From positions 3,900,973 through 3,964,972 of the forward strand of contig NZ_KV440949.1 of NCBI RefSeq assembly GCF_001636315.1: a stretch of 64,000 nt of DNA, in the 5' to 3' direction. The notes under the pieces are model-generated. The model was not told the origin of the DNA. It worked only from the letters and a program-made list of their open reading frames with translations, and made no database searches. Below are positions 1 to 64,000 of the stretch, one piece after another. A program made the position numbers and the translations under genes. Numbering within the stretch: position 1 is the first letter of the stretch; every line of letters begins with the position of its first letter. This DNA comes from Neobacillus mesonae (GTDB lineage Bacteria; Bacillota; Bacilli; Bacillales; Cytobacillaceae).

Positions 1-1
1 T

Positions 2-1018
2 TTTGCCAAATCGATGTTTTTAACGATTGTCGGACTTGCGATTTTAGTGTTTATCGGTACAAGAATGTTTACCCATATCGACTTGAATCTTTATGGATAC
101 ATGGTAGGAACGATCACCTTCATCGGCGGCTTTTTCTACCGCTTTATTTCCTGGGGAGAAAGACCGCCAACCAAAATTATTATTAAAAAAGGATTAAAGC
201 TGTTATTTAGAAAAAGCACGGTCAAAACAGCAGTAAATCACTTAGCCATTTACGATTTTATTAAAAAGCGTGGATTTTACCGCTGGCTTCAGCACGTGTT
301 AATCGGCTGGGGCTGTGTGCTTGCCTGCTTAGTGACATTCCCGTTAGTGTTCAGCTGGATGTATTTTAATATGGACGGAAATGGCTATTACACCGTTGTG
401 TTCATGGGCATGGACTTAGTCAGAATTAAAGCTGATGGAATTATTGCTTGGTTCTCCTATAACGCCTTAAATATTTCCGCCATCATGGTCATTAGCGGCG
501 TATGTATGGCGCTTTACCGCAGGACGAAAAACATGCAGGCTAGAGCCGAGCAGAAATTTATATATGACTTCCTGCCGCTGTATCTCTTATTGTTTATTTC
601 TGTTACAGGTTTGTTATTAACAGTGCAAAACGTATTTTTACACGGATGGATGCAGCCGCAAATGTCGCTGATCCACCAATTCTCTGTAATAGTTACTTTA
701 ATCTTTCTGCCGTTTGGAAAACTTGCTCATATTCCGTTCCGCCCAATGAGCGTATTTGCAAGAAATTATCGTGAACATTTTGGTGATGAACATATGAGGG
801 AATGTAAAGTGTGCGGTGAAAAATTCGTATCTGTTGAACAATCGAAGGATGTTATAAACGTACTTGGTGTAAATGATATCAACTTTAATATGGAAGATGG
901 CTTCAATTTAGCGGAATTATGCCTGCCATGCCGCAGGAAATATCGGATTGCAAGATTTTCGGGAAGCCCTACCCACCAAGTGAAGGTCAAGGAGGCAAAT
1001 CAGAATGCAAGAGGTTAA
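2..1018 (+). CDS. NarI-like membrane subunit of a molybdoenzyme complex (5' end outside window)
   Basis: The frame is open to the left edge, so the true start may lie outside; ATG at 14 is only the first Met visible. The product has several hydrophobic segments, mostly within residues 2-245 counted from that Met. Two histidines in a late helix region (in LIHQFS and LAHIPF) are 18 residues apart, the spacing of the C-terminal haem-b ligand pair in NarI, so a quinol-oxidising b-type cytochrome role is likely (inference). After the membrane part comes a soluble tail with two CxxC motifs (C264xxC and C303xxC), which could bind zinc or an Fe-S cluster and is not part of ordinary NarI. The 3' end overlaps the molybdoenzyme gene by 14 bases, so the two are translationally coupled. 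Confidence 0.7.
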   Translation, partial: FAKSMFLTIVGLAILVFIGTRMFTHIDLNLYGYMVGTITFIGGFFYRFISWGERPPTKIIIKKGLKLLFRKSTVKTAVNHLAIYDFIKKRGFYRWLQHVLIGWGCVLACLVTFPLVFSWMYFNMDGNGYYTVVFMGMDLVRIKADGIIAWFSYNALNISAIMVISGVCMALYRRTKNMQARAEQKFIYDFLPLYLLLFISVTGLLLTVQNVFLHGWMQPQMSLIHQFSVIVTLIFLPFGKLAHIPFRPMSVFARNYREHFGDEHMRECKVCGEKFVSVEQSKDVINVLGVNDINFNMEDGFNLAELCLPCRRKYRIARFSGSPTHQVKVKEANQNARG

Positions 1019-3194
1019 TGTAAAGGGACCTAAAGATAAATTTTTCAAAGAAATCGAAAATGTGCGTCACCCAAATGAAACGCTCGTCAAGACGCACTGC
1101 AGCTATTGCGGCATGCAATGCGGAATGAACCTGCGTGTCAATACCAAAACGAATAAAATTATCGGAGTTGAACCTCGTTATGACTGGCCCGTAACGGTTG
1201 GAAAAATGTGTCCTAAAGGGGTTACCGCTTACCAGCAGACAAATCACCCAGATCGTATTTTAAAACCGTTAATTCGTGATGATGCTTCCCTTAAAGGAAC
1301 GAATGAGGGCTTCCGTGAAGCAACATGGGATGAGGCTTATGACTTAATCGCAAAACGATTTATTGAATTACAGGAGCAGTACGGTAAAGATACGTTATCA
1401 GTATTCAGCGGTGTATCAATGACCAATGAAAAGTGTTATTTAACCGGAAAGTTTGCCCGGGTTGCCTTAGGAACCCGCTATATCGATTATAACGGACGTT
1501 TCTGTATGTCGAGTGCAGCCGGTGGATTCCTTCGTTCATTCGGGGTTGACCGCGGTTCGACACTACCTTGGACCGATATCCACGAAACAGACTGCTTATT
1601 CATCGCAGGCAGCAACACGGCCGAATGCCATCCAACATCGATGTTCCGTGTTTGGAATGTACAGGAAAGAGGCGGTTACATTATCGTTGCCGATCCTCGT
1701 GAAACACCAATCGCAAGACGTGCGGATGTTCATCTGGATTTAAGACCGGGAACAGACCTTGCATTGGCAAATGGGATTGTGAATCTATTAATCCAAAACG
1801 GTTATGTAGATGAAGAATTCGTAAGCAGTCATACAAACGGTTTTGAAGAAACAAAAGAATTGGTGAAAGAATTTACACCAGAATATACTAGTCAAATTAC
1901 CGGGGTTGCACCTGAAAAAATTATTCGTGCCGCAGAAATTTATGGTATGGCTCCGAATGCAGTTGTAATGTTTGCCCGTGGTATTGAACAGCAGCATAAA
2001 GGAGTAGACAACGTATCAGGATATACGAACATGGCACTTGTTACGGGTAAAATTGGCCGTCCGAAATCAGGAGTAGCCACTTTTACCGGGCAAGGGAACG
2101 GACAGGGCGGTCGTGAGCATGGCCAGAAATCAGACCTGCTTCCAGGCTATCGTAAAATTACCAATCCGGAGCATGTTCGTGAAGTATGTCAGGTTTGGGG
2201 TATTACACCTGAAGAAATGCCGAAGCCAGGTGTGTCCGCCTATGAAATGTTCGAGTTAATGGAGCAAAAAACCATTCGCGGATTGTATCTGCTTTGTTCA
2301 AACCCTGCAGTATCGGCACCAAATCAAAACTTTGTCCGTAAGGCGTTAAAAGGATTAGACTTCATGGTTTGTGCTGATTTCTATCTTTCCGAATCAGCCG
2401 AATTTGCTGATGTAGTTCTTCCTACAGTTACGTGGTCAGAAGATGAAGGAACTGTAACGAATATTGAAGGACGGATTATCAAAATTAATAAAGCTCAAGA
2501 GCCGCTTGGCGAATCGAAGCCAGACTGGCAGATTCAAGCTGAGCTTGCAGAACGTTTAGGAAAAGGAAAATATTTTTCTCATTTGAAGACTGCACGTGAT
2601 GTCGCAGATGAGTTCCGGTTGGCATCTAAAGGCGGCTATGCCGATTACTACGGAGCAACATGGGATAAGATTGAAAAACAAGATGGGGTGTTCTGGCCTT
2701 GCCGTGATGAAAACGACCCTGGAACACCACATATGTTCTTAGATAAAAAATTCTATCATCCAGATGGAAAAGCGAAAATTTGTGCTCTGCCTTACCGTCC
2801 GCCTGCTGAAGAGCCGGATGAAAGGTATCCATTACGCTTAACAACTGGCCGTGTTGTGTATCACTATTTATCAGGGAACCAAACCCGTCGGATTCAATTT
2901 TTACGCGACATGTGTCCGGAACCATATGTGGAGGTACACCCGGAGACAGCTGCAAAATACAAGATTGAACATGAAGAATATGTCCGCCTCTATACCCGGA
3001 GAGGGGAAGCGGAATATAAAGTGAAAATAACCGAAGCGATTCGGAAGGATACCGTATTTGTGCCATACCATTTTGGCCACGAAAAATCTATTAATCTATT
3101 AACGATTGCCGCGCTAGATCCGATTTCTCGGATGCCGGAGTTTAAGGCTTGTGCCGCACAGATTGAAAAACTAGACATGAAGAAGGTGCAGTAA
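1005..3194 (+). CDS. Molybdopterin oxidoreductase, nitrate-reductase-like catalytic subunit
   Basis: A 729-residue bis-MGD enzyme of the DMSO reductase superfamily, closest in layout to NarB/NasC/NapA-type nitrate reductases. An N-terminal [4Fe-4S] site is formed by C32, C35, C39 and C69 (in KMCPKG). Cys167 in NGRFCMSSA is the expected Mo ligand, which argues against Asp-type NarG and against arsenite oxidase. The C-terminal molybdopterin-dinucleotide-binding barrel (about 600-720) is present. There is no Tat signal, so it acts in the cytoplasm. AAGGAGG at 989-995 supports the ATG. It lies in an operon with a NarI-like subunit, a DmsB-like ferredoxin subunit and a Rieske protein. Nitrate is the likeliest substrate because an NreABC-like system follows, but the sequence does not prove it. 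Confidence 0.85.
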   Translation: MQEVNVKGPKDKFFKEIENVRHPNETLVKTHCSYCGMQCGMNLRVNTKTNKIIGVEPRYDWPVTVGKMCPKGVTAYQQTNHPDRILKPLIRDDASLKGTNEGFREATWDEAYDLIAKRFIELQEQYGKDTLSVFSGVSMTNEKCYLTGKFARVALGTRYIDYNGRFCMSSAAGGFLRSFGVDRGSTLPWTDIHETDCLFIAGSNTAECHPTSMFRVWNVQERGGYIIVADPRETPIARRADVHLDLRPGTDLALANGIVNLLIQNGYVDEEFVSSHTNGFEETKELVKEFTPEYTSQITGVAPEKIIRAAEIYGMAPNAVVMFARGIEQQHKGVDNVSGYTNMALVTGKIGRPKSGVATFTGQGNGQGGREHGQKSDLLPGYRKITNPEHVREVCQVWGITPEEMPKPGVSAYEMFELMEQKTIRGLYLLCSNPAVSAPNQNFVRKALKGLDFMVCADFYLSESAEFADVVLPTVTWSEDEGTVTNIEGRIIKINKAQEPLGESKPDWQIQAELAERLGKGKYFSHLKTARDVADEFRLASKGGYADYYGATWDKIEKQDGVFWPCRDENDPGTPHMFLDKKFYHPDGKAKICALPYRPPAEEPDERYPLRLTTGRVVYHYLSGNQTRRIQFLRDMCPEPYVEVHPETAAKYKIEHEEYVRLYTRRGEAEYKVKITEAIRKDTVFVPYHFGHEKSINLLTIAALDPISRMPEFKACAAQIEKLDMKKVQ

Positions 3195-3195
3195 A

Positions 3196-3759
3196 GTGGT
3201 AAAAAAGCGATTATATCTTGAACTTGAAAATTGTATCGGGTGCCGTTCCTGTTTAGCTGCTTGTACGCAGTGCGGCGGGCACGAACAGCGGAACCGTAAC
3301 TACGTTTACGATGTGAACCCGCTTGTAAACCGTCAGACGATGCCGCTTATGTGCCTTCACTGTGTGAATCCTGCATGTGCAAGGAGCTGCCCGGCTCAGG
3401 CGATTCAAATTCATGAAACAGGAGCCGTACTTTCGGCTCTTGTGGAAAAGTGTATCGGCTGCCAAAACTGTACGATTGCCTGCCCATACGGCATTCCGAA
3501 GTTTGATACCGAGCAGAATTTAATGTACAAATGCGATCTTTGTATTGACCGTACAAAGGACGGCATTCCGCCAATGTGCGCAAGTGTATGTCCTTCCAAT
3601 ACATTGCAATGGCTGACAGATGAAGAAATTGAAGCAAAACAAAAACAATTTAACCTTGATAATGGTAAGTGGGTAACAAGCATGCCTTACTTGGAAGGCG
3701 AAACAAATGTTAGAGTGAATCTCCCTGGAATTCTGCAGGGCGTCACGAAATTGTTCTAG
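3196..3759 (+). CDS. Four-cluster ferredoxin subunit (DmsB/NrfC/NarH-like)
   Basis: A 187-residue electron-transfer subunit. Four cysteine groups are visible: CIGCRSCLAAC, CLHCVNPACARSCP, CIGCQNCTIACPYG, and CDLC...CASVCP, enough for four [4Fe-4S] clusters in the DmsB arrangement. It should carry electrons between the quinol-side membrane subunit or the Rieske protein and the molybdoenzyme. It starts with GTG one base after the TAA of the catalytic gene, with a purine-rich AGAAGG region just upstream, so it is probably translated by re-initiation. No export signal is seen, matching a cytoplasmic complex. Confidence 0.88.
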   Translation: MVKKRLYLELENCIGCRSCLAACTQCGGHEQRNRNYVYDVNPLVNRQTMPLMCLHCVNPACARSCPAQAIQIHETGAVLSALVEKCIGCQNCTIACPYGIPKFDTEQNLMYKCDLCIDRTKDGIPPMCASVCPSNTLQWLTDEEIEAKQKQFNLDNGKWVTSMPYLEGETNVRVNLPGILQGVTKLF

Positions 3760-3771
3760 GAGGGATTAACA

Positions 3772-4296
3772 ATGAGCGATAAAAATAACAAAATCCCGTT
3801 TAATGAAGATAACTATACACATAATATTAATCGCAATAATGAAAGAAAGCTGGATCGTCGAGGTTTTATGAAGACATTAGTCGGGGCAGCTGGTGTGTTT
3901 GCCATCTCTTCCCTGCCGTGGGGAGCTATTGCTGCGAAGGAGCTTACTGGTCTTAGTGATAAGAAATATCCAAAACACAAAATCACTGATGTCAACTCCA
4001 TCGGCATTGGAGAGGCTGTAGATTTTGCATTTCCAAGCGAGCATGACAGTGCCATCTTAATTAGACTTTCTGAGAATAAATATGTAGCTTACCAAAATGC
4101 TTGCACACATCTGCGCTGCCCGGTTTTTTGGGAAAAAGCCTCTGGTGAAATGCTTTGTCCTTGTCATCATGGGAAATTTGATGTAAAAACCGGTGAACCG
4201 ATTGCCGGGCCGCCAAGACGTCCGCTTCCGGAAATTCATGTAAAGGTAGAGAATGGTGCGGTGTATGCCGTGGGGGTGAAGCGTTATGAAGCGTAG
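3772..4296 (+). CDS. Tat-exported Rieske [2Fe-2S] protein
   Basis: A 174-residue protein. A twin-arginine signal (RRGFMK, residues about 29-34) is followed by a hydrophobic stretch (LVGAAGVFAISSL), so it is exported or anchored outside by Tat. The two Rieske ligand motifs are CTHLRC and CPCHHG, about 18 residues apart. A Rieske protein in a molybdoenzyme operon recalls arsenite oxidase (AioB), but the catalytic subunit here is of the Cys-ligated nitrate reductase type. Possible roles are electron input from quinol on the outer face or a cytochrome bc-like step. It has a good GGAGG site and overlaps the next gene by 11 bases. Confidence 0.88.
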   Translation: MSDKNNKIPFNEDNYTHNINRNNERKLDRRGFMKTLVGAAGVFAISSLPWGAIAAKELTGLSDKKYPKHKITDVNSIGIGEAVDFAFPSEHDSAILIRLSENKYVAYQNACTHLRCPVFWEKASGEMLCPCHHGKFDVKTGEPIAGPPRRPLPEIHVKVENGAVYAVGVKRYEA

Positions 4297-4477
4297 TTAC
4301 GTTCCTGTTGCCCTGCTTCTTACTGTATTGTTCCTAAATATCATTTTTACTCAGTACATGGTTCATCAATATTTTTATGAGCATTATACGAATACCATCA
4401 TTGCCGCAGTGGTAAATTTAATTCTTTTTCCAATCGCTTTTCTCATCTACAAAAAAGGTGTGAACGTCAATGACTAG
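4286..4477 (+). CDS. Small two-helix membrane protein of the molybdoenzyme operon
   Basis: A 63-residue protein with two predicted membrane helices (about 5-24 and 35-55) and a short polar tail. It overlaps the Rieske gene by 11 bases and the next gene by 8, so it is co-translated with the operon. No family is recognised. It could be an assembly or anchoring factor for the exported Rieske protein (inference from position only). Confidence 0.7.
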   Translation: MKRSYVPVALLLTVLFLNIIFTQYMVHQYFYEHYTNTIIAAVVNLILFPIAFLIYKKGVNVND

Positions 4478-4781
4478 TGAAACGTATATTGATTTTTGCT
4501 TTGTTCGGGCAGCAGCAGGCGGTTTTTCCGAAGAAATTGATCAGATGCTGAGAGATACATTTGTGAAGAAACGCTTGAATTGGTACCTTGAGGAAAAGAC
4601 TGTTGATGGTGCCGAGATGGTGATTGCTGAAATAAAAGGCATGAGCGACTGGGCTTCTGAAGATGAGACCATTGAGTTTCTTGAGGAAAACGCAGGTGAA
4701 AAGTTCTGGCAGTATTTGCAGGGCTATAAAATGTTCATTTATCCTGTAAAGAGAGGATGTAACAGCTGTGGCGTCCATTAA
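4470..4781 (+). CDS. Hypothetical acidic protein with C-terminal CxxC
   Basis: A 103-residue soluble protein, rich in Asp/Glu, ending in RGCNSCGVH. The terminal CxxC could bind metal or act in redox chemistry. It is nested between overlapping genes (8 bases with the previous one, 14 with the next), so it is clearly an operon member. No family is recognised. A chaperone role like that of NarJ/DmsD would be plausible by position, but NarJ-type proteins are larger. Confidence 0.65.
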   Translation: MTSETYIDFCFVRAAAGGFSEEIDQMLRDTFVKKRLNWYLEEKTVDGAEMVIAEIKGMSDWASEDETIEFLEENAGEKFWQYLQGYKMFIYPVKRGCNSCGVH

Positions 4782-5052
4782 TCTAGAAGATGTAAAAGAG
4801 TTTGCCGAAGGGGCAAAGGTTGAAATTTATATTCATGATCAGGAGGGCGGCGACCAGGCTCCGGCGGTTAAGAAGGCAATTAAAAAGGTTCTGCTTTGTC
4901 CGGACAAGACCCATCTTCGCTTTTATTTCGATGATTTTTACTTTCTCGCCGTCCCACTGGAAAGTGATGTGAGCTGGTCTGATCATCAATGGGCTGCATT
5001 TGATTCAGGGAGCGGGTTAACATATACTTTTAAAAAGGTTCAGGTCTTATAG
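4768..5052 (+). CDS. Hypothetical protein, last gene of the molybdoenzyme operon
   Basis: A 94-residue soluble protein starting with GTG at 4768, preceded by GAGAGGATG and overlapping the previous gene by 14 bases. It has alternating hydrophobic and charged strands and no cysteine cluster apart from a single Cys. No family is recognised. A terminator-like hairpin begins inside its last codons. Confidence 0.6.
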   Translation: MASINLEDVKEFAEGAKVEIYIHDQEGGDQAPAVKKAIKKVLLCPDKTHLRFYFDDFYFLAVPLESDVSWSDHQWAAFDSGSGLTYTFKKVQVL

Positions 5053-5068
5053 GTGGCCTGCCTTTTTT
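5036..5068 (+). terminator. Rho-independent terminator after the molybdoenzyme operon
   Basis: AGG..CAGG pairs with CCTG CCT around an 11-14 nt loop and is followed by six T. The 5' arm overlaps the last codons of the preceding gene. The stem has a two-base bulge, so strength is uncertain. Confidence 0.55.
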
Positions 5069-5080
5069 ATCATTTTGTAT

Positions 5081-5193
5081 TTTTGCAGATAAATTTAAAT
5101 AATTGCAGATATAACATTCAAAACTACAGATATATTTAATAAATTGCAGACAAATCATTCAAAACCGCAGATATATCTTCTGAACTGCTATTT
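5081..5193. repeat. Array of about 21-bp units (TTGCAGATATA core) before the kinase gene
   Basis: The motif CAGAT or CAGAC recurs at 5086, 5106, 5127, 5147 and 5168, a spacing of 20-21 bases, and a degenerate unit follows near 5188. The rest of each unit is AT-rich, often containing ATTCAAAAC or ATTTAATAA. The phasing equals two helical turns, so all cores face the same side of the DNA. The array fills the gap between the molybdoenzyme operon and the histidine kinase and ends about 30 bases before the kinase start. Confidence 0.75.
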
Positions 5194-5219
5194 AAAATCA
5201 AACAAAGGAGGGCAGGCTA

Positions 5220-5876
5220 ATGGATCTTATCAAAACAAAACAACAGATCAGCTCTTATATAATCGATACCCAGGAAGAAGAAATCAAACGAATTGCCATG
5301 GAGCTGCATGAAGGGGTCGGTCAAAATCTTTATAGTATTTTAACAGGTTTACAATTTGTTGAATCTGGCACTAAGGAACCGCAGGTAAAAAATTATCTTC
5401 ACGAAATGACCCTTTTAATTGAAAAGACGATCCAAGAGATTCGGCTGTTGACTGTTGAATTACATCCGCCTGCTCTTACTGCCCTTGGCTTACTTGCGGC
5501 AATGAAAAGCTATTTTAAGCTGTATACATCAACATTCGGTATTCTTGTTGATCTCGAATCTGCCGGTGAGGAACAAACCTTACCTGAAAAGCACCGCATT
5601 GCTGTTTTTCGTGTATGCCAAGAGGCTTTTATGAATATTGCCAAATATGCAGACACTTCCAATGTTAAAGTGAATTTTGTTTGGAAAAGCAAAGAGTTAA
5701 CAATCATGATTCGTGATTTTGGCAGCGGGTTTGAGCCGGAATCCTTAAACCCTGATCAGGCTTCCGGACTTGCGGCAATGAAGGAAAGAATGCTTCTCAC
5801 TGGCGGCAGGTGCAGCATATCCTCTAAAATAGGAGAAGGAACACTAATAGAAGTATCTCTTCCACTAACGGAATAA
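5220..5876 (+). CDS. Short NarL-type sensor histidine kinase without input domain
   Basis: A 218-residue HisKA_3/HATPase_c kinase. The phospho-acceptor is His30 in ELHEGVGQN. The ATP-binding lid region includes RDFGSGF and GLAAMKERM. There is almost no sequence before the dimerisation helix, so it has no sensory domain of its own. It must take its signal from a partner, perhaps the GAF protein or the PAS kinase encoded downstream. The RBS AAAGGAGGG is strong. It lies 13 bases before its response regulator and shares the orientation of the whole set. Confidence 0.88.
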   Translation: MDLIKTKQQISSYIIDTQEEEIKRIAMELHEGVGQNLYSILTGLQFVESGTKEPQVKNYLHEMTLLIEKTIQEIRLLTVELHPPALTALGLLAAMKSYFKLYTSTFGILVDLESAGEEQTLPEKHRIAVFRVCQEAFMNIAKYADTSNVKVNFVWKSKELTIMIRDFGSGFEPESLNPDQASGLAAMKERMLLTGGRCSISSKIGEGTLIEVSLPLTE

Positions 5877-5889
5877 AGGGGAGTTAAGA

Positions 5890-6543
5890 TTGATAAGAAT
5901 CCTATTGGTTGATGATCATGCTGTTGTTAGAAGCGGTTTAAAAATGCTTCTTCAGACAAACCCGGAAATAGAAGTGGTCGGGGAGGCCTCTGAAGGTAAT
6001 GAAGGAATTAAAAAGGCATTGAGATTGAAACCTGATGTGGTAGTCATGGATTTGAGCATGCCGCACGGAAAAGATGGGCTTTCAGCAACGGCAGAATTAA
6101 AGCAGCAAATGCCTGAAATTAATATATTGATTTTAACCATGCATGACGACGAAGAATATCTTTTCCGGGCAATTCAGGGCGGGGCGTCCGGATGTATTTT
6201 AAAAAGCGCACCGCATGATGAATTAATGTCGGCCATTGAATCGGTCGCAAAAGGGGATGCCTATCTTCATCCGTCGGCAACAAAACGATTAATGGATGAA
6301 TACTTATCCGGTGTAAAGCAGGATGGCAGTGACACATACAATCTTTTATCAGAACGGGAGAAGGAAGTATTGACATTAATTGCAAAAGGGTACGCTAACA
6401 AGGAAATTGCAGAGCAGCTTGTGATTAGCGTTAAGACTGTCGAAACACACAAAAGTAAATTAATGGAGAAGCTGCAGTTGAAAACTCGACCTGAATTAGT
6501 GGAATATGCCGTTAAAAAAGGCTTATTAGGCTACAGCATTTAA
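5890..6543 (+). CDS. nreC: NarL/FixJ-type response regulator, NreC-like
   Basis: A 217-residue regulator. The receiver domain has D8, D9, phospho-acceptor D54 (VVMDLSMP) and a conserved Lys in LKSAP. The C-terminal LuxR-type helix-turn-helix runs from about 150 to 205 (LSEREKEVLTLIAKG, NKEIAEQLVISVKTVETHK). The start is TTG at 5890, supported by AAGGGGAG at 5877-5884. In staphylococci NreC activates nitrate and nitrite reductase operons; the molybdoenzyme operon just upstream is the obvious candidate target. The name rests on context plus architecture, because NarL-family regulators are hard to tell apart. Confidence 0.8.
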   Translation: MIRILLVDDHAVVRSGLKMLLQTNPEIEVVGEASEGNEGIKKALRLKPDVVVMDLSMPHGKDGLSATAELKQQMPEINILILTMHDDEEYLFRAIQGGASGCILKSAPHDELMSAIESVAKGDAYLHPSATKRLMDEYLSGVKQDGSDTYNLLSEREKEVLTLIAKGYANKEIAEQLVISVKTVETHKSKLMEKLQLKTRPELVEYAVKKGLLGYSI

Positions 6544-6557
6544 GGAGAAAATTCAGC

Positions 6558-7010
6558 ATGACAGAATTAAGAGAACTTCCATCCATAATTGAAATATGTG
6601 AAAAATTAAAGACGGCTTCCGGCTGTGATTTTGTCGGGCTTGCCCTCCAGAATGAGATTGGCCCTGATGTCAGATGGCATTATGCTTCTGGTAATCTGAA
6701 CGATAAATACAAACGAATAACGGTCCGTTTCGGAAAAGGAATCGCCGGAAAGATTATCTCCAGCGGCAGCACGATGATGATTACTGATTTTCCAAAGCAC
6801 ATTAATGGAAAAGTCACCGATTATCCAATTATGCTGGCTGAGAAACTTGTTTCTTCCTATGCGGTCCCTTTATTTTTTAACGGCGTTCCTAAAGGAGTAC
6901 TGTTGATTGGAAGACGGGAATCACATGTGTATAGTGAAGACGTCCAGCAAATGGCAGACGATTCTGCTCTCGTTCTGGAACAGCTCTTGAAGGAGCAGAT
7001 CTTCAGATGA
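6558..7010 (+). CDS. nreA: GAF-domain protein, NreA-like nitrate sensor
   Basis: A 150-residue single GAF domain (about 10-145), matching the roughly 150-residue size of staphylococcal NreA, which binds nitrate and modulates NreB. It sits between a NarL-type regulator and a PAS kinase, which is the nre gene association. AAGGAG at 6542-6547 supports the start. Ligand residues cannot be confirmed by eye, so nitrate binding is inference. Confidence 0.72.
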   Translation: MTELRELPSIIEICEKLKTASGCDFVGLALQNEIGPDVRWHYASGNLNDKYKRITVRFGKGIAGKIISSGSTMMITDFPKHINGKVTDYPIMLAEKLVSSYAVPLFFNGVPKGVLLIGRRESHVYSEDVQQMADDSALVLEQLLKEQIFR

Positions 7011-7022
7011 GGGGGGATGAAA

Positions 7023-8054
7023 ATGGAAAAGGAATTTCAGCAGACAAAAAATGAGTTATTGGATTATAAATTTGCTCTTGATGCTTCTTCCATTGTAGCC
7101 ATTACGAATGCACGCGGCGTGATTACATATGTTAACGATCAATTTTGCCAAATCTCCAAATATTCCCGTGAAGAATTATTGGGGCAGGACCATCGAATTA
7201 TTAATTCCGGTTATCATTCCAAAGAATTTTTTAAAGGAATGTGGCGGACGATTGGTTCAGGAGAAGTTTGGAAAGATGAAATCTGTAATCGTGCGAAGGA
7301 TGGCACACATTATTGGGTGGATACCACGATTGTCCCATTTTTGAATGAGAAGGGAAAGCCTTATCAGTATGTAGCCATCCGCTATGAAATCACCGAGCGA
7401 AAACGGGTCGAACAAGAATTACAGAAAATGATGACAAGAATCATAGATGTTCAGGAAGAAGAACGAAAGAGACTCTCGCGTAATCTTCATGACGGAATTG
7501 GGCAGAATCTTTACAGTCATTTAATTACGATTAATCGGCTCCTCTCGGAATTAGACCACCCGCTCCTACATCAAATGCAGAGGGAAGCGGCTGAACTAAT
7601 CGAAGAAATTCGGGAAATTTCTTGGGAGCTAAGGCCGTCCGTCTTGGACGACCTTGGCCTTGTCCCGGCGATTCGCTCTTATCTTACAAGGTATTCCGAT
7701 CATTACAATATCGATGTTTATTTTGATTGCGTTCTCCATAAGCGTCTGGACATCACCATTGAATTAACGATTTATCGAATCATCCAGGAAGCGCTGACCA
7801 ATATTCGCAAATATGCCGGAGTAACAGAAGCTATGGTGACGGTAAGGGAAATGGATGATGTGGTAAGGGTGATGATTGAAGATCAGGGCAAGGGGTTTGA
7901 CTTACATTTACGGGCAATGTCCCCAGGCGTCGGCCTGTTCAGCATGGACGAGCGCGCCCGCTCTGTCGGCGGCACACTCACCATCAACACAGTACCCGAA
8001 AAAGGAACTAAAATTATTTTGGAAGTACCAATTAAGGTGTCAGGCACCATGTGA
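7023..8054 (+). CDS. nreB: PAS-domain sensor histidine kinase, NreB-like
   Basis: ATG at 7023 is preferred over 7017 because the GAGGGGGG site abuts 7017. The product is 343 residues: PAS/PAC domain (about 15-125), linker, HisKA_3 with His156 in SRNLHDGIGQN, then HATPase_c. Unlike staphylococcal NreB, the PAS domain lacks the four-cysteine [4Fe-4S] motif; only Cys42 and Cys88 are present, so direct oxygen sensing by that cluster is unlikely. The last codons (VSGTM) and the stop are supplied by the 5' arm of a dispersed palindromic repeat, so the original C-terminus seems to have been replaced. Confidence 0.82.
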   Translation: MEKEFQQTKNELLDYKFALDASSIVAITNARGVITYVNDQFCQISKYSREELLGQDHRIINSGYHSKEFFKGMWRTIGSGEVWKDEICNRAKDGTHYWVDTTIVPFLNEKGKPYQYVAIRYEITERKRVEQELQKMMTRIIDVQEEERKRLSRNLHDGIGQNLYSHLITINRLLSELDHPLLHQMQREAAELIEEIREISWELRPSVLDDLGLVPAIRSYLTRYSDHYNIDVYFDCVLHKRLDITIELTIYRIIQEALTNIRKYAGVTEAMVTVREMDDVVRVMIEDQGKGFDLHLRAMSPGVGLFSMDERARSVGGTLTINTVPEKGTKIILEVPIKVSGTM

Positions 8055-8079
8055 ATTTTCACATGGTGCCTGACACCTT
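8034..8079. repeat. GGTGTCAGGCACC palindromic repeat, copy 1 (overlaps kinase 3' end)
   Basis: A perfect 21-bp inverted repeat with a 4-base loop, core GGTGTCAGGCACCATGTGA, followed by TTTTT. It includes the last six codons and stop of the upstream kinase gene and can act as its terminator. Further copies lie at 27058, 31223, 44312 and 50894, with a half copy at 58191. Confidence 0.9.
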
Positions 8080-8083
8080 TTTA

Positions 8084-9742
8084 TTATAACTTAAATGAAC
8101 TTTTCAATGAGACGATACGGTTAAACACGAGTTTATCTACTGTTGTATGTTTCGGGTCGACATTGAAATAGCCGTGTCTAAAGAATTGGAATTTATCATG
8201 CGGTCGGCTTTCCTTCATGTTTGGCTCGACAAAGCCTTCGAATACCTGCAGTGAATTCGGATTCACGTGATCAAGGAATGTGCCTTCCTCATTCTCTTCA
8301 GATGCATCCAAAATCAACGGCTCATAGAGACGGAATTCTGCTGGTACGGCATGAGTTGCTTCCACCCAATGAATGGTTCCTTTTACCTTTCTGCCAGTAA
8401 AGCCGGTACCGCTCTTTGTTTCCGGATCATACGTACAGCGCAGTTCCACTACATTTCCATCCGCATCCTTAACAACTTCTTCACATTTTATAAAGTATGC
8501 ATGCTTCAAACGAACCTCGTTACCAGGGAAGAGGCGGAAATACTTCTTCGGCGGGTTCTCCATGAAATCATCCTGTTCAATATAGATTTCACGGGAGAAT
8601 GGAATCTTCCGCATGCCCATTTCCGGATTTTCTGGATTGATTTCCGCATCAAGCAGTTCAATTTGTCCCTCCGGATAGTTGGTGATGACTACCTTTAACG
8701 GATTAATGATGCCCATAGTCCGCGGCGCCTTTAACTTTAAATCTTCGCGGACAAAATGCTCGAGCATTTCAAAATCGACAGTTGCATTGTTTTTTGTTAC
8801 AGCTGTTTCACGAACGAAAGTACGGATGGATTCTGGTGTGAAGCCTCTTCGGCGCATTCCGGAAATTGTCGGCATCCGCGGGTCATCCCAGCCATCAACA
8901 AAACCTTCTTCTACCAGCTGTTTAAGTTTGCGTTTACTCATCACCGTATTGGTTAAGTTCAAGCGGCCAAACTCAATTTGCTGTGGCTGGTTCTTCATTT
9001 CACATTGCTCGACAACCCAATTATAGAATGGACGCTGATCCTCAAACTCAATCGTACAAATAGAGTGTGTGACTCCCTCAATCGCATCCTCAAGCGGGTG
9101 GGCAAAAGCATACATTGGATAAATGCACCATTTATCACCTGTGTTATGGTGAGTAACATGGGCGATACGGTAAATAACCGGGTCGCGTAGATTGATATTA
9201 GGCGAAGCCATATCAATTTTAGCCCGGAGAACTTTTTCACCGTTGCCAAACTCACCATTCCTCATTCGTTGGAACAAATCAAGGTTCTCTTCAATAGAGC
9301 GGTCGCGGTAAGGACTGTTTTTACCAGGCTCTGTCAGTGTCCCGCGATACTCGCGAATTTCGTCGGCAGATAAATCATCGACATAGGCAAGCCCTTTCTT
9401 GATTAACAAGACGGCACGGTTGTACATTTCATCGAAATAATCGGATGCGAAGAATAAGTTGTCCCATTCAAAGCCAAGCCACTTTACATCTTCCTTAATG
9501 GAATTGACGAATTCGATATCTTCCTTGGCTGGGTTTGTATCGTCAAAACGAAGGTTCGTTGTTCCGCTAAAATCATCGGCTAAGCCAAAATTTAATATGA
9601 TGGATTTGGCATGTCCGATATGCAAATAACCGTTTGGCTCAGGCGGGAACCGGGTCATAATGGTTTCGTGCTTGCCGGATTCCAAATCCTTAATCATAAT
9701 ATCTTTTATAAAATTAGAGTTTTGATTGTCCACTCTTTTCAA
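8084..9742 (-). CDS. glnS: Glutaminyl-tRNA synthetase
   Basis: A 552-residue class I aminoacyl-tRNA synthetase. The HIGH-type motif is in [15 protein letters not shown] (34-47) and the KMSKS-type motif is VMSKRKL near residue 270; the C-terminal anticodon-binding beta-barrels are present. The length is that of E. coli GlnRS (554), with no YqeY extension. It charges tRNA-Gln directly. Most Bacilli make Gln-tRNA through GluRS plus GatCAB, so a GlnRS here is an addition probably gained by transfer. The gene is monocistronic; palindrome copy 1 lies just after its stop and can terminate it. Confidence 0.95.
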
Positions 9743-9911
9743 CCTCTTTCATTTGTCTATTCTTTATAAATACCATAAATATTGATATTTTTCCATTATT
9801 CCCAACAAATCAGCGGAAAAACAGCGGAAAAGAGTACTTTTTAATTGGAATGCTGGAATTAAAAAGGATACAATGAATTTTAAATAACGTTTAGGAGAAA
9901 GGAGCAGCCAA

Positions 9912-10898
9912 ATGCTTAACTTTGCAACTATAGGAACCGGCTGGATTACAGAGTCATTTATTCAAGCGGCATTAGAAAGCAAACAGCTGCGGCTTGCCGG
10001 AGTGTACTCCAGATCAGCCGAAAAAGCGAAACAGCTGGGAGATACATACCATTCGCTTCATTATTATACAGATATTACGGAAATGGCGGCTAATCTTGAA
10101 ATTGATATTGTTTATATTGCGTCGCCTAATTCCGTTCATTTCAAACAGGCATTGCTCTTTTTGAAAAATAAGAAACATGTCATTTGCGAGAAACCGATCT
10201 GTTCCAATATGGCGGAATTAGAGGAGGCATACAGGACAGCAGAGGAAAACGGTGTCTATTTATTTGAAGCCATTCGAAATATCCACACGCCAAATTTTCA
10301 GATTTTGAAGAAAAAGCTTGATTGGGCTGGCCCGTTAAGAAGTGCGATGCTGCCGTATATCCAATATTCTTCACGCTACGATGCATTTTTAAAAGGAGAA
10401 AATCCGAATGTTTTCTCGGCTGAATATTCGGGCGGTGCCTTGGTTGATTTAGGGGTTTATCCTTTGTTTCTGGCGGTCGGGCTGTTTGGCGAACCTCAGA
10501 AGGTTTCCTATCACCCTGTTTTATTAAGAACCGGTATCGATGGCAGCGGGACACTTGTCCTGGAGTATGATGGGTTTGTTTGCACAATTCTTTGCTCGAA
10601 GGTTTCGCACTCTGTTCTTCCTTGTGAGATTCATGGGGAGAAGGGGACATTTGTATTGGCCGATGCGGCGCCAATTTCGGAAATTACCTTTTATGATAGT
10701 CATACGAAGAATCCACAGGTTTTGAGTACAGCGCAAGAGGCGAAGGATATGGTTTATGAATGCCGAACCTTTGCAACCATTATTGAAGCTAAAGATGATT
10801 TACAATATGAATCATTGAAAAAATGGAGTATGGCCGTATTGCGGATTACCGAAGAAGCGCGGCGGCAAAATGGTATTGTGTTTAAGGTGGAGGTATAA
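9912..10898 (+). CDS. Gfo/Idh/MocA-family oxidoreductase
   Basis: A 328-residue NAD(P)-dependent sugar or inositol dehydrogenase-like protein. The Rossmann fold starts at residue 5 (ATIGTGWIT, a GxGxxxx variant) and the family EKP motif is in HVICEKPICSN (about 92-102). The C-terminal substrate domain runs from about 125 to the end. The RBS GGAGAAAGGAG is strong. The gene is alone, so no pathway is indicated and the substrate is unknown. Confidence 0.85.
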   Translation: MLNFATIGTGWITESFIQAALESKQLRLAGVYSRSAEKAKQLGDTYHSLHYYTDITEMAANLEIDIVYIASPNSVHFKQALLFLKNKKHVICEKPICSNMAELEEAYRTAEENGVYLFEAIRNIHTPNFQILKKKLDWAGPLRSAMLPYIQYSSRYDAFLKGENPNVFSAEYSGGALVDLGVYPLFLAVGLFGEPQKVSYHPVLLRTGIDGSGTLVLEYDGFVCTILCSKVSHSVLPCEIHGEKGTFVLADAAPISEITFYDSHTKNPQVLSTAQEAKDMVYECRTFATIIEAKDDLQYESLKKWSMAVLRITEEARRQNGIVFKVEV

Positions 10899-10903
10899 AG
10901 AGG

Positions 10904-10940
10904 AGCCGGTGGATTTGAGTGAATCCACCGGCTATTTTTT
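10904..10940 (+). terminator. Terminator after the Gfo/Idh/MocA gene
   Basis: A 12-bp perfect stem (AGCCGGTGGATT/AATCCACCGGCT) with a 6-base loop, followed by a T-run. It lies between two convergent genes. Confidence 0.9.
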
Positions 10941-10945
10941 CCTCT

Positions 10946-12286
10946 CTATGATATCCTTTTTGGATTTAACCCTTTGCTGCGTGCAGGAGCCGGGCTTAAT
11001 TTTTCCAACACAAATCCAACCAACCCCCCGACAACCGCAGGGACTGCCCAGCCGAGACCTACAGAGGCAAACGGGAGCTGGCTCATCAATGATTCTAGTA
11101 AACTCCACTTTAAGCCAAACATTTTTAATCCATCATATAAGCTTACAAACCCAGTTAAGAACATCGCACTGGCATATACTTTTTGTGAGCCGCCAAAGAA
11201 GCGATGGAAGAAGGCTAGTGTCACAAGTACGATTGTTAACGGATAAGCCATCACTAGGAATGGTACGGAAATAGAGATAATTTGATTTAAGCCTAGGTTG
11301 GCAATTAGGAAGCTGACACCAGTTACTAATGTAACCACAGTACGATAGCTTAATTTTCGTGCCATTTTTGAAAAATACTGCCCGCAGGCGATTGTTAACC
11401 CGACACAGGTGGTAAAGCAGGCTAATGTAAAGATAAAGCCTAAAAGAATTTTTCCGCCATTACCTAAAAGAATCGTAGCGGCAGAGGATAACAGTGCTGT
11501 CCCGTTATCAAAAGTCCCGTAAGATGCCATTCGCGCGCCGATAAATCCGATACCAGCGTAAACAAGGGCGAGTGCTCCACCAGCAACAAAACCTGCTTTA
11601 ACGGTATAAGCGGTTAACTGCTTTTGATCTGTGACTCCCTTTTGCTGGATGGTTGATAAAATAACAATCCCAAATGCAAGCGCGGCCAGCGCATCCATTG
11701 TCGAATAGCCATCGATAAAGCCTTTAAATAATGTTGCTGTTTGATAGGTTTCGTTTGGTCCTTGTAAGGGCTTGTTCAATTTGAAAAAGCCTGTTACGCA
11801 AAGGACAACGATAGATATCAATAATGTCGGGGTGATAATGCGCCCCATATAATCGACTACTTTCGAGGGGTTTAAGCTTAATAGAAAAACAAGTAAAAAG
11901 AATACAGCTGTAAAACCAAGTAATAGCAGCGACTGACTAGCGTGAACATTTCCTAAGAAAGGCTTGAAGCCCATTTCAAAAGCAACATTGGCATTACGGG
12001 GAACCCCAAAGAATGGACCGATTGATAAATAAACCATTACGGTGAATGCTGCTCCAAACCAAGGATGAACCCTGTTGCCGAGGGCATTGCCGCCGTCTTT
12101 TACAAGCGCGATAGCCGAAATGACCAGTAGCGGCAGCCCAACTCCAGTAATAATAAAGCCAATAATCGCGGGCCAAAAGGATGTTCCTGCGCCCATTCCA
12201 AGGAACGGCGGGAAAATTAAGTTACCAGCTCCAAAAAACATTGAAAATAACATTAACCCTACAAAAAACGTATCTCTCTTCTTCAT
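10946..12286 (-). CDS. brnQ: Branched-chain amino acid transporter BrnQ
   Basis: A 446-residue polytopic membrane protein of the LIVCS family with about 12 helices. It begins MKKRDTFFVGLMLFSMFFGAGNL-type, with the conserved NLIFPP motif. It imports Leu, Ile and Val with Na+ or H+. A T-box leader (12505-12770) with its own promoter lies upstream on the same strand, so it is induced when a branched-chain aminoacyl-tRNA is uncharged. Confidence 0.93.
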   Translation of the reverse strand: MKKRDTFFVGLMLFSMFFGAGNLIFPPFLGMGAGTSFWPAIIGFIITGVGLPLLVISAIALVKDGGNALGNRVHPWFGAAFTVMVYLSIGPFFGVPRNANVAFEMGFKPFLGNVHASQSLLLLGFTAVFFLLVFLLSLNPSKVVDYMGRIITPTLLISIVVLCVTGFFKLNKPLQGPNETYQTATLFKGFIDGYSTMDALAALAFGIVILSTIQQKGVTDQKQLTAYTVKAGFVAGGALALVYAGIGFIGARMASYGTFDNGTALLSSAATILLGNGGKILLGFIFTLACFTTCVGLTIACGQYFSKMARKLSYRTVVTLVTGVSFLIANLGLNQIISISVPFLVMAYPLTIVLVTLAFFHRFFGGSQKVYASAMFLTGFVSLYDGLKMFGLKWSLLESLMSQLPFASVGLGWAVPAVVGGLVGFVLEKLSPAPARSKGLNPKRIS

Positions 12287-12504
12287 CTTTTCCCTCTCCT
12301 TTTCTTTGGCTTTTTTCCAAAATCAGTTTGGAGCTCCACGCCATATATACGATGGAAATTTGTTCAGAGAACCGCACATTGTCAATAAAGGCGGTGTGAG
12401 CAGAGCATAGCTTTACTATATTCCGGATGAAAAGATTAATATCTTTCACTCAAATTTGATATATAGGAATATCTTTTGCGGCGCTCCGCCCCTTTTCCAA
12501 ACAA

Positions 12505-12770
12505 AACAAAAAGCCCGCCCCTAATGAAGGGACGAGCTTGCTCGCGTTACCACCCTACTTCCGCAACAATAAAAAAATATCACTACGGCTCTCGATCAAC
12601 GTACTATCATACGCGTCCAATTGTAACGGCAGGCAATCCGGCATAGCTTACTAAAATAATTTTCGGCCATGCATCTCAGAGATGATTTTCACCTGTTTCC
12701 TGACACCGGCTTTCACCAACCGCCGGCTCTCTGTGGTCAAGGAAGGACAAGCTACTCTTCTCGTCATCGA
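12505..12770 (-). promoter_or_regulatory. T-box riboswitch controlling brnQ
   Basis: On the minus strand the leader starts with the stem I signature GATGACGAGAAGAGTAG, then carries AGAGAG and a specifier region (GGTGAAAATCATCTCTGAG). The T-box AGGGTGGTAACGCG lies at 12541-12556 (complement) and is followed by a terminator stem (AAGCTCGTCCCT/AGGGGCGGGCTT, 12511-12539) and a T-run. ATC in the specifier loop would mean tRNA-Ile; that reading is tentative. Confidence 0.93.
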
Positions 12771-12812
12771 TTTTGATTTTTAAAAAAAGTCAGAAATAAT
12801 TTTGTTAAAGTT

Positions 12813-12840
12813 ATTATATTATTTTCAAAAAGTTTTTCAA
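12813..12840 (-). promoter_or_regulatory. SigA-type promoter of the T-box/brnQ transcript
   Basis: On the minus strand, TTGAAA (12840-12835), a 16-base spacer and TATAAT (12818-12813). It lies about 45 bases before the first T-box stem. Confidence 0.75.
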
Positions 12841-12930
12841 GGGTTTTTTTTAAAAATTTTTAAGCCTGCCAAAATATTTTTGACAAATTTTAGACTTGAA
12901 TATGACATCTTTATGAAATACTGCCTTAAA

Positions 12931-12972
12931 TTGATGAATATCACATTCCCTGTTTTTCCAGTTTCATATAGT
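12931..12972 (+). promoter_or_regulatory. Fnr box and -10 element upstream of the NapH-like gene
   Basis: TTGAT-GAAT-ATCAC at 12931-12944 matches the Fnr consensus except for the last base. TATAGT at 12967-12972 puts the start of transcription near 12979, so the box is centred at -41.5, the class II activator position. Confidence 0.75.
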
Positions 12973-12999
12973 AAAGTTAGTAGAACGGAGGGAACGTGA

Positions 13000-14016
13000 A
13001 TGAAATCGAAAGCGTGGTATAAGAAGCAATTGAAACGAAAGCCGGTTCAAATAACAAGATATACCGTTCAAGGCTTATTTCTATTCTTTTTGCTATATGT
13101 TGGTCTTGAATTCTATCAATTTTACAAACATTTTGCAACGGCAGGAGCGTCCCCGTTTGTAGAACGTCCGCCTGCTGTTGAAGGATTTCTGCCAATTAGC
13201 GCGCTAGTTGCTTTAAAGGTGTGGATAAAGGGAGGAGGATTTGATATGATCCACCCGGCCGGCCTTGTGCTGCTTACCTTTTTTATCGCATCGGGACTTA
13301 TTTTCAGAAGGTCATTTTGCAGTTGGTTCTGCCCGGTCGGCACTGTCAGTGAAATGACTGCATGGCTCGGAAGAAAAATATTAAAAAGAAATTTTGAACT
13401 TCCTACCTGGGTTGTTTGGCTGCTGACTCCGATAAAATACTTACTGCTCTATTTTTTTATTAGCATGATCATATCAATGCCGATTTTTCAGGCGAAGTCG
13501 TTTCTTGATGATCCTTATAACAAGGTTTCCGATGTAAAAATGCTGCTGTTCTTTTTAAATATAGGCGGGTTTGCCATAAAGGTGATTCTTGTTATCTTTG
13601 TTTTATCTTTATTTTTTCGAAATTTTTGGTGCCGTTTCCTTTGCCCGTACGGTGCGATGATTGGACTTGGTTCGATTTTCCGAATTACAAAAGTACGGCG
13701 GAATGAGGATACTTGTACAAACTGCAAAATGTGCACAAAGGTGTGCCCGCAGCGGATTAAGGTGCACACAAAGAAGGCAGTCGTATCGCCAAACTGCAAT
13801 GCCTGCATGTCCTGTGTCGAGGCCTGCCCAATTAAAGATACGTTGAACATGACGGTTGTAAATAAAAAGGTCAATAAGTGGTTTATTCCAGCAGGGTTTA
13901 TTGTTCTCTTTTTTGTGGTGGTGGGAATTGCGAAATTAACCGGGCACTGGGATACAATTTTAACTTATGAGGAATGGAAAGAGTTGATCCCGGGGGCGAG
14001 GTATATTGGGCATTAA
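13000..14016 (+). CDS. NapH/NosR/CcoG-like polyferredoxin membrane protein
   Basis: A 338-residue protein with about five membrane helices. Two CxxxCP motifs (CSWFCPVG and CRFLCPYG) mark the NapH/NosR family. These are followed by a cytoplasmic pair of [4Fe-4S] motifs (CTNCKMCTKVCP and CNACMSCVEACP) and a final helix. It should pass electrons from the quinone pool or a cytoplasmic donor across or along the membrane. An Fnr-type promoter lies just upstream, so expression under oxygen limitation is expected. No napA, nos or cco gene is adjacent, so the partner is unknown. Confidence 0.85.
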   Translation: MKSKAWYKKQLKRKPVQITRYTVQGLFLFFLLYVGLEFYQFYKHFATAGASPFVERPPAVEGFLPISALVALKVWIKGGGFDMIHPAGLVLLTFFIASGLIFRRSFCSWFCPVGTVSEMTAWLGRKILKRNFELPTWVVWLLTPIKYLLLYFFISMIISMPIFQAKSFLDDPYNKVSDVKMLLFFLNIGGFAIKVILVIFVLSLFFRNFWCRFLCPYGAMIGLGSIFRITKVRRNEDTCTNCKMCTKVCPQRIKVHTKKAVVSPNCNACMSCVEACPIKDTLNMTVVNKKVNKWFIPAGFIVLFFVVVGIAKLTGHWDTILTYEEWKELIPGARYIGH

Positions 14017-14057
14017 TCGTTTTTTTGATGTTTGTGCTTTAGGATTTTAAGTCGTTG

Positions 14058-14099
14058 TTGATATAAATCAATTTCTAAAAATTAACCCGGTGCTATACT
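14058..14099 (+). promoter_or_regulatory. Perfect Fnr box and -10 element upstream of the DUF2249 gene
   Basis: TTGATATAAATCAA at 14058-14071 is a perfect TTGAT-N4-ATCAA palindrome. TATACT at 14094-14099 predicts a start near 14106, so the box is centred at -41.5. Confidence 0.88.
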
Positions 14100-14135
14100 G
14101 ACATCAAAACTTTGATAAAAGGAGACTTGATAAAA

Positions 14136-14390
14136 ATGAACACTTATCAATTGGAGGGAAAAAGATTAATAATTGACGTACGTGAACGGATTGCAAAGGG
14201 AGAGCACCCGCGTCGTGAAATATTAAATGCCATTAAATCGGCTCCGGTTGGAACAATTTTCGAGATTCATCTGCCGCACCGAGCTGAGCCGCTTGTTGCC
14301 AACCTGCAATCATTTGGAATGAATGTCATCGTTAATGAAATAGAACCCATGCATTTCCGTCTAATGGCGGTAAAACTAGATCAATTTTAA
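14136..14390 (+). CDS. DUF2249 (TusA-like fold) protein
   Basis: An 84-residue protein. ATG at 14136 is chosen over an in-frame TTG at 14112 because AAAGGAG lies at 14118-14124, immediately upstream. It matches the DUF2249 pattern: a start-strand IIDVRE, a central GTIFEIHLPHRAEPL and a final strand. Such proteins are found near anaerobic nitrogen-oxide and haem-copper genes in many bacteria; the biochemical role is not established. It has a perfect Fnr promoter. Confidence 0.75.
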   Translation: MNTYQLEGKRLIIDVRERIAKGEHPRREILNAIKSAPVGTIFEIHLPHRAEPLVANLQSFGMNVIVNEIEPMHFRLMAVKLDQF

Positions 14391-14410
14391 AAAGTAAAAG
14401 CTGGAGAGGA

Positions 14411-15112
14411 TTAATCCAATCCAGCTAATTGTTTTAACTCCGCCAGCTTAAGAAAGTGAATAGTACGCCGTCCGTCCATTTCAATCAGCCCTTGGGACAT
14501 AAACGCCAGAAGTTTCCGGCTGATAGATTCTGGCGTTGTGCCAATATAACTGGCTAAATCCTTTTTCGTAATCGGCAAGGTGAAGGTGCTGTCTCCCGCA
14601 TTCATTTTGTCGTGAAAGAGGACGAGGGTCCTGGATAATCGCTGCTCAACATCCATTAAGCTTAATAAACTCACGGATTCATCAGCTTCATACAGCCGGT
14701 CATTCATCGCTAGCAAAAAGCGGTAGGATAAATCGGCATTACTTTCCATTATCTTTAGGAAATCCTTTTTTTCGAGATAACAAATGACTGTATTTCCAAC
14801 CGCTTCTGCATTGACGTAATGTTTTTCATTTTTCAGTAAAGAAAATAGCCCAAAGAAATCACCTGGAAACAATAGTCGAACGATTTGTTCTTTCCCTTCA
14901 GCAGACATTTTCGTCAATTTAATCAGCCCCTCATTGACAACAAACAATGTCTCGGATTGTTCGCCTTCGTGAAAAATAAATTCCCCTTTCAGAAACGTAC
15001 GGCTTCTCGTAACCCGCTGCAGTGCCTCACGATCGTTCTCGTTCAGTCCTTTAAACACGGGAACAGAAACAAGACAAGAAGACTCATGTGAGCAGTTATG
15101 CGTGCAGTCCAT
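14411..15112 (-). CDS. Crp/Fnr-family regulator with N-terminal cysteines
   Basis: A 233-residue regulator. The N-terminus has C3-x3-C7-x5-C13, and one further Cys lies in VICYLEKK; these could hold an oxygen-labile [4Fe-4S] cluster as in E. coli FNR. The cyclic-nucleotide-like beta-roll covers about 20-140 and the HTH_Crp domain about 150-225. The recognition helix reads PESISRKL, with E..SR in the same register as FNR Glu209, Ser212 and Arg213, which read TTGAT half-sites. Perfect or near-perfect TTGAT boxes occur nearby, including one at -41.5 of its own promoter. B. subtilis Fnr carries its cysteines at the C-terminus, so this is a different branch. Confidence 0.88.
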   Translation of the reverse strand: MDCTHNCSHESSCLVSVPVFKGLNENDREALQRVTRSRTFLKGEFIFHEGEQSETLFVVNEGLIKLTKMSAEGKEQIVRLLFPGDFFGLFSLLKNEKHYVNAEAVGNTVICYLEKKDFLKIMESNADLSYRFLLAMNDRLYEADESVSLLSLMDVEQRLSRTLVLFHDKMNAGDSTFTLPITKKDLASYIGTTPESISRKLLAFMSQGLIEMDGRRTIHFLKLAELKQLAGLD

Positions 15113-15146
15113 TTAAACCACTCCCTAAATAAACTTATATACCTAA

Positions 15147-15188
15147 ATTTTATCGCTACCCGCCTGCTAAAGTAGTGATTTATATCAA
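15147..15188 (-). promoter_or_regulatory. Fnr box and -10 element of the Fnr-type regulator (autoregulation)
   Basis: Read on the minus strand, TTGAT-ATAA-ATCAC spans 15188-15175. TAAAAT at 15152-15147 places the start near 15140, so the box centre is at -41.5. This suggests positive autoregulation. Confidence 0.75.
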
Positions 15189-15192
15189 CTCC

Positions 15193-15234
15193 TTGACTTA
15201 AATCAAGGTAATTGAGAATTAATTTCATTAAAAT
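15193..15234 (+). promoter_or_regulatory. Fnr box and -10 element upstream of the flavodoxin gene
   Basis: TTGAC-TTAA-ATCAA at 15193-15206 has one mismatch to the Fnr palindrome. TAAAAT at 15229-15234 predicts a start near 15241 and a box centre at -41.5. Confidence 0.75.
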
Positions 15235-15259
15235 GAAGTAAAAACAAGAGGTGGTTTTC

Positions 15260-15730
15260 ATGGAGAAGCCAGCATGTTTAATTGTTTATACCAGTATGTC
15301 CGGGAATACGGAGGAAATTGCTAATGATATTGCAAAAGGCATCAATGAGGCCGGAGCGGCTGTACAGATAAAAGATATTTTGCAGGCGGATCCGGCAGAT
15401 CTGGAAGCTTACGATGGCATTCTTTTAGGTACTTATACATGGGATGACGGAAATCTTCCAGATGAGTTTCTTGATTTTTATGAAGACATGGATACATTGA
15501 GGCTCCAAGGAAAACCCGCCGCGGTCTTCGGCTCCTGCGACTCCTATTACGAACATCACGGTGGTGCAGTCGATATTTTAATTGAAAAGCTAACCGAACT
15601 AGGAGCAAACATTATCCTTGACGGCTTAAAAATCGACCTCACCCCAACAGCAGAAGAAAAAGAACAATGCATTCAATACGGCAAATCATTTGTAAATGAT
15701 GAATGGGGACCGTTCTCTTGCTTCAACTGA
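15260..15730 (+). CDS. Short-chain flavodoxin (YkuN/YkuP-like)
   Basis: A 156-residue flavodoxin. The FMN phosphate loop is TSMSGNTEE near residue 10, and TYTWDDGNLP and FGSCDSYY form the isoalloxazine-binding loops. ATG at 15260 is preferred over an in-frame GTG at 15251 because AGAGGTGG lies directly before it. It is a low-potential carrier that can replace ferredoxin. It is divergent from the Fnr-type regulator and has its own Fnr box, so anaerobic expression is predicted. The HMA protein follows 27 bases later. Confidence 0.88.
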   Translation: MEKPACLIVYTSMSGNTEEIANDIAKGINEAGAAVQIKDILQADPADLEAYDGILLGTYTWDDGNLPDEFLDFYEDMDTLRLQGKPAAVFGSCDSYYEHHGGAVDILIEKLTELGANIILDGLKIDLTPTAEEKEQCIQYGKSFVNDEWGPFSCFN

Positions 15731-15757
15731 CCTCAAAACGAAAGGAGTTCACTTATT

Positions 15758-15967
15758 ATGACTATTATCGAAGTATCATTAAATTATATTGCCTGCACGG
15801 GCTGCATCAGAAGAATCAAGCGCGGAATTCAAACATTCAAAGGTGTCAAGAAGGTCAACATTCTAACTGGGACCGGTAAAGTTCGAATCAAATTTAGTGA
15901 AGCAGAAATAAAAAGCGAAGAGATTCATCAAAGGATTTATCAATTAGCACATAAAACATTCGATTAA
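15758..15967 (+). CDS. Heavy-metal-associated (HMA) domain protein
   Basis: A 69-residue single ferredoxin-like HMA domain with a CxxC metal site in IACTGCIRR (residues about 12-17), like CopZ-type chaperones, though the usual Met before the first Cys is replaced. The RBS GAAAGGAG is strong. It is probably co-transcribed with the flavodoxin gene. The bound metal is not evident. Confidence 0.72.
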   Translation: MTIIEVSLNYIACTGCIRRIKRGIQTFKGVKKVNILTGTGKVRIKFSEAEIKSEEIHQRIYQLAHKTFD

Positions 15968-15969
15968 TC

Positions 15970-15991
15970 AGCCCGGCATGGGCTTTTTTTT
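15970..15991 (+). terminator. Terminator after the HMA gene
   Basis: AGCCC/GGGCT stem with a short loop, followed by seven or more T. Confidence 0.85.
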
Positions 15992-16104
15992 ATTTTGCCT
16001 TGTTCTTAAAATGGAACGAAAATATTCTTTATATGGTAAAATTTGAGTGTGATGTATCAGCATATGAATTAGAAGAAAGAATGACTGTTAGAAGGGAGGA
16101 GCGT

Positions 16105-16404
16105 ATGAGATTTTGCTTGTTTCTGCTGGCTGCTGGTATACTGGATGCGGTTTTGACCCACTTAGGAATGGCATTTGGAATCGTGGAAGAAGCGAATCCG
16201 ATGATGAAAATCGTCATCGAAAAAAGCTGGTCCTATTTTTATTTCATTAAAATTTTTCTTCCGCTGATCCTGCTTGGTATTTATTTTCTTCGTCCAATAA
16301 AAGGGAGGATCAGAATCCTATTAGTTTCTGCCTGCGTCCTGTATCTTTCTGTCCTTGTATATCATTTGGTTTGGATGGTCCTCTACCTAAACATCTCAGT
16401 ATGA
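16105..16404 (+). CDS. Small membrane protein (DUF5658-like)
   Basis: The start at 16105 is chosen because GAAGGGAGGA ends five bases before it; the open frame extends further upstream without such a site. The product has 99 residues and three hydrophobic helices. The pattern LDAVLTHLGMAFGIVEEANPMM resembles DUF5658 proteins. The function is unknown. Confidence 0.65.
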   Translation: MRFCLFLLAAGILDAVLTHLGMAFGIVEEANPMMKIVIEKSWSYFYFIKIFLPLILLGIYFLRPIKGRIRILLVSACVLYLSVLVYHLVWMVLYLNISV

Positions 16405-16482
16405 GCAAACGAAAACTAGACACCAACCGGCGATTACGTTACTATCAATTTTAGGAAAATGAGTGAACAAAAGGAGTAAAAC

Positions 16483-17622
16483 ATGTTAAACAATTTAAAA
16501 CCCTTTATACAGGAAGTATGGGAAAAGTCAGGCTTTCAATCACCGACAGCAATTCAAGAAACAGCCATTCCGGTCATTATTGAAGGAAAGGATGTTATTG
16601 CCGAGTCACCTACAGGGACGGGAAAAACCCTGGCTTATCTGCTGCCATTATTACATAAAATGGACCCAAGTAAGCCTGGATTGCAGGCTGTCGTTTTAGC
16701 CTCATCCCAAGAGCTTGTAATGCAGATATATCAAGAATTTCAAAAATGGTCTGAAGGCAGCGGGATTAAAGGAACTTCTATCATTGGCGGCGCTAATCCG
16801 AAACGGCAGCTGGAAAAATTAAAAAAACGCCCGCAGGTTATTTTTGCTACGCCAGGACGGCTGTTAGAGCTGATTAAACAGAAAAAAGTGAAAATGCATG
16901 AAGTTAAACTGCTTGTATTGGACGAAGGCGATCAGCTGTTAATCCCAGAACATTTTGGCTATGTCCAAAACATTGTCAAATCGACCATGGGTGACCGGCA
17001 AGTCGTGCTATTCTCAGCCACGTTGAAGCCGGAAACGGAAAAGCTGGCGAAGGAACTGACGAAGGAAGCTGAAATAATTAAAATCTCCAAAACTGAAGCG
17101 GCAGCCGAATCGGGGAAAGTAGAGCATATTTATTTTCTTAGTGAGCGCAGGGAGAAGATTAAGCTGCTTGAAAAAATTGCCCGGCTGGATGGTACAAAGT
17201 CGCTGGCGTTTATCAACGATATTGGCGAATTGGAAGTTTTTAAGGAAAAATTGCATTTTAAAGAGCTGTCCGTCGGGATCCTCCACAGTGATATGAAAAA
17301 GCTGGAACGGCAGGCGGCATTAAAAGATTTCCGCGATGGTAAAATGACGATGCTAGTGGCGACGGATGTAGCTGCCCGCGGGCTTGATATTCAAGGTGTG
17401 ACCCATGTGGTACAGATTGATTTGCCAAGGGACCTCTCCCAATATGTACATCGTGCTGGAAGAACTGGCAGGATGGGAGCAGACGGGACGGTTATTTCGC
17501 TTGTAACTGAGCGAGAAGAACGCGAATTAAAACGTTTCTGCCGGGAATTAAACGTCCCGCTTCATAAAAGGGTTTTCTATAAAGGACAAATTGCAGCGGA
17601 AGAACAAAAAGTCCAACGCTAA
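16483..17622 (+). CDS. yfmL: DEAD-box-type RNA helicase YfmL
   Basis: A 379-residue helicase of nearly the same length as B. subtilis YfmL. It has the Q-motif (SPTAIQETAIP), motif I (SPTGTGKT), Ia, motif II as DEGD rather than DEAD, motif III SAT, and domain 2 motifs ARGLDIQG and HRAGRTGR. There is almost no C-terminal extension. YfmL is involved in ribosome biogenesis and cold adaptation in B. subtilis. The DEGD variant keeps the catalytic Asp-Glu pair. RBS AAAAGGAG. A terminator follows. Confidence 0.9.
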   Translation: MLNNLKPFIQEVWEKSGFQSPTAIQETAIPVIIEGKDVIAESPTGTGKTLAYLLPLLHKMDPSKPGLQAVVLASSQELVMQIYQEFQKWSEGSGIKGTSIIGGANPKRQLEKLKKRPQVIFATPGRLLELIKQKKVKMHEVKLLVLDEGDQLLIPEHFGYVQNIVKSTMGDRQVVLFSATLKPETEKLAKELTKEAEIIKISKTEAAAESGKVEHIYFLSERREKIKLLEKIARLDGTKSLAFINDIGELEVFKEKLHFKELSVGILHSDMKKLERQAALKDFRDGKMTMLVATDVAARGLDIQGVTHVVQIDLPRDLSQYVHRAGRTGRMGADGTVISLVTEREERELKRFCRELNVPLHKRVFYKGQIAAEEQKVQR

Positions 17623-17641
17623 ATAGAGTGTGCATAATCAT

Positions 17642-17677
17642 AAAAAACAACTCCAAAAGTATTGGGGTTGTTTTTTT
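17642..17677 (+). terminator. Terminator after yfmL
   Basis: AAAAACAACTCC pairs with GGGGTTGTTTTT around a short loop, followed by T. Confidence 0.85.
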
Positions 17678-17834
17678 ATATAGAAGAGTAGTTTTCTCAA
17701 AATAATAAAAATTTCCAATTGATTTAAAATGGACGAGAAAGTTTTGCCCTTGTATAAAGGTGGTACATCATGACCAAGGTTGCAGCAAATCAACCTAATA
17801 AGGTTAATTAAAAAATTTAAAGGAGGAAAATCAA

Positions 17835-18284
17835 ATGGCTAACAATAACAATGACAACAAAACGATGGAAGAAATCGGACGCAAAGGCGGAGAAGCGATA
17901 GCCGAGAATCATGATAAAGAATTTTATCAAGAGATTGGGCGAAAAGGCGGAGAAGCAACAGCCGAGAATCATGATAAAGATTTTTATCAAGAGATTGGGC
18001 GAAAAGGCGGAGAAGCAACAGCCGAGAATCATGATAAAGATTTTTATCAAGAAATCGGACGCAAAGGCGGAGAAGCAACAGCCGAGAATCATGATAAAGA
18101 TTTTTATCAAGAGATTGGACGAAAAGGCGGAGAAGCAACAGCCGAGAATCATGATAAAGATTTTTATCAAGAGATTGGACGAAAAGGTGGAGAAGCAACA
18201 TCAGAGAACCATGATAAAGAGTTTTATCAGGAGATTGGAGAAAAAGGTGGAAACTCACGCAGTAACCAACGGGATATTGATTAA
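17835..18284 (+). CDS. KGG-repeat general stress protein (GsiB-like hydrophilin)
   Basis: A 149-residue, very hydrophilic protein built of a 20-residue unit (IGRKGGEATAENHDKDFYQE) repeated six times, plus a truncated seventh (IGEKGGNS). The 60-bp DNA units are almost identical, so the array expanded recently or is kept uniform by recombination. This is the architecture of B. subtilis GsiB, a SigB-controlled stress protein resembling plant LEA proteins. RBS AAAGGAGG. No clear SigB promoter was found upstream. Open frames on other frames and the antisense strand here are by-products of the 60-bp periodicity. Confidence 0.88.
   Translation: MANNNNDNKTMEEIGRKGGEAIAENHDKEFYQEIGRKGGEATAENHDKDFYQEIGRKGGEATAENHDKDFYQEIGRKGGEATAENHDKDFYQEIGRKGGEATAENHDKDFYQEIGRKGGEATSENHDKEFYQEIGEKGGNSRSNQRDID
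17874..18240 (+). repeat. 60-bp tandem repeats inside the GsiB-like gene
   Basis: Six 60-bp units in frame. The middle four encode identical peptides and differ at only a few synonymous sites (for example GAGATTGGGCGA versus GAAATCGGACGC). Confidence 0.92.
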
Positions 18285-18300
18285 ATCTTATACAATGCCA

Positions 18301-18335
18301 AAAAAGAGCTTGCACCAAGTGCAAGCTCTTTTTTG
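18301..18335 (+). terminator. Terminator after the GsiB-like gene
   Basis: A perfect stem AGAGCTTGCAC/GTGCAAGCTCT with a 3-base loop, flanked by A and T runs, so it can work in both directions. Confidence 0.9.
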
Positions 18336-18364
18336 TGGAATATATATGCGATAACCTGACTTTT

Positions 18365-18466
18365 TCACGAACTATATTTTTGTTCATTTTCCAAAATGGC
18401 CAAACGAATCAGTTTTAATTTTATTTCCTTACTAAGCAAAAGCCATTCACATGTATTGATATTCAT
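18365..18466 (-). CDS. Small hypothetical protein (33 aa)
   Basis: On the minus strand an ATG at 18466 is preceded by GCGGAGGTAAAG, a strong site at good distance. The product is MNINTCEWLLLSKEIKLKLI-type, helical and basic, and ends before the GsiB terminator. No family is recognised. Support is the RBS and the lack of any other content in this 340-base gap. Confidence 0.45.
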   Translation of the reverse strand: MNINTCEWLLLSKEIKLKLIRLAILENEQKYSS

Positions 18467-18628
18467 GATCTTTACCTCCGCTCTTTATTTACTTATTCTA
18501 TTTCCTTATTTTGAAGTGATATAACCTAGTTTTACTCGACATATTCATTGAATTATTTACATTTTTTCGTACGTATAGAGGATTTCTGCTCCTTTTCTTG
18601 AATTATTAAGGAGAATGGAGGGAATATC

Positions 18629-20077
18629 ATGCAAAATTACGAATGGCTAGAAGAAGTAACAATCAATCAGCTTCAGGAAAAATTAGAAAGCGGCGAGCTG
18701 ACCTCCAAAGAACTGACCTTACTATATTTACGGAGAATTGCCGCCTATGATAAGAAAATAAATGCTGTACTTGAAGTGAATCCGGATGCTTTACAGATTG
18801 CGGAAGCGCTCGATGCCAAACGACAGGAAAAGGGACCTCGCAGCCGCCTCCATGGGATTCCGATTTTAATCAAAGATAACATTGATACTCAAGATAAAAT
18901 GCACACAAGTGCTGGATCGCTGGCGCTAAAAGATTCGTTTGCCCTGAAGGATTCCTTTGTTGCTGCACAATTACGCAAAGCCGGGGCAGTGATTATCGGA
19001 AAAACAAATATGACCGAGTGGGCGAATTTTATGGCCATCGGAATGAAAAACGGCTACAGCTCCCGCGGCGGCCAGGTGCTAAATCCATATGGTCCTGGCA
19101 AATTTGATGTCGGGGGTTCAAGCTCCGGCTCCGGGGCTGCTATTGCAGCAAGCTTAGCTGCCGCCGCAGTTGGTACGGAAACGTCCGGTTCCATTTTAAA
19201 TCCATCCTGCAAAAATTCCCTCGTTGGTATCAAGCCTACAGTGGGCCTTATTAGCCGGAGCGGGATTATCCCAATTGCTCATTCCCAGGATACAGCAGGA
19301 CCAATGGCACGAACGGTCGAAGATGCGGCTATATTGTTGACGGCCCTGACCGGCGTTGACGAACAGGACTCGATTACTAAAACTAACCCGTTTAGCGAGC
19401 TTGATTTTACCAAGCATTTGAAAAAGGATGGTTTAAAGGGAAAACGAATTGGAATTGCGATTGACGGATTTATCGAATTCTTAACAAAAGAAAAGCGAAT
19501 AGCTGTAGAAGCTGCAATCGAGGTATTAAAGACAACTGGAGCAGAGGTAATCGAAAATATTGAGATTCCCAGTGCCAAACTTCAGTGGTCATATGATGTG
19601 CTGACATATGAGTTTAAGCCTGCTCTTAATGCCTATTTAGGCGGGCTGCACCCATCTGTTCCGGTGAGAACGCTTGCAGATGTGATTGAATTTAACAATC
19701 AGGATGAAGAAAAAATGCTGAAGTACGGCCAAGCGGTATTGCTGGAATCGGAGAAAACGAGCGGTACGCTCAAAGAGACGGAATATATCGAAACGCTTGT
19801 CTTTGATCAGTATCATGCGAAAGAGCAGGGAATCGATAACGCGTTGAAAAAATATAACCTTGATGCCATTGTCTTTCCGGCCGATGAAGGGTCAATTATC
19901 AGTGCCAAGGCAGGCTATCCTTCCATAGCAGTCCCGGCGGGTTATACGGCTGACGGCGAGCCGGTTGGGATAACGATTACAGGAACGTCCTATAGTGAAC
20001 CGGTGCTAATTGAAGCGGCATATGCCTATGAGCAAGTGACGAAATTCCGCAAGCCGCCGCATCTAGAGAAAGAATAA
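18629..20077 (+). CDS. Amidase signature-family hydrolase
   Basis: A 482-residue amidase. The Ser-cisSer-Lys triad is visible: Lys in ILIKDN (about 88), cis-Ser in GGSSSGSG (about 171), and nucleophile Ser in GTETSGSI (about 194). A short internal duplication (LALKDSFALKDSF) occurs after the Lys. It is not GatA of GatCAB: no gatC or gatB is adjacent and it is a lone gene. The substrate is unknown. RBS GGAGGG. Confidence 0.88.
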   Translation: MQNYEWLEEVTINQLQEKLESGELTSKELTLLYLRRIAAYDKKINAVLEVNPDALQIAEALDAKRQEKGPRSRLHGIPILIKDNIDTQDKMHTSAGSLALKDSFALKDSFVAAQLRKAGAVIIGKTNMTEWANFMAIGMKNGYSSRGGQVLNPYGPGKFDVGGSSSGSGAAIAASLAAAAVGTETSGSILNPSCKNSLVGIKPTVGLISRSGIIPIAHSQDTAGPMARTVEDAAILLTALTGVDEQDSITKTNPFSELDFTKHLKKDGLKGKRIGIAIDGFIEFLTKEKRIAVEAAIEVLKTTGAEVIENIEIPSAKLQWSYDVLTYEFKPALNAYLGGLHPSVPVRTLADVIEFNNQDEEKMLKYGQAVLLESEKTSGTLKETEYIETLVFDQYHAKEQGIDNALKKYNLDAIVFPADEGSIISAKAGYPSIAVPAGYTADGEPVGITITGTSYSEPVLIEAAYAYEQVTKFRKPPHLEKE

Positions 20078-20131
20078 GTCCGTCTGTTTTCACTCATACT
20101 ATCAATGAATTCTTAAAAAGGAGTTGATTGT

Positions 20132-20266
20132 GTGGGTAAAACAAAATTAGGCAATGCTAATGCGCAGCGCAATAATAATCGTAAAAAAGCGATGAAAACA
20201 AGCTCCGAACTTGTGGAATTTGAAACCGGCGAAGATATGAAACGAAATCGCCCTCGTGATAAATAG
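20132..20266 (+). CDS. Small basic hydrophilic protein (44 aa)
   Basis: It starts with GTG at 20132, after AAAAAGGAG. The product (MGKTKLGNANAQRNNNRKKA...) is rich in Asn, Lys and Arg, without hydrophobic segments, and is followed by a clear terminator. It resembles small spore-associated proteins in composition only. No family is recognised. Confidence 0.6.
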   Translation: MGKTKLGNANAQRNNNRKKAMKTSSELVEFETGEDMKRNRPRDK

Positions 20267-20273
20267 ATGAAAA

Positions 20274-20310
20274 ACGCCTCCTATGCAAATGCTCGGAGGC
20301 GTAACTTTTT
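20274..20310 (+). terminator. Terminator between convergent genes
   Basis: ACGCCTCC pairs with GGAGGCGT around a 13-base loop, followed by AACTTTTTT. Confidence 0.8.
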
Positions 20311-20321
20311 TAAAGCAGTTC

Positions 20322-21851
20322 TTATTCTTCTGCCAGCAAATCAAGACCGCTTAATGCCGGGCCTTCAATGACCTCACCGTTGATGGCATAACGTGATCCG
20401 TGGCATGGGCAGTCCCATGTTTTTTCGCCGGCATTCCACTCACATTCACAGCCCATATGCTTACAGGTTGTGTCGACAATATATACTTTCCCACTTTCAT
20501 CCTTATATGCACCGGCTCTTTGCCCGTTGTACATCACAACAGAGCCTTGACCAGTCTGTAAGTCATCGGCATCCTTATCGGTGTATTCCAATTTCCCTTT
20601 AATAAAGTGCTTGGCTATATCACCGACCGTTGTAAGGGTGCTTTTTAAATCAGGGTCAGCATGAAATCTTGTCGGCCCGTATAGCCCCTTATAAGGATTA
20701 TCCCGATTTAATACATAATCCCTTAAAATATGACCAGCAAGGATTCCTGTTGTCATGCCCCACTTTTTATAACCGGTTGCGACTAACACCTTTTCACGAT
20801 CCTCGGTAATTGGACCGATATACGGGAGTTTATCAAGGGTAACTAAATCCTGTGCAGACCAGCGGTAGACAATTTCTTTTGCTCCAAAAGTTTTTTCCGC
20901 AAATTCTGCTACCGCTTCGTAATGCTTCATGGTATTAATCCCCTGGCCGGTTTTGTGACTCTCGCCGCCAATAATCCAAAGGTTTTCTCCGTTTATTGGT
21001 GTTGAACGAATGGATCGAGACGGATTGTCGGCGCTGATATACATGCCTCCTGGGTACTCCTGGTCTGTTTTAATCGCAATGGCATATGACCGATCCGCGT
21101 ACATTCTGGCAAAAAAGAGCCCAATCTTATCATAAAAAGGGAAATGAGAGGCCATAATGAGGTGTTTGCACATTACTTTATGGCCGCCTTTGACATACAC
21201 CTTTGGCTCTGTTTTATCATCCGCAATATCTGTGGCGGTTGTTTTTTCAAATACTTTACAGCCAGAGTTTACTGCTTCATTTAATAATGATTTTAAAAAT
21301 TTCAGCGGATGATACTGGGCCTGATTCCGCATCATTAAGGCGCCTTTGACAGGAATATTAAAGGGAATGGTATCCTTTAGGGCACCATCAATTCCAAGTC
21401 TTTGATAGGCCTCCCATTCTGTCCGCAGCTTCTCTCGATATTCTTCAGTCGTCGCATACACAAAGGCATCCTGCTTGCTGAAATCACAATCAATTCCCTT
21501 GTTGTTTACTTTATTTTCGACAAATTGAATCGCATTCATATGTGATTCGTAATAAAGCTTTGCTTTTTCCTCGCCGAAATGATTGATGAATTCGTCATAA
21601 ATAATGTTGTGCTGCGCCGTTAGTTTGGCAGTGGTATGGCCCGTGGTTCCGTTTAATACTTGGTCCGCTTCAAGAACGGCAACCTTTAACCCTTCTTTTG
21701 TAAGTAGATAGGCAGCCGTAATCCCGGTGATACCGGCGCCGACAATCGCTACATCAACAGATAAATCTTCGTTCAGCGATTCAAATTCAGGGAGTTCTAA
21801 CTCGCGCCAATATGGTTTAGGAAATTGGGGAAGTTTTTCAGATGCACTCAT
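20322..21851 (-). CDS. yhfW: FAD-dependent oxidoreductase with C-terminal Rieske domain (YhfW)
   Basis: A 509-residue fusion, the same length as B. subtilis YhfW. The N-terminal DAO-type FAD domain starts with VAIVGAGITGITAAYLL (about 33-50). The C-terminal Rieske domain (about 430-505) has CKHMGC and CPCHGS ligands. It is cytoplasmic, as there is no signal. It probably oxidises an amine or amino acid and passes electrons to the Rieske centre; the substrate is unknown. RBS GGAGGG on the minus strand. No operon partner. Confidence 0.9.
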   Translation of the reverse strand: MSASEKLPQFPKPYWRELELPEFESLNEDLSVDVAIVGAGITGITAAYLLTKEGLKVAVLEADQVLNGTTGHTTAKLTAQHNIIYDEFINHFGEEKAKLYYESHMNAIQFVENKVNNKGIDCDFSKQDAFVYATTEEYREKLRTEWEAYQRLGIDGALKDTIPFNIPVKGALMMRNQAQYHPLKFLKSLLNEAVNSGCKVFEKTTATDIADDKTEPKVYVKGGHKVMCKHLIMASHFPFYDKIGLFFARMYADRSYAIAIKTDQEYPGGMYISADNPSRSIRSTPINGENLWIIGGESHKTGQGINTMKHYEAVAEFAEKTFGAKEIVYRWSAQDLVTLDKLPYIGPITEDREKVLVATGYKKWGMTTGILAGHILRDYVLNRDNPYKGLYGPTRFHADPDLKSTLTTVGDIAKHFIKGKLEYTDKDADDLQTGQGSVVMYNGQRAGAYKDESGKVYIVDTTCKHMGCECEWNAGEKTWDCPCHGSRYAINGEVIEGPALSGLDLLAEE

Positions 21852-21976
21852 AATGACCCTCCAGTTTCATGTTTAACTCATGCTTAATTTTTCCTAATGT
21901 GCAAAAAACATGTAATGGCGGAACATTATTTTGAGAATAAAAAAGAACCTTGATCTGTCAAGGTTCTTGGATAGAC

Positions 21977-22126
21977 TTACGATTTTTCGGAGTCGTTCGT
22001 GCTAATTTTATCAACGCGGGAGGAATCTTCAGAATTAAAAGCCTGACGTAAGAAATATACGATTGTTCCCCCAGCAACCAAAAGGATGACAATTAAACCA
22101 ATCAACGTGATCCACCATAAACCCAT
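21977..22126 (-). CDS. Small single-helix membrane protein (49 aa)
   Basis: On the minus strand, ATG at 22126 follows AAAGGAGG. One membrane helix (residues about 3-26) is followed by a charged tail ending in NDSEKS. Unrecognised; likely a real small membrane protein given the strong RBS. Confidence 0.62.
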   Translation of the reverse strand: MGLWWITLIGLIVILLVAGGTIVYFLRQAFNSEDSSRVDKISTNDSEKS

Positions 22127-22226
22127 CGCTATCTATCCTCCTTTTTTTAACAATTCTACCATGGAAATATTGCTATCTAAAGATATATGCCTAAACAGAG
22201 CCAATCTTGCAAGCAAGATTGACCCG

Positions 22227-22604
22227 TTATTCCCTTTTCTTAAGTTCTGAGTAGTAATCGACCTTCTTAATATTGACACCAACAAAGGTTTCGATAATCG
22301 ATTGGCCGCCGGCAATGGAAAAAATCAAGATAAACACAAAGGCGGCCTTCGGAAAAAGCAAATATCCAGTACCAATAAAAATAGCGCTCCAAACACCGGC
22401 ACACCAATAACATTTCAAAAGATAACCAAACATCGATTTTGGGACTTCCTTCGTTTCGAATGTCCCGTTTTCCTTTTCCACCCGGACCTGTTTCATGAAT
22501 GGCCGGCGGATAAATTCTGTGATTTTATCGAAAACGATTAAATGAGTTAAACGATAGCTTGCTAATATTAGCATAACATAGGTTATCCAAGAAATGTCTT
22601 TCAT
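22227..22604 (-). CDS. DUF1360 membrane protein (YngL-like)
   Basis: ATG at 22604 is chosen because GGGAGGA lies just before it. The product has 125 residues and about three helices, with a conserved CYWCAGVW motif and a loop rich in charged residues, as in the DUF1360 family (B. subtilis YngL). The function is not established. It is divergent from the LysM-CAP gene. Confidence 0.78.
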   Translation of the reverse strand: MKDISWITYVMLILASYRLTHLIVFDKITEFIRRPFMKQVRVEKENGTFETKEVPKSMFGYLLKCYWCAGVWSAIFIGTGYLLFPKAAFVFILIFSIAGGQSIIETFVGVNIKKVDYYSELKKRE

Positions 22605-22712
22605 TTGCGTCCTCCCAAAAACACTCAGGCTAATCATTCCAAAAAATATGTTACTGCTCTCTGTATATTTTGAGCCTGAAATCAAAAATATATATTCGGA
22701 GGAGGCGAAAAG

Positions 22713-23327
22713 ATGAAAAAAACTTTTTGGTTAAGTTTATTGTTTGTGCTCTCACTTTTCTGTATTCCAAGTGTTTCATTTGCCCAGCAAGTTTATACGG
22801 TCCAGCCGGGCGACTCACTTTGGAAAATTGCCGTAAAATATCAGGTGGGACTATCAGAATTGATTAGTGCAAACCCGCAATTTAAAAATCCGAGCCTGAT
22901 CTATCCGGGACAAAAGGTAAACATTCCTAATTTAAGCGGCACAAAATCAATTGAAAATCAAGTGATTCAATTGACCAACCAAGAGCGGGCAAAAAATGGG
23001 CTGAAACCTTTAACGGCCAATTGGGAGTTATCACGTGTAGCACGTTATAAAGCGATGGATATGCGTGATAAAAATTATTTCAGCCATACGAGCCCCACCT
23101 ATGGCAGCCCATTTGACATGATTAAGAATTTCGGTATTGCCTATCGCTCGGCAGCTGAAAATATAGCGGCAGGCCAGACCACTCCGGCGGCAGTTGTAAA
23201 GGCCTGGATGAACAGTCCGGGACACCGCGCCAATATTTTGAGCACATCTACCAATCAAATTGGAGTCGGCTATGCCAAAGGCGGTTCATACGGACATTAC
23301 TGGGTGCAAATGTTTATTGCTAAATAA
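22713..23327 (+). CDS. Secreted LysM plus CAP-domain protein (YkwD-like)
   Basis: A 204-residue secreted protein. The signal peptide (1-24) ends at SFAQQ. One LysM domain (about 27-70: YTVQPGDSLWKIAVKY ... IYPGQKVNIP) binds peptidoglycan or chitin-like glycans. The CAP/SCP domain (about 82-204) includes HTSP, AENIAAG and SPGHRANIL. Similar proteins are envelope or spore-associated in Bacillus. RBS GGAGGAGG. It lies upstream of the lia operon but is separated by a hairpin. Confidence 0.88.
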   Translation: MKKTFWLSLLFVLSLFCIPSVSFAQQVYTVQPGDSLWKIAVKYQVGLSELISANPQFKNPSLIYPGQKVNIPNLSGTKSIENQVIQLTNQERAKNGLKPLTANWELSRVARYKAMDMRDKNYFSHTSPTYGSPFDMIKNFGIAYRSAAENIAAGQTTPAAVVKAWMNSPGHRANILSTSTNQIGVGYAKGGSYGHYWVQMFIAK

Positions 23328-23333
23328 ATGATG

Positions 23334-23367
23334 AAGGGTCAGTTTCATAAGGAGACTGACCCTTTCT
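23334..23367 (+). terminator. Hairpin after the LysM-CAP gene
   Basis: AAGGGTCAGT/ACTGACCCTT stem with an 11-base loop. The T-run is short (TTTCT), so it is a moderate terminator. Confidence 0.65.
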
Positions 23368-23469
23368 ACGTCTTAGGACCGAGATGAAAATCAAGCTCTG
23401 GCGCAATTATGGAAATCCGGTAAACGCGGTAAGATGATATCAAGAAAGCGAAAGGAAGTGGAAGATAAA

Positions 23470-23817
23470 ATGAAAAAGTTTGGTTTACTGTTAGCTGGCG
23501 GGATTGCAGCAGTTGTATTACTTTCAACAATCGGCCCGATGGTGGGGTTAGCCGTAAGTTTGGTGCTTCTTTACTTCATCGTGAAACAGTTTTTAAAAAC
23601 TGAATCAACCGGTGCCAAAATTGGCTTGGCGATTGTTGGGGTAATTGTCCTTGCAGCATCGATCCATAATGTGCCTGCCGTCATTGGTGTAGCCGCAGCT
23701 TATGTTCTATACCTCGTATATAAAAAATGGAACGGGCAGAAACACACCAAGATCAAAGAAGAATCGGACCCATTTACTAATTTTGAAAAACAATGGAATG
23801 AAATGAAAAATTATTAA
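23470..23817 (+). CDS. liaI: LiaI-like membrane anchor
   Basis: The start at 23470 follows AAAGGAAGTGG; an in-frame ATG at 23434 has no RBS. The product has 115 residues, with two or three hydrophobic segments and a soluble C-terminal tail ending FEKQWNEMKNY, like LiaI, which anchors LiaH at the membrane. It is the first gene of the set LiaI-LiaH-LiaF-LiaS-LiaR. Identification rests mainly on operon position. Confidence 0.75.
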   Translation: MKKFGLLLAGGIAAVVLLSTIGPMVGLAVSLVLLYFIVKQFLKTESTGAKIGLAIVGVIVLAASIHNVPAVIGVAAAYVLYLVYKKWNGQKHTKIKEESDPFTNFEKQWNEMKNY

Positions 23818-23839
23818 AAATCAAAGGAGCGAACTAAAA

Positions 23840-24484
23840 ATGACAAACTTATTTACAAGAATTAAAAACGTTGTGATGGCTGATTTACACGAGACTTTGG
23901 ACCATAAAGAAAACAAAAATCCAATTGCTTTATTGAACCAGTACCTGCGCCAGTCTGAGCAGGAAACTGAAAAGGTGAGAAAATTAGTAGAGCGTCAGTA
24001 TAAATTAAAAGAGGAGTTCACAAAAGAATATCATCACGCACTGGAACTGGCAGAAAAAAGAAAGTATCAAGCGGAAATTGCTTCGAAAGCAGGGGAAACA
24101 GAGCTGTATCAATTTACTGCAAGTGAGCATCAGCAATATGCGGAACGTGCTGAGCGCCTAAAGGCTTCACTCGAACAGGTGAACGGACAGCTTGCGGAAT
24201 TAGAGAGTAAATACGAAGAAATGAAGCATAAATTAAAGGATATGCAGCTACGCCGGATGGAGCTTATGGGCCGTGAGAATGTCACTCGTGCCAATCAGCG
24301 GATCAATCAAGTATTAGAGTCTGATAACTGTTCAAACAAATCTTATTCAAGATTTAAGGAGATCGAAAACTATTTGGACCGCTTAGAACATCAAGTGAAT
24401 AGCTCATATTACCGGAGCACGATTGATGCCAGGATTGCGGAGCTTGAAAAAAATACAAAAGTAGAAGAAAGCAAGTCCATTTAA
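23840..24484 (+). CDS. liaH: Phage-shock protein A homologue LiaH
   Basis: A 214-residue, almost entirely coiled-coil PspA/IM30 protein. The N-terminal amphipathic helix MTNLFTRIKNVVMADL is of the type that binds membranes. LiaH oligomers protect the envelope under cell-wall antibiotic stress. A hairpin terminator lies 64 bases downstream, so liaIH can be transcribed as a strong short unit with read-through into liaFSR, as known in B. subtilis. Confidence 0.92.
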   Translation: MTNLFTRIKNVVMADLHETLDHKENKNPIALLNQYLRQSEQETEKVRKLVERQYKLKEEFTKEYHHALELAEKRKYQAEIASKAGETELYQFTASEHQQYAERAERLKASLEQVNGQLAELESKYEEMKHKLKDMQLRRMELMGRENVTRANQRINQVLESDNCSNKSYSRFKEIENYLDRLEHQVNSSYYRSTIDARIAELEKNTKVEESKSI

Positions 24485-24547
24485 TGGGTAATCATGGTAT
24501 CCTATAGAAAAGCAGATTTGTTTTGAGGCGCAAGTGCTGGACAAAAG

Positions 24548-24574
24548 AAGGCGTAGAGTTTCTGCGCCTTTTGC
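24548..24574 (+). terminator. Hairpin between liaIH and liaFSR
   Basis: A 10-bp stem (AAGGCGTAGA/TCTGCGCCTT, one G-U pair), a 3-base loop and a short T-run. It probably attenuates rather than stops transcription into liaFSR. Confidence 0.75.
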
Positions 24575-24628
24575 CCATATCAACTTAACAAAAACAATTC
24601 ACATCGATATAAGGAGAGGGTAGGGCCG

Positions 24629-25363
24629 ATGTTCAAAAACTATAAAAATGACTATGCCGGATGGCTGGTTGTATTTGGTGTGGTCATCCTGCTATTAGAA
24701 ATATTATTTTTTAACCACGGGCTTATATTCTCTCTTTTTGTCGCAGGTGGAATGATTTATTTAGGCCGGAAAAGACGAGGCAGAACGTCTGGAAAATGGC
24801 TGTTTTATGGCGGGATTTTCTTTTTAGCCATCAGTGTTTTTAACATGATGACGTTTAAGTTTTTATTATTAGCAATCTTACTGCATTTTTTTATACAATT
24901 TTTAAATACGAAAAAGCAGCCAAATAAAATAAAGCTGGAGCTAACCGAACCGGAAAAGACTGAGACACCGGAAATGCTAATCAGAACTGATACGTTATTT
25001 GATAATATGTTTCTTGGCCAGCAGAAGACGCCGCAGGGGGTCTATGAATGGAATGATGTCAATATCCAGACCGGGATCGGCGATACGATTATTGATCTTA
25101 GCTACACAATGCTTCCAAAAGGGGAAAGCGTCATTTTAATTCGGAATTTAATTGGTAATATCCAAATCTTTATCCCGTATGACGTTGAAGTGACGGTAAA
25201 CCATTCTTCTGTAATTGGAAAGACTAAGGTTTTTGAAAACCAGAACAGCAAGATGTTCAATCAAGTATTTCAAGTAAAAACTCCTGGCTATGAGGGGGCC
25301 GAGCAAAAGGTCAAAATCATTACCTCGCTCATCGTCGGTAACATCGAGGTGAGCCGGATATGA
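24629..25363 (+). CDS. liaF: LiaF, inhibitor of the LiaSR two-component system
   Basis: A 244-residue protein: four N-terminal membrane helices (about 10-90), then a soluble beta-rich DUF2154 domain (about 125-244) with NIQTGIGDTIIDLS. LiaF keeps the LiaS kinase silent without envelope stress. Its 3' end overlaps liaS by 4 bases (ATGA). Confidence 0.92.
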   Translation: MFKNYKNDYAGWLVVFGVVILLLEILFFNHGLIFSLFVAGGMIYLGRKRRGRTSGKWLFYGGIFFLAISVFNMMTFKFLLLAILLHFFIQFLNTKKQPNKIKLELTEPEKTETPEMLIRTDTLFDNMFLGQQKTPQGVYEWNDVNIQTGIGDTIIDLSYTMLPKGESVILIRNLIGNIQIFIPYDVEVTVNHSSVIGKTKVFENQNSKMFNQVFQVKTPGYEGAEQKVKIITSLIVGNIEVSRI

Positions 25364-26415
25364 GTGCAACGGGGCGTCAAATTGTCTGGGGTGTCGCATT
25401 TGCCTTTTTGATGGCGATTTTTATTAGCAGTGCATTTTTTCTTGTGTTTCCATTAACAAGCTGGTCGGAATTGTGGACAAAGGATTTCATGGATATTCCG
25501 ATAATTATTTTTATTCCAGCCTTTAGTATTGCTATGGGAATTCTTTTTGGAACCTCTGCGGGGCTTTATTGGAGAAATCGGCTGCGTCTGATTGAACAAA
25601 CACTTCATCAACTAGAAGAGGGGAAACACCATGATATCAATATGGAAGGCTTTTCTTCGGTAAGTGAAATGCAAACTATTGCGAAAAGGATGGAGAAGAT
25701 CGGCAAACAAATAGCGGAGCATGCGAGACACGCGCAGCGGCTTGCGACAGAAAAAGTGGAGGATCAGGAGGCAAGGATCCAAGAAATCATTGAGCAGGAA
25801 CGGAATCGGCTTGCAAGGGAGCTCCATGACTCTGTCAGCCAGCAATTATTCGCGGCGTCTATGATGATGTCAGCGATCAATGAAACAAAACAGGATACAG
25901 AGGAAACGGCCGAAACAAAACAGCTAAAGATGGTTGAAGAGATGATACATCAATCACAGCTTGAAATGAGGGCGCTGCTGCTTCATTTAAGGCCAGTTGC
26001 TTTAAAGAACAAATCGCTCCAGGTAGGAATTGAGGAGCTGTTAATCGAATTATCACAAAAAGTGGAAATGGAGATAAAATGGAAAGTGGAAGACTTCCCG
26101 CTTGATAAAGGGGTTGAGGATCATTTATTCCGGATTCTCCAAGAATCTGTTTCTAATACACTAAGACATGCAAAAGCAGAGAAACTGGATGTGTTGTTGA
26201 TTAAACGTGATGATCTGGTGATTTTACGGGTTGTCGATGATGGTGTCGGTTTTGAAATGGACGAAGGAAAAGCAGGCTCTTATGGAATGCAGAACATGAA
26301 TGAGCGGGCTTTGGAAATCGGCGGGACGCTAAAAGTGATTAGTGTGAAAAATAAAGGGACGCGGCTGGAAGTGAAGGTCCCGGTACTGGTTAATGGAGTG
26401 GATGCAAATGATTAG
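25360..26415 (+). CDS. liaS: Sensor histidine kinase LiaS
   Basis: A 351-residue intramembrane-sensing kinase. Two helices (about 8-30 and 47-70) enclose a very short outer loop, then HAMP-like and coiled-coil regions, HisKA_3 with His156 in [11 protein letters not shown], and HATPase_c with DDGVGF and GMQNMNERA. It phosphorylates LiaR. It overlaps liaF by 4 bases and liaR by 8. Confidence 0.93.
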
Positions 26416-27040
26416 AGTAGTATTTGTCGATGATCATGAAATGGTAAGAATTGGTGTCTCGTCTTATCTTTCTGCACAGCCGGATATTGAAGTGGTCGGC
26501 GAGGCGGAGAATGGGAAAAAGGGTGTAGAGATGGCATTAAAGCTTCGCCCTGATATCATTTTAATGGATTTGGTTATGAAGGAAATGGATGGAATAGAAG
26601 CAACACGACAAATTATTGAACAATGGCCTGAGGCAAAGATTATTATTGTGACGAGCTTTTTAGACGATGAAAAAGTGTATCCGGCACTTGAAGCAGGAGC
26701 AACAAGCTATATGCTGAAGACGTCGAAAGCGAGCGAAATTGCCAAAGCCGTCCGCGCCACCTATCAGGGGCAGTCGGTCCTTGAACCAGAGGTTACCGGG
26801 AAAATGATGATGAAAATGCGTAAGAAGTCGGAGCACCTGCCACACGAGGACTTAACCAGCCGGGAAATGGAAATCTTACTCTTAATGACCGAGGGGAAAA
26901 CAAACCAGGACATTGCCGACGAACTATACATCGCACTCAAAACCGTCAAAACCCACGTCAGCAACATCCTAAGCAAACTCAACGTCCAAGACCGTACCCA
27001 AGCTGTAATTTACGCATTCAAGCACTCGTTAACGAAATAG
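26408..27040 (+). CDS. liaR: Response regulator LiaR
   Basis: ATG at 26408 is preferred over 26393 because GGAGTGG lies between them. The product has 210 residues, with receiver residues D8, D9 and D54 and a C-terminal LuxR-type HTH. It activates the liaI promoter in B. subtilis. The last 45 or so codons switch sharply to C-ending codons (about 25 of 29 pyrimidine-ending codons), unlike the T-rich 5' part, and a dispersed palindrome follows 17 bases later. Confidence 0.93.
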
Positions 27041-27057
27041 CGGGTTGTTGTTCATAT

Positions 27058-27108
27058 AACGGGTGTCAGGCACCATGTGAATTTTTCACATGGTGCCTGA
27101 CACCCGTT
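27058..27108. repeat. GGTGTCAGGCACC palindromic repeat, copy 2
   Basis: A perfect 24-bp stem with a 3-base loop, flanked by AACG/CGTT. It is followed by TTTTCTTT and then a direct repeat of its tail (TGACACCCGTTTTCTTT). It can end the lia transcript. Confidence 0.9.
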
Positions 27109-27151
27109 TTCTTTGACACCCGTTTTCTTTCTAAAGGGATAAAAAAAGTAA

Positions 27152-27207
27152 TTGAAAATCTTTATCAATTAGTGATATGATATTTAATGAAAATGATTAT
27201 CATTATC
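27152..27207 (+). promoter_or_regulatory. Promoter and Fur box of the efe operon
   Basis: TTGAAA (27152-27157), an 18-base spacer and TATGAT (27176-27181). A Fur box, GAAAATGATTATCATTATC, at 27189-27207 matches 17 of 19 positions of the GATAATGATAATCATTATC consensus and covers the predicted start of transcription, so Fe-Fur should block transcription. Confidence 0.88.
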
Positions 27208-27229
27208 TCGTTGGAGGGTTTTTATACAT

Positions 27230-28084
27230 ATGAAATTATTAAAAGTGTCTAGTATTCTATTAATCTCAAGCGGCTTGTTATTCGGTTGTTCTAATTCTAA
27301 TCAAGGGGAAGCTCCGGCCAAAGATAAAACGAAGAAGGCAGCCACAACTGTTGAAGACTCCTTTAAAGGGGTAACAGATGAATATCGTGAGTATGCAATT
27401 GGCGAAATCGAGGAATTTGTTACAGCAACAGAGGCATTTACAACCGCGGTGAAAAACGGTGACATCGAAAAAGCGAAGCAGCTGTATGCCCCTGCACGGA
27501 TGCATTATGAACGGGCGGAACCGATTGCAGAAGTATTCGGTGATTTGGATCCAAAGATTGATGCCCGTGAAGGCGATGTTCCAGAAGCGGAGTGGACCGG
27601 TTACCACCGAATTGAGAAAGGTTTATGGGAAGATAACACGACTAAAGGTTATGAACAATTTGCCGACCAGCTGATGAAGGATGTTAACCTTTTACGAGCA
27701 AAGGTCGACACGGTCGAAGTAACACCTGACTTATTAATTACTGGTGCTGTTGACCTGCTAAATGAGGTGTCCACTTCGAAAGTAACGGGGGAAGAGGACC
27801 GCTATTCCCATACAGACTTATATGATTTTGTCGCCAATGTGGAAGGCGCAGAAAAGATCTATCAATTATTAAAACCAACTTTACAGAAGAAAGACGAAGA
27901 GCTTTCAAAAGAAATTCAAACTCGTTTTGATGATGTTTATAGTTTGTTAGATCAGCATAAAAAAGGTGACGGCTATAAAGTTTATACCGATCTTTCAAAG
28001 GAAGAGGTAAAAGCGTTAAGCCAGGCAATTGATGCGCTGGCCGAACCACTTTCACAAATAGGAATTGTAACGGAGGCGTCTTAA
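27230..28084 (+). CDS. efeO: Iron-binding lipoprotein EfeO (YwbM-like)
   Basis: A 284-residue lipoprotein. The signal has a lipobox ending in LLFGC (Cys about 20), followed by a charged linker and an all-helical EfeO/M75 peptidase-like domain. The family HxxE metal motif is seen as GYHRIEKGLW. It binds iron outside the membrane and hands it to EfeB and EfeU. It is the first gene of the operon; the next gene starts one base after its stop. Confidence 0.92.
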   Translation: MKLLKVSSILLISSGLLFGCSNSNQGEAPAKDKTKKAATTVEDSFKGVTDEYREYAIGEIEEFVTATEAFTTAVKNGDIEKAKQLYAPARMHYERAEPIAEVFGDLDPKIDAREGDVPEAEWTGYHRIEKGLWEDNTTKGYEQFADQLMKDVNLLRAKVDTVEVTPDLLITGAVDLLNEVSTSKVTGEEDRYSHTDLYDFVANVEGAEKIYQLLKPTLQKKDEELSKEIQTRFDDVYSLLDQHKKGDGYKVYTDLSKEEVKALSQAIDALAEPLSQIGIVTEAS

Positions 28085-29389
28085 ATGACAACCGGTAAAA
28101 ACAACTTAGAAATGTCTTCACCGGCATCAGCACCAGCACCGAAAAAAATCTCACGCCGGGATGTGTTGAAAACAGCCGGTATTGGCGGAATCGGTGTCCT
28201 AATCGGAGCATCTGGGGTCGGTGGGCTGCTTTCGATGACAGAAAGCAAAGCGAACAGTTCCGGTAAAACTGATATCGTCCCATTCTATGGAAAACATCAG
28301 AGCGGGATCACTACGAAACCGCAAGACCATGTTTATTTTGTGGCATTAGATGTAACGGCGGCGGAAAAGTCGGCGTTGGTGAAGCTTTTTAAAGAATGGA
28401 CTGAGGCTGCGGCTATGATGACAGAGGGTAAACCTGTCGGAGAGCTCTCCAGTAATGAATTTTTACCGCCAAAAGATACGGGCGAGGCAGCAGGACTGTC
28501 AGCATCCAATTTAACTATTACCTTCGGGGTTGGGCCAAGTCTGTTTGTAAAAAATGGCCAGGACCGTTTTGGACTAAAACATAAGCAGCCGAAAGAGTTA
28601 GCCGATCTTCCAAAATTTCCGCTTGATGCGTTAGAAGAGGAATGGTCAGGAGGCGACCTATGTATTCAAGCTTGTGCGGACGATCCGCAGGTAGCCTTCC
28701 ATGCGGTCAGAAATCTCATTCGTATTGCCCGGGGAAAGGCAATATTACACTGGGCACAGCCGGGATTTCAGCGGACGAAACAGGCGGATCCAAAGGATGA
28801 AACGCCAAGAAATCTTTTTGGTTTTAAAGATGGCACCGTAAACCCTGATATAAAAAATGAAAAAGAGGTAAACCAGCATGTCTGGGTACAGCCAGGTGAT
28901 GGTCCAAACTGGCTGGCAGGGGGAAGTTACTTGGTGGTGCGCCGAATTCAAATGTTTATTGAGGTCTGGGATCGAACCAATTTACGAGAACAAGAGAATA
29001 CGTTCGGCAGGTACCGCGACAGCGGGGCGCCTTTTGGACAAAAAAATGAATTTGATAAACTCGATTTAAAGAGTAAAAAAGAGAACGGTGAATACGTGCT
29101 CCCGGTTAATTCGCATGTCCGCTTATCACATGGGGATGGATCACAGCAAATATTACGCCGTGCCTATTCCTATTCAAACGGAATGGACGTGAAGACGGGC
29201 AGCTTTGACGCCGGACTATTATTCTTATGCTTTCAACGGACACCAAGTAAACAATTTATTCCAATGCAACAGCGCTTATCCACCATGGATAAGTTGAATG
29301 AATACACAACACACCGCGGCAGTGCGATTTTTGCCTGCTTACCTGGGACGAATAAGGGCGGTTATATCGGGGAAACACTTTTTAATTAG
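28085..29389 (+). CDS. efeB: Dyp-type haem peroxidase EfeB (YwbN-like), Tat substrate
   Basis: A 434-residue protein. A twin-arginine signal (SRRDVLK, about 19-25) precedes a glycine-rich hydrophobic segment. The Dyp peroxidase domain has the GXXDG-type motif as FGFKDGTVNP and a proximal His in VRLSHG. It oxidises ferrous iron before uptake. It is translated directly after efeO. Confidence 0.93.
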   Translation: MTTGKNNLEMSSPASAPAPKKISRRDVLKTAGIGGIGVLIGASGVGGLLSMTESKANSSGKTDIVPFYGKHQSGITTKPQDHVYFVALDVTAAEKSALVKLFKEWTEAAAMMTEGKPVGELSSNEFLPPKDTGEAAGLSASNLTITFGVGPSLFVKNGQDRFGLKHKQPKELADLPKFPLDALEEEWSGGDLCIQACADDPQVAFHAVRNLIRIARGKAILHWAQPGFQRTKQADPKDETPRNLFGFKDGTVNPDIKNEKEVNQHVWVQPGDGPNWLAGGSYLVVRRIQMFIEVWDRTNLREQENTFGRYRDSGAPFGQKNEFDKLDLKSKKENGEYVLPVNSHVRLSHGDGSQQILRRAYSYSNGMDVKTGSFDAGLLFLCFQRTPSKQFIPMQQRLSTMDKLNEYTTHRGSAIFACLPGTNKGGYIGETLFN

Positions 29390-29411
29390 TAGTGTCCTTT
29401 ATTACTAGTCC

Positions 29412-29440
29412 AGCGCTCTTGTCATGAGCGCTTGTGCTTT
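29412..29440 (+). terminator. Intercistronic hairpin between efeB and efeU
   Basis: AGCGCTC/GAGCGCT stem with a 7-base loop, followed by TGTGCTTTTT. It may reduce read-through into efeU or mark an RNA processing site. Confidence 0.55.
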
Positions 29441-29458
29441 TTGAACTAAGGGGAGAAC

Positions 29459-31216
29459 ATGATGAAAATAGGGAAGCTATTTATTTTGCTATTCGCGTTT
29501 ATGCTTCTATTTCAAACATCCAATTTTGTGAATGCTCAAGCCGCCGCCGTGGTGAATCATGACGAACTATTTGTATTGATTGGCGACAGCTTAATGAAAG
29601 CAAAATCCGGAGAAATTGAAACAGTTGCTAAAAACATAGAACAATTTGGACATGAATGGGTGTCAATCAAGAAGAAAAACAGCAAGCAGGCAAAAAACGT
29701 GGATGAAGAACTGAAAAAGGTTCAGCGGCTGCTTGTGGATAAAAAGGTAGACAGCCAAGCATTGTCCAAAAGTCTATCGTCGCTGTCAAGTGCAGTAGTT
29801 TTATATGATCAGGAACAAAATCCTGTGGATAAGGAAAAAGCTAAAGAAAAAGTTAACCAGCTGCTCCCGCTGATTGCAAATTTTAAAGATGCACTGGCAG
29901 AAGGGGATAGGGCGGTACTTAAAGCACGTTATCAAGCAATCATGAATCAATGGACAGCTTCGGAAAAGGTCGTCCATGATGAGAGTATTGCCGCATATGG
30001 GAATATCGAAAAATATACAGCACTCATCAGAATTGCGATTACCCAAGAGCCTGCTGATCTCGAAAAAGCAAATGTTAATGCTGATGAATTAAAGGAAGAA
30101 GTGGATAATTTTCTAGCTGGAAAAACAGCCAAGGGTGTTGAAGGCAAACACTCGCTGGAGGATGTTGCCGCTTTATTAAGCAGTGCGGAAAACGCGATTT
30201 CAGACAAGGAATACGAAAAAGCAAGTACGGATTTAAATGAAATTCTGAGCATTTGGCCAATGGTTGAGGGCGATGTGCAAACACGGGACAGCAAGCTGTA
30301 CAATGATATCGAAACAAAAATTCCGGCAGCAATCAGCCTCTTAAACTCTCAAAAAGTAGATTCCGATAAAGCCGGGGCAATCTTAAAGGATCTCCAGTCA
30401 AGGCTGGCACCGTTAACGAGCAAAACTGATTATAGCTTGTGGGATGCCGCGCTTATTTTACTTAGAGAAGGGTTAGAAGCGATTTTAATTGTTGGTACCC
30501 TGATTGCTTTTCTTAAGAAAATGGGTCAGGCCAGCAAGCAAAAGTGGATCTGGGCAGGTGTGGCAGCAGGTATCCTTGCCAGCGCGGTTCTCGCGGTTGT
30601 CATCAATATAGTTTTTTCAAAAATTGTCGCCGCCTCCAGCCGCGAATATATTGAAGGCATAACCGGTGTTGTGGCCGTAGTAATGATGCTTACAGTGGGG
30701 GCGTGGCTCCATAATAAATCAAGCATTGGAAACTGGAATAAATATATTAATCAACAAATGCAACAGGCGATTGCTAAAGGAAGCCTCATTTCTTTTGCCT
30801 TGATCAGTTTCCTTTCAGTATTCCGTGAAGGCGCGGAAACAATTATTTTCTACACCGGAATTACTCCTTATATCAGTTTGCAGCAGTTGATAATCGGCGT
30901 TGTCTTGGCAATCGCCATCCTTGGTGTTGTCGGCTTTTTGATTATTCATTACAGTGTCAAAATTCCAATCCGTCTATTCTTTAAAGTGGCAACACTTCTA
31001 ATTTATCTTTTAGCCTTTAAAATTCTTGGGGTAAGTATCCATGCCCTTCAGATTTCAAACGTGCTGTCCATGAGCACGGTGCAGAACCTCCCGTATATCG
31101 ATTGGATTGGCATGTACCCAACATGGGAAACATTCTTAACACAACTACTGCTTGTCGTATTTATTTTCATTATGACTTGGATTGTGAAGAAAAGAGCAGT
31201 GGCTAAGAATGTGTAA
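29459..31216 (+). CDS. efeU: FTR1-family iron permease EfeU with extracytoplasmic domain
   Basis: A 585-residue protein. A signal peptide (about 1-27) is followed by a helical extracytoplasmic domain (about 30-320) and then seven membrane helices of the FTR1 permease. Both REGxE iron motifs are present: LREGLEAILIV and FREGAETIIFY. It is about twice as long as B. subtilis or E. coli EfeU because of the N-terminal domain, which is common in larger Firmicute forms. It transports ferric iron delivered by EfeO and EfeB. Confidence 0.92.
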   Translation: MMKIGKLFILLFAFMLLFQTSNFVNAQAAAVVNHDELFVLIGDSLMKAKSGEIETVAKNIEQFGHEWVSIKKKNSKQAKNVDEELKKVQRLLVDKKVDSQALSKSLSSLSSAVVLYDQEQNPVDKEKAKEKVNQLLPLIANFKDALAEGDRAVLKARYQAIMNQWTASEKVVHDESIAAYGNIEKYTALIRIAITQEPADLEKANVNADELKEEVDNFLAGKTAKGVEGKHSLEDVAALLSSAENAISDKEYEKASTDLNEILSIWPMVEGDVQTRDSKLYNDIETKIPAAISLLNSQKVDSDKAGAILKDLQSRLAPLTSKTDYSLWDAALILLREGLEAILIVGTLIAFLKKMGQASKQKWIWAGVAAGILASAVLAVVINIVFSKIVAASSREYIEGITGVVAVVMMLTVGAWLHNKSSIGNWNKYINQQMQQAIAKGSLISFALISFLSVFREGAETIIFYTGITPYISLQQLIIGVVLAIAILGVVGFLIIHYSVKIPIRLFFKVATLLIYLLAFKILGVSIHALQISNVLSMSTVQNLPYIDWIGMYPTWETFLTQLLLVVFIFIMTWIVKKRAVAKNV

Positions 31217-31222
31217 CAAGTT

Positions 31223-31274
31223 AGGGTGTCAGGGACCATGTGAAAAATTCACATGGTGCCTGACACCCTTTTTT
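31223..31274. repeat. GGTGTCAGGCACC palindromic repeat, copy 3
   Basis: A 22-bp stem with one mismatch (GGGACC opposite GGTGCC) and a 3-base loop, followed by six T. It serves as the efe terminator. Confidence 0.88.
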
Positions 31275-31355
31275 ATACTATTCTCTAGACTTGTCTCATA
31301 AATTATAAAGTAAATCTTTAAATCAGTGAGACTACAGCAAAGGGAGAATCTGAAA

Positions 31356-32687
31356 TTGGCAATTTATTATCGGGGTATCTTGTTTTTGGCCGTAACCGCA
31401 TTTTTAGGAGAGGGAATTGAAGTTTTAGTTAATATGATTCTAGCAAGGCAGCTGGGATCGCATGGTTTGGGCTTGTATATGTCCATTTTGCCGACCATTT
31501 TCTTAATTGTCCTCATTTCCAGTTTTGAATTGCCGGTGTCAATCTCCAAATTTATCGCCGAACGCGAAGAGCGCTATCACCGCAATATTCTCTATCACGC
31601 CATCACCATCACGATTATTTTTACGAGTCTATTATTAGTCATCGGGACGATGCTGCTGCCATTCATTCCCGTCTTCAATTCGTATCATCCCTATGTCCGC
31701 TGGCTTGTCATCATCCTGATTCCCGTTATTTCCTTCACTTCGGTCGCCAGGGGCTATTTTATGGGCAGACAGCTGATGGGAAAAATCGCAATCTCAAACT
31801 TTTTACGAAAAGTCGTTCAGCTTATTGTGCTTTTCGGGGTGTTCCGGCTCTTCGAATTCAATGCTGAATCATCGCTATTAATCGCCATCGGCACCTTAAT
31901 TGGCAGTGAAATTGTTGTTTTTCTATATTTAGTTTTCATGTTCATCATCCAATTCCAGCAAATCAAAAAACAGCCGTTTTCTAATATAAACAGGAAGATG
32001 GTTCGAAAGAATTTAATGGCGGTGTCGATTCCAACAACCGCCATGCGTCTGTTTTCTGCTTTCACCGGTGCCATCCAGCCTTTCTTGATTAAAGCGGCAT
32101 TAGTACATTCGGGGATTTCAGCCGTGCAGGCCACTGAACAGTTCGGAATGCTGATGGGAGTAGCCATTTCCATCGGATTTTTCCCGGGATTTATTGCTCA
32201 TTCGTTGCTAATTGTCCTAATTCCCGCCGTTTCCAAAACAAGTTCCGATGGGGATTATTTCAGCCTGCAAAAGATGCTTCAGCAGGCTATGGTACTTACG
32301 CTTGGGTATGGCATTATCGCGGTAACACTCTTTTATTTTTTTGCACCTGAGTTGACTTCGTTATTTTTCAAATCAAACACATCAGCGATTTACTTGCAAT
32401 TACTTTGGCCATTCTTCTTGTTTCATTACTTTGTAATGCCGCTTCAGGCGTTTATGATTGGCCTCGATATGATTAAAGAAGCATTCATTCATATCATTTG
32501 GTCGACGGTGATTTCATTTGGGCTTATTCTTTGGCTCGGAGCGATGCCGGAATGGCGGATGGACGGAGTCATTATCGGGATGAACACAGGGTCGGTCCTG
32601 CTGGCGCTAATGCATTATTTAACGGTTTGTAAAAAAATCGGGGTTACGTTCTTCATGAAAGGTGCGTTAACGAAAAAGGGAGCTTGA
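31356..32687 (+). CDS. SpoVB/YkvU-type flippase (MVF/MATE superfamily)
   Basis: A TTG start at 31356 is chosen from AAAGGGAG at 31339-31346. The product has 443 residues and about 12-14 helices, beginning with GILFLAVTAFLGEGIEVLVN as in SpoVB-like polysaccharide or lipid II flippases. The length matches B. subtilis YkvU, a SpoVB paralogue. Probably a sporulation or cell-wall lipid-linked sugar transporter; the exact orthologue is not settled. Confidence 0.82.
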   Translation: MAIYYRGILFLAVTAFLGEGIEVLVNMILARQLGSHGLGLYMSILPTIFLIVLISSFELPVSISKFIAEREERYHRNILYHAITITIIFTSLLLVIGTMLLPFIPVFNSYHPYVRWLVIILIPVISFTSVARGYFMGRQLMGKIAISNFLRKVVQLIVLFGVFRLFEFNAESSLLIAIGTLIGSEIVVFLYLVFMFIIQFQQIKKQPFSNINRKMVRKNLMAVSIPTTAMRLFSAFTGAIQPFLIKAALVHSGISAVQATEQFGMLMGVAISIGFFPGFIAHSLLIVLIPAVSKTSSDGDYFSLQKMLQQAMVLTLGYGIIAVTLFYFFAPELTSLFFKSNTSAIYLQLLWPFFLFHYFVMPLQAFMIGLDMIKEAFIHIIWSTVISFGLILWLGAMPEWRMDGVIIGMNTGSVLLALMHYLTVCKKIGVTFFMKGALTKKGA

Positions 32688-32706
32688 AAATTCAAGCTCC
32701 CTTTTT
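32673..32706. terminator. Bidirectional terminator between flippase and yetJ
   Basis: A 16-bp perfect inverted repeat (AAAAAGGGAGCTTGAA/TTCAAGCTCCCTTTTT) with a 2-base loop. Confidence 0.93.
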
Positions 32707-32707
32707 G

Positions 32708-33346
32708 TTAGTCTCTGCTTCCAAGTATTCCGAAAATACGCAGGATACTGATGAACAGGTTGATGAAATCTAAATATAAGCTTAATGCCATCATTGGTAC
32801 TTCTTCCGGTCTTACACCGTGATGCTTCATCCGGCTGATGTCAAACAGAACGTAACCGCTGAATACTAATACCCCGATAAAGGAGAAAGCAAGCATTCCA
32901 GTTGAGCTTAATGGGAAGAAAATGTTGAAAATCATAATTGCCACGAGTGCCAGCAGGGCAGCAAATAGGAATCCGCCTAAGAAGGAAAAGTTCCGTTTTG
33001 ATTTCGCCGCATAAATCGAAATACCTGTAAACATAACCGCAGTGGTAGCAAATGCATTAATAACCACATTAGCTCCGGCTGTTGATGCGTAGTAGGCGAC
33101 AATTGGATACAATGTTATCCCTGAGATAAAGGTAAAGATATATAAGAACGAATAAGAAATCGCCTTTTTTCGTCTAAAAAAGACAGCTGCGATAATCATG
33201 ACTAATTCTAAAATCGATAACGGTAAAAATAAACTAGGCGGTACATACACTCCAGCCATGGTACCTACAAAGGCTATGGCAAGGGAGAGGGCGAATGTCC
33301 GTAATACAGAAGGCATAAATTCAGACGATGTTTGCGTATTATACAA
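32708..33346 (-). CDS. yetJ: Bax inhibitor-1-like calcium channel YetJ
   Basis: A 212-residue, seven-helix TMBIM/BI-1 protein, close in length to B. subtilis YetJ (214). The conserved acidic pair used for pH-gated Ca2+ leak is visible in FDISRMKH and LYLDFINLF. Alone on the minus strand, upstream of the flippase terminator. Confidence 0.88.
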   Translation of the reverse strand: MYNTQTSSEFMPSVLRTFALSLAIAFVGTMAGVYVPPSLFLPLSILELVMIIAAVFFRRKKAISYSFLYIFTFISGITLYPIVAYYASTAGANVVINAFATTAVMFTGISIYAAKSKRNFSFLGGFLFAALLALVAIMIFNIFFPLSSTGMLAFSFIGVLVFSGYVLFDISRMKHHGVRPEEVPMMALSLYLDFINLFISILRIFGILGSRD

Positions 33347-33397
33347 TTTTCTTCACCTCATCAATAATGTCTTACAATAAGTTATACGAAGAAGTGG

Positions 33398-33799
33398 TCA
33401 AGATGTTTCACTTTTTCGTAAAATTTCTTTATCTTCTTTTAAAAGATCACGAATCTCAGCTAAAAGCACTTCAGTACGATCTGGTTCTTCTTCAACGACA
33501 GCCTCTTCCTTTTCCTCTTTCTTTTTGAAACGGTTAAGAAATTTGATAACAATAAAAATGGAGAAGGCAATAATAAAGAAATCTACAATGTTTTGAATAA
33601 ATAGTCCGTATTTTATGTTTCCGAAGGCAAGTTTGGAAAAGTCGATATGACCTTTTCCAATTATAAATGCAAGGATAGGCATAATAATATTATCAACCAG
33701 CGAGGAAACGATTTTTCCAAAAGCGGCTCCAATAATTACCCCGACAGCTAAATCAATAACGTTTCCTTTCATTGCAAATTGTTTAAATTCATTCCACAT
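33398..33799 (-). CDS. mscL: Large-conductance mechanosensitive channel MscL
   Basis: A 133-residue protein beginning [31 protein letters not shown]-type, the MscL signature. Two helices and a charged C-terminal bundle are present. It opens under hypo-osmotic shock to release solutes. RBS GGGAGG. Confidence 0.95.
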
Positions 33800-33883
33800 A
33801 AATAGTTCCTCCCATTTTATTCACATGAATCAAATTGTAACCATAGATGCCATCCGTTTGCAATAGTTGTTTTTCCTAAATAA

Positions 33884-33911
33884 AAAAGAGCAGCCAAATG
33901 CCGCTCTCTTG
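33884..33911 (-). terminator. Terminator of the aminopeptidase gene
   Basis: On the minus strand, GAGCGGC pairs with GCTGCTC around a 5-base loop, followed by TTTTTTA. Confidence 0.8.
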
Positions 33912-33925
33912 TATCGAATACGATA

Positions 33926-35158
33926 TTAAAATGCCCAGTTTCCGTTTCGGAAAATTGGTTCGCTTTTGCCATCGGCGCTAATGCCGTCAATGTCCATTTC
34001 CGCTGATCCAATCATAAAGTCAACATGCGTGATACTTTCGTTAAGCCCGTTTTCTTTAAGCTCCTCAGAAGACATTTTTTTGCCGCCCTCGATACAGAAG
34101 GCATAGGCGCTGCCAATAGCCAAATGGTTCGAAGCATTTTCGTCAAACAATGTATTATAAAAAAGAATGTTGGATTGGGAAATTGGCGAATCGTAAGGGA
34201 CAAGTGCGACCTCACCAAGATAGTGGGAGCCCTCATCCGTTTCCACTAAATGTTTAAGAACCTCTTCGCCTTCCTCGGCTTTTACGTCAACAATTTTTCC
34301 GTTATCAAAAGTAATCGAAAAACGATCGATGATATTGCCGCCATAGCTGAGCGGCTTCGTGCTGGCGACCGTTCCATTGACTCCTGTTTTAAGCGGTACG
34401 GTGAAAACTTCTTCTGTCGGCATGTTAGCCATAAATGGGGCACCGTTTTCATTGGTGCTTCCGGCGCCGACCCAAAGATGGTTTTTCGGCAGCTCGATCG
34501 TTAAATCCGTCCCAGGTGCTTTATAATGTAGCTTAGCATAGCGCTTTTCATTTAAATAGTTCACTTTTTCGTGAAGCGTCTCGTCATGTTCTTTCCATGC
34601 TTCTACCGGGTTTTCGCTGTCGACACGAACGGCTTTAAAGATTGCTTCCCAAAGGAGAGAAACCTGCTGGTCGCTAGGAGCATCAGGAAAAACTTTTGCA
34701 GCCCAGGCAGGTGAAGCAGCGGCAACAACTGTCCAGCTGATTTTGTCTGATTGAATCGCCTGGCGAAACTTCGAAAGCGCTTTACCGGCAGCTTTATTAA
34801 AATTAGCAATCCGCTCGGGCTTTACTCCTTTTAATAAATCAGGGCTGGAAGAAACAACAGACATAAAGGCTGCGCCTTTCTTCACAAGGTCTTCCTGCTC
34901 CTTTGCGCGCCATTCTGGATATTCATCAAATGCCTCGTCTGGAGCCAAATCATATTTTGTTTTTGAAACGATGTCATCATTCCAATTGACAATGACATTT
35001 AATGCACCCGCTTCATATGCTTTTTTAACAGCAAGGCGGACAAAGTCAGCGGCATCTATAGAAGCGTTAATAGCTAGAATTTGTCCCTCTTGGACATTAA
35101 CACCGACCTTCACGGCCAGTTCCGCGTATTTTTCCAAGTTCTTTTGAAATTCACTCAT
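33926..35158 (-). CDS. ampS: M29-family aminopeptidase (AmpS)
   Basis: A 410-residue metallo-aminopeptidase of the AmpS/PepS/T2 family. The C-terminal metal ligands are visible in TDEGSHYLGEVAL, ASNHLAIG and THVDFMIGS. It removes N-terminal residues from peptides in the cytoplasm and needs divalent metal. RBS AAAAGGAG on the minus strand. Monocistronic. Confidence 0.92.
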   Translation of the reverse strand: MSEFQKNLEKYAELAVKVGVNVQEGQILAINASIDAADFVRLAVKKAYEAGALNVIVNWNDDIVSKTKYDLAPDEAFDEYPEWRAKEQEDLVKKGAAFMSVVSSSPDLLKGVKPERIANFNKAAGKALSKFRQAIQSDKISWTVVAAASPAWAAKVFPDAPSDQQVSLLWEAIFKAVRVDSENPVEAWKEHDETLHEKVNYLNEKRYAKLHYKAPGTDLTIELPKNHLWVGAGSTNENGAPFMANMPTEEVFTVPLKTGVNGTVASTKPLSYGGNIIDRFSITFDNGKIVDVKAEEGEEVLKHLVETDEGSHYLGEVALVPYDSPISQSNILFYNTLFDENASNHLAIGSAYAFCIEGGKKMSSEELKENGLNESITHVDFMIGSAEMDIDGISADGKSEPIFRNGNWAF

Positions 35159-35272
35159 ATGTATATTCTCCTTTTTCAGAATCTTCCTTTTTAATTGTAA
35201 CGGCTTTCATTGGAAAAAGAAACCGAAAGCATCGGTGAAAAAATACAAAAAAAAACAGTAAAGAATTTGTCT

Positions 35273-35389
35273 CTACTGAAGTTTGCTGCCATATACTTTT
35301 AAATTGAAATAAACACCTGCTGAAAATAATACGATAAACGTAATCATGCCGGAAATTGATGTAGGAGCCATGAATTGCGATAGTTCCAT
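35273..35389 (-). CDS. Small single-helix membrane protein (38 aa)
   Basis: On the minus strand, ATG at 35389 follows GGGCGGTGG. One helix (about 13-30) is followed by a short basic tail. The rest of the 448-base gap (35159-35606) holds only AT-rich sequence and the topB RBS. Not recognised; support is moderate. Confidence 0.45.
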   Translation of the reverse strand: MELSQFMAPTSISGMITFIVLFSAGVYFNLKVYGSKLQ

Positions 35390-35606
35390 TGTTTCCACCG
35401 CCCGTTAATTTGAAATTATTTACACACTAATTATAATACTAAAAGAGGTAATTGTGAACAATTTAGTACAATTTATTGACGGATTTTCGAACTTATTATG
35501 AGGGGCTTACTTGATATAACCACACATTGAAATCATCAGATTTACTGAATCCATTTTTGACGTATGTTATATTAAACTTACGGAAATTTGAAAGGATGTT
35601 TTAAAT

Positions 35607-37796
35607 ATGGCAAAAAGTGTTGTAATTGCTGAAAAACCTTCTGTCGCACGTGATATTGCACGTGTACTTAATTGTAATAAAAAAGGAAATGGGTATCTTG
35701 AAGGAAATAAATATATAGTTACATGGGCACTAGGACACCTAGTCACCCTTGCTGATCCGGAAAGTTACGATATGAAATATAAAACATGGAATTTAGAAGA
35801 TCTGCCGATGCTGCCCGAACGTCTGAAATTGACTGTAATTAAACAGACTGGAAAACAGTTTAATGCTGTAAAGAGTCAACTAATTAGAAATGATATCACC
35901 GAAATAATCGTGGCTACAGACGCAGGTAGAGAGGGAGAATTAGTCGCACGTTGGATTATCGATAAAGCAAAAGTTAATAGACCTATTAAACGTCTATGGA
36001 TCTCATCTGTTACCGATAAAGCGATTAAAGATGGATTTGCCAACTTAAAGCCTGGTAAGTCTTATGACAATTTATATGCCTCAGCTGTCGCTCGTTCAGA
36101 AGCTGACTGGTATATCGGACTTAATGCAACGCGTGCATTAACAACTCGGTTCAATGCCCAATTAAACTGCGGTCGTGTTCAAACACCAACTGTTGCAATG
36201 ATTGCCGCCCGTGAGGAAGAAATCAAAAATTTCAAAGCGCAAACCTATTACGGCATTGAAGCCCAAACATCTGACAATTTAAAATTGACATGGCAGGATG
36301 CAAAAGGGAACAGTCGCAGCTTTGATAAAGAGAAAATCGATGCGATTGTAAAGAAACTGGGCAAACAAAATGCCATAGTAAAAGAAATTGAGAAAAAGCC
36401 CAAAAAGTCTTTTTCTCCTGGCCTTTATGATCTAACCGAACTACAACGCGATGCAAATAAGATATTTGGTTACTCTGCCAAGGAAACGTTAAATATTATG
36501 CAAAAACTGTATGAACAGCATAAAGTCTTAACGTATCCTCGTACGGACTCACGGTATCTTTCTTCCGATATAGTGGCAACACTTCCAGAACGGTTGAGAG
36601 CATGTGGGATAGGAGAATACCGTCCGTTAACTAATAAGATTTTAAGCAAGCCGATTAAAGCTTCGAAAGCATTTGTCGATGACAGCAAAGTATCCGACCA
36701 CCATGCTATTATTCCTACAGAAGGTTATGTAAACTTCTCGGCCTTCACAGATAAAGAACGAAAAATTTATGACTTAGTGGTTAAACGATTCTTAGCTGTG
36801 TTATTCCCGGCATTCGAGTATGAGCAGCTAACGCTTCGTGCAAAAATCGGTGATGAGAACTTTGTTGCAAGGGGAAAAACCATTTTATCCACTGGATGGA
36901 AAGAAGTATACGAAAATCGGTTTGAAGATGATGAGGCAGCTGATGACTTAAAGGAACAGATTTTACCTCGCATCGATAAAGGGGATACCTTAAACGTAAG
37001 ACTAATTGCGCAAACATCAGGTCAAACTAATCCACCTGCACGTTTTAATGAAGCAACATTACTTTCGGCAATGGAAAACCCTACGAAATATATGGAAACA
37101 AAAAATAAGCAGCTTGCGGACACGTTAAAATCGACGGGTGGATTAGGAACTGTTGCTACGCGTGCGGATATTATTGATAAGCTTTTTAATTCATTCTTAA
37201 TTGAAAAGCGTGGTAAAGACATTCACCTTACTTCTAAAGGTCGTCAATTGTTAGATTTAGTGCCTGAAGAGCTAAAATCTCCTGCTTTGACTGCGGAGTG
37301 GGAACAAAAGCTTGATCAAATTGCTCATGGCAAGTTGAAAAAAGAAGTGTTTATCAGCGATATGAAAAACTACACAAAGGAAATTGTTGCCGAAATTAAA
37401 TCAAGTAATAAAAAATACAAACATGACAATATTTCCACTAAAAATTGTCCAGACTGTGGAAAACCAATGCTTGAAGTGAACGGCAAAAAGGGAAAAATGC
37501 TCGTATGCCAAGACCGGGAATGCGGACATCGTAAAAATGTATCGCGGGTTACCAATGCCCGCTGCCCGCAGTGCCATAAAAAATTGGAGCTTCGCGGCGA
37601 AGGCGAGGGTCAAATCTTCGCATGTAAATGTGGATATCGTGAAAAGCTATCTGCTTTTGAAGCACGCCGTAAAAAAGAATCCAAAGGTAAAGTGGATAAA
37701 CGCACGGTGCAAAAGTATCTAAAAAACCAACAAAAAGATGAAGAACCATTGAATAATGCTTTGGCAGAAGCATTAAAAGGGTTGAAGTTTGATTAA
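35607..37796 (+). CDS. topB: DNA topoisomerase III
   Basis: A 729-residue type IA topoisomerase. The TOPRIM domain (about 2-135) has EKPSVARDIA and TDAGREGELVAR. The active-site Tyr is in LTYPRTDSRYL (about 310). The C-terminal zinc-ribbon-like segments (CPDCGKPM...CQDREC and CPQCHKKL...CKCG) lie at about 612-680. It decatenates DNA and resolves recombination intermediates. A terminator and then a long repeat array follow. Confidence 0.96.
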   Translation: MAKSVVIAEKPSVARDIARVLNCNKKGNGYLEGNKYIVTWALGHLVTLADPESYDMKYKTWNLEDLPMLPERLKLTVIKQTGKQFNAVKSQLIRNDITEIIVATDAGREGELVARWIIDKAKVNRPIKRLWISSVTDKAIKDGFANLKPGKSYDNLYASAVARSEADWYIGLNATRALTTRFNAQLNCGRVQTPTVAMIAAREEEIKNFKAQTYYGIEAQTSDNLKLTWQDAKGNSRSFDKEKIDAIVKKLGKQNAIVKEIEKKPKKSFSPGLYDLTELQRDANKIFGYSAKETLNIMQKLYEQHKVLTYPRTDSRYLSSDIVATLPERLRACGIGEYRPLTNKILSKPIKASKAFVDDSKVSDHHAIIPTEGYVNFSAFTDKERKIYDLVVKRFLAVLFPAFEYEQLTLRAKIGDENFVARGKTILSTGWKEVYENRFEDDEAADDLKEQILPRIDKGDTLNVRLIAQTSGQTNPPARFNEATLLSAMENPTKYMETKNKQLADTLKSTGGLGTVATRADIIDKLFNSFLIEKRGKDIHLTSKGRQLLDLVPEELKSPALTAEWEQKLDQIAHGKLKKEVFISDMKNYTKEIVAEIKSSNKKYKHDNISTKNCPDCGKPMLEVNGKKGKMLVCQDRECGHRKNVSRVTNARCPQCHKKLELRGEGEGQIFACKCGYREKLSAFEARRKKESKGKVDKRTVQKYLKNQQKDEEPLNNALAEALKGLKFD

Positions 37797-37802
37797 CACT
37801 AT

Positions 37803-37846
37803 AAAAAGGGGCAATTCATCAAAACGGTGAATTGTCCCTTTTTTTA
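37803..37846 (+). terminator. Terminator after topB
   Basis: AAAAAGGGGCAATTCA pairs with TGAATTGTCCCTTTTT with one G-T pair, around a 9-base loop, followed by T. Confidence 0.92.
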
Positions 37847-37860
37847 AATCCACCATTCAA

Positions 37861-38413
37861 TGAGGCTATTGGAAACAAAACTCACGAAGAAAGCGGCAGA
37901 AATGTTTCCAATGAGGGCTATTGGAAACAAAACTCACGAAGAAAGCGGGAGAAATGTTTCCAATGAAGGCTATTGGAAACAAATCTCACGAAGAAAGCGG
38001 GAGAAATGTTTCCAATGAAGGCTATTGGAAACAAAACTCACGAAGAAAGCGGCAGAAATGTTTTCAATGAGGGCTATTGGAAACAAAACTCACGAAGAAA
38101 GCGGCAGAAATGTTTTCAATGAAGGCTATTGGAAACAAATCTCACGAAGAAAGCGGGAGAAATGTTTCCAATAAGGGCTATTGGAAACAAATCTCACGAA
38201 GAAAGCGGGAGAAATGTTTCCAATGAGGGCTATTGGAAACAAAACTCACGAAAAAAGCGGGAGAAATGATTCCAATAAGGGCTATTGGAAACAAAACTCA
38301 CGAAGAAAGCGGGAGAAATGATTCCAATGAGGGCTATTGGAAACAAAACTCACGAAAAAAGCGGGAGAAATGTTTTCAATGAGGGCTATTCGGAACAAAT
38401 CTCTCGAGAAAAC
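37861..38413. repeat. Tandem 52-bp hairpin repeat array (10 full units and a decayed 11th)
   Basis: The first unit is 51 bp and nine further units are 52 bp each, ending at 38379; a decayed unit follows to about 38413. Each unit holds ATTGGAAAC, a 27-base middle (AACTCACGAAGAAAGCGGGA core) and GTTTCCAAT. These are perfect inverse complements, so each junction between units can fold as a 9-bp stem with a 7-base loop (GAGGGCT or GAAGGCT). The units differ at only a few positions. A 52-bp period is not a multiple of three, so it is not coding, and no open frame spans it. The content is unlike CRISPR because there are no variable spacers. Confidence 0.95.
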
Positions 38414-38479
38414 GACATTAAATCCCTTTCATTTATTATCTTGCTAAAGCACTATTGTACTAAAATTCAGAAAAATACC

Positions 38480-38527
38480 TTGACATAAATGGTTTTTCTC
38501 ACATACAATTATTATCAAAGTAATAAT
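38480..38527 (+). promoter_or_regulatory. hutH promoter with an inverted-repeat operator
   Basis: TTGACA (38480-38485), an 18-base spacer and TACAAT (38504-38509). ATTATTA-TCAAAG-TAATAAT (38508-38527) is a perfect 7-bp inverted repeat overlapping the -10 and start region, a plausible repressor site. Confidence 0.7.
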
Positions 38528-38548
38528 TTTAATGATGGGTGATAGAAT

Positions 38549-38617
38549 ATGAGGCATCGCTTACATTTCAATGTGTTTTTTAAAATCGGCAATAGAGAGG
38601 CTGGACTCCAAATCTAA
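38549..38617 (+). CDS. Possible 22-residue leader peptide upstream of hutH
   Basis: ATG at 38549, weak RBS GGTGAT. The peptide starts MRHRLHF, with two His in the first six residues, and its stop lies in the loop side of the attenuator hairpin. A role in His-sensing attenuation is speculation. Confidence 0.3.
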   Translation: MRHRLHFNVFFKIGNREAGLQI

Positions 38618-38645
38618 TGAGATTAGGAATCCAGCCTCTTTCTTT
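38596..38645 (+). promoter_or_regulatory. Attenuator-like hairpin directly before hutH
   Basis: AGAGGCTGGA pairs with TCCAGCCTCT over 10 bp, with an inner CTAAT/ATTAG stem, followed by TCTTTATTTT. It sits between promoter and start codon, like the hut leader terminator that HutP opens in B. subtilis. No hutP gene is seen here. Confidence 0.7.
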
Positions 38646-38677
38646 ATTTTACTAAAGTGGTAGAGGAGTGGGATTTA

Positions 38678-40192
38678 ATGATTACATTAACAGGAAACAG
38701 TTTAACCTTAGAGGAAATGAAGGAAGTATTATTTCGCCAGCAAAGGGTGAAAGCATCAGAGGATAGTATTAAGGCAGCGGCCAAAAGCCGTGAAGCGGTG
38801 GAAAGAATCGTTTCGGAAGAACGAGTGGTATATGGAATTACAACTGGGTTTGGCAAGTTTAGCGATGTCCTCATTGATAAAGATAATGTGCAAGACTTAC
38901 AGTTGAATTTAATTCGCTCACATGCCTGCGGTGTCGGAGAGCCGTTCCCCGAGGTTGTCGCTAAGGCGATGGTTCTGCTTCGTGCAAATGCACTTTTAAA
39001 AGGGTTCTCCGGTATTCGCCCAGTGGTCATTGACATGCTGTTGGAGCTGGTAAATAAAGATATTATTCCGGTCATTCCGCAGCAAGGTTCTCTTGGGGCA
39101 AGCGGCGATTTAGCTCCATTATCCCACCTTGCTTTAGTATTAATCGGAGAGGGTGAAGTTTTCTACAAAGGAGAACGGATGGAAGCACACGAGGCTCTTC
39201 AGCAGGAAGGCTTACTGCCAATAACTTTAGAAGCAAAAGAAGGTCTTGCTCTTATTAACGGCACCCAGGCAATGACAGCCATGGGGGTCGTCGGATATTT
39301 AGAAGCGGAGCAGCTGGCATATGAAAGTGAACTGATTGCTTCGATGACAATTGAAGGCTTGAATGGAATTATCGATGCATTTGCCGAGGAAATCCAAACA
39401 GCAAGAGGCTATAAGCAGCAAATTGATACAGCAGCGAGAATCCGAAAATATTTAAGCGACAGTCTGCTAACTACTCAGCAGGGGGAGCTAAGGGTGCAGG
39501 ATGCATATTCACTGCGCTGCATTCCTCAGGTTCACGGTGCTTCTTGGCAGGCGCTTGATTATGTGAAAGAAAAGCTGGAAATTGAAATCAATGCAGCAAC
39601 CGATAACCCATTAATTTTTGAGGATGGACAAATGGTGATTTCCGGCGGGAATTTTCATGGGCAGCCGATTGCATTTGCGATGGATTTTATGAAAATTGCA
39701 GTGGCGGAGCTTGCTAATATTTCCGAACGAAGGATAGAACGGTTAGTGAATCCGCAATTAAATGATCTGCCGCCATTTTTAAGTCCACAGCCAGGCTTGC
39801 AGTCCGGGGCAATGATTATGCAATATGCTGCCGCGTCCTTAGTTTCTGAAAATAAAACATTGGCTCATCCGGCAAGCGTCGATTCCATCCCGTCTTCCGC
39901 TAATCAAGAAGATCATGTCAGCATGGGAACAATAGCTTCAAGACATGCTCATCAAATCATCCAAAACTCAAGGCGAGTGCTGGCCATTGAAATGATTTGC
40001 GCGATGCAGGCAGTGGAATACCGTGGGGTTGATAAAATGGCTGCCCATACGAAGAATTTCTATATTAAAGGGCGTGAGCAGGTCACTTCAATTAAAAAGG
40101 ACCGGGTTTTCTCGAAGGATATTGAAAAACTGGCCGAATGGCTGAAAACAATAGAGTTCTCCCAATTTACCAGAAATTTGAGTTTGAATTAA
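38678..40192 (+). CDS. hutH: Histidine ammonia-lyase
   Basis: The start at 38678 follows GAGGAG; an in-frame GTG at 38657 lacks a site. The product has 504 residues. The MIO cofactor triad Ala141-Ser142-Gly143 lies in [12 protein letters not shown]. It converts L-histidine to urocanate and ammonia, the first step of histidine use. No hutU, hutI, hutG, hutM or hutP is within the window; the gene stands alone between terminators, with a leader hairpin. Confidence 0.95.
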
Positions 40193-40220
40193 ATCTGGTA
40201 CAGTTGACCGAATAAATAGG

Positions 40221-40250
40221 AAAAGGCGTGAAACGCATCACGCCTTTTTA
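40221..40250. terminator. Bidirectional terminator after hutH
   Basis: AAAAGGCGTG/CACGCCTTTT stem with an 8-base loop, between convergent genes. Confidence 0.9.
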
Positions 40251-40451
40251 ATCTTTCTGTTTTGGAAGCAAACGGGCAGTATCCCCGCGCACTTCTTCTT
40301 CCTCCACTCTATTCTTAAAGGCTTCCCGCGTTACTAGGAATTCCTCGTCACCAAATTCTTCCTTTGATGTTTTTACCGCCGGAAGGCCATGCTTAGGGAA
40401 ATTTCCTGGATGATTTTTGTTTTTATGATTAAAATGTTCTCCACGTGCCAA
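40248..40451 (-). CDS. Small hydrophilic protein (67 aa)
   Basis: A TTG start at 40451 is preferred because AAAGGAGTG lies eight bases upstream; the frame stays open to 40484 without a better site. The product (MARGEHFNHKNKNHPGN...) has a His/Asn/Lys-rich head and an acidic tail and no hydrophobic stretch. The composition resembles small spore-associated proteins. No family is named with confidence. Confidence 0.6.
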   Translation of the reverse strand: MARGEHFNHKNKNHPGNFPKHGLPAVKTSKEEFGDEEFLVTREAFKNRVEEEEVRGDTARLLPKQKD

Positions 40452-40591
40452 TCTCAACACTCCTTTCGTCATCAAAAGTAGCATTCCCTATCATACGGAA
40501 ATGATTACCGAAAAATTTTGACATTAATTTTTCAACGAGAGTCAAATTTTTGTTATAATGAACGTAATGGTTGTGAAGGAGGGCTGAAGAC

Positions 40592-40966
40592 ATGGATATG
40601 TTTCAGATGATCTCAGAAGACCGTATTAAAAAGGCCTACGAGGATGGCGAATTTGAAAATCTCCCAGGTTACGGGAAACCGATAAAGCTGGAGGATCTAT
40701 CACATATTCCGGAAGAATTGCGGATGGCCTATAAATTACTGAAAAATTCCGGGTATTCTGAGGAAGAAAGCAGTATACGCCAGGAAATGATGACAATTGA
40801 AGATTTAATCAAAAAGTGTGACGACAGCACGGAATGGGCAGGTCTGCAAAAAAAGCTGAACGAAAAACTTTTACGATTCAACCAGTTGATGTCAAAGCGT
40901 AGAAAAACAACCAATTCGTCCCTTTTTAAAAACTATGAGATGAAGATACAAACCAAGCTCAAATAA
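40592..40966 (+). CDS. DUF1992 (DnaJ-homologue C28-like) protein
   Basis: A 124-residue helical protein. The N-terminal pattern AYEDGEFENLPGYGKPIKLED is that of DUF1992, a domain also found in eukaryotic DNAJC28. There is no J-domain HPD motif. The function is unknown. RBS GGAGGG. Confidence 0.82.
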   Translation: MDMFQMISEDRIKKAYEDGEFENLPGYGKPIKLEDLSHIPEELRMAYKLLKNSGYSEEESSIRQEMMTIEDLIKKCDDSTEWAGLQKKLNEKLLRFNQLMSKRRKTTNSSLFKNYEMKIQTKLK

Positions 40967-41025
40967 AAAAAAGCTGTGCGATAGGAGCGTGTCGGTAAGC
41001 CGTTGTCACTCTTCGCCAGCTTTTT
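40965..41025. terminator. Bidirectional terminator after the DUF1992 gene
   Basis: AGCTGTGCGA and TCGCCAGCT form the outer stem with a small bulge, and A/T runs flank both sides. It overlaps the 3' end of the small minus-strand gene. Confidence 0.65.
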
Positions 41026-41125
41026 CTTCATGATTAGCCGGTTTGCACATTCTATCAAGCATAAAGCCAGCAAATACGATAAAAGCAATCGGAATGGAAA
41101 AATTTAATACGTGAATTACTGTCAT
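41006..41125 (-). CDS. Small single-helix membrane protein (39 aa)
   Basis: On the minus strand, ATG at 41125 follows GGTGGTGAGG. A helix (about 4-24) is followed by a soluble acidic tail (RMCKPANHEEKAGEE). It ends in a terminator. Not recognised. Confidence 0.5.
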   Translation of the reverse strand: MTVIHVLNFSIPIAFIVFAGFMLDRMCKPANHEEKAGEE

Positions 41126-41271
41126 ATTAAGCCTCACCACCAATAGTAAGAATATTATTAATATTTGTTATACTTAGTTTCATTATATGCGATTTGTCAC
41201 AATTTAGACAAATATTTTCGTCATAATTAAAAGCAATTTTTTTGCAAACAAGTTTGGGAGGGAAGCCTGCG

Positions 41272-42363
41272 ATGTGTAACCAAGAAACGATCCTGAATAT
41301 AATTAGATTAGATCCAACTATATCAGAGCAGGCCATTGCTAATAAAACTGGTTTTTCTCTCGAAGAGGTGAATGAAACAATTGTCTCGCTTATTCAAGCA
41401 GGAAGGATTGTGGGTCGCAGTTTCATTCTTCCGGAGGAGAAAAAAATTGTTTGTATCGGCGGTGCCAATGTGGATCAAAAAGTCCAGGTGCTAAATCAGG
41501 TAACGTACGAAACATCTAATCCAGCAGTCAGCACAAGGTCAAGAGGGGGCGTTGCTCGTAATGTCGCTGAAAATTTAGGTCGCCTGGGTCTTCAATCGTC
41601 GCTGCTGGCTTACATTGGCGGCGATTCAGAGGGGGAATGGCTGCATGAAAATACGAAGCAATTTGTGAACTTAGCCCCATTAAAAGTGATTGAGGGGAAA
41701 TCAACTGGGACCTATACGGCTGTCCTGGATCCTGAAGGGCAAATGCTGCTCGCACTTTCAGACATGAGAATTTATGATGATGTCGAAGAGGATTTTATCG
41801 AAAAAAACATGCATTACCTTCAACATGCAGAGATGGTACTTCTTGATACAAATTTTCCAGGGGGCATTCTCGAGCAAGTTATTTCAAGCTGTAAAGCCTA
41901 TCAAATTCCGCTTTGTGTGGCTCCAGTATCCGCACCAAAGGCGGAAAAGCTGCCTGAATCACTAGAAGGAGTTACATGGCTGATTGCAAACCATAAAGAG
42001 GCAGAAGCACTAGCAAAGTTGAAAATACAAACCGAGGGTGATTTCTTCCGCGCAGCAGAAGTGATCCTTAACCGAGGGGTTGAAAAAGTAGTAATCAGCA
42101 GAGGAAACCAAGGAATCATCTATTTTACGAAGGATGGAGAAGCGGGTGCCATTGTTGTCCCCGATATTTTAGTAACAGATGTAACAGGGGCAGGGGACTC
42201 ACTGATTGCGGGTATTTTATTTGGATATTTAAAAGGGTTAAGTACAGAGAATGCATGTAAAATTGGAATCAGCTGTTCATTAATTACGATTCAATCTGGA
42301 GAGACGGTGAATCCGGAATTAAACCATTTAAAGCTGATTAAAGCGTTTCAAAGCTGTTTTTAA
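41272..42363 (+). CDS. PfkB-family sugar kinase with N-terminal winged helix
   Basis: ATG at 41272 follows GGGAGGG. The product has 363 residues: a winged helix-turn-helix (1-58) and then a PfkB/ribokinase domain with the start signature IVCIGGANVDQKV and the C-terminal catalytic DVTGAGDSLIAG (Asp base). This HTH-kinase layout is seen in YeiI/PsuK-like pseudouridine or nucleoside kinases. No psuG or nucleoside hydrolase is adjacent, so the substrate remains open. Confidence 0.85.
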   Translation: MCNQETILNIIRLDPTISEQAIANKTGFSLEEVNETIVSLIQAGRIVGRSFILPEEKKIVCIGGANVDQKVQVLNQVTYETSNPAVSTRSRGGVARNVAENLGRLGLQSSLLAYIGGDSEGEWLHENTKQFVNLAPLKVIEGKSTGTYTAVLDPEGQMLLALSDMRIYDDVEEDFIEKNMHYLQHAEMVLLDTNFPGGILEQVISSCKAYQIPLCVAPVSAPKAEKLPESLEGVTWLIANHKEAEALAKLKIQTEGDFFRAAEVILNRGVEKVVISRGNQGIIYFTKDGEAGAIVVPDILVTDVTGAGDSLIAGILFGYLKGLSTENACKIGISCSLITIQSGETVNPELNHLKLIKAFQSCF

Positions 42364-42389
42364 AAAAATTTAAACTATGTGGAAAATAG

Positions 42390-42430
42390 AGGAAGTTTCG
42401 ACGTTAAACTTCCTTTATTTTTTTTTTCCT
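42390..42430 (+). terminator. Terminator after the PfkB kinase gene
   Basis: AGGAAGTTT/AAACTTCCT stem, a 7-base loop, and a long T-run. Confidence 0.92.
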
Positions 42431-42502
42431 TTAATTATGACAAGGTTTTTGTAGAATTTTGGAAAAGGATGGAGGAAAAAGTAGTTAGAAAGTTTAAAAA
42501 CT

Positions 42503-42530
42503 ATGACAAAAAATAACACTCAGATATAAA
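42503..42530 (+). promoter_or_regulatory. Candidate promoter for the riboswitch-sinI transcript
   Basis: ATGACA (42503-42508), a 16-base spacer and TATAAA (42525-42530). A weaker alternative (TATAGT near 42600) lies closer to the aptamer, so the start site is uncertain. Confidence 0.4.
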
Positions 42531-42616
42531 AGTACTAGATATAATGAAAATACTGATTAATGGATAAGCAAATAGTCCTTGTTTTATATGCAGAAGGATA
42601 TAGTACAAAGAGAATA

Positions 42617-42733
42617 TCACACAGAAAAAGGCAAACCTATTGAAAGATAGGGACGCAAAGCTGCGGGTCTAAGGTAAGTATTGCTTGCTAGGATGGCCGG
42701 GTTACCTGGAATACAAAAGTATTTTAGGGGGGA
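42617..42733 (+). promoter_or_regulatory. Cyclic-di-GMP-I (GEMM-I) riboswitch before sinI
   Basis: The aptamer core has all class I marks in order: CACAG, GGCAAACC, a P2 hairpin (CCTAT-TGAAAG-ATAGG), GGGACGCAAAGC, a P3 part with GGGTCTAAGG, and CCGGGTTACC. Directly after it, CCTGGAATAC-AAAA-GTATTTTAGG (42705-42728) forms a 10-bp hairpin. Its 5' arm shares bases with the aptamer's 3' end and its 3' arm covers the start of the SD AGGGGGGAAG (42726-42735). The layout suggests control of translation initiation of the SinI gene; direction (on or off) cannot be told. Confidence 0.93.
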
Positions 42734-42738
42734 AGAAA

Positions 42739-42867
42739 GTGATAACAAAGGAGAAAGTGGTTGATGTAATGGATGAAGAATGGGTAGCCCTTATTTGTGA
42801 GGCGAAAAAGTTAGGGTTAACGATAGAAGAGATTCAAAGTTTTCTGAGCCAACAAGAACAAAAGTAG
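42739..42867 (+). CDS. sinI: SinI-type anti-repressor
   Basis: It starts with GTG at 42739, seven bases after an AGGGGGGAAG site. The product has 42 residues and contains the SinI domain MDEEWVALICEAKKLGLTIEEI, which matches the two-helix region by which SinI binds SinR. SinI blocks SinR and so releases matrix and biofilm genes. It is preceded by a c-di-GMP riboswitch and is convergent with sinR, unlike the tandem sinI-sinR order of B. subtilis. Confidence 0.85.
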   Translation: MITKEKVVDVMDEEWVALICEAKKLGLTIEEIQSFLSQQEQK

Positions 42868-42887
42868 TACTTTTCGTACATAAAAAA

Positions 42888-42925
42888 TAAAAGCATTCTG
42901 CTAGTATAAGGCAGCATGCTTTTTT
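42888..42925. terminator. Bidirectional terminator between sinI and sinR
   Basis: AAAAGCAT-T-CTGC pairs with GCAG-C-ATGCTTTT, with T-runs on both strands. Confidence 0.85.
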
Positions 42926-42940
42926 GTTGCTTAATTTAGA

Positions 42941-43261
42941 TTACCTTTGATTATTCCGCCATTTATTAAATTCAAGGAAATCACGAAATTGATCCTTGGA
43001 CACCCCTGAGTTCATTGCTTCTTTCACAAGATTCATCCAGTCGTTATCTAATTCGGATTGATCGACCTGTTCATGGATTAAATGTTCAACAGGGATATTC
43101 AAAACATGTGATATCTTTTCAAGAAACTGAATGGAAGGATTCTGCTGCAAATTTCGTTCTAGTGAACTTAAATAAGATTTTGCTACGCCTGCTTGTTCTG
43201 CAAGTTCGGATAGTGACATTTTCTTTTCTAAGCGGAATTTCTTTACGCGGTCACCAATCAT
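42941..43261 (-). CDS. sinR: Master biofilm regulator SinR
   Basis: ATG at 43261 matches the B. subtilis SinR start (MIG.R.K..R.EK). The product has 106 residues: a Xre-type HTH (1-60) with SLSELAEQAGVAKSYLSSLERN, almost identical to SinR, and a C-terminal SinI-like dimerisation region (DWMNLVKEAMNSGVSKDQF). It represses matrix operons and is antagonised by SinI, encoded convergently 73 bases away. Confidence 0.9.
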   Translation of the reverse strand: MIGDRVKKFRLEKKMSLSELAEQAGVAKSYLSSLERNLQQNPSIQFLEKISHVLNIPVEHLIHEQVDQSELDNDWMNLVKEAMNSGVSKDQFRDFLEFNKWRNNQR

Positions 43262-43553
43262 ATATCTCACACACCTAATAAATAGTATATTTACGTCTAT
43301 TTTACCAAAAAGAATAAGAAAGTACCATATTAAGAACGAAAACTATTTTGAAAAATAGATAAGATAGGGTTAATATTAAGAGTGTTTACTGCATATGAAA
43401 GGAATAAACTTACTTATAGTCTGTTTCAGTTGCATGCTGCATGCTACAAATACAGTTGACACCAATTGCAATTGAAGCGGTATTTCTTTAACGCAGACAA
43501 TTATGATCAATACATACATAAAATAATAAAAAATGGAAAGGGGACTCTGCACA
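43262..43553. other. Intergenic region between sinR and mapB
   Basis: 292 bases, AT-rich. TTGACA near 43451 may be the -35 of mapB. A short GCATGCT duplication lies near 43433-43445. AAGAACG near 43331 resembles a SinR half-site (consensus AAAGAAC on one strand), which could mean sinR autoregulation; this is weak. No gene is seen. Confidence 0.4.
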
Positions 43554-44303
43554 ATGATTGTCCTTAAATCACAACGCGAAATTGAAGCGATGAAGAAGGC
43601 TGGGGAAATTCTAGCGGCCTGCCATAAAGAAATTGCCAAAATGATAAAACCTGGTGTTACCACTTGGGAGATTGACCAATTTGTGGAGAAATTCTTAAGC
43701 GAACATAACGCAACTCCTGAGCAAAAAGGCTATAAAGGTTATGAATATGCAACCTGCGCAAGTATTAATGATGAAATTTGCCATGGGTTTCCGCGCAAAG
43801 AGCCGCTAAAAGAAGGGGAAATTGTGACAATTGACATGGTTGTTAATTACAATGGGGCATTGGCGGATTCAGCCTGGTCCTATGCCGTAGGTGAAGTGTC
43901 TAATGAGGTGGATCATTTATTAAAAGTAACGAAGGAAGCTCTGTATAAGGGGATTGAACAGGCAGTGCCCGGGAATCGAATCGGTGATATTGGCCATGCC
44001 ATTCAAACATATGTCGAAGGGGAGGGCCTTTCTGTAGTCCGTGACTTTATCGGTCATGGAATAGGTACGGTCATTCATGAAAAACCAGATGTACCGCATT
44101 ACGGACTGCCGGGAAAAGGCGCGAGAATCAAAGAAGGCATGGTATTTACCATCGAACCAATGGTAAACATCGGCATGCACTATACAAAAATGGACAACAA
44201 CGGCTGGACCGCAAGAACTGTAGACGGCACATACTCCGCCCAATACGAACACACCATTGCCATCACCAAAGACGGCCCAATCATTCTAACGAGCCAGGAG
44301 TAA
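43554..44303 (+). CDS. mapB: Type I methionine aminopeptidase, second copy (MapB/YflG-like)
   Basis: The start at 43554 is preferred over an upstream ATG at 43533, since AAAGGGG lies between them. The product has 249 residues. Metal ligands are visible in TIDMVVNYNGALADSA, DFIGHGIG, TIEPMV and QYEHTIAI. It removes N-terminal Met from nascent proteins. It is not next to ribosomal genes, so it is probably the second copy (B. subtilis YflG). The last 45 or so codons are strongly C-ending (about 24 of 28 pyrimidine-ending), just before palindrome copy 4. Confidence 0.92.
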   Translation: MIVLKSQREIEAMKKAGEILAACHKEIAKMIKPGVTTWEIDQFVEKFLSEHNATPEQKGYKGYEYATCASINDEICHGFPRKEPLKEGEIVTIDMVVNYNGALADSAWSYAVGEVSNEVDHLLKVTKEALYKGIEQAVPGNRIGDIGHAIQTYVEGEGLSVVRDFIGHGIGTVIHEKPDVPHYGLPGKGARIKEGMVFTIEPMVNIGMHYTKMDNNGWTARTVDGTYSAQYEHTIAITKDGPIILTSQE

Positions 44304-44311
44304 AAAAATAA

Positions 44312-44355
44312 GGGTGTCAGGCACCATGTGAAAATTCACATGGTGCCTGACGCCC
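44312..44355. repeat. GGTGTCAGGCACC palindromic repeat, copy 4
   Basis: A 21-bp stem with one G-T pair (GGGTGTC opposite GACGCCC) and a 2-base loop. It lies between the convergent mapB and yfkK stop codons. Confidence 0.9.
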
Positions 44356-44356
44356 G

Positions 44357-44581
44357 TTATTTCTTCCTTAAGTTCCCTAGTTCTTCTGCAAGTGCCTGCA
44401 TCTCGTTCGGGCTGAAGGAGTTTTTTCTTAAGACCATTTCGTAAATTTCTTTTAGTTCCTCGTACATTTCTTCGTCAAAGTGAGAGGGTTTAATGGCTCC
44501 CAGGTTTAAGACTCTTAGTTTTTCTTTTATTTTTTCAATCATAAATTCGACGTTTTCGACTGTTTTTTGTGATAAATCCAT
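44357..44581 (-). CDS. yfkK: DUF1128 protein YfkK
   Basis: ATG at 44581 has AAGGGG eight bases upstream; two further upstream Met codons are too close to the site. The product has 74 residues, all helical and charged (MDLSQKTVENVEFMIEKIKE), matching DUF1128 and B. subtilis YfkK. The function is unknown. It starts a block in the B. subtilis yfkK-yfkD order. Confidence 0.88.
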   Translation of the reverse strand: MDLSQKTVENVEFMIEKIKEKLRVLNLGAIKPSHFDEEMYEELKEIYEMVLRKNSFSPNEMQALAEELGNLRKK

Positions 44582-44756
44582 GTACATCACCCCTTCAAGC
44601 TAATAGTTTCATCTTTTCATTTTAATGGTATTCTGTCAATACAAACCTTTTTCATCCATCCCTCTGATTCGAAAGAAAGCGTACAAGACTTGCAACGAGA
44701 GCCTGTATCAAGCAAAATAAATAATATATGTTTAAGAAAGAAAGGAAAGGGTACAT

Positions 44757-45107
44757 ATGACAAAGAAAAATCTTTTTTGGAAGGGATTGTTCCTTGGCGC
44801 TTTAGCTGGAGGTGCCGTTAGTTTATTTGATAAATATACTCGTGAAGTGATGAAGGATCATGTGCAAAAAACTTCCAGCAAGGTGTATGAAACGGTGCGC
44901 CACCCAGGAGAAACAGTGGCGAAAATTAAGTCCACGATTGAACAGGTGAGTGAAGATTTTTCCTATCTTGCCGAAAAGGTAGAAGAAATTCGTGAATTAA
45001 CACCTCAAGTTACTGATATGATAAAGGAAACAAAGGATACCTTCTCAAAGAGTGAAGACGATGAACTGCTAGAGGAACTTCTTGAAGAAAAAGTAACGAA
45101 TTATTAA
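44757..45107 (+). CDS. YtxH-like membrane-anchored protein
   Basis: A 116-residue protein. An N-terminal glycine-rich helix (LFLGALAGGAVSLF) resembles the YtxH/gas-vesicle-like stress family and is followed by an acidic coiled-coil tail. It is translationally close to yfkH (9 bases to the GTG, 15 to the chosen ATG). YtxH-type proteins are often SigB-dependent. The position corresponds to yfkI of B. subtilis. Confidence 0.75.
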   Translation: MTKKNLFWKGLFLGALAGGAVSLFDKYTREVMKDHVQKTSSKVYETVRHPGETVAKIKSTIEQVSEDFSYLAEKVEEIRELTPQVTDMIKETKDTFSKSEDDELLEELLEEKVTNY

Positions 45108-45122
45108 AAAGGAGAGGTGATG

Positions 45123-45959
45123 ATGGGGAATAAAGGGAATGTTCGCTCCTCTTTAATACGACTGCTCTGGCATCGGATTAGTGAAGATGACCTTCCGGGA
45201 TTAAGCGCTCAGCTCGCTTATTATTTCCTGCTTTCACTTTTCCCGCTTCTGATCGTGTTATTTACGTTAATCCCTTATGTCCCGATACCGCAGCAAGATA
45301 TGCTGGGAATCATTGAAAAATTTGCCCCTGTAGATGCCATGCAGTTTATTGAGAAATCAATTAATGAAATCATGAGTCATCGCAGCGGCGGCTTGCTATC
45401 AGTTGGGATCATTGGGACGATTTGGTCGGCCTCAAACGGGATTAATGCGATTGTGAGGGCATTTAATAAAGCTTATAATGTCCCGGAAAGCAGGTCATTC
45501 ATTGTTGCTAGAGGAATGGCGATTCTTCTAACATTCGGAATGATCTTTGTTTTTTTATTGGCCCTTATTTTACCAATCTTCGGCAGGGAAATTGGGGAAT
45601 TTATTTTTTCCCAGTTTGGTTATTCCAAGTTATTTCTTAAGCTGTGGAATACTTTAAGCATTGTGGTAAGTGCGATTATCTTGTTTATTGTTTTTTCAGG
45701 CCTATACTGGGTTGCGCCGAATGTGAAGTTCCGCTGCCGCAGCGCTTTTCCGGGAGCAGCCTTTGCGACATTCGGCTGGATTGTTTCTTCGCTGGGCTTT
45801 TCCTTTTACGTGGGTAATTTCAGTAACTATACCGTAACTTACGGAAGTATTGGGGCGATTATTGTCTTAATGATTTGGCTGTACATTTCCGCCTTCATTA
45901 TTATCCTTGGGGGAGAAATTAATGCCTTTTACAGTGAGAAAAATCGTTCTGACTGCTAA
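45123..45959 (+). CDS. yfkH: YihY/BrkB-family membrane protein YfkH
   Basis: ATG at 45123 follows AAAAAGGAGAGG. The product has 278 residues and about six helices, with the family signature LSAQLAYYFLLSLFPLLIVL and a conserved YGSIGAIIVLMIWLY segment. Formerly called ribonuclease BN-like, it is now seen as a membrane protein of unknown role. Confidence 0.9.
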   Translation: MGNKGNVRSSLIRLLWHRISEDDLPGLSAQLAYYFLLSLFPLLIVLFTLIPYVPIPQQDMLGIIEKFAPVDAMQFIEKSINEIMSHRSGGLLSVGIIGTIWSASNGINAIVRAFNKAYNVPESRSFIVARGMAILLTFGMIFVFLLALILPIFGREIGEFIFSQFGYSKLFLKLWNTLSIVVSAIILFIVFSGLYWVAPNVKFRCRSAFPGAAFATFGWIVSSLGFSFYVGNFSNYTVTYGSIGAIIVLMIWLYISAFIIILGGEINAFYSEKNRSDC

Positions 45960-46062
45960 TAGTTACCTTTATGAAAAAGTTTTATCTGTTCAAACTATGG
46001 TTACGGGCGCGGTACTGGTGCTAAGTGCCTAAAGCCCGACCACATTAAGGGAGGTTTGAACA

Positions 46063-46167
46063 TTGACGAAGCATACGAAAAAAGACGGCGGTACAAAGCA
46101 AAAGGGTAAAGGCAGCAAAGGCAATAAAACGTCCGGATCTGCAAACGGGTCTAACGGATATCATTAA
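46063..46167 (+). CDS. Small Lys/Gly-rich protein (34 aa)
   Basis: A TTG start at 46063 with GGGAGG at 46049-46054. The product (MTKHTKKDGGTKQKGKGSKG...) is basic and of low complexity and ends before a strong terminator. The composition resembles small spore proteins. It is supported by the RBS and terminator only. Confidence 0.5.
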   Translation: MTKHTKKDGGTKQKGKGSKGNKTSGSANGSNGYH

Positions 46168-46180
46168 CCATATAAATGGA

Positions 46181-46213
46181 AAAAAACCGGGTGAATGGTT
46201 CACCCGGTTTTAA
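46181..46213. terminator. Bidirectional terminator before zosA 3' end
   Basis: AAACCGGGTGAA/TTCACCCGGTTT stem with a 3-base loop, flanked by A and T runs. Confidence 0.93.
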
Positions 46214-46222
46214 GTTAGTATA

Positions 46223-48136
46223 TTAAGATTTCAACAGCCGCAAACTGTTAAGAATGACAAGGATGGTACTGCCTTCATGCCCAATGACCCCGAATGGGAG
46301 GTCGATGAATTGAAAGAAGTTTGAGCAGATGAGCAGCATGATGACTGAGATGGAAAAGATTACATTTTGCTTAATAATCCGATTCATCCTTTGTGAAAGC
46401 CGGACTGCCTCTGAAATTCTTGGCAAATCGTTCTTCATTAAGACAATGTCTGCTGTTTCGAGGGCGACATCGGTTCCTTCTCCCATCGCTATCCCGACAT
46501 TGGCAATTGCCAGTGCAGGTGCATCATTAATGCCGTCTCCCACCATCGCCACCGTTTGGTATTTTGTTTTCAATTCCTTCAGGTGATCAACCTTGGTTTC
46601 CGGCAGACATTCAGCAAAAAATTCATCAACATGGCTTTCCGCCGCAATTGCTCTGGCAGTTTTTTCACTATCCCCGGTTAACATGACGGTCTTAATACCC
46701 TGCTTTTTCAAATGGTCAATGGCAAGTTTTGTTTCCTCGCGCACAACATCCTTAAGGGCAATCATCGCGCTCAGTTCACCGTTTATTTCGATAAAAACAA
46801 GGGTGTTTCCTTGTAGAGCAAGCTCTCGTGCTTTCCCGTCTGCAAAATTGTCAACGTCTTGGCTAACAAAAGCGGCTTTACCAATTTTCCATTGTTCCCC
46901 TTTGATTTTCGCCTTTATGCCCCAGCCCGGGACATCTTCAAGAAAATCAGGATGAAGAAGGTCCTTTTTGAAGGTTTGTTTCGCATATTTCACAATTGCC
47001 TGTGCCAGCGGGTGATTAGACTGGTTTTCAATCGAAGCCGCTTTCCAGATTAAGCTTTCCCGGTCAAGCCCCTCCATTACAATGATTTCAGTGACTTCCG
47101 GTTTTCCCTTTGTCAGTGTACCTGTTTTATCAAAAGCAATGGCTCCTAAGCGGCTCAAATTCTCTAAATGGACGCCGCCTTTCACTAAAATACCATGCCG
47201 TGCACCGTTGGAAATAGCCGACAGGGTGGCAGGCATAATCGAGGCCACTAATGCACAAGGGGAAGCAACAACCAATAAAATCATCGCCCGATAAAATGAT
47301 TCATGCCAGCTCCAGCCTAATAAAAAGTGCGGCAGGAAAAACATTGCTAAAACTACGAGAAGGACAATTTTCACATATGTTCCTTCAAAGCGTTCAATAA
47401 ATAACTGTGAAGGAGATTTCTCGCTTTGGGCTGATTGCACAAGCTGAATGATTTTTTGGAACAATGTATCACTGCTGGCCTTTGTCACTTGAACGGTAAT
47501 TGCTCCCGTCAAATTGACAGTCCCGGCAAAAACTTCTTCATCGCTGCTTTTAGAGACAGGCATGGATTCACCTGTAATCGCCGCCTCATCAATATTGGTA
47601 TGACCCTTTATAATCATTCCATCTGAAGGGACTCTTTCACCAGGTTTAATTAAGATATGATCGCCTACCTGAAGTTCGGAAACAGGTACTCGTTTTTCCA
47701 ACCCGTTAACAAGTAGCAGTGCTTCTTCGGGCTGTAATTCCATGAGTGAGGAGATTTCTTTATGGCTTTTGTTCATCGTGTAGGTTTCTAGGGCGCCGCT
47801 GAGGGCGAAAATAAAGATTAATATGGCACCTTCTGTCCAAAAACCGATAATCGCCGAACCAATAGCAGCAAAAATCATCAGCATTTCCACGTTTAATTCT
47901 TTATTCTCATAGGTGGCCTCAATTCCTTCTTTCGCTTTAGCAAAACCACCAATTACAAATGCCAGTAAATAGGCAATAATAGAGTCTACCCCTTGCCCAT
48001 ATTTATCAAATAGCCATCCGGCAATAATCAATACACCGCTTAAACCAGCTGCAATCAATTCGGCATGCGGTTTTATTTTTTCAAATAAGCTGACTTTTTG
48101 GATCCCCTTTGTCAAAGTCTTGGCCTCAGAACTCAT
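46223..48136 (-). CDS. zosA: P1B-type metal ATPase ZosA
   Basis: A 637-residue ATPase, the same length as B. subtilis ZosA (YkvW). It has no N-terminal HMA domain. The membrane SPC motif (VASPCALVASIMP), phosphorylation site DKTGTLTKGKPEVTE, TGES and GDGINDAPAL are all present. ZosA was described as a Zn uptake ATPase under PerR control; related enzymes export Zn or Cd, so the direction is not settled by sequence. It has a strong SigA promoter and two Fur/PerR/Zur-like boxes upstream. Confidence 0.9.
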   Translation of the reverse strand: MSSEAKTLTKGIQKVSLFEKIKPHAELIAAGLSGVLIIAGWLFDKYGQGVDSIIAYLLAFVIGGFAKAKEGIEATYENKELNVEMLMIFAAIGSAIIGFWTEGAILIFIFALSGALETYTMNKSHKEISSLMELQPEEALLLVNGLEKRVPVSELQVGDHILIKPGERVPSDGMIIKGHTNIDEAAITGESMPVSKSSDEEVFAGTVNLTGAITVQVTKASSDTLFQKIIQLVQSAQSEKSPSQLFIERFEGTYVKIVLLVVLAMFFLPHFLLGWSWHESFYRAMILLVVASPCALVASIMPATLSAISNGARHGILVKGGVHLENLSRLGAIAFDKTGTLTKGKPEVTEIIVMEGLDRESLIWKAASIENQSNHPLAQAIVKYAKQTFKKDLLHPDFLEDVPGWGIKAKIKGEQWKIGKAAFVSQDVDNFADGKARELALQGNTLVFIEINGELSAMIALKDVVREETKLAIDHLKKQGIKTVMLTGDSEKTARAIAAESHVDEFFAECLPETKVDHLKELKTKYQTVAMVGDGINDAPALAIANVGIAMGEGTDVALETADIVLMKNDLPRISEAVRLSQRMNRIIKQNVIFSISVIMLLICSNFFQFIDLPFGVIGHEGSTILVILNSLRLLKS

Positions 48137-48159
48137 TTGTTTCTCCCTCCTTGAAACAG

Positions 48160-48188
48160 ATTATAACTCATAAAAAATAGTGAGTCAA
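48160..48188 (-). promoter_or_regulatory. zosA promoter
   Basis: On the minus strand, TTGACT (48188-48183), a 17-base spacer and TATAAT (48165-48160). Confidence 0.88.
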
Positions 48189-48215
48189 TTCTAATTGAAA
48201 ATATTTATATCTAAT

Positions 48216-48297
48216 TGAGAATGATATTCATGAGTGATTATTGTTAATTGGAGGTATGTTGTGAGGTTGTGTTTAATTATATCGATAATGATTATTA
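48216..48297. promoter_or_regulatory. Two Fur-superfamily operator-like boxes upstream of zosA
   Basis: TGAGAATGATATTCA at 48216-48230 matches 12 of 15 and CGATAATGATTATTA at 48283-48297 matches 13 of 15 positions of the 7-1-7 Fur-type box. Both lie upstream of the -35, so they could serve PerR, Zur or Fur, or an activator-like arrangement. Confidence 0.55.
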
Positions 48298-48368
48298 ATT
48301 GATAGTATTTATTTTAAAATCGTAGTTGATAAGAATAATCAACCTCACTACCCTTAAAAAACACGAAA

Positions 48369-48396
48369 GCTGTCATCAATTGATGACAGCATTTTT
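48369..48396. terminator. Terminator after the yfkF-like MFS gene
   Basis: A perfect palindrome GCTGTCATCAATTGATGACAGC, flanked by AAA and TTTTT. Confidence 0.85.
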
Positions 48397-48470
48397 CACA
48401 ATCAAAATTATTTATATTTACTTTATTTTACCACATATTCTATGCCAAAGATATGAAATTGCTCCTTAAA

Positions 48471-49652
48471 TTAATTTTCGTTGCCGGGGAGCAGCTGTGT
48501 TCTTTTGCCAAAAATAAAAATAATAAATGTAAGGAATAGAAGAATGGTACTAATAATATAAAAAAAACTAACATCTTGGAGGTATTTAATATAAAAACCG
48601 CCGATGATTGGCCCGCATAAGCTGCCAAGGCTGAAAAAGATCCCGCATAATAAATTTCCTGTCGGCAATAAGCTTCTAGGCACCAAATCAGTCATAAAGC
48701 TGATTCCGAGTGAGAAGGTCGAGCCGACAAGCATTCCTGAGATTAGGATTGCTGCGGGCAGTCCAATGGTCGATTGCTCCAGGAAACTGGCTGCTGTAAA
48801 GCTGCAAAAGCCAAGGAAAAGGACGGTCATCAGGATTTTTCTCCTGCCAAATTGATCGCTTAATATTCCTAACGGGAGCTGCGTAATAATGCTGCCAATC
48901 GCGAATGCAGATAAAACAAGGGAAACTGTTGAAACATTCATATTCATTCTTAACGCATAAACGGGAAAGCTACCATTTAGGGAAGATTCCAAAAAACCAT
49001 AGCCTAGCGGCGGCAAAAAAGCCACCCAGCCATATTTTAAGGCTGTACGAAACTGCTTTAGCGTGGCAAGAAAAGAGTTAACGTTCACTTCTTGTTCAGG
49101 CCGTTCATTTTTTAAAGTAAACACAAATACCCAGCCAATTAAGCAAAGGAAAGAAGAAATGATAAAGGGCAGTGCCTCATTGATGTTAACCAGTGGTGTC
49201 ATTAACGGCCCTGCGGCAAAGCCAATCCCGAAAAACAACCCGTACAAAGATATATTTCGTCCTCTCTTATCTGCCGGGGAGAAGGAGGTAATCCACGTCT
49301 GGGTCGCAAAATGCAGGGCATGGTCACCGATTCCGATCAGCATTCGTAAGGCGAACCAGAACCAAAACGTTTTCCAAAGGGGGAACATTGCAAGTGCGGC
49401 TACGACAAGTCCGCCGCCAAAAATAATGACCGGCTTGTAGCCATATTTTCGCAGCGGCAGTTCCATAAAAGGTGATACAAGTAAAATCCCGATATACAGT
49501 GCTGTTGCATTCAACCCGTTCAACGAGGAGGAGACACCGCCTTTTTCAAATATAACAGCAATCAGCGGCAGCAGCATTCCTTGAGAAAAACCGGAAATGG
49601 CGACAAGACCGACTAGGATCCATAATAAAAGTTTATTTTGTTTTTGATTCAT
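48471..49652 (-). CDS. yfkF: Major facilitator transporter (YfkF-like)
   Basis: A 393-residue, 12-helix MFS protein. Loop 2-3 and loop 8-9 motifs are present (GILSDQFGRRKILM). It sits between zosA and yfkE, as yfkF does in B. subtilis, which supports the name. The substrate is unknown; drug efflux is possible. Confidence 0.85.
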   Translation of the reverse strand: MNQKQNKLLLWILVGLVAISGFSQGMLLPLIAVIFEKGGVSSSLNGLNATALYIGILLVSPFMELPLRKYGYKPVIIFGGGLVVAALAMFPLWKTFWFWFALRMLIGIGDHALHFATQTWITSFSPADKRGRNISLYGLFFGIGFAAGPLMTPLVNINEALPFIISSFLCLIGWVFVFTLKNERPEQEVNVNSFLATLKQFRTALKYGWVAFLPPLGYGFLESSLNGSFPVYALRMNMNVSTVSLVLSAFAIGSIITQLPLGILSDQFGRRKILMTVLFLGFCSFTAASFLEQSTIGLPAAILISGMLVGSTFSLGISFMTDLVPRSLLPTGNLLCGIFFSLGSLCGPIIGGFYIKYLQDVSFFYIISTILLFLTFIIFIFGKRTQLLPGNEN

Positions 49653-49815
49653 TTTTTTTCCTCATTTGCAAAATATTCCTTAAATGATGGTAACGAGAAT
49701 ATTCCATATTTGCAAGGAAAATGTTGTTTTGGCATTTATATTAGTGGTATTGTTTTTTCTGTGGAAAAAAGGGGAAGACCGTATAGAAATAGATTAAATG
49801 TTGGAGGTAAGGTTA

Positions 49816-50871
49816 GTGACGAATAAAATCTTTATGCTGATGACCTTTATCGGGGTCCCGTTATCTGTTATTGGGACTTTTATGCATTGGCCGAGCATAC
49901 TTTTATTTATTCTTTATTGTTTGACGATCATTGCATTGTCAAGCTATATGGGAAGGGCAACCGAAAGCTTGGCGATTGTAGCGGGGCCAAGGATTGGCGG
50001 GCTGCTGAATGCGACGTTCGGAAATGCCGTTGAGTTGATTATTTCTGTTTTTGCCTTAAAGGCTGGTTTGGTTGGTGTTGTACTTGCTTCTTTAACCGGC
50101 TCTGTTTTGGGAAATCTGCTGCTTGTTGCCGGACTGTCCTTCTTTGTTGGCGGCTTGAAATATAAACGGCAAAAATTTAATGTGTATGATGCCCGTCATA
50201 ATTCCGGGTTATTGATGTTTGCCATTATTGTAGCCTTTGTAATACCTGAAGTGTTTTCTACGAATATGAGTGAACCGAAGAAATTGTCGTTAAGTACGGG
50301 GATTTCGATTACGTTAATTTTATTGTATTTGGCTGCATTATTCTTCAAGCTGGTTACGCATCGAGGGGTTTATCAGACGGAAGCAGTGGCGGACCATCAT
50401 GATGAGGAGCCGGAATGGGGGAAAGGGAGAGCGATTGGCGTCTTGTTGATTGCTACCTTGATAGTCGCTTATATTTCCGAGCATCTTGTCCATACATTTG
50501 AATTTGTAGCCGAATCATTCGGCTGGTCGGAGCTGTTTATCGGGATTATCATTGTTGCCATCGTCGGAAATGCCGCAGAGCATGCATCGGCTGTATTAAT
50601 GGCCTTTAAGAATAAAATGGATGTTGCGGTTGAAATCGCCATCGGATCCACCTTGCAGGTCGCGATGTTCGTTGCACCTGTACTTGTTCTGCTATCATTA
50701 TTATTTGAACAATCGATGCCGCTTATCTTCTCATGGCAGGAACTCACCGCAATGGCATCATCCGTCCTGTTAATGGTCGTCATCTCCAATGACGGCGAAA
50801 CCAACTGGTTCGAAGGCCTAACACTTCTCGCCGCCTACATCATTATGGGCATTGGGTTCTATCTATTGTGA
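49816..50871 (+). CDS. yfkE: Ca2+/H+ antiporter YfkE (CAX family)
   Basis: A GTG start at 49816 gives 351 residues, exactly the length of B. subtilis YfkE, with GGAGGTAAGG before it. Eleven or so helices and the two alpha-repeats are seen: GGLLNATFGNAVELII and AIVGNAAEHASAV, each with the ion-binding Glu. It exports Ca2+ in exchange for H+. The last 45 or so codons are strongly C-ending (about 21 of 26), just before palindrome copy 5. Confidence 0.93.
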   Translation: MTNKIFMLMTFIGVPLSVIGTFMHWPSILLFILYCLTIIALSSYMGRATESLAIVAGPRIGGLLNATFGNAVELIISVFALKAGLVGVVLASLTGSVLGNLLLVAGLSFFVGGLKYKRQKFNVYDARHNSGLLMFAIIVAFVIPEVFSTNMSEPKKLSLSTGISITLILLYLAALFFKLVTHRGVYQTEAVADHHDEEPEWGKGRAIGVLLIATLIVAYISEHLVHTFEFVAESFGWSELFIGIIIVAIVGNAAEHASAVLMAFKNKMDVAVEIAIGSTLQVAMFVAPVLVLLSLLFEQSMPLIFSWQELTAMASSVLLMVVISNDGETNWFEGLTLLAAYIIMGIGFYLL

Positions 50872-50893
50872 TGAAAGTTTAAAACGGTGTCAA

Positions 50894-50944
50894 AAACGGT
50901 GTCAGGCACCATGTGAAAAATTCACATGGTGCCTGACACCGTTT
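50894..50944. repeat. GGTGTCAGGCACC palindromic repeat, copy 5
   Basis: A perfect 24-bp stem with a 3-base loop. A partial copy of its 5' end (AAAACGGTGTCA) lies directly upstream at 50881-50892. Confidence 0.9.
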
Positions 50945-51374
50945 ACATTATACAACATGTACGTTTACTTTTATTTCGATCTTATGATAGGGTAAACCAT
51001 CAATCGCTTACTTTGGGACCATTAATCACCAACCTTCATGTTTTAGTTGTACACAGGGCAAACACGAGTGTTGACTGTCATAAAGAAAAGAATCCCTACC
51101 TCCTTATGATTATGGATATGGTTAGCCGATTGATTGCAGCCCTCCTTTTTTGAAAGGTTAAGATTATTATAAACGCTAATTAGAATTTTGTAAATGTTCA
51201 GATTATTACATTTATGTTACTGTTTGTTAACGCTTACGGTGAGGTGATATAAAGAAATCACACTGTTTTTCAAAATAATTATAAAAGCTGTAAAAGGAAA
51301 TGGATAATATTAATGAACTCCGAAAAAACTACTAACAGACTGATTTATGTGATAACTGAAAGGAGTCTAACTCA
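50945..51374. other. Intergenic region upstream of yfkD
   Basis: 430 bases. One open frame of 75 codons covers part of it, but it starts inside the palindrome, has no RBS and shows no recognisable domain. No RNA element is recognised. The 3' part is AT-rich and holds a possible cre site. Confidence 0.5.
51225..51238. promoter_or_regulatory. Possible CcpA cre site upstream of yfkD
   Basis: TGTTAACGCTTACG matches 13 of 14 positions of the cre consensus TGWNANCGNTNWCA. No promoter was placed with confidence, so the role is uncertain. Confidence 0.35.
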
Positions 51375-52193
51375 GTGAGAAAAATAATCTCTGTCCTTAT
51401 GACATTTTTACTATTGGTCATGTTGGTGCCAAGTGCGTTCGCTGAAAAAGCCCCTTTGGCACCTCCGAAAAAGGAGCCGGCAAAATATCAAATTCCGGGG
51501 ACTGTCCGCAGCATTACAAAGGAAAATACTTATCCGAACTCTACGCAGGACCTGCCGTATTTACAGCCAAGCGATTTATCGGAAAAATTGATCAACTCGT
51601 CCAATGTTAAAATTGAGAACCCTGATTTAATCCGGATGCTGAATGAGTCAACCATTAATGGCACACCGTTTGCGGTGGGTTACCGGGCAATCATTTATCT
51701 CGGGCAATGGGCATTGAACTACGAATCATCGGAAACCTCCCCAAATTGGGAGTATCAAAAAATTAATACAAATTATTATGATAATCGTGGCGGCAATACA
51801 CCATATCAAATCAAGTATGTTCAGGAGTCACAAAAAATTGTGCGAGGCGGCCTGACTTCCAAAATCCCGAATGCCGAAGAAGTGAAAAAAATGATGCTGC
51901 TAAAGGCGATGAAAAAGACCAATCTACCATTAGCCTTTGACACGGTCATCGGGGCTGGTACGAAAAATGATCATTTTTACAATATTCCCGCAAAGCGATT
52001 AGGCTATCTCTACGCCTATGCCCCGGCAATCAGCGAAAAGGGCAAAGTCACATACGGCGAAGTCTACCTAATGCTAAAAGGAAACCGCAAATTCATTGTC
52101 GTCAAAAACGTCACATCCCAAGGCATCGGAGCCTGGATCCCAGTTCAAGACTACGTCTCATTTGGCTTCTTAGCATCAGAACGACCAAGATGA
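51375..52193 (+). CDS. yfkD: YfkD-family secreted protein
   Basis: A GTG start follows AAAGGAG. The product has 272 residues with a signal peptide (1-23, cut after SAFA). The rest is a single soluble domain typical of YfkD (264 residues in B. subtilis), of unknown function. It follows yfkE, as in B. subtilis. The last 50 or so codons are strongly C-ending (about 23 of 26 pyrimidine-ending codons); a remnant with ATGGGGACAGTTCTTG follows rather than the GTGTCAGGCACC palindrome. Confidence 0.88.
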   Translation: MRKIISVLMTFLLLVMLVPSAFAEKAPLAPPKKEPAKYQIPGTVRSITKENTYPNSTQDLPYLQPSDLSEKLINSSNVKIENPDLIRMLNESTINGTPFAVGYRAIIYLGQWALNYESSETSPNWEYQKINTNYYDNRGGNTPYQIKYVQESQKIVRGGLTSKIPNAEEVKKMMLLKAMKKTNLPLAFDTVIGAGTKNDHFYNIPAKRLGYLYAYAPAISEKGKVTYGEVYLMLKGNRKFIVVKNVTSQGIGAWIPVQDYVSFGFLASERPR

Positions 52194-52354
52194 GGATGAT
52201 GCATGGGGACAGTTCTTGCACTTCATTTCAAGTATGTGATGAGGCATGAGGATGGTTCTCCTGTTTCACTCAAAAACTGGGCAAACTATAAGTAACCATT
52301 GCCAAAGTCCTGAAAATTAGATAGGATAAAACGGTAATGAAAGGAGCGAAGGAA

Positions 52355-52552
52355 ATGGGAAGCCCTACTTATGATAAAAATGCCCAAGTAAGCTTTTTAA
52401 AGCAGCGTTTAAATATGTTCATTGACGTTCTGGATGCAATGGATCCGGAAGCAACGGAACTTGAAGATATCGATCGTTTAATTTCCATTCTCGATGATAT
52501 GGAATCAAAATGCCGCGAATTCAATCATCGTGAGGTAGAAGAGTCTGTTTAA
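52355..52552 (+). CDS. SE1561-family small protein
   Basis: ATG at 52355 follows AAAGGAGCGAAGG. The product has 65 residues, acidic and helical (DKNAQVSFLKQRLNMFIDVLD), matching the SE1561 family of Bacilli. The function is unknown. A terminator begins in its last codons. Confidence 0.8.
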   Translation: MGSPTYDKNAQVSFLKQRLNMFIDVLDAMDPEATELEDIDRLISILDDMESKCREFNHREVEESV

Positions 52553-52570
52553 CAAGCAGGCTCTTTTTTT
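52539..52570 (+). terminator. Terminator after the SE1561-family gene
   Basis: AGAGTCTG/CAGGCTCT stem, followed by seven T. Confidence 0.85.
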
Positions 52571-52727
52571 GTGCCATTTTTTCAAAAATGATTTTTCCGC
52601 ACTACCATGTAATCGATTGCAACCTTAGCCTTTAAATCTTCTGCTTATAGGAGTATAATTAAAGCCGTCGAAGAGTAGTAAAATTAAAAATAGATAATGC
52701 AGGACAAGGGAAAGGGGAACTCAAACC

Positions 52728-54278
52728 GTGAATATCGCAAAATTTGAAGAAAGCATGTACAAGCTTGTCGTGGAAACTTCTACAAAGCTTCCTAAGGACG
52801 TTCGTCGTGCTGTCAAAGCGGCAAAAGAACAAGAAAATGCCGGAACAAGGGCAGCGATGAGCCTTGCAACCATTACAAACAACATTGCCATGGCTGATGA
52901 GCAAGTTTCACCAATCTGCCAGGACACCGGTCTGCCAACTTTCAAAATAAAAACACCTGTTGGCGTCAACCAAATCGAATTGAAGGCAGCCATTAAAAAC
53001 GCGATTGTCCAGGCAACCAAAGACGGTAAATTACGTCCAAACGCTGTTGATTCACTAACAGGCAAAAACAGCGGCGACAACCTTGGCGACGGTCTGCCGG
53101 TTGTGAAATTTGAACAATGGGAAAAAGACTATATTGATGTTAAATTAATTTTAAAAGGCGGCGGATGTGAAAACAAAAATATCCAATACAGTCTGCCATG
53201 CGAATTAGAAGGTCTTGGCCGTGCAGGACGTGACCTTGACGGGATACGTAAATGTCTCATGCACTCCGTTTACCAGGCACAAGGACAAGGCTGCTCAGCC
53301 GGGTTTATTGGCGTCGGTATTGGGGGCGACCGTTCTTCCGGTTATGATTTAGCTAAAGAACAACTATTCCGTCCAGTTGAAGATGTGAATCCAAACGAAG
53401 ATCTTCGTAAGCTTGAAGAATACGTGATGGAAAATGCTAACAAATTAGGTATCGGTACTATGGGCTTCGGCGGCGAAGCCACTTTACTTGGCTGTAAAAT
53501 TGGCGTTATGCACCGTATTCCTGCCAGCTTCTATGTGTCTGTTGCATACAACTGCTGGGCATTCCGCCGAATGGGTGTGAGCGTTCACCCTGAAACTGGT
53601 GATATCATCGAATGGGCATATCAAGATGGCGAGTTCATTGACTTTGCTGCTGCTAACGAAGCTGAAAAAGAAACTGCCGCTGCTCGTACAGAAGATGACG
53701 TGATTTCCCTGCAGTCACCAATCACTGAAGAGCAAATTCGCTCGTTAAAAGTCGGGGACGTCGTTGAGATCAACGGCCTAATGTATACTGGCCGCGACGC
53801 GATCCATAAATATTTAATGGACAACGACACACCAGTTGATTTGAACGGCCAAGTTATTTACCACTGCGGTCCAGTAATGCTGAAGGACGAAGACGGAAAG
53901 TGGCATGTGAAGGCTGCCGGCCCAACAACAAGTATTCGTGAGGAACCTTACCAAGGCGACATTATGAAGAAATTCGGCATCCGCGCTGTCATCGGTAAAG
54001 GCGGCATGGGTCCTAAAACATTAGCTGCTTTAGAAGAGCATGGCGGTGTGTATTTAAATGCAATCGGCGGCGCTGCGCAGTATTATGCTGACTGTATCAA
54101 ATCTGTCGAAGGCGTTGACTTAACTCAATTTGGTATTCCAGAAGCAATGTGGCACCTACGCGTTGAAGGCTTCCGCGCCGTTGTAACAATGGACTCTCAC
54201 GGAAACAGTCTGCACGCTGATGTCGACAAGTCTTCCTTGGAAAAATTAGCACAATTCAAAGAGCCGGTTTTTAAATAA
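52728..54278 (+). CDS. fumA: Class I fumarate hydratase
   Basis: A GTG start follows GGAAAGGGG. The product has 516 residues, with the alpha part (about 1-290) and beta part (about 330-510) fused, as in FumA. Candidate [4Fe-4S] ligands are Cys in SPICQDTGLP, QGCSAGFIG and LLGCKIG. It hydrates fumarate to malate in the TCA cycle. Class I enzymes are oxygen-sensitive, and B. subtilis relies on class II CitG, so this is an additional or alternative fumarase. Confidence 0.93.
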   Translation: MNIAKFEESMYKLVVETSTKLPKDVRRAVKAAKEQENAGTRAAMSLATITNNIAMADEQVSPICQDTGLPTFKIKTPVGVNQIELKAAIKNAIVQATKDGKLRPNAVDSLTGKNSGDNLGDGLPVVKFEQWEKDYIDVKLILKGGGCENKNIQYSLPCELEGLGRAGRDLDGIRKCLMHSVYQAQGQGCSAGFIGVGIGGDRSSGYDLAKEQLFRPVEDVNPNEDLRKLEEYVMENANKLGIGTMGFGGEATLLGCKIGVMHRIPASFYVSVAYNCWAFRRMGVSVHPETGDIIEWAYQDGEFIDFAAANEAEKETAAARTEDDVISLQSPITEEQIRSLKVGDVVEINGLMYTGRDAIHKYLMDNDTPVDLNGQVIYHCGPVMLKDEDGKWHVKAAGPTTSIREEPYQGDIMKKFGIRAVIGKGGMGPKTLAALEEHGGVYLNAIGGAAQYYADCIKSVEGVDLTQFGIPEAMWHLRVEGFRAVVTMDSHGNSLHADVDKSSLEKLAQFKEPVFK

Positions 54279-54291
54279 TATAGGTTAGTGG

Positions 54292-54328
54292 GATAGACTC
54301 GCTTTGCGGCGGGTCTATCTTTTTTTTG
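54292..54328 (+). terminator. Terminator after fumA
   Basis: GATAGACTCG/CGGGTCTATC stem with one G-T pair, followed by eight T. Confidence 0.9.
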
Positions 54329-54349
54329 TTTAAATTACCGAATTATTCC

Positions 54350-54745
54350 AACTTTTGTATGATTAGTACGTAATTATGTAGAATTGTACTTGGATTTTGT
54401 AAAAAAGATCATTGATTATGTAAGATTAATTGGTCAAATAAAGGGTGGATCCAAGATATTCCACATTTTGTAGAATTATAACGGGATTTTGTAAAATTAA
54501 ACTTAGATTATGTAAAAAAAATCCTTGATTCTGTAGGATTAATTGGTCAAATAAAGGGTGGATCCAAGATATTCCACACTTTGTAGAATTATGACAGGAT
54601 TTTGTAAAATTAAACTTATATTATGTAAAAAAATCCTTGATTCTGTAAGATTAATTGGTCATATTTAGGGGGAATCCAAAATAATCCATTTTTTGTAGAA
54701 TTACAACGGACTTTTGTAAAATCGAACCTAGATTATTGATAAAAT
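54350..54745. repeat. Phased 21-bp repeat array in 113-bp higher-order units
   Basis: TGTA cores lie at 54356, 54377, 54398, 54419, then 54469, 54490, 54511, 54532, then 54582, 54603, 54624, 54644, then 54694 and 54715. Spacing is 21 bases within groups of four and 50 between groups. Units read like ATTTTGTARAATTAANNTNG, and each group ends with TTGGTCAAATAAAGGGTGGA plus ATTCCA. The array has no coding potential. It fills most of the 670-base gap between fumA and the NERD pseudogene. Confidence 0.93.
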
Positions 54746-54948
54746 TAAAGTGGAATCCCAAAAAACGAATTATGTGAAATTAATATATAAACCTTTCCTG
54801 ATTCCAAAGTTTGTATTCAAAGAATAATCCAATTAGAAATCACTTGGTCAAAAGTGCCACAAAATAGTCATAATTACATTCATTTTTTTGTAGGAATAAC
54901 AGAATTTCTAAAGAAATTTAACAAGGTAAAAAAAAGGAGGAATTTACC

Positions 54949-55903
54949 TTGTTTGATAAAGTTATTGAAATTCCAAAGTTATTAGAGCAAGTTGAAGCGG
55001 TTGAAGGGAGGCTTTCAGAAAATCACTATGCGCTTCCTGAAATTAAATTTAAAATTAAAGCTTTAAAGTCAGGTTTTAATGGAGAAAAAACAATTTATTA
55101 TTATTTAAGTCAATTGCCAAAAGAGAAATTTTATATTTTCCATGATCTGCGATTACCATATGGAAATGGATTTTTTCAAATCGATGCTCTTCTTTTATCA
55201 CAAAAAATGAAGCTCATTCTTGAAGGGAAAAATCATTCAGGAACTTTACATTTTGACAGGAATCAGATGATACAAGAATATAATGGTAATCGTGAAATTT
55301 ATGAGAATCCTGTATCCCAAGCAAACCGGCATAAAATATTACTTGATTATTTTTTGAAGCAATATAAAATTCCACTTATTCCCGGTAGTTATTATGTGAT
55401 AATTTGTAAACCGTCTGCCGAAATTATTATTAGTTCCGGTTATACCGAAGCATACAGAAAAATACACAGAGCGGGGAATTTATTTGAAATTATTGAGGAA
55501 TCTGAGAAAAGATTCAATAGAAAGGTTGTAAATGAGGCAACAATAAAAAATATAAGCAAACTTTTAATAAAAAGCCACACTCCAAAAGAGTATGACGTTT
55601 TACCAATGTTCGGTATAAATAAGGGAGATATTTTACCCGGAGTTCAATGTCCAAGATGCTAGCGTCTTCCAATGACCTATCATCGAATGTGCTGGATTTG
55701 CCCTTATTGCCAATTTGTTTCAAGAGATGCACATTTTAAAGCAATTTAAAGACCATTTTCTAATTTTCAATACTCCAATAACCAATTCTGAAATCCGTAC
55801 ATTTCTCCAGCTTCCTAATACAAGAATAACTTCATATTTTTTATCATTAGTTCATTTACCACATTCCGGAGTGAGTAAAGGCCGCATCTACCTCAAACCC
55901 TAA
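54949..55903 (+). pseudogene. Broken NERD-domain protein with C-terminal zinc ribbon
   Basis: The intact 5' frame (54949-55662, 237 residues) encodes a nuclease-related NERD domain (FNGEKTIYYYL, HDLRLP, QIDALLL, LILEGKNHSG). It stops at an in-frame TAG right after CPRC. Reading on in the same frame gives RLPMTYHRMCWICPYC...SRDAHFKA, the rest of the expected zinc ribbon, so CAG to TAG is likely. A one-base shift near 55748 then moves the frame to FKDHFLIFNTPITNSEIR...KGRIYLKP, the usual family end, stopping at 55903. The RBS AAAGGAGG is still intact. Confidence 0.85.
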
Positions 55904-55973
55904 CCCACAATATACCAATTATGTTTTCCCTGATAAAACTAACACTATAAAAAACAACATAGGGGGAACATGG

Positions 55974-56741
55974 ATGAAAAAAATAATGATCTGTATCATG
56001 GGTATATTGCTCATGTTAGTTCCAAATGTTACATATGCTGCCTCAAATCATCCGATTCATTGGGGTTTTAAGAAGGCGGTTAATGAGGAACAGCCGGAAG
56101 CGGGGGCGCATTATGACCAGCTCCTTGCCAAGTATGGCGCGTTTTACAAAGGGGACCCCGGTACCAAAACTTTATATTTAACTTTTGACGCTGGCTATGA
56201 AAACGGCTTTATGCCAAAGATTCTTGAGGTATTAAAGAAGGAGAAGGTTCCGGCAACTTTTTTTGTCACGGGGCACTTTTTAGAGTCGCAGCCGGAGATA
56301 TCCAAGCAGATTGTTAAGGAAGGGCATATTATAGGCAACCATTCCTGGAGCCACCCGGACTTCACGACGATGAGTGAAGGAAAGATTCGTGAAGAGCTGG
56401 AAAAGGTCAAGGTTAAAACGAAGGAATTAACCGGGCAGAAGGAAATGAAATATTTGCGCCCGCCTCGGGGGATTTTTAGTGAAAGGACGATGCAAGTGGC
56501 AAAAGAAGCGGGATTCACGCATGTTTTCTGGTCGCTTGCCTTCGTTGATTGGAACATTAACCAGCAAAGAGGCTGGCAATACGCTTATGAAAACATTATA
56601 AGACAGATCCATCCCGGCTGTGTTCTGTTGCTGCATTCTGTTTCAAAAGATAATGCCGATGCACTGGAAAAAGCGATACAAGATTTAAAAAAGAAAGGTT
56701 ACGAATTCAAAAGCCTTGACCATTTAATGAAAAAGAAGTAA
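55974..56741 (+). CDS. pdaA: Peptidoglycan N-acetylmuramic acid deacetylase PdaA
   Basis: A 255-residue secreted protein. The signal peptide (1-22) is followed by a NodB-type deacetylase domain (about 65-250) with TFDAGYENG (catalytic Asp), the metal pair in HSWSHP, RPPRG and a final LLLHSV. PdaA makes muramic-delta-lactam in spore cortex, needed for germination. RBS AGGGGG. It lies in the same relative place as in B. subtilis (yfjS). Confidence 0.92.
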   Translation: MKKIMICIMGILLMLVPNVTYAASNHPIHWGFKKAVNEEQPEAGAHYDQLLAKYGAFYKGDPGTKTLYLTFDAGYENGFMPKILEVLKKEKVPATFFVTGHFLESQPEISKQIVKEGHIIGNHSWSHPDFTTMSEGKIREELEKVKVKTKELTGQKEMKYLRPPRGIFSERTMQVAKEAGFTHVFWSLAFVDWNINQQRGWQYAYENIIRQIHPGCVLLLHSVSKDNADALEKAIQDLKKKGYEFKSLDHLMKKK

Positions 56742-56769
56742 ACCGGATTTCAATTGAAGTCCGGTTTTT
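56740..56769 (+). terminator. Terminator after pdaA
   Basis: A near-perfect palindrome AAACCGGA-T-TTCAA/TTGAA-G-TCCGGTTT, followed by T. Confidence 0.9.
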
Positions 56770-56898
56770 CTCTGTAAAAAATTATTTTAAAAAATCTGTT
56801 TACAGTACCAAGAATAAAACTTAATATAATCCTTAGAATCATCGAAAATGTCCGAAAACAATTTTAAAATGCTGACTTTTTTTTGAGGAGTCATGGTA

Positions 56899-58140
56899 AT
56901 GTCGATTTATTATAAGGTAATATTATTTCAGGTTTTAATTATCCTCTTTCCAATGTTTGTCTATCATTTGTTTTTTTATGAAAGCGATCGGGAACGGAGA
57001 AAACCTCATTCGAAGCTTTCGATTATTTTAATCTTTATCTTAATTTTGTCTATGTCTTTTCCAGTTAAATTTGCTGAGGGGTACATATACGATTTTAGAA
57101 TAATTCCATTTATCATTTCATTTGTTTACGGTGGAACAATTCCTGGTTTAGTAACCGGGATTATTTTGCTGGTTTATCGCTTTATTATTAGCGGAGACGG
57201 GTTTTATGTTGTTCTGGTTAATTATTCAATTACTTGTATAGTGCTCATTTTGATGAAAAAGAAGCTGGAATCGTTTCAAAAAAAGAATAAGCTTCTTTTT
57301 ATCAGCATCGTTTTTTGGGCGAATACCTTTATCGTTATGCTAACTCTGTTTTCAAAGAACCAAAGCTCGCAAATTAGTTTCATGTTATTTTTTTATACGA
57401 TTACCTGGATTTGCATGATGATGGTAGTGTTCGTGATTGAAAACGTAAATCAGCAGATGGTCATTCGTGAAAAATTGCAAAGGGATGAAAAGTTAAATGT
57501 GGTTAGCCAATTGGCCGCTTCCGTTGCACACGAAGTAAGAAACCCCTTAACATCAGTCCGTGGCTTTCTGCAGCTGATTTCCGATGATAATAACTTGCAG
57601 GAAGCGCAGAGGTCTTATATAAAAATTGCTTTAAACGAACTGGATCATGCTCAGTCAATTATTAATGATTATTTGTCCTTGGCAAAACCCAATACAGAAG
57701 AAATGATCTCGATCAATATTTCAGAAGAGGTTATGAAAACCGTGGGACTCATGAAATCATATTCAAATATTCAAAATACAACAATCAAAACAGATATTCA
57801 AGATTCGCTCTACATAAAAGGTAACAAAGGGGAAATTAAGCAGGTTTTGGTCAATATTATCAAAAACGGAATTGAATCTATGGGCACAGGAGGAATTCTT
57901 GTGGTCCGCTCCTTCGAAAAAGAAGGGGTGATATTTATCAAAATCACGGACAGCGGCAAAGGGATGACGAAACAGCAGTTAAAAAATCTTGGCACCCCGT
58001 TCTATACAACAAAAGAAAAAGGCACCGGCGTCGGCCTCACCATATCATTCCAGTTAGTTCACGCCATGAAAGGCAAAATCACCGTCGAAAGCCAACCTGA
58101 AAAAGGCACAACCTTCACCATCCAATTCCCAAGCGCATAA
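56899..58140 (+). CDS. KinB-like sporulation sensor kinase
   Basis: ATG at 56899 lies eight bases after GAGGAG; the upstream ATG at 56893 is too close. The product has 413 residues: six N-terminal helices (5TM-LYT type, about 1-190), HisKA with the H-box VAHEVRNPLTSVRGFLQ (His about 215), and HATPase_c with KNGIESM, DSGKGM and GTGVGL. The architecture and length are those of KinB-type kinases that feed the Spo0A phosphorelay. No response regulator is adjacent, fitting an orphan phosphorelay kinase. The last 50 or so codons are strongly C-ending (about 30 of 35). Confidence 0.85.
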   Translation: MSIYYKVILFQVLIILFPMFVYHLFFYESDRERRKPHSKLSIILIFILILSMSFPVKFAEGYIYDFRIIPFIISFVYGGTIPGLVTGIILLVYRFIISGDGFYVVLVNYSITCIVLILMKKKLESFQKKNKLLFISIVFWANTFIVMLTLFSKNQSSQISFMLFFYTITWICMMMVVFVIENVNQQMVIREKLQRDEKLNVVSQLAASVAHEVRNPLTSVRGFLQLISDDNNLQEAQRSYIKIALNELDHAQSIINDYLSLAKPNTEEMISINISEEVMKTVGLMKSYSNIQNTTIKTDIQDSLYIKGNKGEIKQVLVNIIKNGIESMGTGGILVVRSFEKEGVIFIKITDSGKGMTKQQLKNLGTPFYTTKEKGTGVGLTISFQLVHAMKGKITVESQPEKGTTFTIQFPSA

Positions 58141-58167
58141 AACAGCACATGGGAATTGGATATTTTT
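58121..58167 (+). terminator. Terminator overlapping the kinase 3' end
   Basis: TCCAATTCCC (inside the last codons)/GGGAATTGGA stem, a 20-base loop and TATTTTTAT. Confidence 0.75.
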
Positions 58168-58190
58168 ATGGTTGTATTTTTTTGTAAATT

Positions 58191-58245
58191 GGTGCCTGAC
58201 ACCATTCGTGACACCATTCGTGGACATTTGTCCTCCTCTCGTGGA
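58191..58245. repeat. Half copy of the GGTGTCAGGCACC palindrome and related debris
   Basis: GGTGCCTGACACC is the 3' half of the palindrome. It is followed by two copies of GTGACACCATTC-like sequence and GTGGACATTTG/GTGGACACTTT fragments, which look like remnants of a second repeat family. Confidence 0.65.
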
Positions 58246-58369
58246 CACTTTTACTGGAAATTCGGTTTTTCTTTGTTTCGTGCTATAATACTGTGATAAT
58301 GTGTATAGAATGCCAATATCAGCCTTATAGAACAGGGCATTTGAATAATTTTGGAGTGAACCATATCAT

Positions 58370-59764
58370 ATGAAAACAGATCAATCAAAATCAATTAGAA
58401 TTGAACCGAAGCAGACGTTTCCATTAACCATTAAACGGCTTGGGATTAATGGAGAAGGTGTCGGCTATTTTAAAAAACAAGTCGTCTTTGTTCCAGGTGC
58501 TCTGCCAGGAGAAGAAGTGGTAGTTGAGGCAACAAAGATCCATCCTAAATACGCCGAGGCAAAGATTAAAAAGATCCGCATCAATTCACCGCATCGGGTC
58601 AAGCCGCTTTGCCCGGTATACGATCAATGCGGTGGATGCCAGCTGCAGCATTTGGCCTATGACCAGCAGCTAAAAGAGAAACGAGATATCGTCATTCAAG
58701 CACTTGAACGCCATACAAAGCTAAAACTTGAAAACCTCGATATCCGTGAAACAATCGGGATGGAGAACCCTTGGGGATACCGCAACAAAAGCAGCTTTCA
58801 AGTCGGTGAAAAAAATGGCAGGCTACTCGCAGGTCTATACGGTATGAATTCTCATCAGCTAATTAACATTGACCAATGCGCCGTCCAGCATTCACATACA
58901 AATGAAGCAACCGCTGTCGTCAAGCAAATTCTGGAGGAACTGCAAATTCCAATTTATAATGAGAAAAATCGGAAAGGTATTGTCCGGACCATCGTTACCC
59001 GCGTGGGTATGCAGACCGAGGAGCTTCAAGTTGTATTAATTACAGCGAAAAAAGAGCTGCCGAAAAAAGAAACCATCATTGAGGAAATCCAAAAGCGGCT
59101 GCCGAACGTGAAATCAATTGTTCAAAATATTAACGGTGAAAAAACATCGCTCATTTTTGGGGAAGAAACGGTGAACCTGGCTGGTGAAGATTTTATCCAA
59201 GAAACATTAGGTGATCTGCAGTTCGAGCTCTCAGCAAGAACCTTTTTCCAGTTGAATCCGGTTCAAACCTTAAAACTTTATAATGAAGTGAAAAAGGCAG
59301 CTGGGTTGACTGGTAAAGAAAAAGTTTTGGATGCCTATTGCGGAGTCGGCACGATTGGGTTATGGCTGGCAGATCAAGCAGCGGAAGTCCGCGGCATGGA
59401 TGTGATTTCAGAATCGATTGAAGACGCGAAGAAAAATGCGAAACACCACGGATTCACCAATACCAAATATGTACCGGGGAAAGCAGAGGAAGTACTCCCA
59501 AAATGGGTTAAAAAAGGCTGGAAGCCGGATGTCGTTGTAGTTGACCCGCCAAGAACAGGCCTTGACAGCCAGCTGCTACAAACAATATTGCAGGTAAAGC
59601 CTGAAAAATTAATTTATGTTTCTTGTAATCCTTCTACATTGGCGAAGGATATTCAAGTGTTAAGTAAGAATTATAAAGTCAAATATACTCAGCCTGTGGA
59701 TATGTTCCCTCATACGGCGCATGTAGAATGCGTGTCACAACTTACTTTAAAAGAAGGCAGTTAA
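58370..59764 (+). CDS. 23S rRNA (uracil-C5)-methyltransferase, RlmD/RlmCD-like (YfjO position)
   Basis: A 464-residue protein. The N-terminal TRAM domain (about 14-72) is followed by a [4Fe-4S] cysteine set ([13 protein letters not shown] plus a Cys in DQCAVQ), then a Rossmann SAM site ([13 protein letters not shown]), DPPRTG and the catalytic Cys in [12 protein letters not shown]. It methylates U at C5 in rRNA. Because it follows pdaA and a kinase, it probably corresponds to B. subtilis YfjO, a paralogue of RlmCD (YefA); the exact target base is not certain. Confidence 0.88.
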
Positions 59765-60135
59765 CCATTGGGTGCTGTCTTTTTTCGTGCAGATCAAATA
59801 TATTATTCTGATAACCTCCTCGAATGAAAAAATTAATATTAGGGTAAAAATGTCTCAAAAGGTTAAATTTACATTGATGAAGTCAAATATATTTTTTAAG
59901 GTGTAGTCTGATGATCTGCTGCAGTGGGTAAATATAAATGGAAACGGAAATCATCACAGATTAATTCAGAGCCATTATTAAAGATCAATGAAGATAATAA
60001 AGAGTACCTTGATATTTTTTAAACTTGATTTTGGTAATACAAAAAGGTTGAAAACATTGGAAAAATAAAGGAGTATGTAAGTAAATAAAATCCTAAAAAG
60101 TGACCTACCCACGATAAACAAGGAGAAATAATTCT
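59765..60135. other. Intergenic region before the ABC importer operon
   Basis: 371 bases. A weak hairpin with T-run (GGCAG/CTGTC, to about 59786) may terminate the methylase gene. The rest is AT-rich; TTGAAA near 60049 could be a -35. No gene or known RNA motif is seen. Confidence 0.45.
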
Positions 60136-61107
60136 ATGATTAAATTTGAAAATGTATCAAAAAGATACGCAGATGGCACAGCTGCTGTTGACTCATTACA
60201 ATTTGATATTCAGCAGGGTGAGTTTTTTGTCATTATCGGACCAAGCGGATGTGGAAAAACAACGACCCTGAAAATGATCAATCGGCTGATTCCACTATCA
60301 GATGGCACGATTTTCATTAATGGAAAAAAAATAAGCGAGTATGACATTCATGAGTTAAGATGGAATATTGGATATGTACTGCAACAGATTGCCTTGTTTC
60401 CTCATATGACGATAGAGGAAAATATTGCGATTGTTCCTGAAATGAAAAAATGGGAAAAGAATAAAATTAAAACGCGAATTCATGAACTTTTGGATATGGT
60501 TGGATTAGATCATGAAACGTACGCCCACAGAAAACCTAGCGAACTGTCTGGCGGTCAACAACAAAGAGTGGGGGTTATCCGGGCACTTGCGGCAGACCCT
60601 GAGATTATCTTAATGGACGAGCCGTTTAGTGCCTTAGATCCAATAAGCCGGGAAAAACTTCAAGATGATCTGTTAGATTTAAAGAAAAATCTCAAAAAGA
60701 CCACTGTTTTTGTCACTCATGATATGCAGGAAGCATTAAAGCTAGCAGATCGTATCTGCATCATGAAGGAAGGAAAAATTGTTCAAATCGGAACACCTCA
60801 TGAACTTGTTACAAACCCAGCCAATAATTTTGTAAAAGATTTTGTCGGGGCTAAAAACGGAAATTGGACCAGTGAGATTAAATTGGAAGATTTACTTGAA
60901 CCAGTAAAAGAAAATGAAATGGAGCAAACCTCTACAATTACAGCACCGGTGTCAACTCCGTTGAAAGAAATATTGGAGATTCTATACGAGCATGAACAAC
61001 TTACAATAGAAAAGGATGGTAAACTAATCGGCCATATTAATCGGAGGTCTGTAATGAAATATCTTTTTACTACTATTACGGAAGAAAGGGGTCTGACAAA
61101 TGAATGA
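60136..61107 (+). CDS. ABC importer ATPase (EgtV/OpuFA/OpuCA type)
   Basis: A 323-residue ATPase of the osmoprotectant (OTCN) group. Walker A is GPSGCGKTTT, then a Q-loop, signature LSGGQQQR, Walker B EIILMDEPF and the switch His in VFVTHD. A C-terminal extension (about 240-323) with a single CBS-like half domain may be regulatory. It overlaps the next gene by 8 bases. Its partner is a permease/binding-protein fusion, the layout of ergothioneine importer EgtUV and of compatible-solute importer OpuF. Confidence 0.9.
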   Translation: MIKFENVSKRYADGTAAVDSLQFDIQQGEFFVIIGPSGCGKTTTLKMINRLIPLSDGTIFINGKKISEYDIHELRWNIGYVLQQIALFPHMTIEENIAIVPEMKKWEKNKIKTRIHELLDMVGLDHETYAHRKPSELSGGQQQRVGVIRALAADPEIILMDEPFSALDPISREKLQDDLLDLKKNLKKTTVFVTHDMQEALKLADRICIMKEGKIVQIGTPHELVTNPANNFVKDFVGAKNGNWTSEIKLEDLLEPVKENEMEQTSTITAPVSTPLKEILEILYEHEQLTIEKDGKLIGHINRRSVMKYLFTTITEERGLTNE

Positions 61108-62614
61108 TTTTTTACATATATTTCTGGAGAGAAAAGCTGAATTATTAAGTGCATTATTAGATCATATCCAGATATCATTTATCGCCCTTTTCTTTGCAGT
61201 AATCATTGCTATTCCACTAGGAATTTATATTACAAGGCATAAAAAGGCGGCAGAAGGGATCATCGGGATATCATCTGTCATTCAAACCATTCCGTCTTTA
61301 GCTCTATTGGGTATACTAATTCCTTTATTCGGCATTGGAAGAGTGCCGGCCATCATCGCCTTAGTTGCCTATGCACTACTACCTATATTAAGAAATACAT
61401 ATACGGGGATTAAAGAAGTCGATCCTTCATTAATTGAAGCAGCTCGAGCAATGGGGATGAATTCAAGAAAAAGATTAATCAGAGTGGAAATACCGCTTGC
61501 AATGCCAGTCATCATGGCGGGAATTCGGACAGCAATGGTGTTAATCGTAGGAACAGCTACCCTTGCCGCATTGATTGGTGCTGGAGGGCTTGGAGATCTT
61601 ATTCTTCTAGGAATTGATAGAAATAATACAAATCTAATTTTACTTGGAGCAATACCAGCTGCTTTACTCGCAATCTTATTTGATTATTTACTTAAAAAAT
61701 TTGAACAACTATCATATAAGAAAACCTTTATATCACTTGGGACAATTGCATTACTGGCTTTCCTTGTTATCGTAACTCCGTTTTTGGGACATCAAGATCA
61801 AAAAATAGTTATTGCGGGAAAACTCGGCTCAGAACCGGAAATCTTAATTAATATGTATAAAATCCTAATCGAAGATGGAACAGATCTGCAGGTTGAATTG
61901 AAACCAGGTCTTGGCAAAACCTCATTTGTTTTTCATGCACTTAAATCGGGAAGCATTGATATTTATCCGGAGTTTACAGGTACATCCATTTCAGAGTTTT
62001 TAAAAGAAACTGCCAAAAGTACCGATCGTGAAGAAGTCTATCAGCAAGCTAAAGATGGTATGTTGGAAAGGTTTAATATGGTTATGCTGAAACCAATGCA
62101 GTATAACAATACCTATTCATTGGCAGCATCAAAAGAGCTAGCTGATCAATATAAGCTAGAGACCATTTCCGATTTAAAAGGAATTGAAGACAAGGTGAAA
62201 GCTGGGTTCACATTAGAATTTTCCGACCGGGAAGATGGTTATCGTGGGATTCAATCATTGTATAATATTCAATTTCCTAATCTTGTCACGATGGAACCCA
62301 AGCTGCGATATGCAGCTGTCGAATCAGGTGACATCAATTTAGTTGATGCCTATTCTACAGACAGTGAATTGAGACAATACGGATTAAAAGTTTTAGAAGA
62401 TGATAAACATTTATTTCCACCATACCAAGGTGCACCATTATTAAGAAAAGAAACGGTTGATCGCTATCCTGTAATAGCAAAGGCATTAAATAAATTAGCT
62501 GGAAAGATTACAGATGATGAAATGAGAGAAATGAATTATCAGGTGAACGTAGATGGAAAAAGCCCAAAAGAGGTTGCTGAGGAATATTTGAAAAAAGAGG
62601 GTTTATTACATTAA
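61100..62614 (+). CDS. Permease and substrate-binding protein fusion (EgtU/OpuF type)
   Basis: A 504-residue fusion. A permease with about six helices (1-225) has the EAARAMGM loop that docks the ATPase. An extracytoplasmic OpuAC-like binding domain (about 232-504) begins GKLGSEPEILINMYK. The stretch LEFSDREDGYRGIQSLY, the DAYSTDSEL motif and LFPPYQGAPLL are the conserved binding-domain motifs. They resemble those I recall for S. pneumoniae EgtU, so ergothioneine is a possible substrate; glycine betaine or related solutes are the alternative. Confidence 0.88.
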   Translation: MNDFLHIFLERKAELLSALLDHIQISFIALFFAVIIAIPLGIYITRHKKAAEGIIGISSVIQTIPSLALLGILIPLFGIGRVPAIIALVAYALLPILRNTYTGIKEVDPSLIEAARAMGMNSRKRLIRVEIPLAMPVIMAGIRTAMVLIVGTATLAALIGAGGLGDLILLGIDRNNTNLILLGAIPAALLAILFDYLLKKFEQLSYKKTFISLGTIALLAFLVIVTPFLGHQDQKIVIAGKLGSEPEILINMYKILIEDGTDLQVELKPGLGKTSFVFHALKSGSIDIYPEFTGTSISEFLKETAKSTDREEVYQQAKDGMLERFNMVMLKPMQYNNTYSLAASKELADQYKLETISDLKGIEDKVKAGFTLEFSDREDGYRGIQSLYNIQFPNLVTMEPKLRYAAVESGDINLVDAYSTDSELRQYGLKVLEDDKHLFPPYQGAPLLRKETVDRYPVIAKALNKLAGKITDDEMREMNYQVNVDGKSPKEVAEEYLKKEGLLH

Positions 62615-62668
62615 GGAATTTTTCCACAGGACGATTTTTGGATGATAAAGGTTATACAATTTTATAAT

Positions 62669-62717
62669 CAAAAAAGAAGATGGCTGTTAAAGAATTTTGA
62701 AAGACATCCATCTTCTT
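62669..62717 (-). terminator. Terminator of the Coat-F gene
   Basis: AAGAAGATGG/CCATCTTCTT stem. The T-run lies on the minus-strand side (CTTTTTTG), so it serves the minus-strand gene. Confidence 0.8.
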
Positions 62718-62723
62718 GAGTCA

Positions 62724-63350
62724 TTATTGATAAAGTTGATCGCTATTACCCACCGTAGGATTTTGGTAGTTAGCCATATATTGTTGGAATTGTGCTGAAT
62801 TTTCTGGAACAACTTGATACATGGCTCCTATTTTTGCAATATCGGCTGGCTCAGCATTTTCAACAGGATAATAGCCTTTTGTTGCCATGTATTGCCACAT
62901 ATCATAGGCGTGTGAACAACTCATCATAAATGCTGTTTGACAGAATGAACGAATTTCAGGATTGACCATTTCCATTGCAGCCCACGCATATTCGCGACCC
63001 GCTCTTTTTAGTGTTAAAAGATAGGCGGTGGCCATTTCGCGATCATTCATATTTTCTACCATAGTTCTAGGCTGAACAGGAGGGGCAGGAGTAACCATTT
63101 GTAATGTTTCTGTTGAGACTCGCTTATCTTCGCTTAACAACGGTAATTCCTTTTTAGCACCTTCCATTTTATTCAAAAATTCAACCTTCATATTATAGTC
63201 TCTTATATGAAGAGGAAGATGTCTTTCAAGAATCATTTTAAATTCTGGATCTTGAACATGATGAAGCATATAACCCATGTTTGTGATTGAGTTTACACAG
63301 CTCATTGTTAATTCGTTTAAGTCATGCAATTCATGTGCAGCTAACTTCAT
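62724..63350 (-). CDS. Coat-F domain spore coat protein
   Basis: ATG at 63350 follows CGGAGGG; an in-frame upstream Met at 63380 has no site. The product has 208 residues, rich in Met, His, Tyr and Gln. Two ferritin-like helical regions (about 5-60 and 105-165, with MATAYLLTLKRAGREYA) match the Coat F family (CotF, YhcQ). Probably a spore coat or inner-spore protein. Expression by a mother-cell or forespore sigma factor is expected, but no promoter was assigned. Confidence 0.85.
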   Translation of the reverse strand: MKLAAHELHDLNELTMSCVNSITNMGYMLHHVQDPEFKMILERHLPLHIRDYNMKVEFLNKMEGAKKELPLLSEDKRVSTETLQMVTPAPPVQPRTMVENMNDREMATAYLLTLKRAGREYAWAAMEMVNPEIRSFCQTAFMMSCSHAYDMWQYMATKGYYPVENAEPADIAKIGAMYQVVPENSAQFQQYMANYQNPTVGNSDQLYQ

Positions 63351-63634
63351 TTTTTTCCCTCCGTATATAAATAATTGCATTCCTTATGTTGTACAAAATA
63401 ATACAAAAAATTCTATTATTATTAGATTGATTTAAATGATTGAATCCCAAGTTTCCAGTTGATTAACAAATGTTTTTTTAAATTAAACACTAAAATTGCA
63501 GGTAGCAGTGCATTTAAAAAAATTACCTTATTAACTATTCTAAATTTTTATAATATTATAAATTAGCTATTTTTTAAAATAAAAGATTGTGTTAAAATTT
63601 AGTGTGATTTTAGATTATTTTAGGGGGCATAAGG
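63351..63634. other. Divergent intergenic region
   Basis: 284 bases, very AT-rich, between the Coat-F gene and the carboxypeptidase gene. No repeat or clear promoter was assigned. The carboxypeptidase RBS is TAGGGGG. Confidence 0.4.
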
Positions 63635-64000
63635 ATGAAAAAGAGAAAAGCGCTAGGATATGTTCTAACTGGAGGGATTTTAGCAGCAACTTTTGGATAT
63701 GGGGCAGCGTCTGTCTTTGCAGAACCGGTCACAACCCCAAACGGACCGTGGGTTCAAGATGAACAGAACCTTTCTTTAGCAGGCTTAATGTCAAATGAAC
63801 AATTGGAAGCAAAATTGAAACAAATTGAAAAATCCTCTCAAGGGAAAATGAAACTAGAACAAATTGGAACATCTAATGATGGTTATCCACTGTATGTGGC
63901 AAAACTCGGTGACAATGCTCCAAATAAAAAACGAGTACTAGTATATACGCAAATTCACGGAAATGAAACGCTTGGAACAGAAGCTGCAGTGGATCTAATG
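63635..64000 (+). CDS. Secreted M14 zinc carboxypeptidase (3' end outside window)
   Basis: 122 codons are visible and the gene runs off the right edge in frame. The signal peptide (1-29) ends at SVFAEP. A linker with MSNEQLEAKLKQIEKSS precedes the start of the M14 fold, in which IGTSNDGYPLYVAKLG and the zinc HxxE motif in QIHGNETLGTEA are complete. It should cleave C-terminal residues from peptides or peptidoglycan outside the cell. The distal zinc His and catalytic Glu lie beyond the window. Confidence 0.85.
   Translation, partial: MKKRKALGYVLTGGILAATFGYGAASVFAEPVTTPNGPWVQDEQNLSLAGLMSNEQLEAKLKQIEKSSQGKMKLEQIGTSNDGYPLYVAKLGDNAPNKKRVLVYTQIHGNETLGTEAAVDLM

Follow-up and report, generated by a model that had tools for sequence, protein, structure and literature searches.

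The sinI locus of Neobacillus mesonae raises two questions: whether the second messenger c-di-GMP acts directly on the level of the SinI anti-repressor, and in which direction it would act. The original prediction placed a class I c-di-GMP riboswitch in front of a very short SinI gene that converges on sinR. In what follows, the window is the whole stretch of DNA that was analysed (64,000 nucleotides), and positions are counted from its first letter. Our main reading, to which we assign a probability of roughly 0.7, is that the sinI leader is a class I c-di-GMP riboswitch that works as a translational ON switch. The genes concerned are arranged as follows.

42739-42867, forward strand: sinI, a 42-residue SinI-domain anti-repressor with a GTG start, 29 bases beyond the aptamer
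42898-42932, forward strand: terminator-like stem-loops 3' of sinI (consensus scan only)
42941-43261, reverse strand: sinR, with an HTH_3 domain and a SinI-like C-terminal domain, convergent to sinI

The Pfam SinI domain (PF08671) was found on residues 11-36 of the 42-residue ORF with 43.7 bits against a cut-off of 31.4, which identifies a short stand-alone SinI-domain protein behind the aptamer, as predicted. Matches to the B. subtilis SinI structures were weaker (1b0n_B, E 0.0054; 5tmx_A, E 0.0066), and the NCBIfam SinI equivalog model NF046031 scored 25.2 bits against a cut-off of 80. Judged by these comparisons, the window SinI is a SinI-domain protein and not a B. subtilis-type equivalog. 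In every one of the 24 aligned leaders of the same genus, a start codon lies exactly 11 codons ahead of a D-[EQ]-[ED]-W motif, as assigned by a script that favoured the candidate closest to 11 codons before this motif, and the ten codons preceding the motif have entropies of 0.75, 0.49 and 1.38 at codon positions 1, 2 and 3, the pattern of translated sequence. Because the start position is fixed and the entropy follows this pattern, the alignment supports the frame that opens with GTG at 42739. The ORF on the opposite strand carries HTH_3 and a C-terminal SinI domain in Pfam, and its alignment with B. subtilis SinR (1b0n_A, E 8.9e-38) covers the full length, in agreement with the convergent SinR that had been proposed. 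The window SinI would be expected, from these similarities, to bind and inactivate the window SinR.

The leader was assigned to a riboswitch class with the Rfam covariance models.

42620-42709, forward strand: c-di-GMP-I riboswitch aptamer (Rfam RF01051)

The RF01051 match reached 79.6 bits against a gathering threshold of 35, covered the full model (1-87), had an E value of 5.1e-14 for the whole window and aligned without flagged non-standard pairs. The search that had been suggested as a check, Infernal with the Rfam c-di-GMP-I model, thus bore out the predicted aptamer. A permissive Rfam scan of 42400-43000 returned nine other matches, every one below threshold (E 0.22-5.6). The score places the aptamer in the RF01051 class, and c-di-GMP is accordingly its presumed ligand. 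A T-box leader is also present in the window (12525-12776, reverse strand, 142.3 bits). The same genome holds six c-di-GMP-I aptamers and seven GGDEF matches, one of them partial.

The pairing of aptamer and SinI gene recurs throughout the genus. Among 61 genomes, that of the window included, the SinI query matched 58 and RF01051 matched 61, and at least 35 aptamer-SinI pairs with gaps of 30-60 nt were found in at least 28 of the 58 SinI-bearing genomes (again counting the window's own); these counts are lower bounds, since they compare 120 SinI matches with the 150 aptamers listed. Because the pairing recurs, chance juxtaposition is ruled out. When 30 SinI loci of the genus were fetched, 24 had the aptamer-platform pattern, one (L017) had an aptamer by Rfam, and one (L033) had an interrupted aptamer; Rfam gave no c-di-GMP match at L034, L038, L039 and L041. 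At L033, on the reverse strand, the aptamer halves are 217 nt apart, apparently through an insertion in the P3 loop, and Rfam still scores the element at 44 bits.

Beyond the genus, 35 of 51 SinI loci in a collection of named species had an aptamer ending 19-64 nt ahead of the SinI match. The taxa are Neobacillus, Metabacillus, Peribacillus, Pseudalkalibacillus, Alkalihalobacillus, Salibacterium, Virgibacillus, Thalassobacillus, Siminovitchia, Heyndrickxia, Alteribacillus and species labelled Bacillus. No aptamer was found at 15 of the 51, and at L083 (Metabacillus arenae) it was 1.3 kb away. There the aptamer (1643-1733) precedes the matched SinI by that distance and lies directly 5' of a SinR match (1998-2321), with perhaps a further sinI between the two. 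In an even sample across the class, PF08671, which also counts SinR's own domain, was present in 52 of 299 genomes. With the window's own genome set aside, 31 of 51 had an aptamer just 5' of a SinI ORF, spread over 14 lettered families; this number was read by hand from match coordinates, and the regions were then checked by Rfam. The 20 genomes without the pair were four of f2 g4, two of f3, two of f31, four of f43 and eight others; some of the 20 carry SinR-type matches only, G322 is covered by 174 nt upstream, and G221 and G242 each have one aptamer outside the matches listed. In the f43 genomes G210, G221 and G242, a SinR-like gene is followed, on its own strand, by a c-di-GMP-I aptamer (767-869 in L242); at L242 the ORFs beyond the aptamer do not resemble SinI. 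The genome search that had been proposed found the riboswitch-sinI pair widely. The riboswitch on sinI is genuine and conserved, and we consider the identity of both aptamer and target close to certain.

The pair is also found in several copies and outside chromosomes. The genome of the window has a second c-di-GMP-I aptamer (C1:5574512-5574692, reverse strand, 83.4 bits; L001/L009), and the weak SinI match behind it is interrupted by two TAA stops in frame; by its sequence this is a decayed second riboswitch-sinI copy. Four riboswitch-sinI pairs occur in another genome of the genus, G044 (L272-L275), with a full-length SinR match only in L272; by eye, a recombinase-like ORF lies near L274 and phage-like ORFs near L275. 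Among plasmids, 20 records had a SinI match and five were examined, three of which had an aptamer 5' of an annotated anti-repressor SinI. These are the Priestia plasmids L278, L280 and L281 (the last being pBMV_1), in which the aptamer precedes one of two SinI genes that converge on each other; at L279 and L282 an aptamer upstream of SinI was not found. None of 50,697 phage records matched a consensus SinI query at E 0.01.

The arrangement with sinR bears on what the riboswitch controls. Of the 35 named riboswitch-sinI loci, 33 have a SinR-like match nearby, whereas L101 and L121 gave none. Convergence with sinR, as originally predicted, holds at the window and at 17 of these 33 loci, but it is not general, as sinR follows in tandem on the same strand, with the same riboswitch, at the other 16. 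A convergent transcript could in principle act on sinR as an antisense RNA, and Paenibacillus sp. FSL P4-0081 has a c-di-GMP-I element for which such action on a SinR-like gene has been proposed (PMC9943018). We judge an antisense riboswitch very improbable at the window: sinR lies in tandem on the same strand at those 16 loci, a conserved SinI ORF with its own Shine-Dalgarno sequence lies between aptamer and sinR, and terminator-like stems follow sinI (consensus scan only). The published case has a likeness to the window, as the element lies near the 3' end of the SinR-like gene on the opposite strand (PMC9943018). The same geometry was seen in L232, from a 6.8-Mb genome of family f13, where a 51-residue SinI ORF lies between the aptamer and a convergent sinR, and in seven other genomes of f13 a SinI match follows closely behind an aptamer. 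A search of plasmids with the SinR of f13 yielded matches below 60% identity only. Because L232 contains this ORF, a sense riboswitch is the simpler reading, and by analogy with that other genome we infer that the Paenibacillus sp. FSL P4-0081 element (PMC9943018) may instead control, in the sense orientation, a sinI that was left out of the annotation.

How a sense riboswitch could act on sinI is suggested by the elements between aptamer and start codon.

42622-42624, forward strand: P1 5' strand, CAG (conserved in the 24-leader alignment)
42706-42708, forward strand: P1 3' strand, CUG, common to P1 and the Shine-Dalgarno hairpin
42705-42728, forward strand: expression platform hairpin, CCTGGAATAC-AAAA-GTATTTTAGG
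42727-42732, forward strand: Shine-Dalgarno sequence GGGGGG, its first two G paired in the hairpin

The 10-bp hairpin that was predicted to join the 3' end of the aptamer to the Shine-Dalgarno sequence is present: CCTGGAATAC (42705-42714) pairs with GTATTTTAGG (42719-42728) with a minimum free energy of -11.2 kcal/mol and a z score of -3.55, and none of 200 shuffles was equally stable. The P1 strand CUG lies within the first hairpin strand, and for this reason the two helices compete. This competition predicts the ON direction, which the original prediction did not state. The simple translational platform proposed there is retained as a translational platform, but the hairpin does not make a switch by itself, since P1 competes for its strand.

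P1 pairs the sequence directly 5' of the aptamer with a strand 3' of the conserved YURC, and compensated changes in it were found across lineages (CCAG/CUGG, UCAG/CUGA, GAG/CUC in L240, CCUU/AAGG in L212 and UUAG/CUAA in L225). The P1 flanks were tested in 34 representatives of 94 leaders, less than 78% identical to one another. Their native mean was -5.94 kcal/mol against a permuted mean of -4.02 (sd 0.32), and none of 20,000 re-pairings was as good, in a permutation that leaves some shared ancestry. The 94 leaders contain duplicates (species in both collections, such as L013 and L072), which are absent from the representative sets. Read by eye, the best flank duplex is off the CAG/CUG register in about nine of the 34, so the P1 test demonstrates complementary flanks, not one exact helix. 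The Shine-Dalgarno hairpin behaved similarly in 30 representatives (native -7.91 against permuted -6.59 kcal/mol, sd 0.32; equalled by none of 20,000 re-pairings), and in L222 the hairpin CCGAAG/CUUCGG is the counterpart of CCUGGAAUAC/GUAUUUUAGG in the window.

A relic aptamer, in which the riboswitch no longer responds and Spo0A alone drives sinI, would fit the short P1 of the genus and the split aptamer of L033. P1 has just 3 bp in the window (CAG/CUG, -3.2 kcal/mol) and is broken in 2 of 24 same-genus leaders (L030, L040), which are weak points of the ON reading. Set against such decay, complementary change persists in both P1 and the hairpin, and the aptamer core and platform are among the best-conserved parts of the 24-leader alignment. 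We therefore give this reading very little weight and retain a functional riboswitch.

The direction of control was assessed by computed folds in which P1 was enforced. Exposure of the window Shine-Dalgarno sequence increased from 0.65 to 0.99. Among 30 representatives, exposure rose by more than 0.05 in 19, fell in four (L226, L261, L263, L269) and was flat in seven; among 90 leaders it rose in 55 and fell in 12, the latter including the Neobacillus-type L081, L085, L088, L092 and L093. These sets cover the leaders with an assignable start codon, four leaders, all representatives, having none. Of the 24 same-genus leaders, 18 rose, the window among them, and one fell. In family f13, none of seven leaders rose (one down, six flat). 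In the ligand-free model of the window, which has no ligand term, the fold without P1 is favoured by 7.6 kcal/mol. Aptamers of the c-di-GMP-I class probably bind their ligand tightly enough to pay this cost.

The falling leaders, and the f13 leaders without a rise, are what would be expected if the sign were reversed, with the ligand-bound aptamer lowering SinI through a translational OFF switch or through mRNA stability, and c-di-GMP riboswitches of the OFF type exist in Bacillus, where mcpA has been called 'off' (PMC7793685). We consider this reversed sign unlikely for the window, since the rises among the representatives and within the genus run against it and the shared-strand design predicts ON. 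Furthermore, an OFF switch on an anti-repressor would presumably make high c-di-GMP oppose matrix production. On these models, ON control is favoured for window-type leaders, and not for f13. Coupling of platform to aptamer is seen in the shared strand, in both complementarities being kept across lineages and in the exposure shift computed for the window; it was not seen in the f13 leaders. In the f13 leaders L226, L232 and L247-L251, a separate AAUCU/AGAUU hairpin holds the Shine-Dalgarno sequence in its loop, and enforcing P1 leaves the computed exposure of that sequence unchanged. The f13 platform may work otherwise, or may escape this model.

Two other platforms were considered and rejected. 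A general anti-Shine-Dalgarno pairing by the 5' flank was matched by 5,820 of 20,000 permutations over 30 representatives. Such pairing looks attractive in L089, L095, L097 and L104, with eight consecutive pairs in L097, and is possible as a lineage-specific variant. A platform based on transcription termination was rejected for the window, as the hairpin is followed by GGGGAAG and not by a T run, and a terminator scan of 42200-43700 listed none between aptamer and start codon.

Upstream of the aptamer, the promoter suggests a second input.

42502-42511, reverse strand: Spo0A-box-like site TTTTGTCATA, containing GACAAA (42505-42510)
42540-42545, forward strand: -10 box TATAAT of the sinI promoter, marking a putative transcription start

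TATAAT is present in all 24 aligned leaders of the genus, and GACAAA lies exactly 35 nt ahead of it in each. Sites were scored against TTTTGTCRAA, which we take to be the Spo0A-box consensus, and the window site fits this assumed consensus at 9 of 10 letters. With the same consensus, the mean best score of the 24 near leaders was 8.83, against 7.61 for 200 mononucleotide shuffles (highest 8.17), and that of 18 leaders from other genera was 8.39 against 7.58 (highest 8.00; again 200 mononucleotide shuffles). Because such a promoter is conserved ahead of the aptamer, Spo0A, which may bind this site, probably still acts on the gene, with c-di-GMP as a likely addition to it and not a replacement. 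Between promoter and aptamer (window 42546-42619), a conserved element resembling TAAGTAAA..CCTA occurs in most of the 24 leaders.

These results suggest the following mechanism, in which ligand binding and the sign of control are what we infer. Without ligand, the strand at the 3' edge of the aptamer, CCUGGAAUAC, would fold onto GUAUUUUAGG and tie up the start of the Shine-Dalgarno sequence, and little SinI would be made. With c-di-GMP bound, P1 would close using the CUG at 42706-42708, and the lower half of the hairpin would be lost. The opened hairpin would leave the Shine-Dalgarno sequence free for translation of SinI, which would then bind SinR and relieve SinR repression of matrix genes. 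With transcription apparently starting from the Spo0A-box-like promoter, sinI would combine Spo0A~P at the level of transcription with c-di-GMP at the level of translation.

A broader reading joins these observations, and we offer it tentatively, at slightly less than even odds. Direct control of SinI translation by c-di-GMP would be the common, possibly ancestral, wiring of the SinI/SinR biofilm switch in Bacilli, with Spo0A~P acting at the promoter and c-di-GMP at the ribosome-binding site. B. subtilis, from which the textbook circuit comes, would be an exception that lacks the riboswitch. The module would have spread to plasmids and been amplified, up to the four copies of one genome, and the Paenibacillus riboswitch described as antisense to SinR would in fact serve an overlooked sinI in the sense orientation. 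In Gram-positive spore formers, the riboswitch on sinI would give c-di-GMP a direct and testable link to the SinI/SinR matrix switch, one that work on B. subtilis would miss, and it points to a natural gate in which two inputs, Spo0A and c-di-GMP, set the level of a 42-residue protein. Some of the antisense riboswitches in the literature may also reflect small genes missed by annotation. In B. thuringiensis 407, overproduction of a cyclase raises sinI expression by a route left unexplained in that study (PMC7793685).

The pair itself is not wholly new, and its kind is already known from B. methanolicus MGA3, where a '(c-di-GMP)-sinI' row for BMMGA3_08510 appears in Table 4 of PMC4342826 under control of biofilm formation. 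As in the window, a c-di-GMP riboswitch lies in the sinI 5'-UTR, found there by RNA-seq and Rfam (PMC4342826). That entry consists of a table row and a clause, which leave out how and in which direction the element acts, how conserved it is and how sinR is arranged (PMC4342826). The likeness to the window is one of description. Among the results of searches in open-licence PMC papers, most of them at the level of listings, this was the one explicit precedent, and nothing was found on how a riboswitch-sinI pair works, in which direction, or how widely it is conserved. The new content is the breadth of the pairing, the shared-strand platform, the two-input logic and the re-reading of the 'antisense' SinR riboswitch.

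The B. cereus group resembles the window in having c-di-GMP-I aptamers, Bc1, Bc2 and Bc3-5, in Bacillus (PMC11218506, PMC4933901, PMC4759541). They differ in that sinI is not named in the opening parts of these abstracts; Bc1 has a platform with two terminators, and Bc2 adjoins, upstream, a collagen adhesion gene (same sources). B. subtilis is like the window in its sinI-sinR pair, with the SinR similarity given above and with SinI as the SinR antagonist, and its sinI transcription is activated by Spo0A (PMC8876208). It is unlike the window in two respects: a search of 14 control genomes, B. subtilis included, gave no c-di-GMP-I match, and its SinI chain (1b0n_B) has 57 residues, compared to 42 in the window protein.
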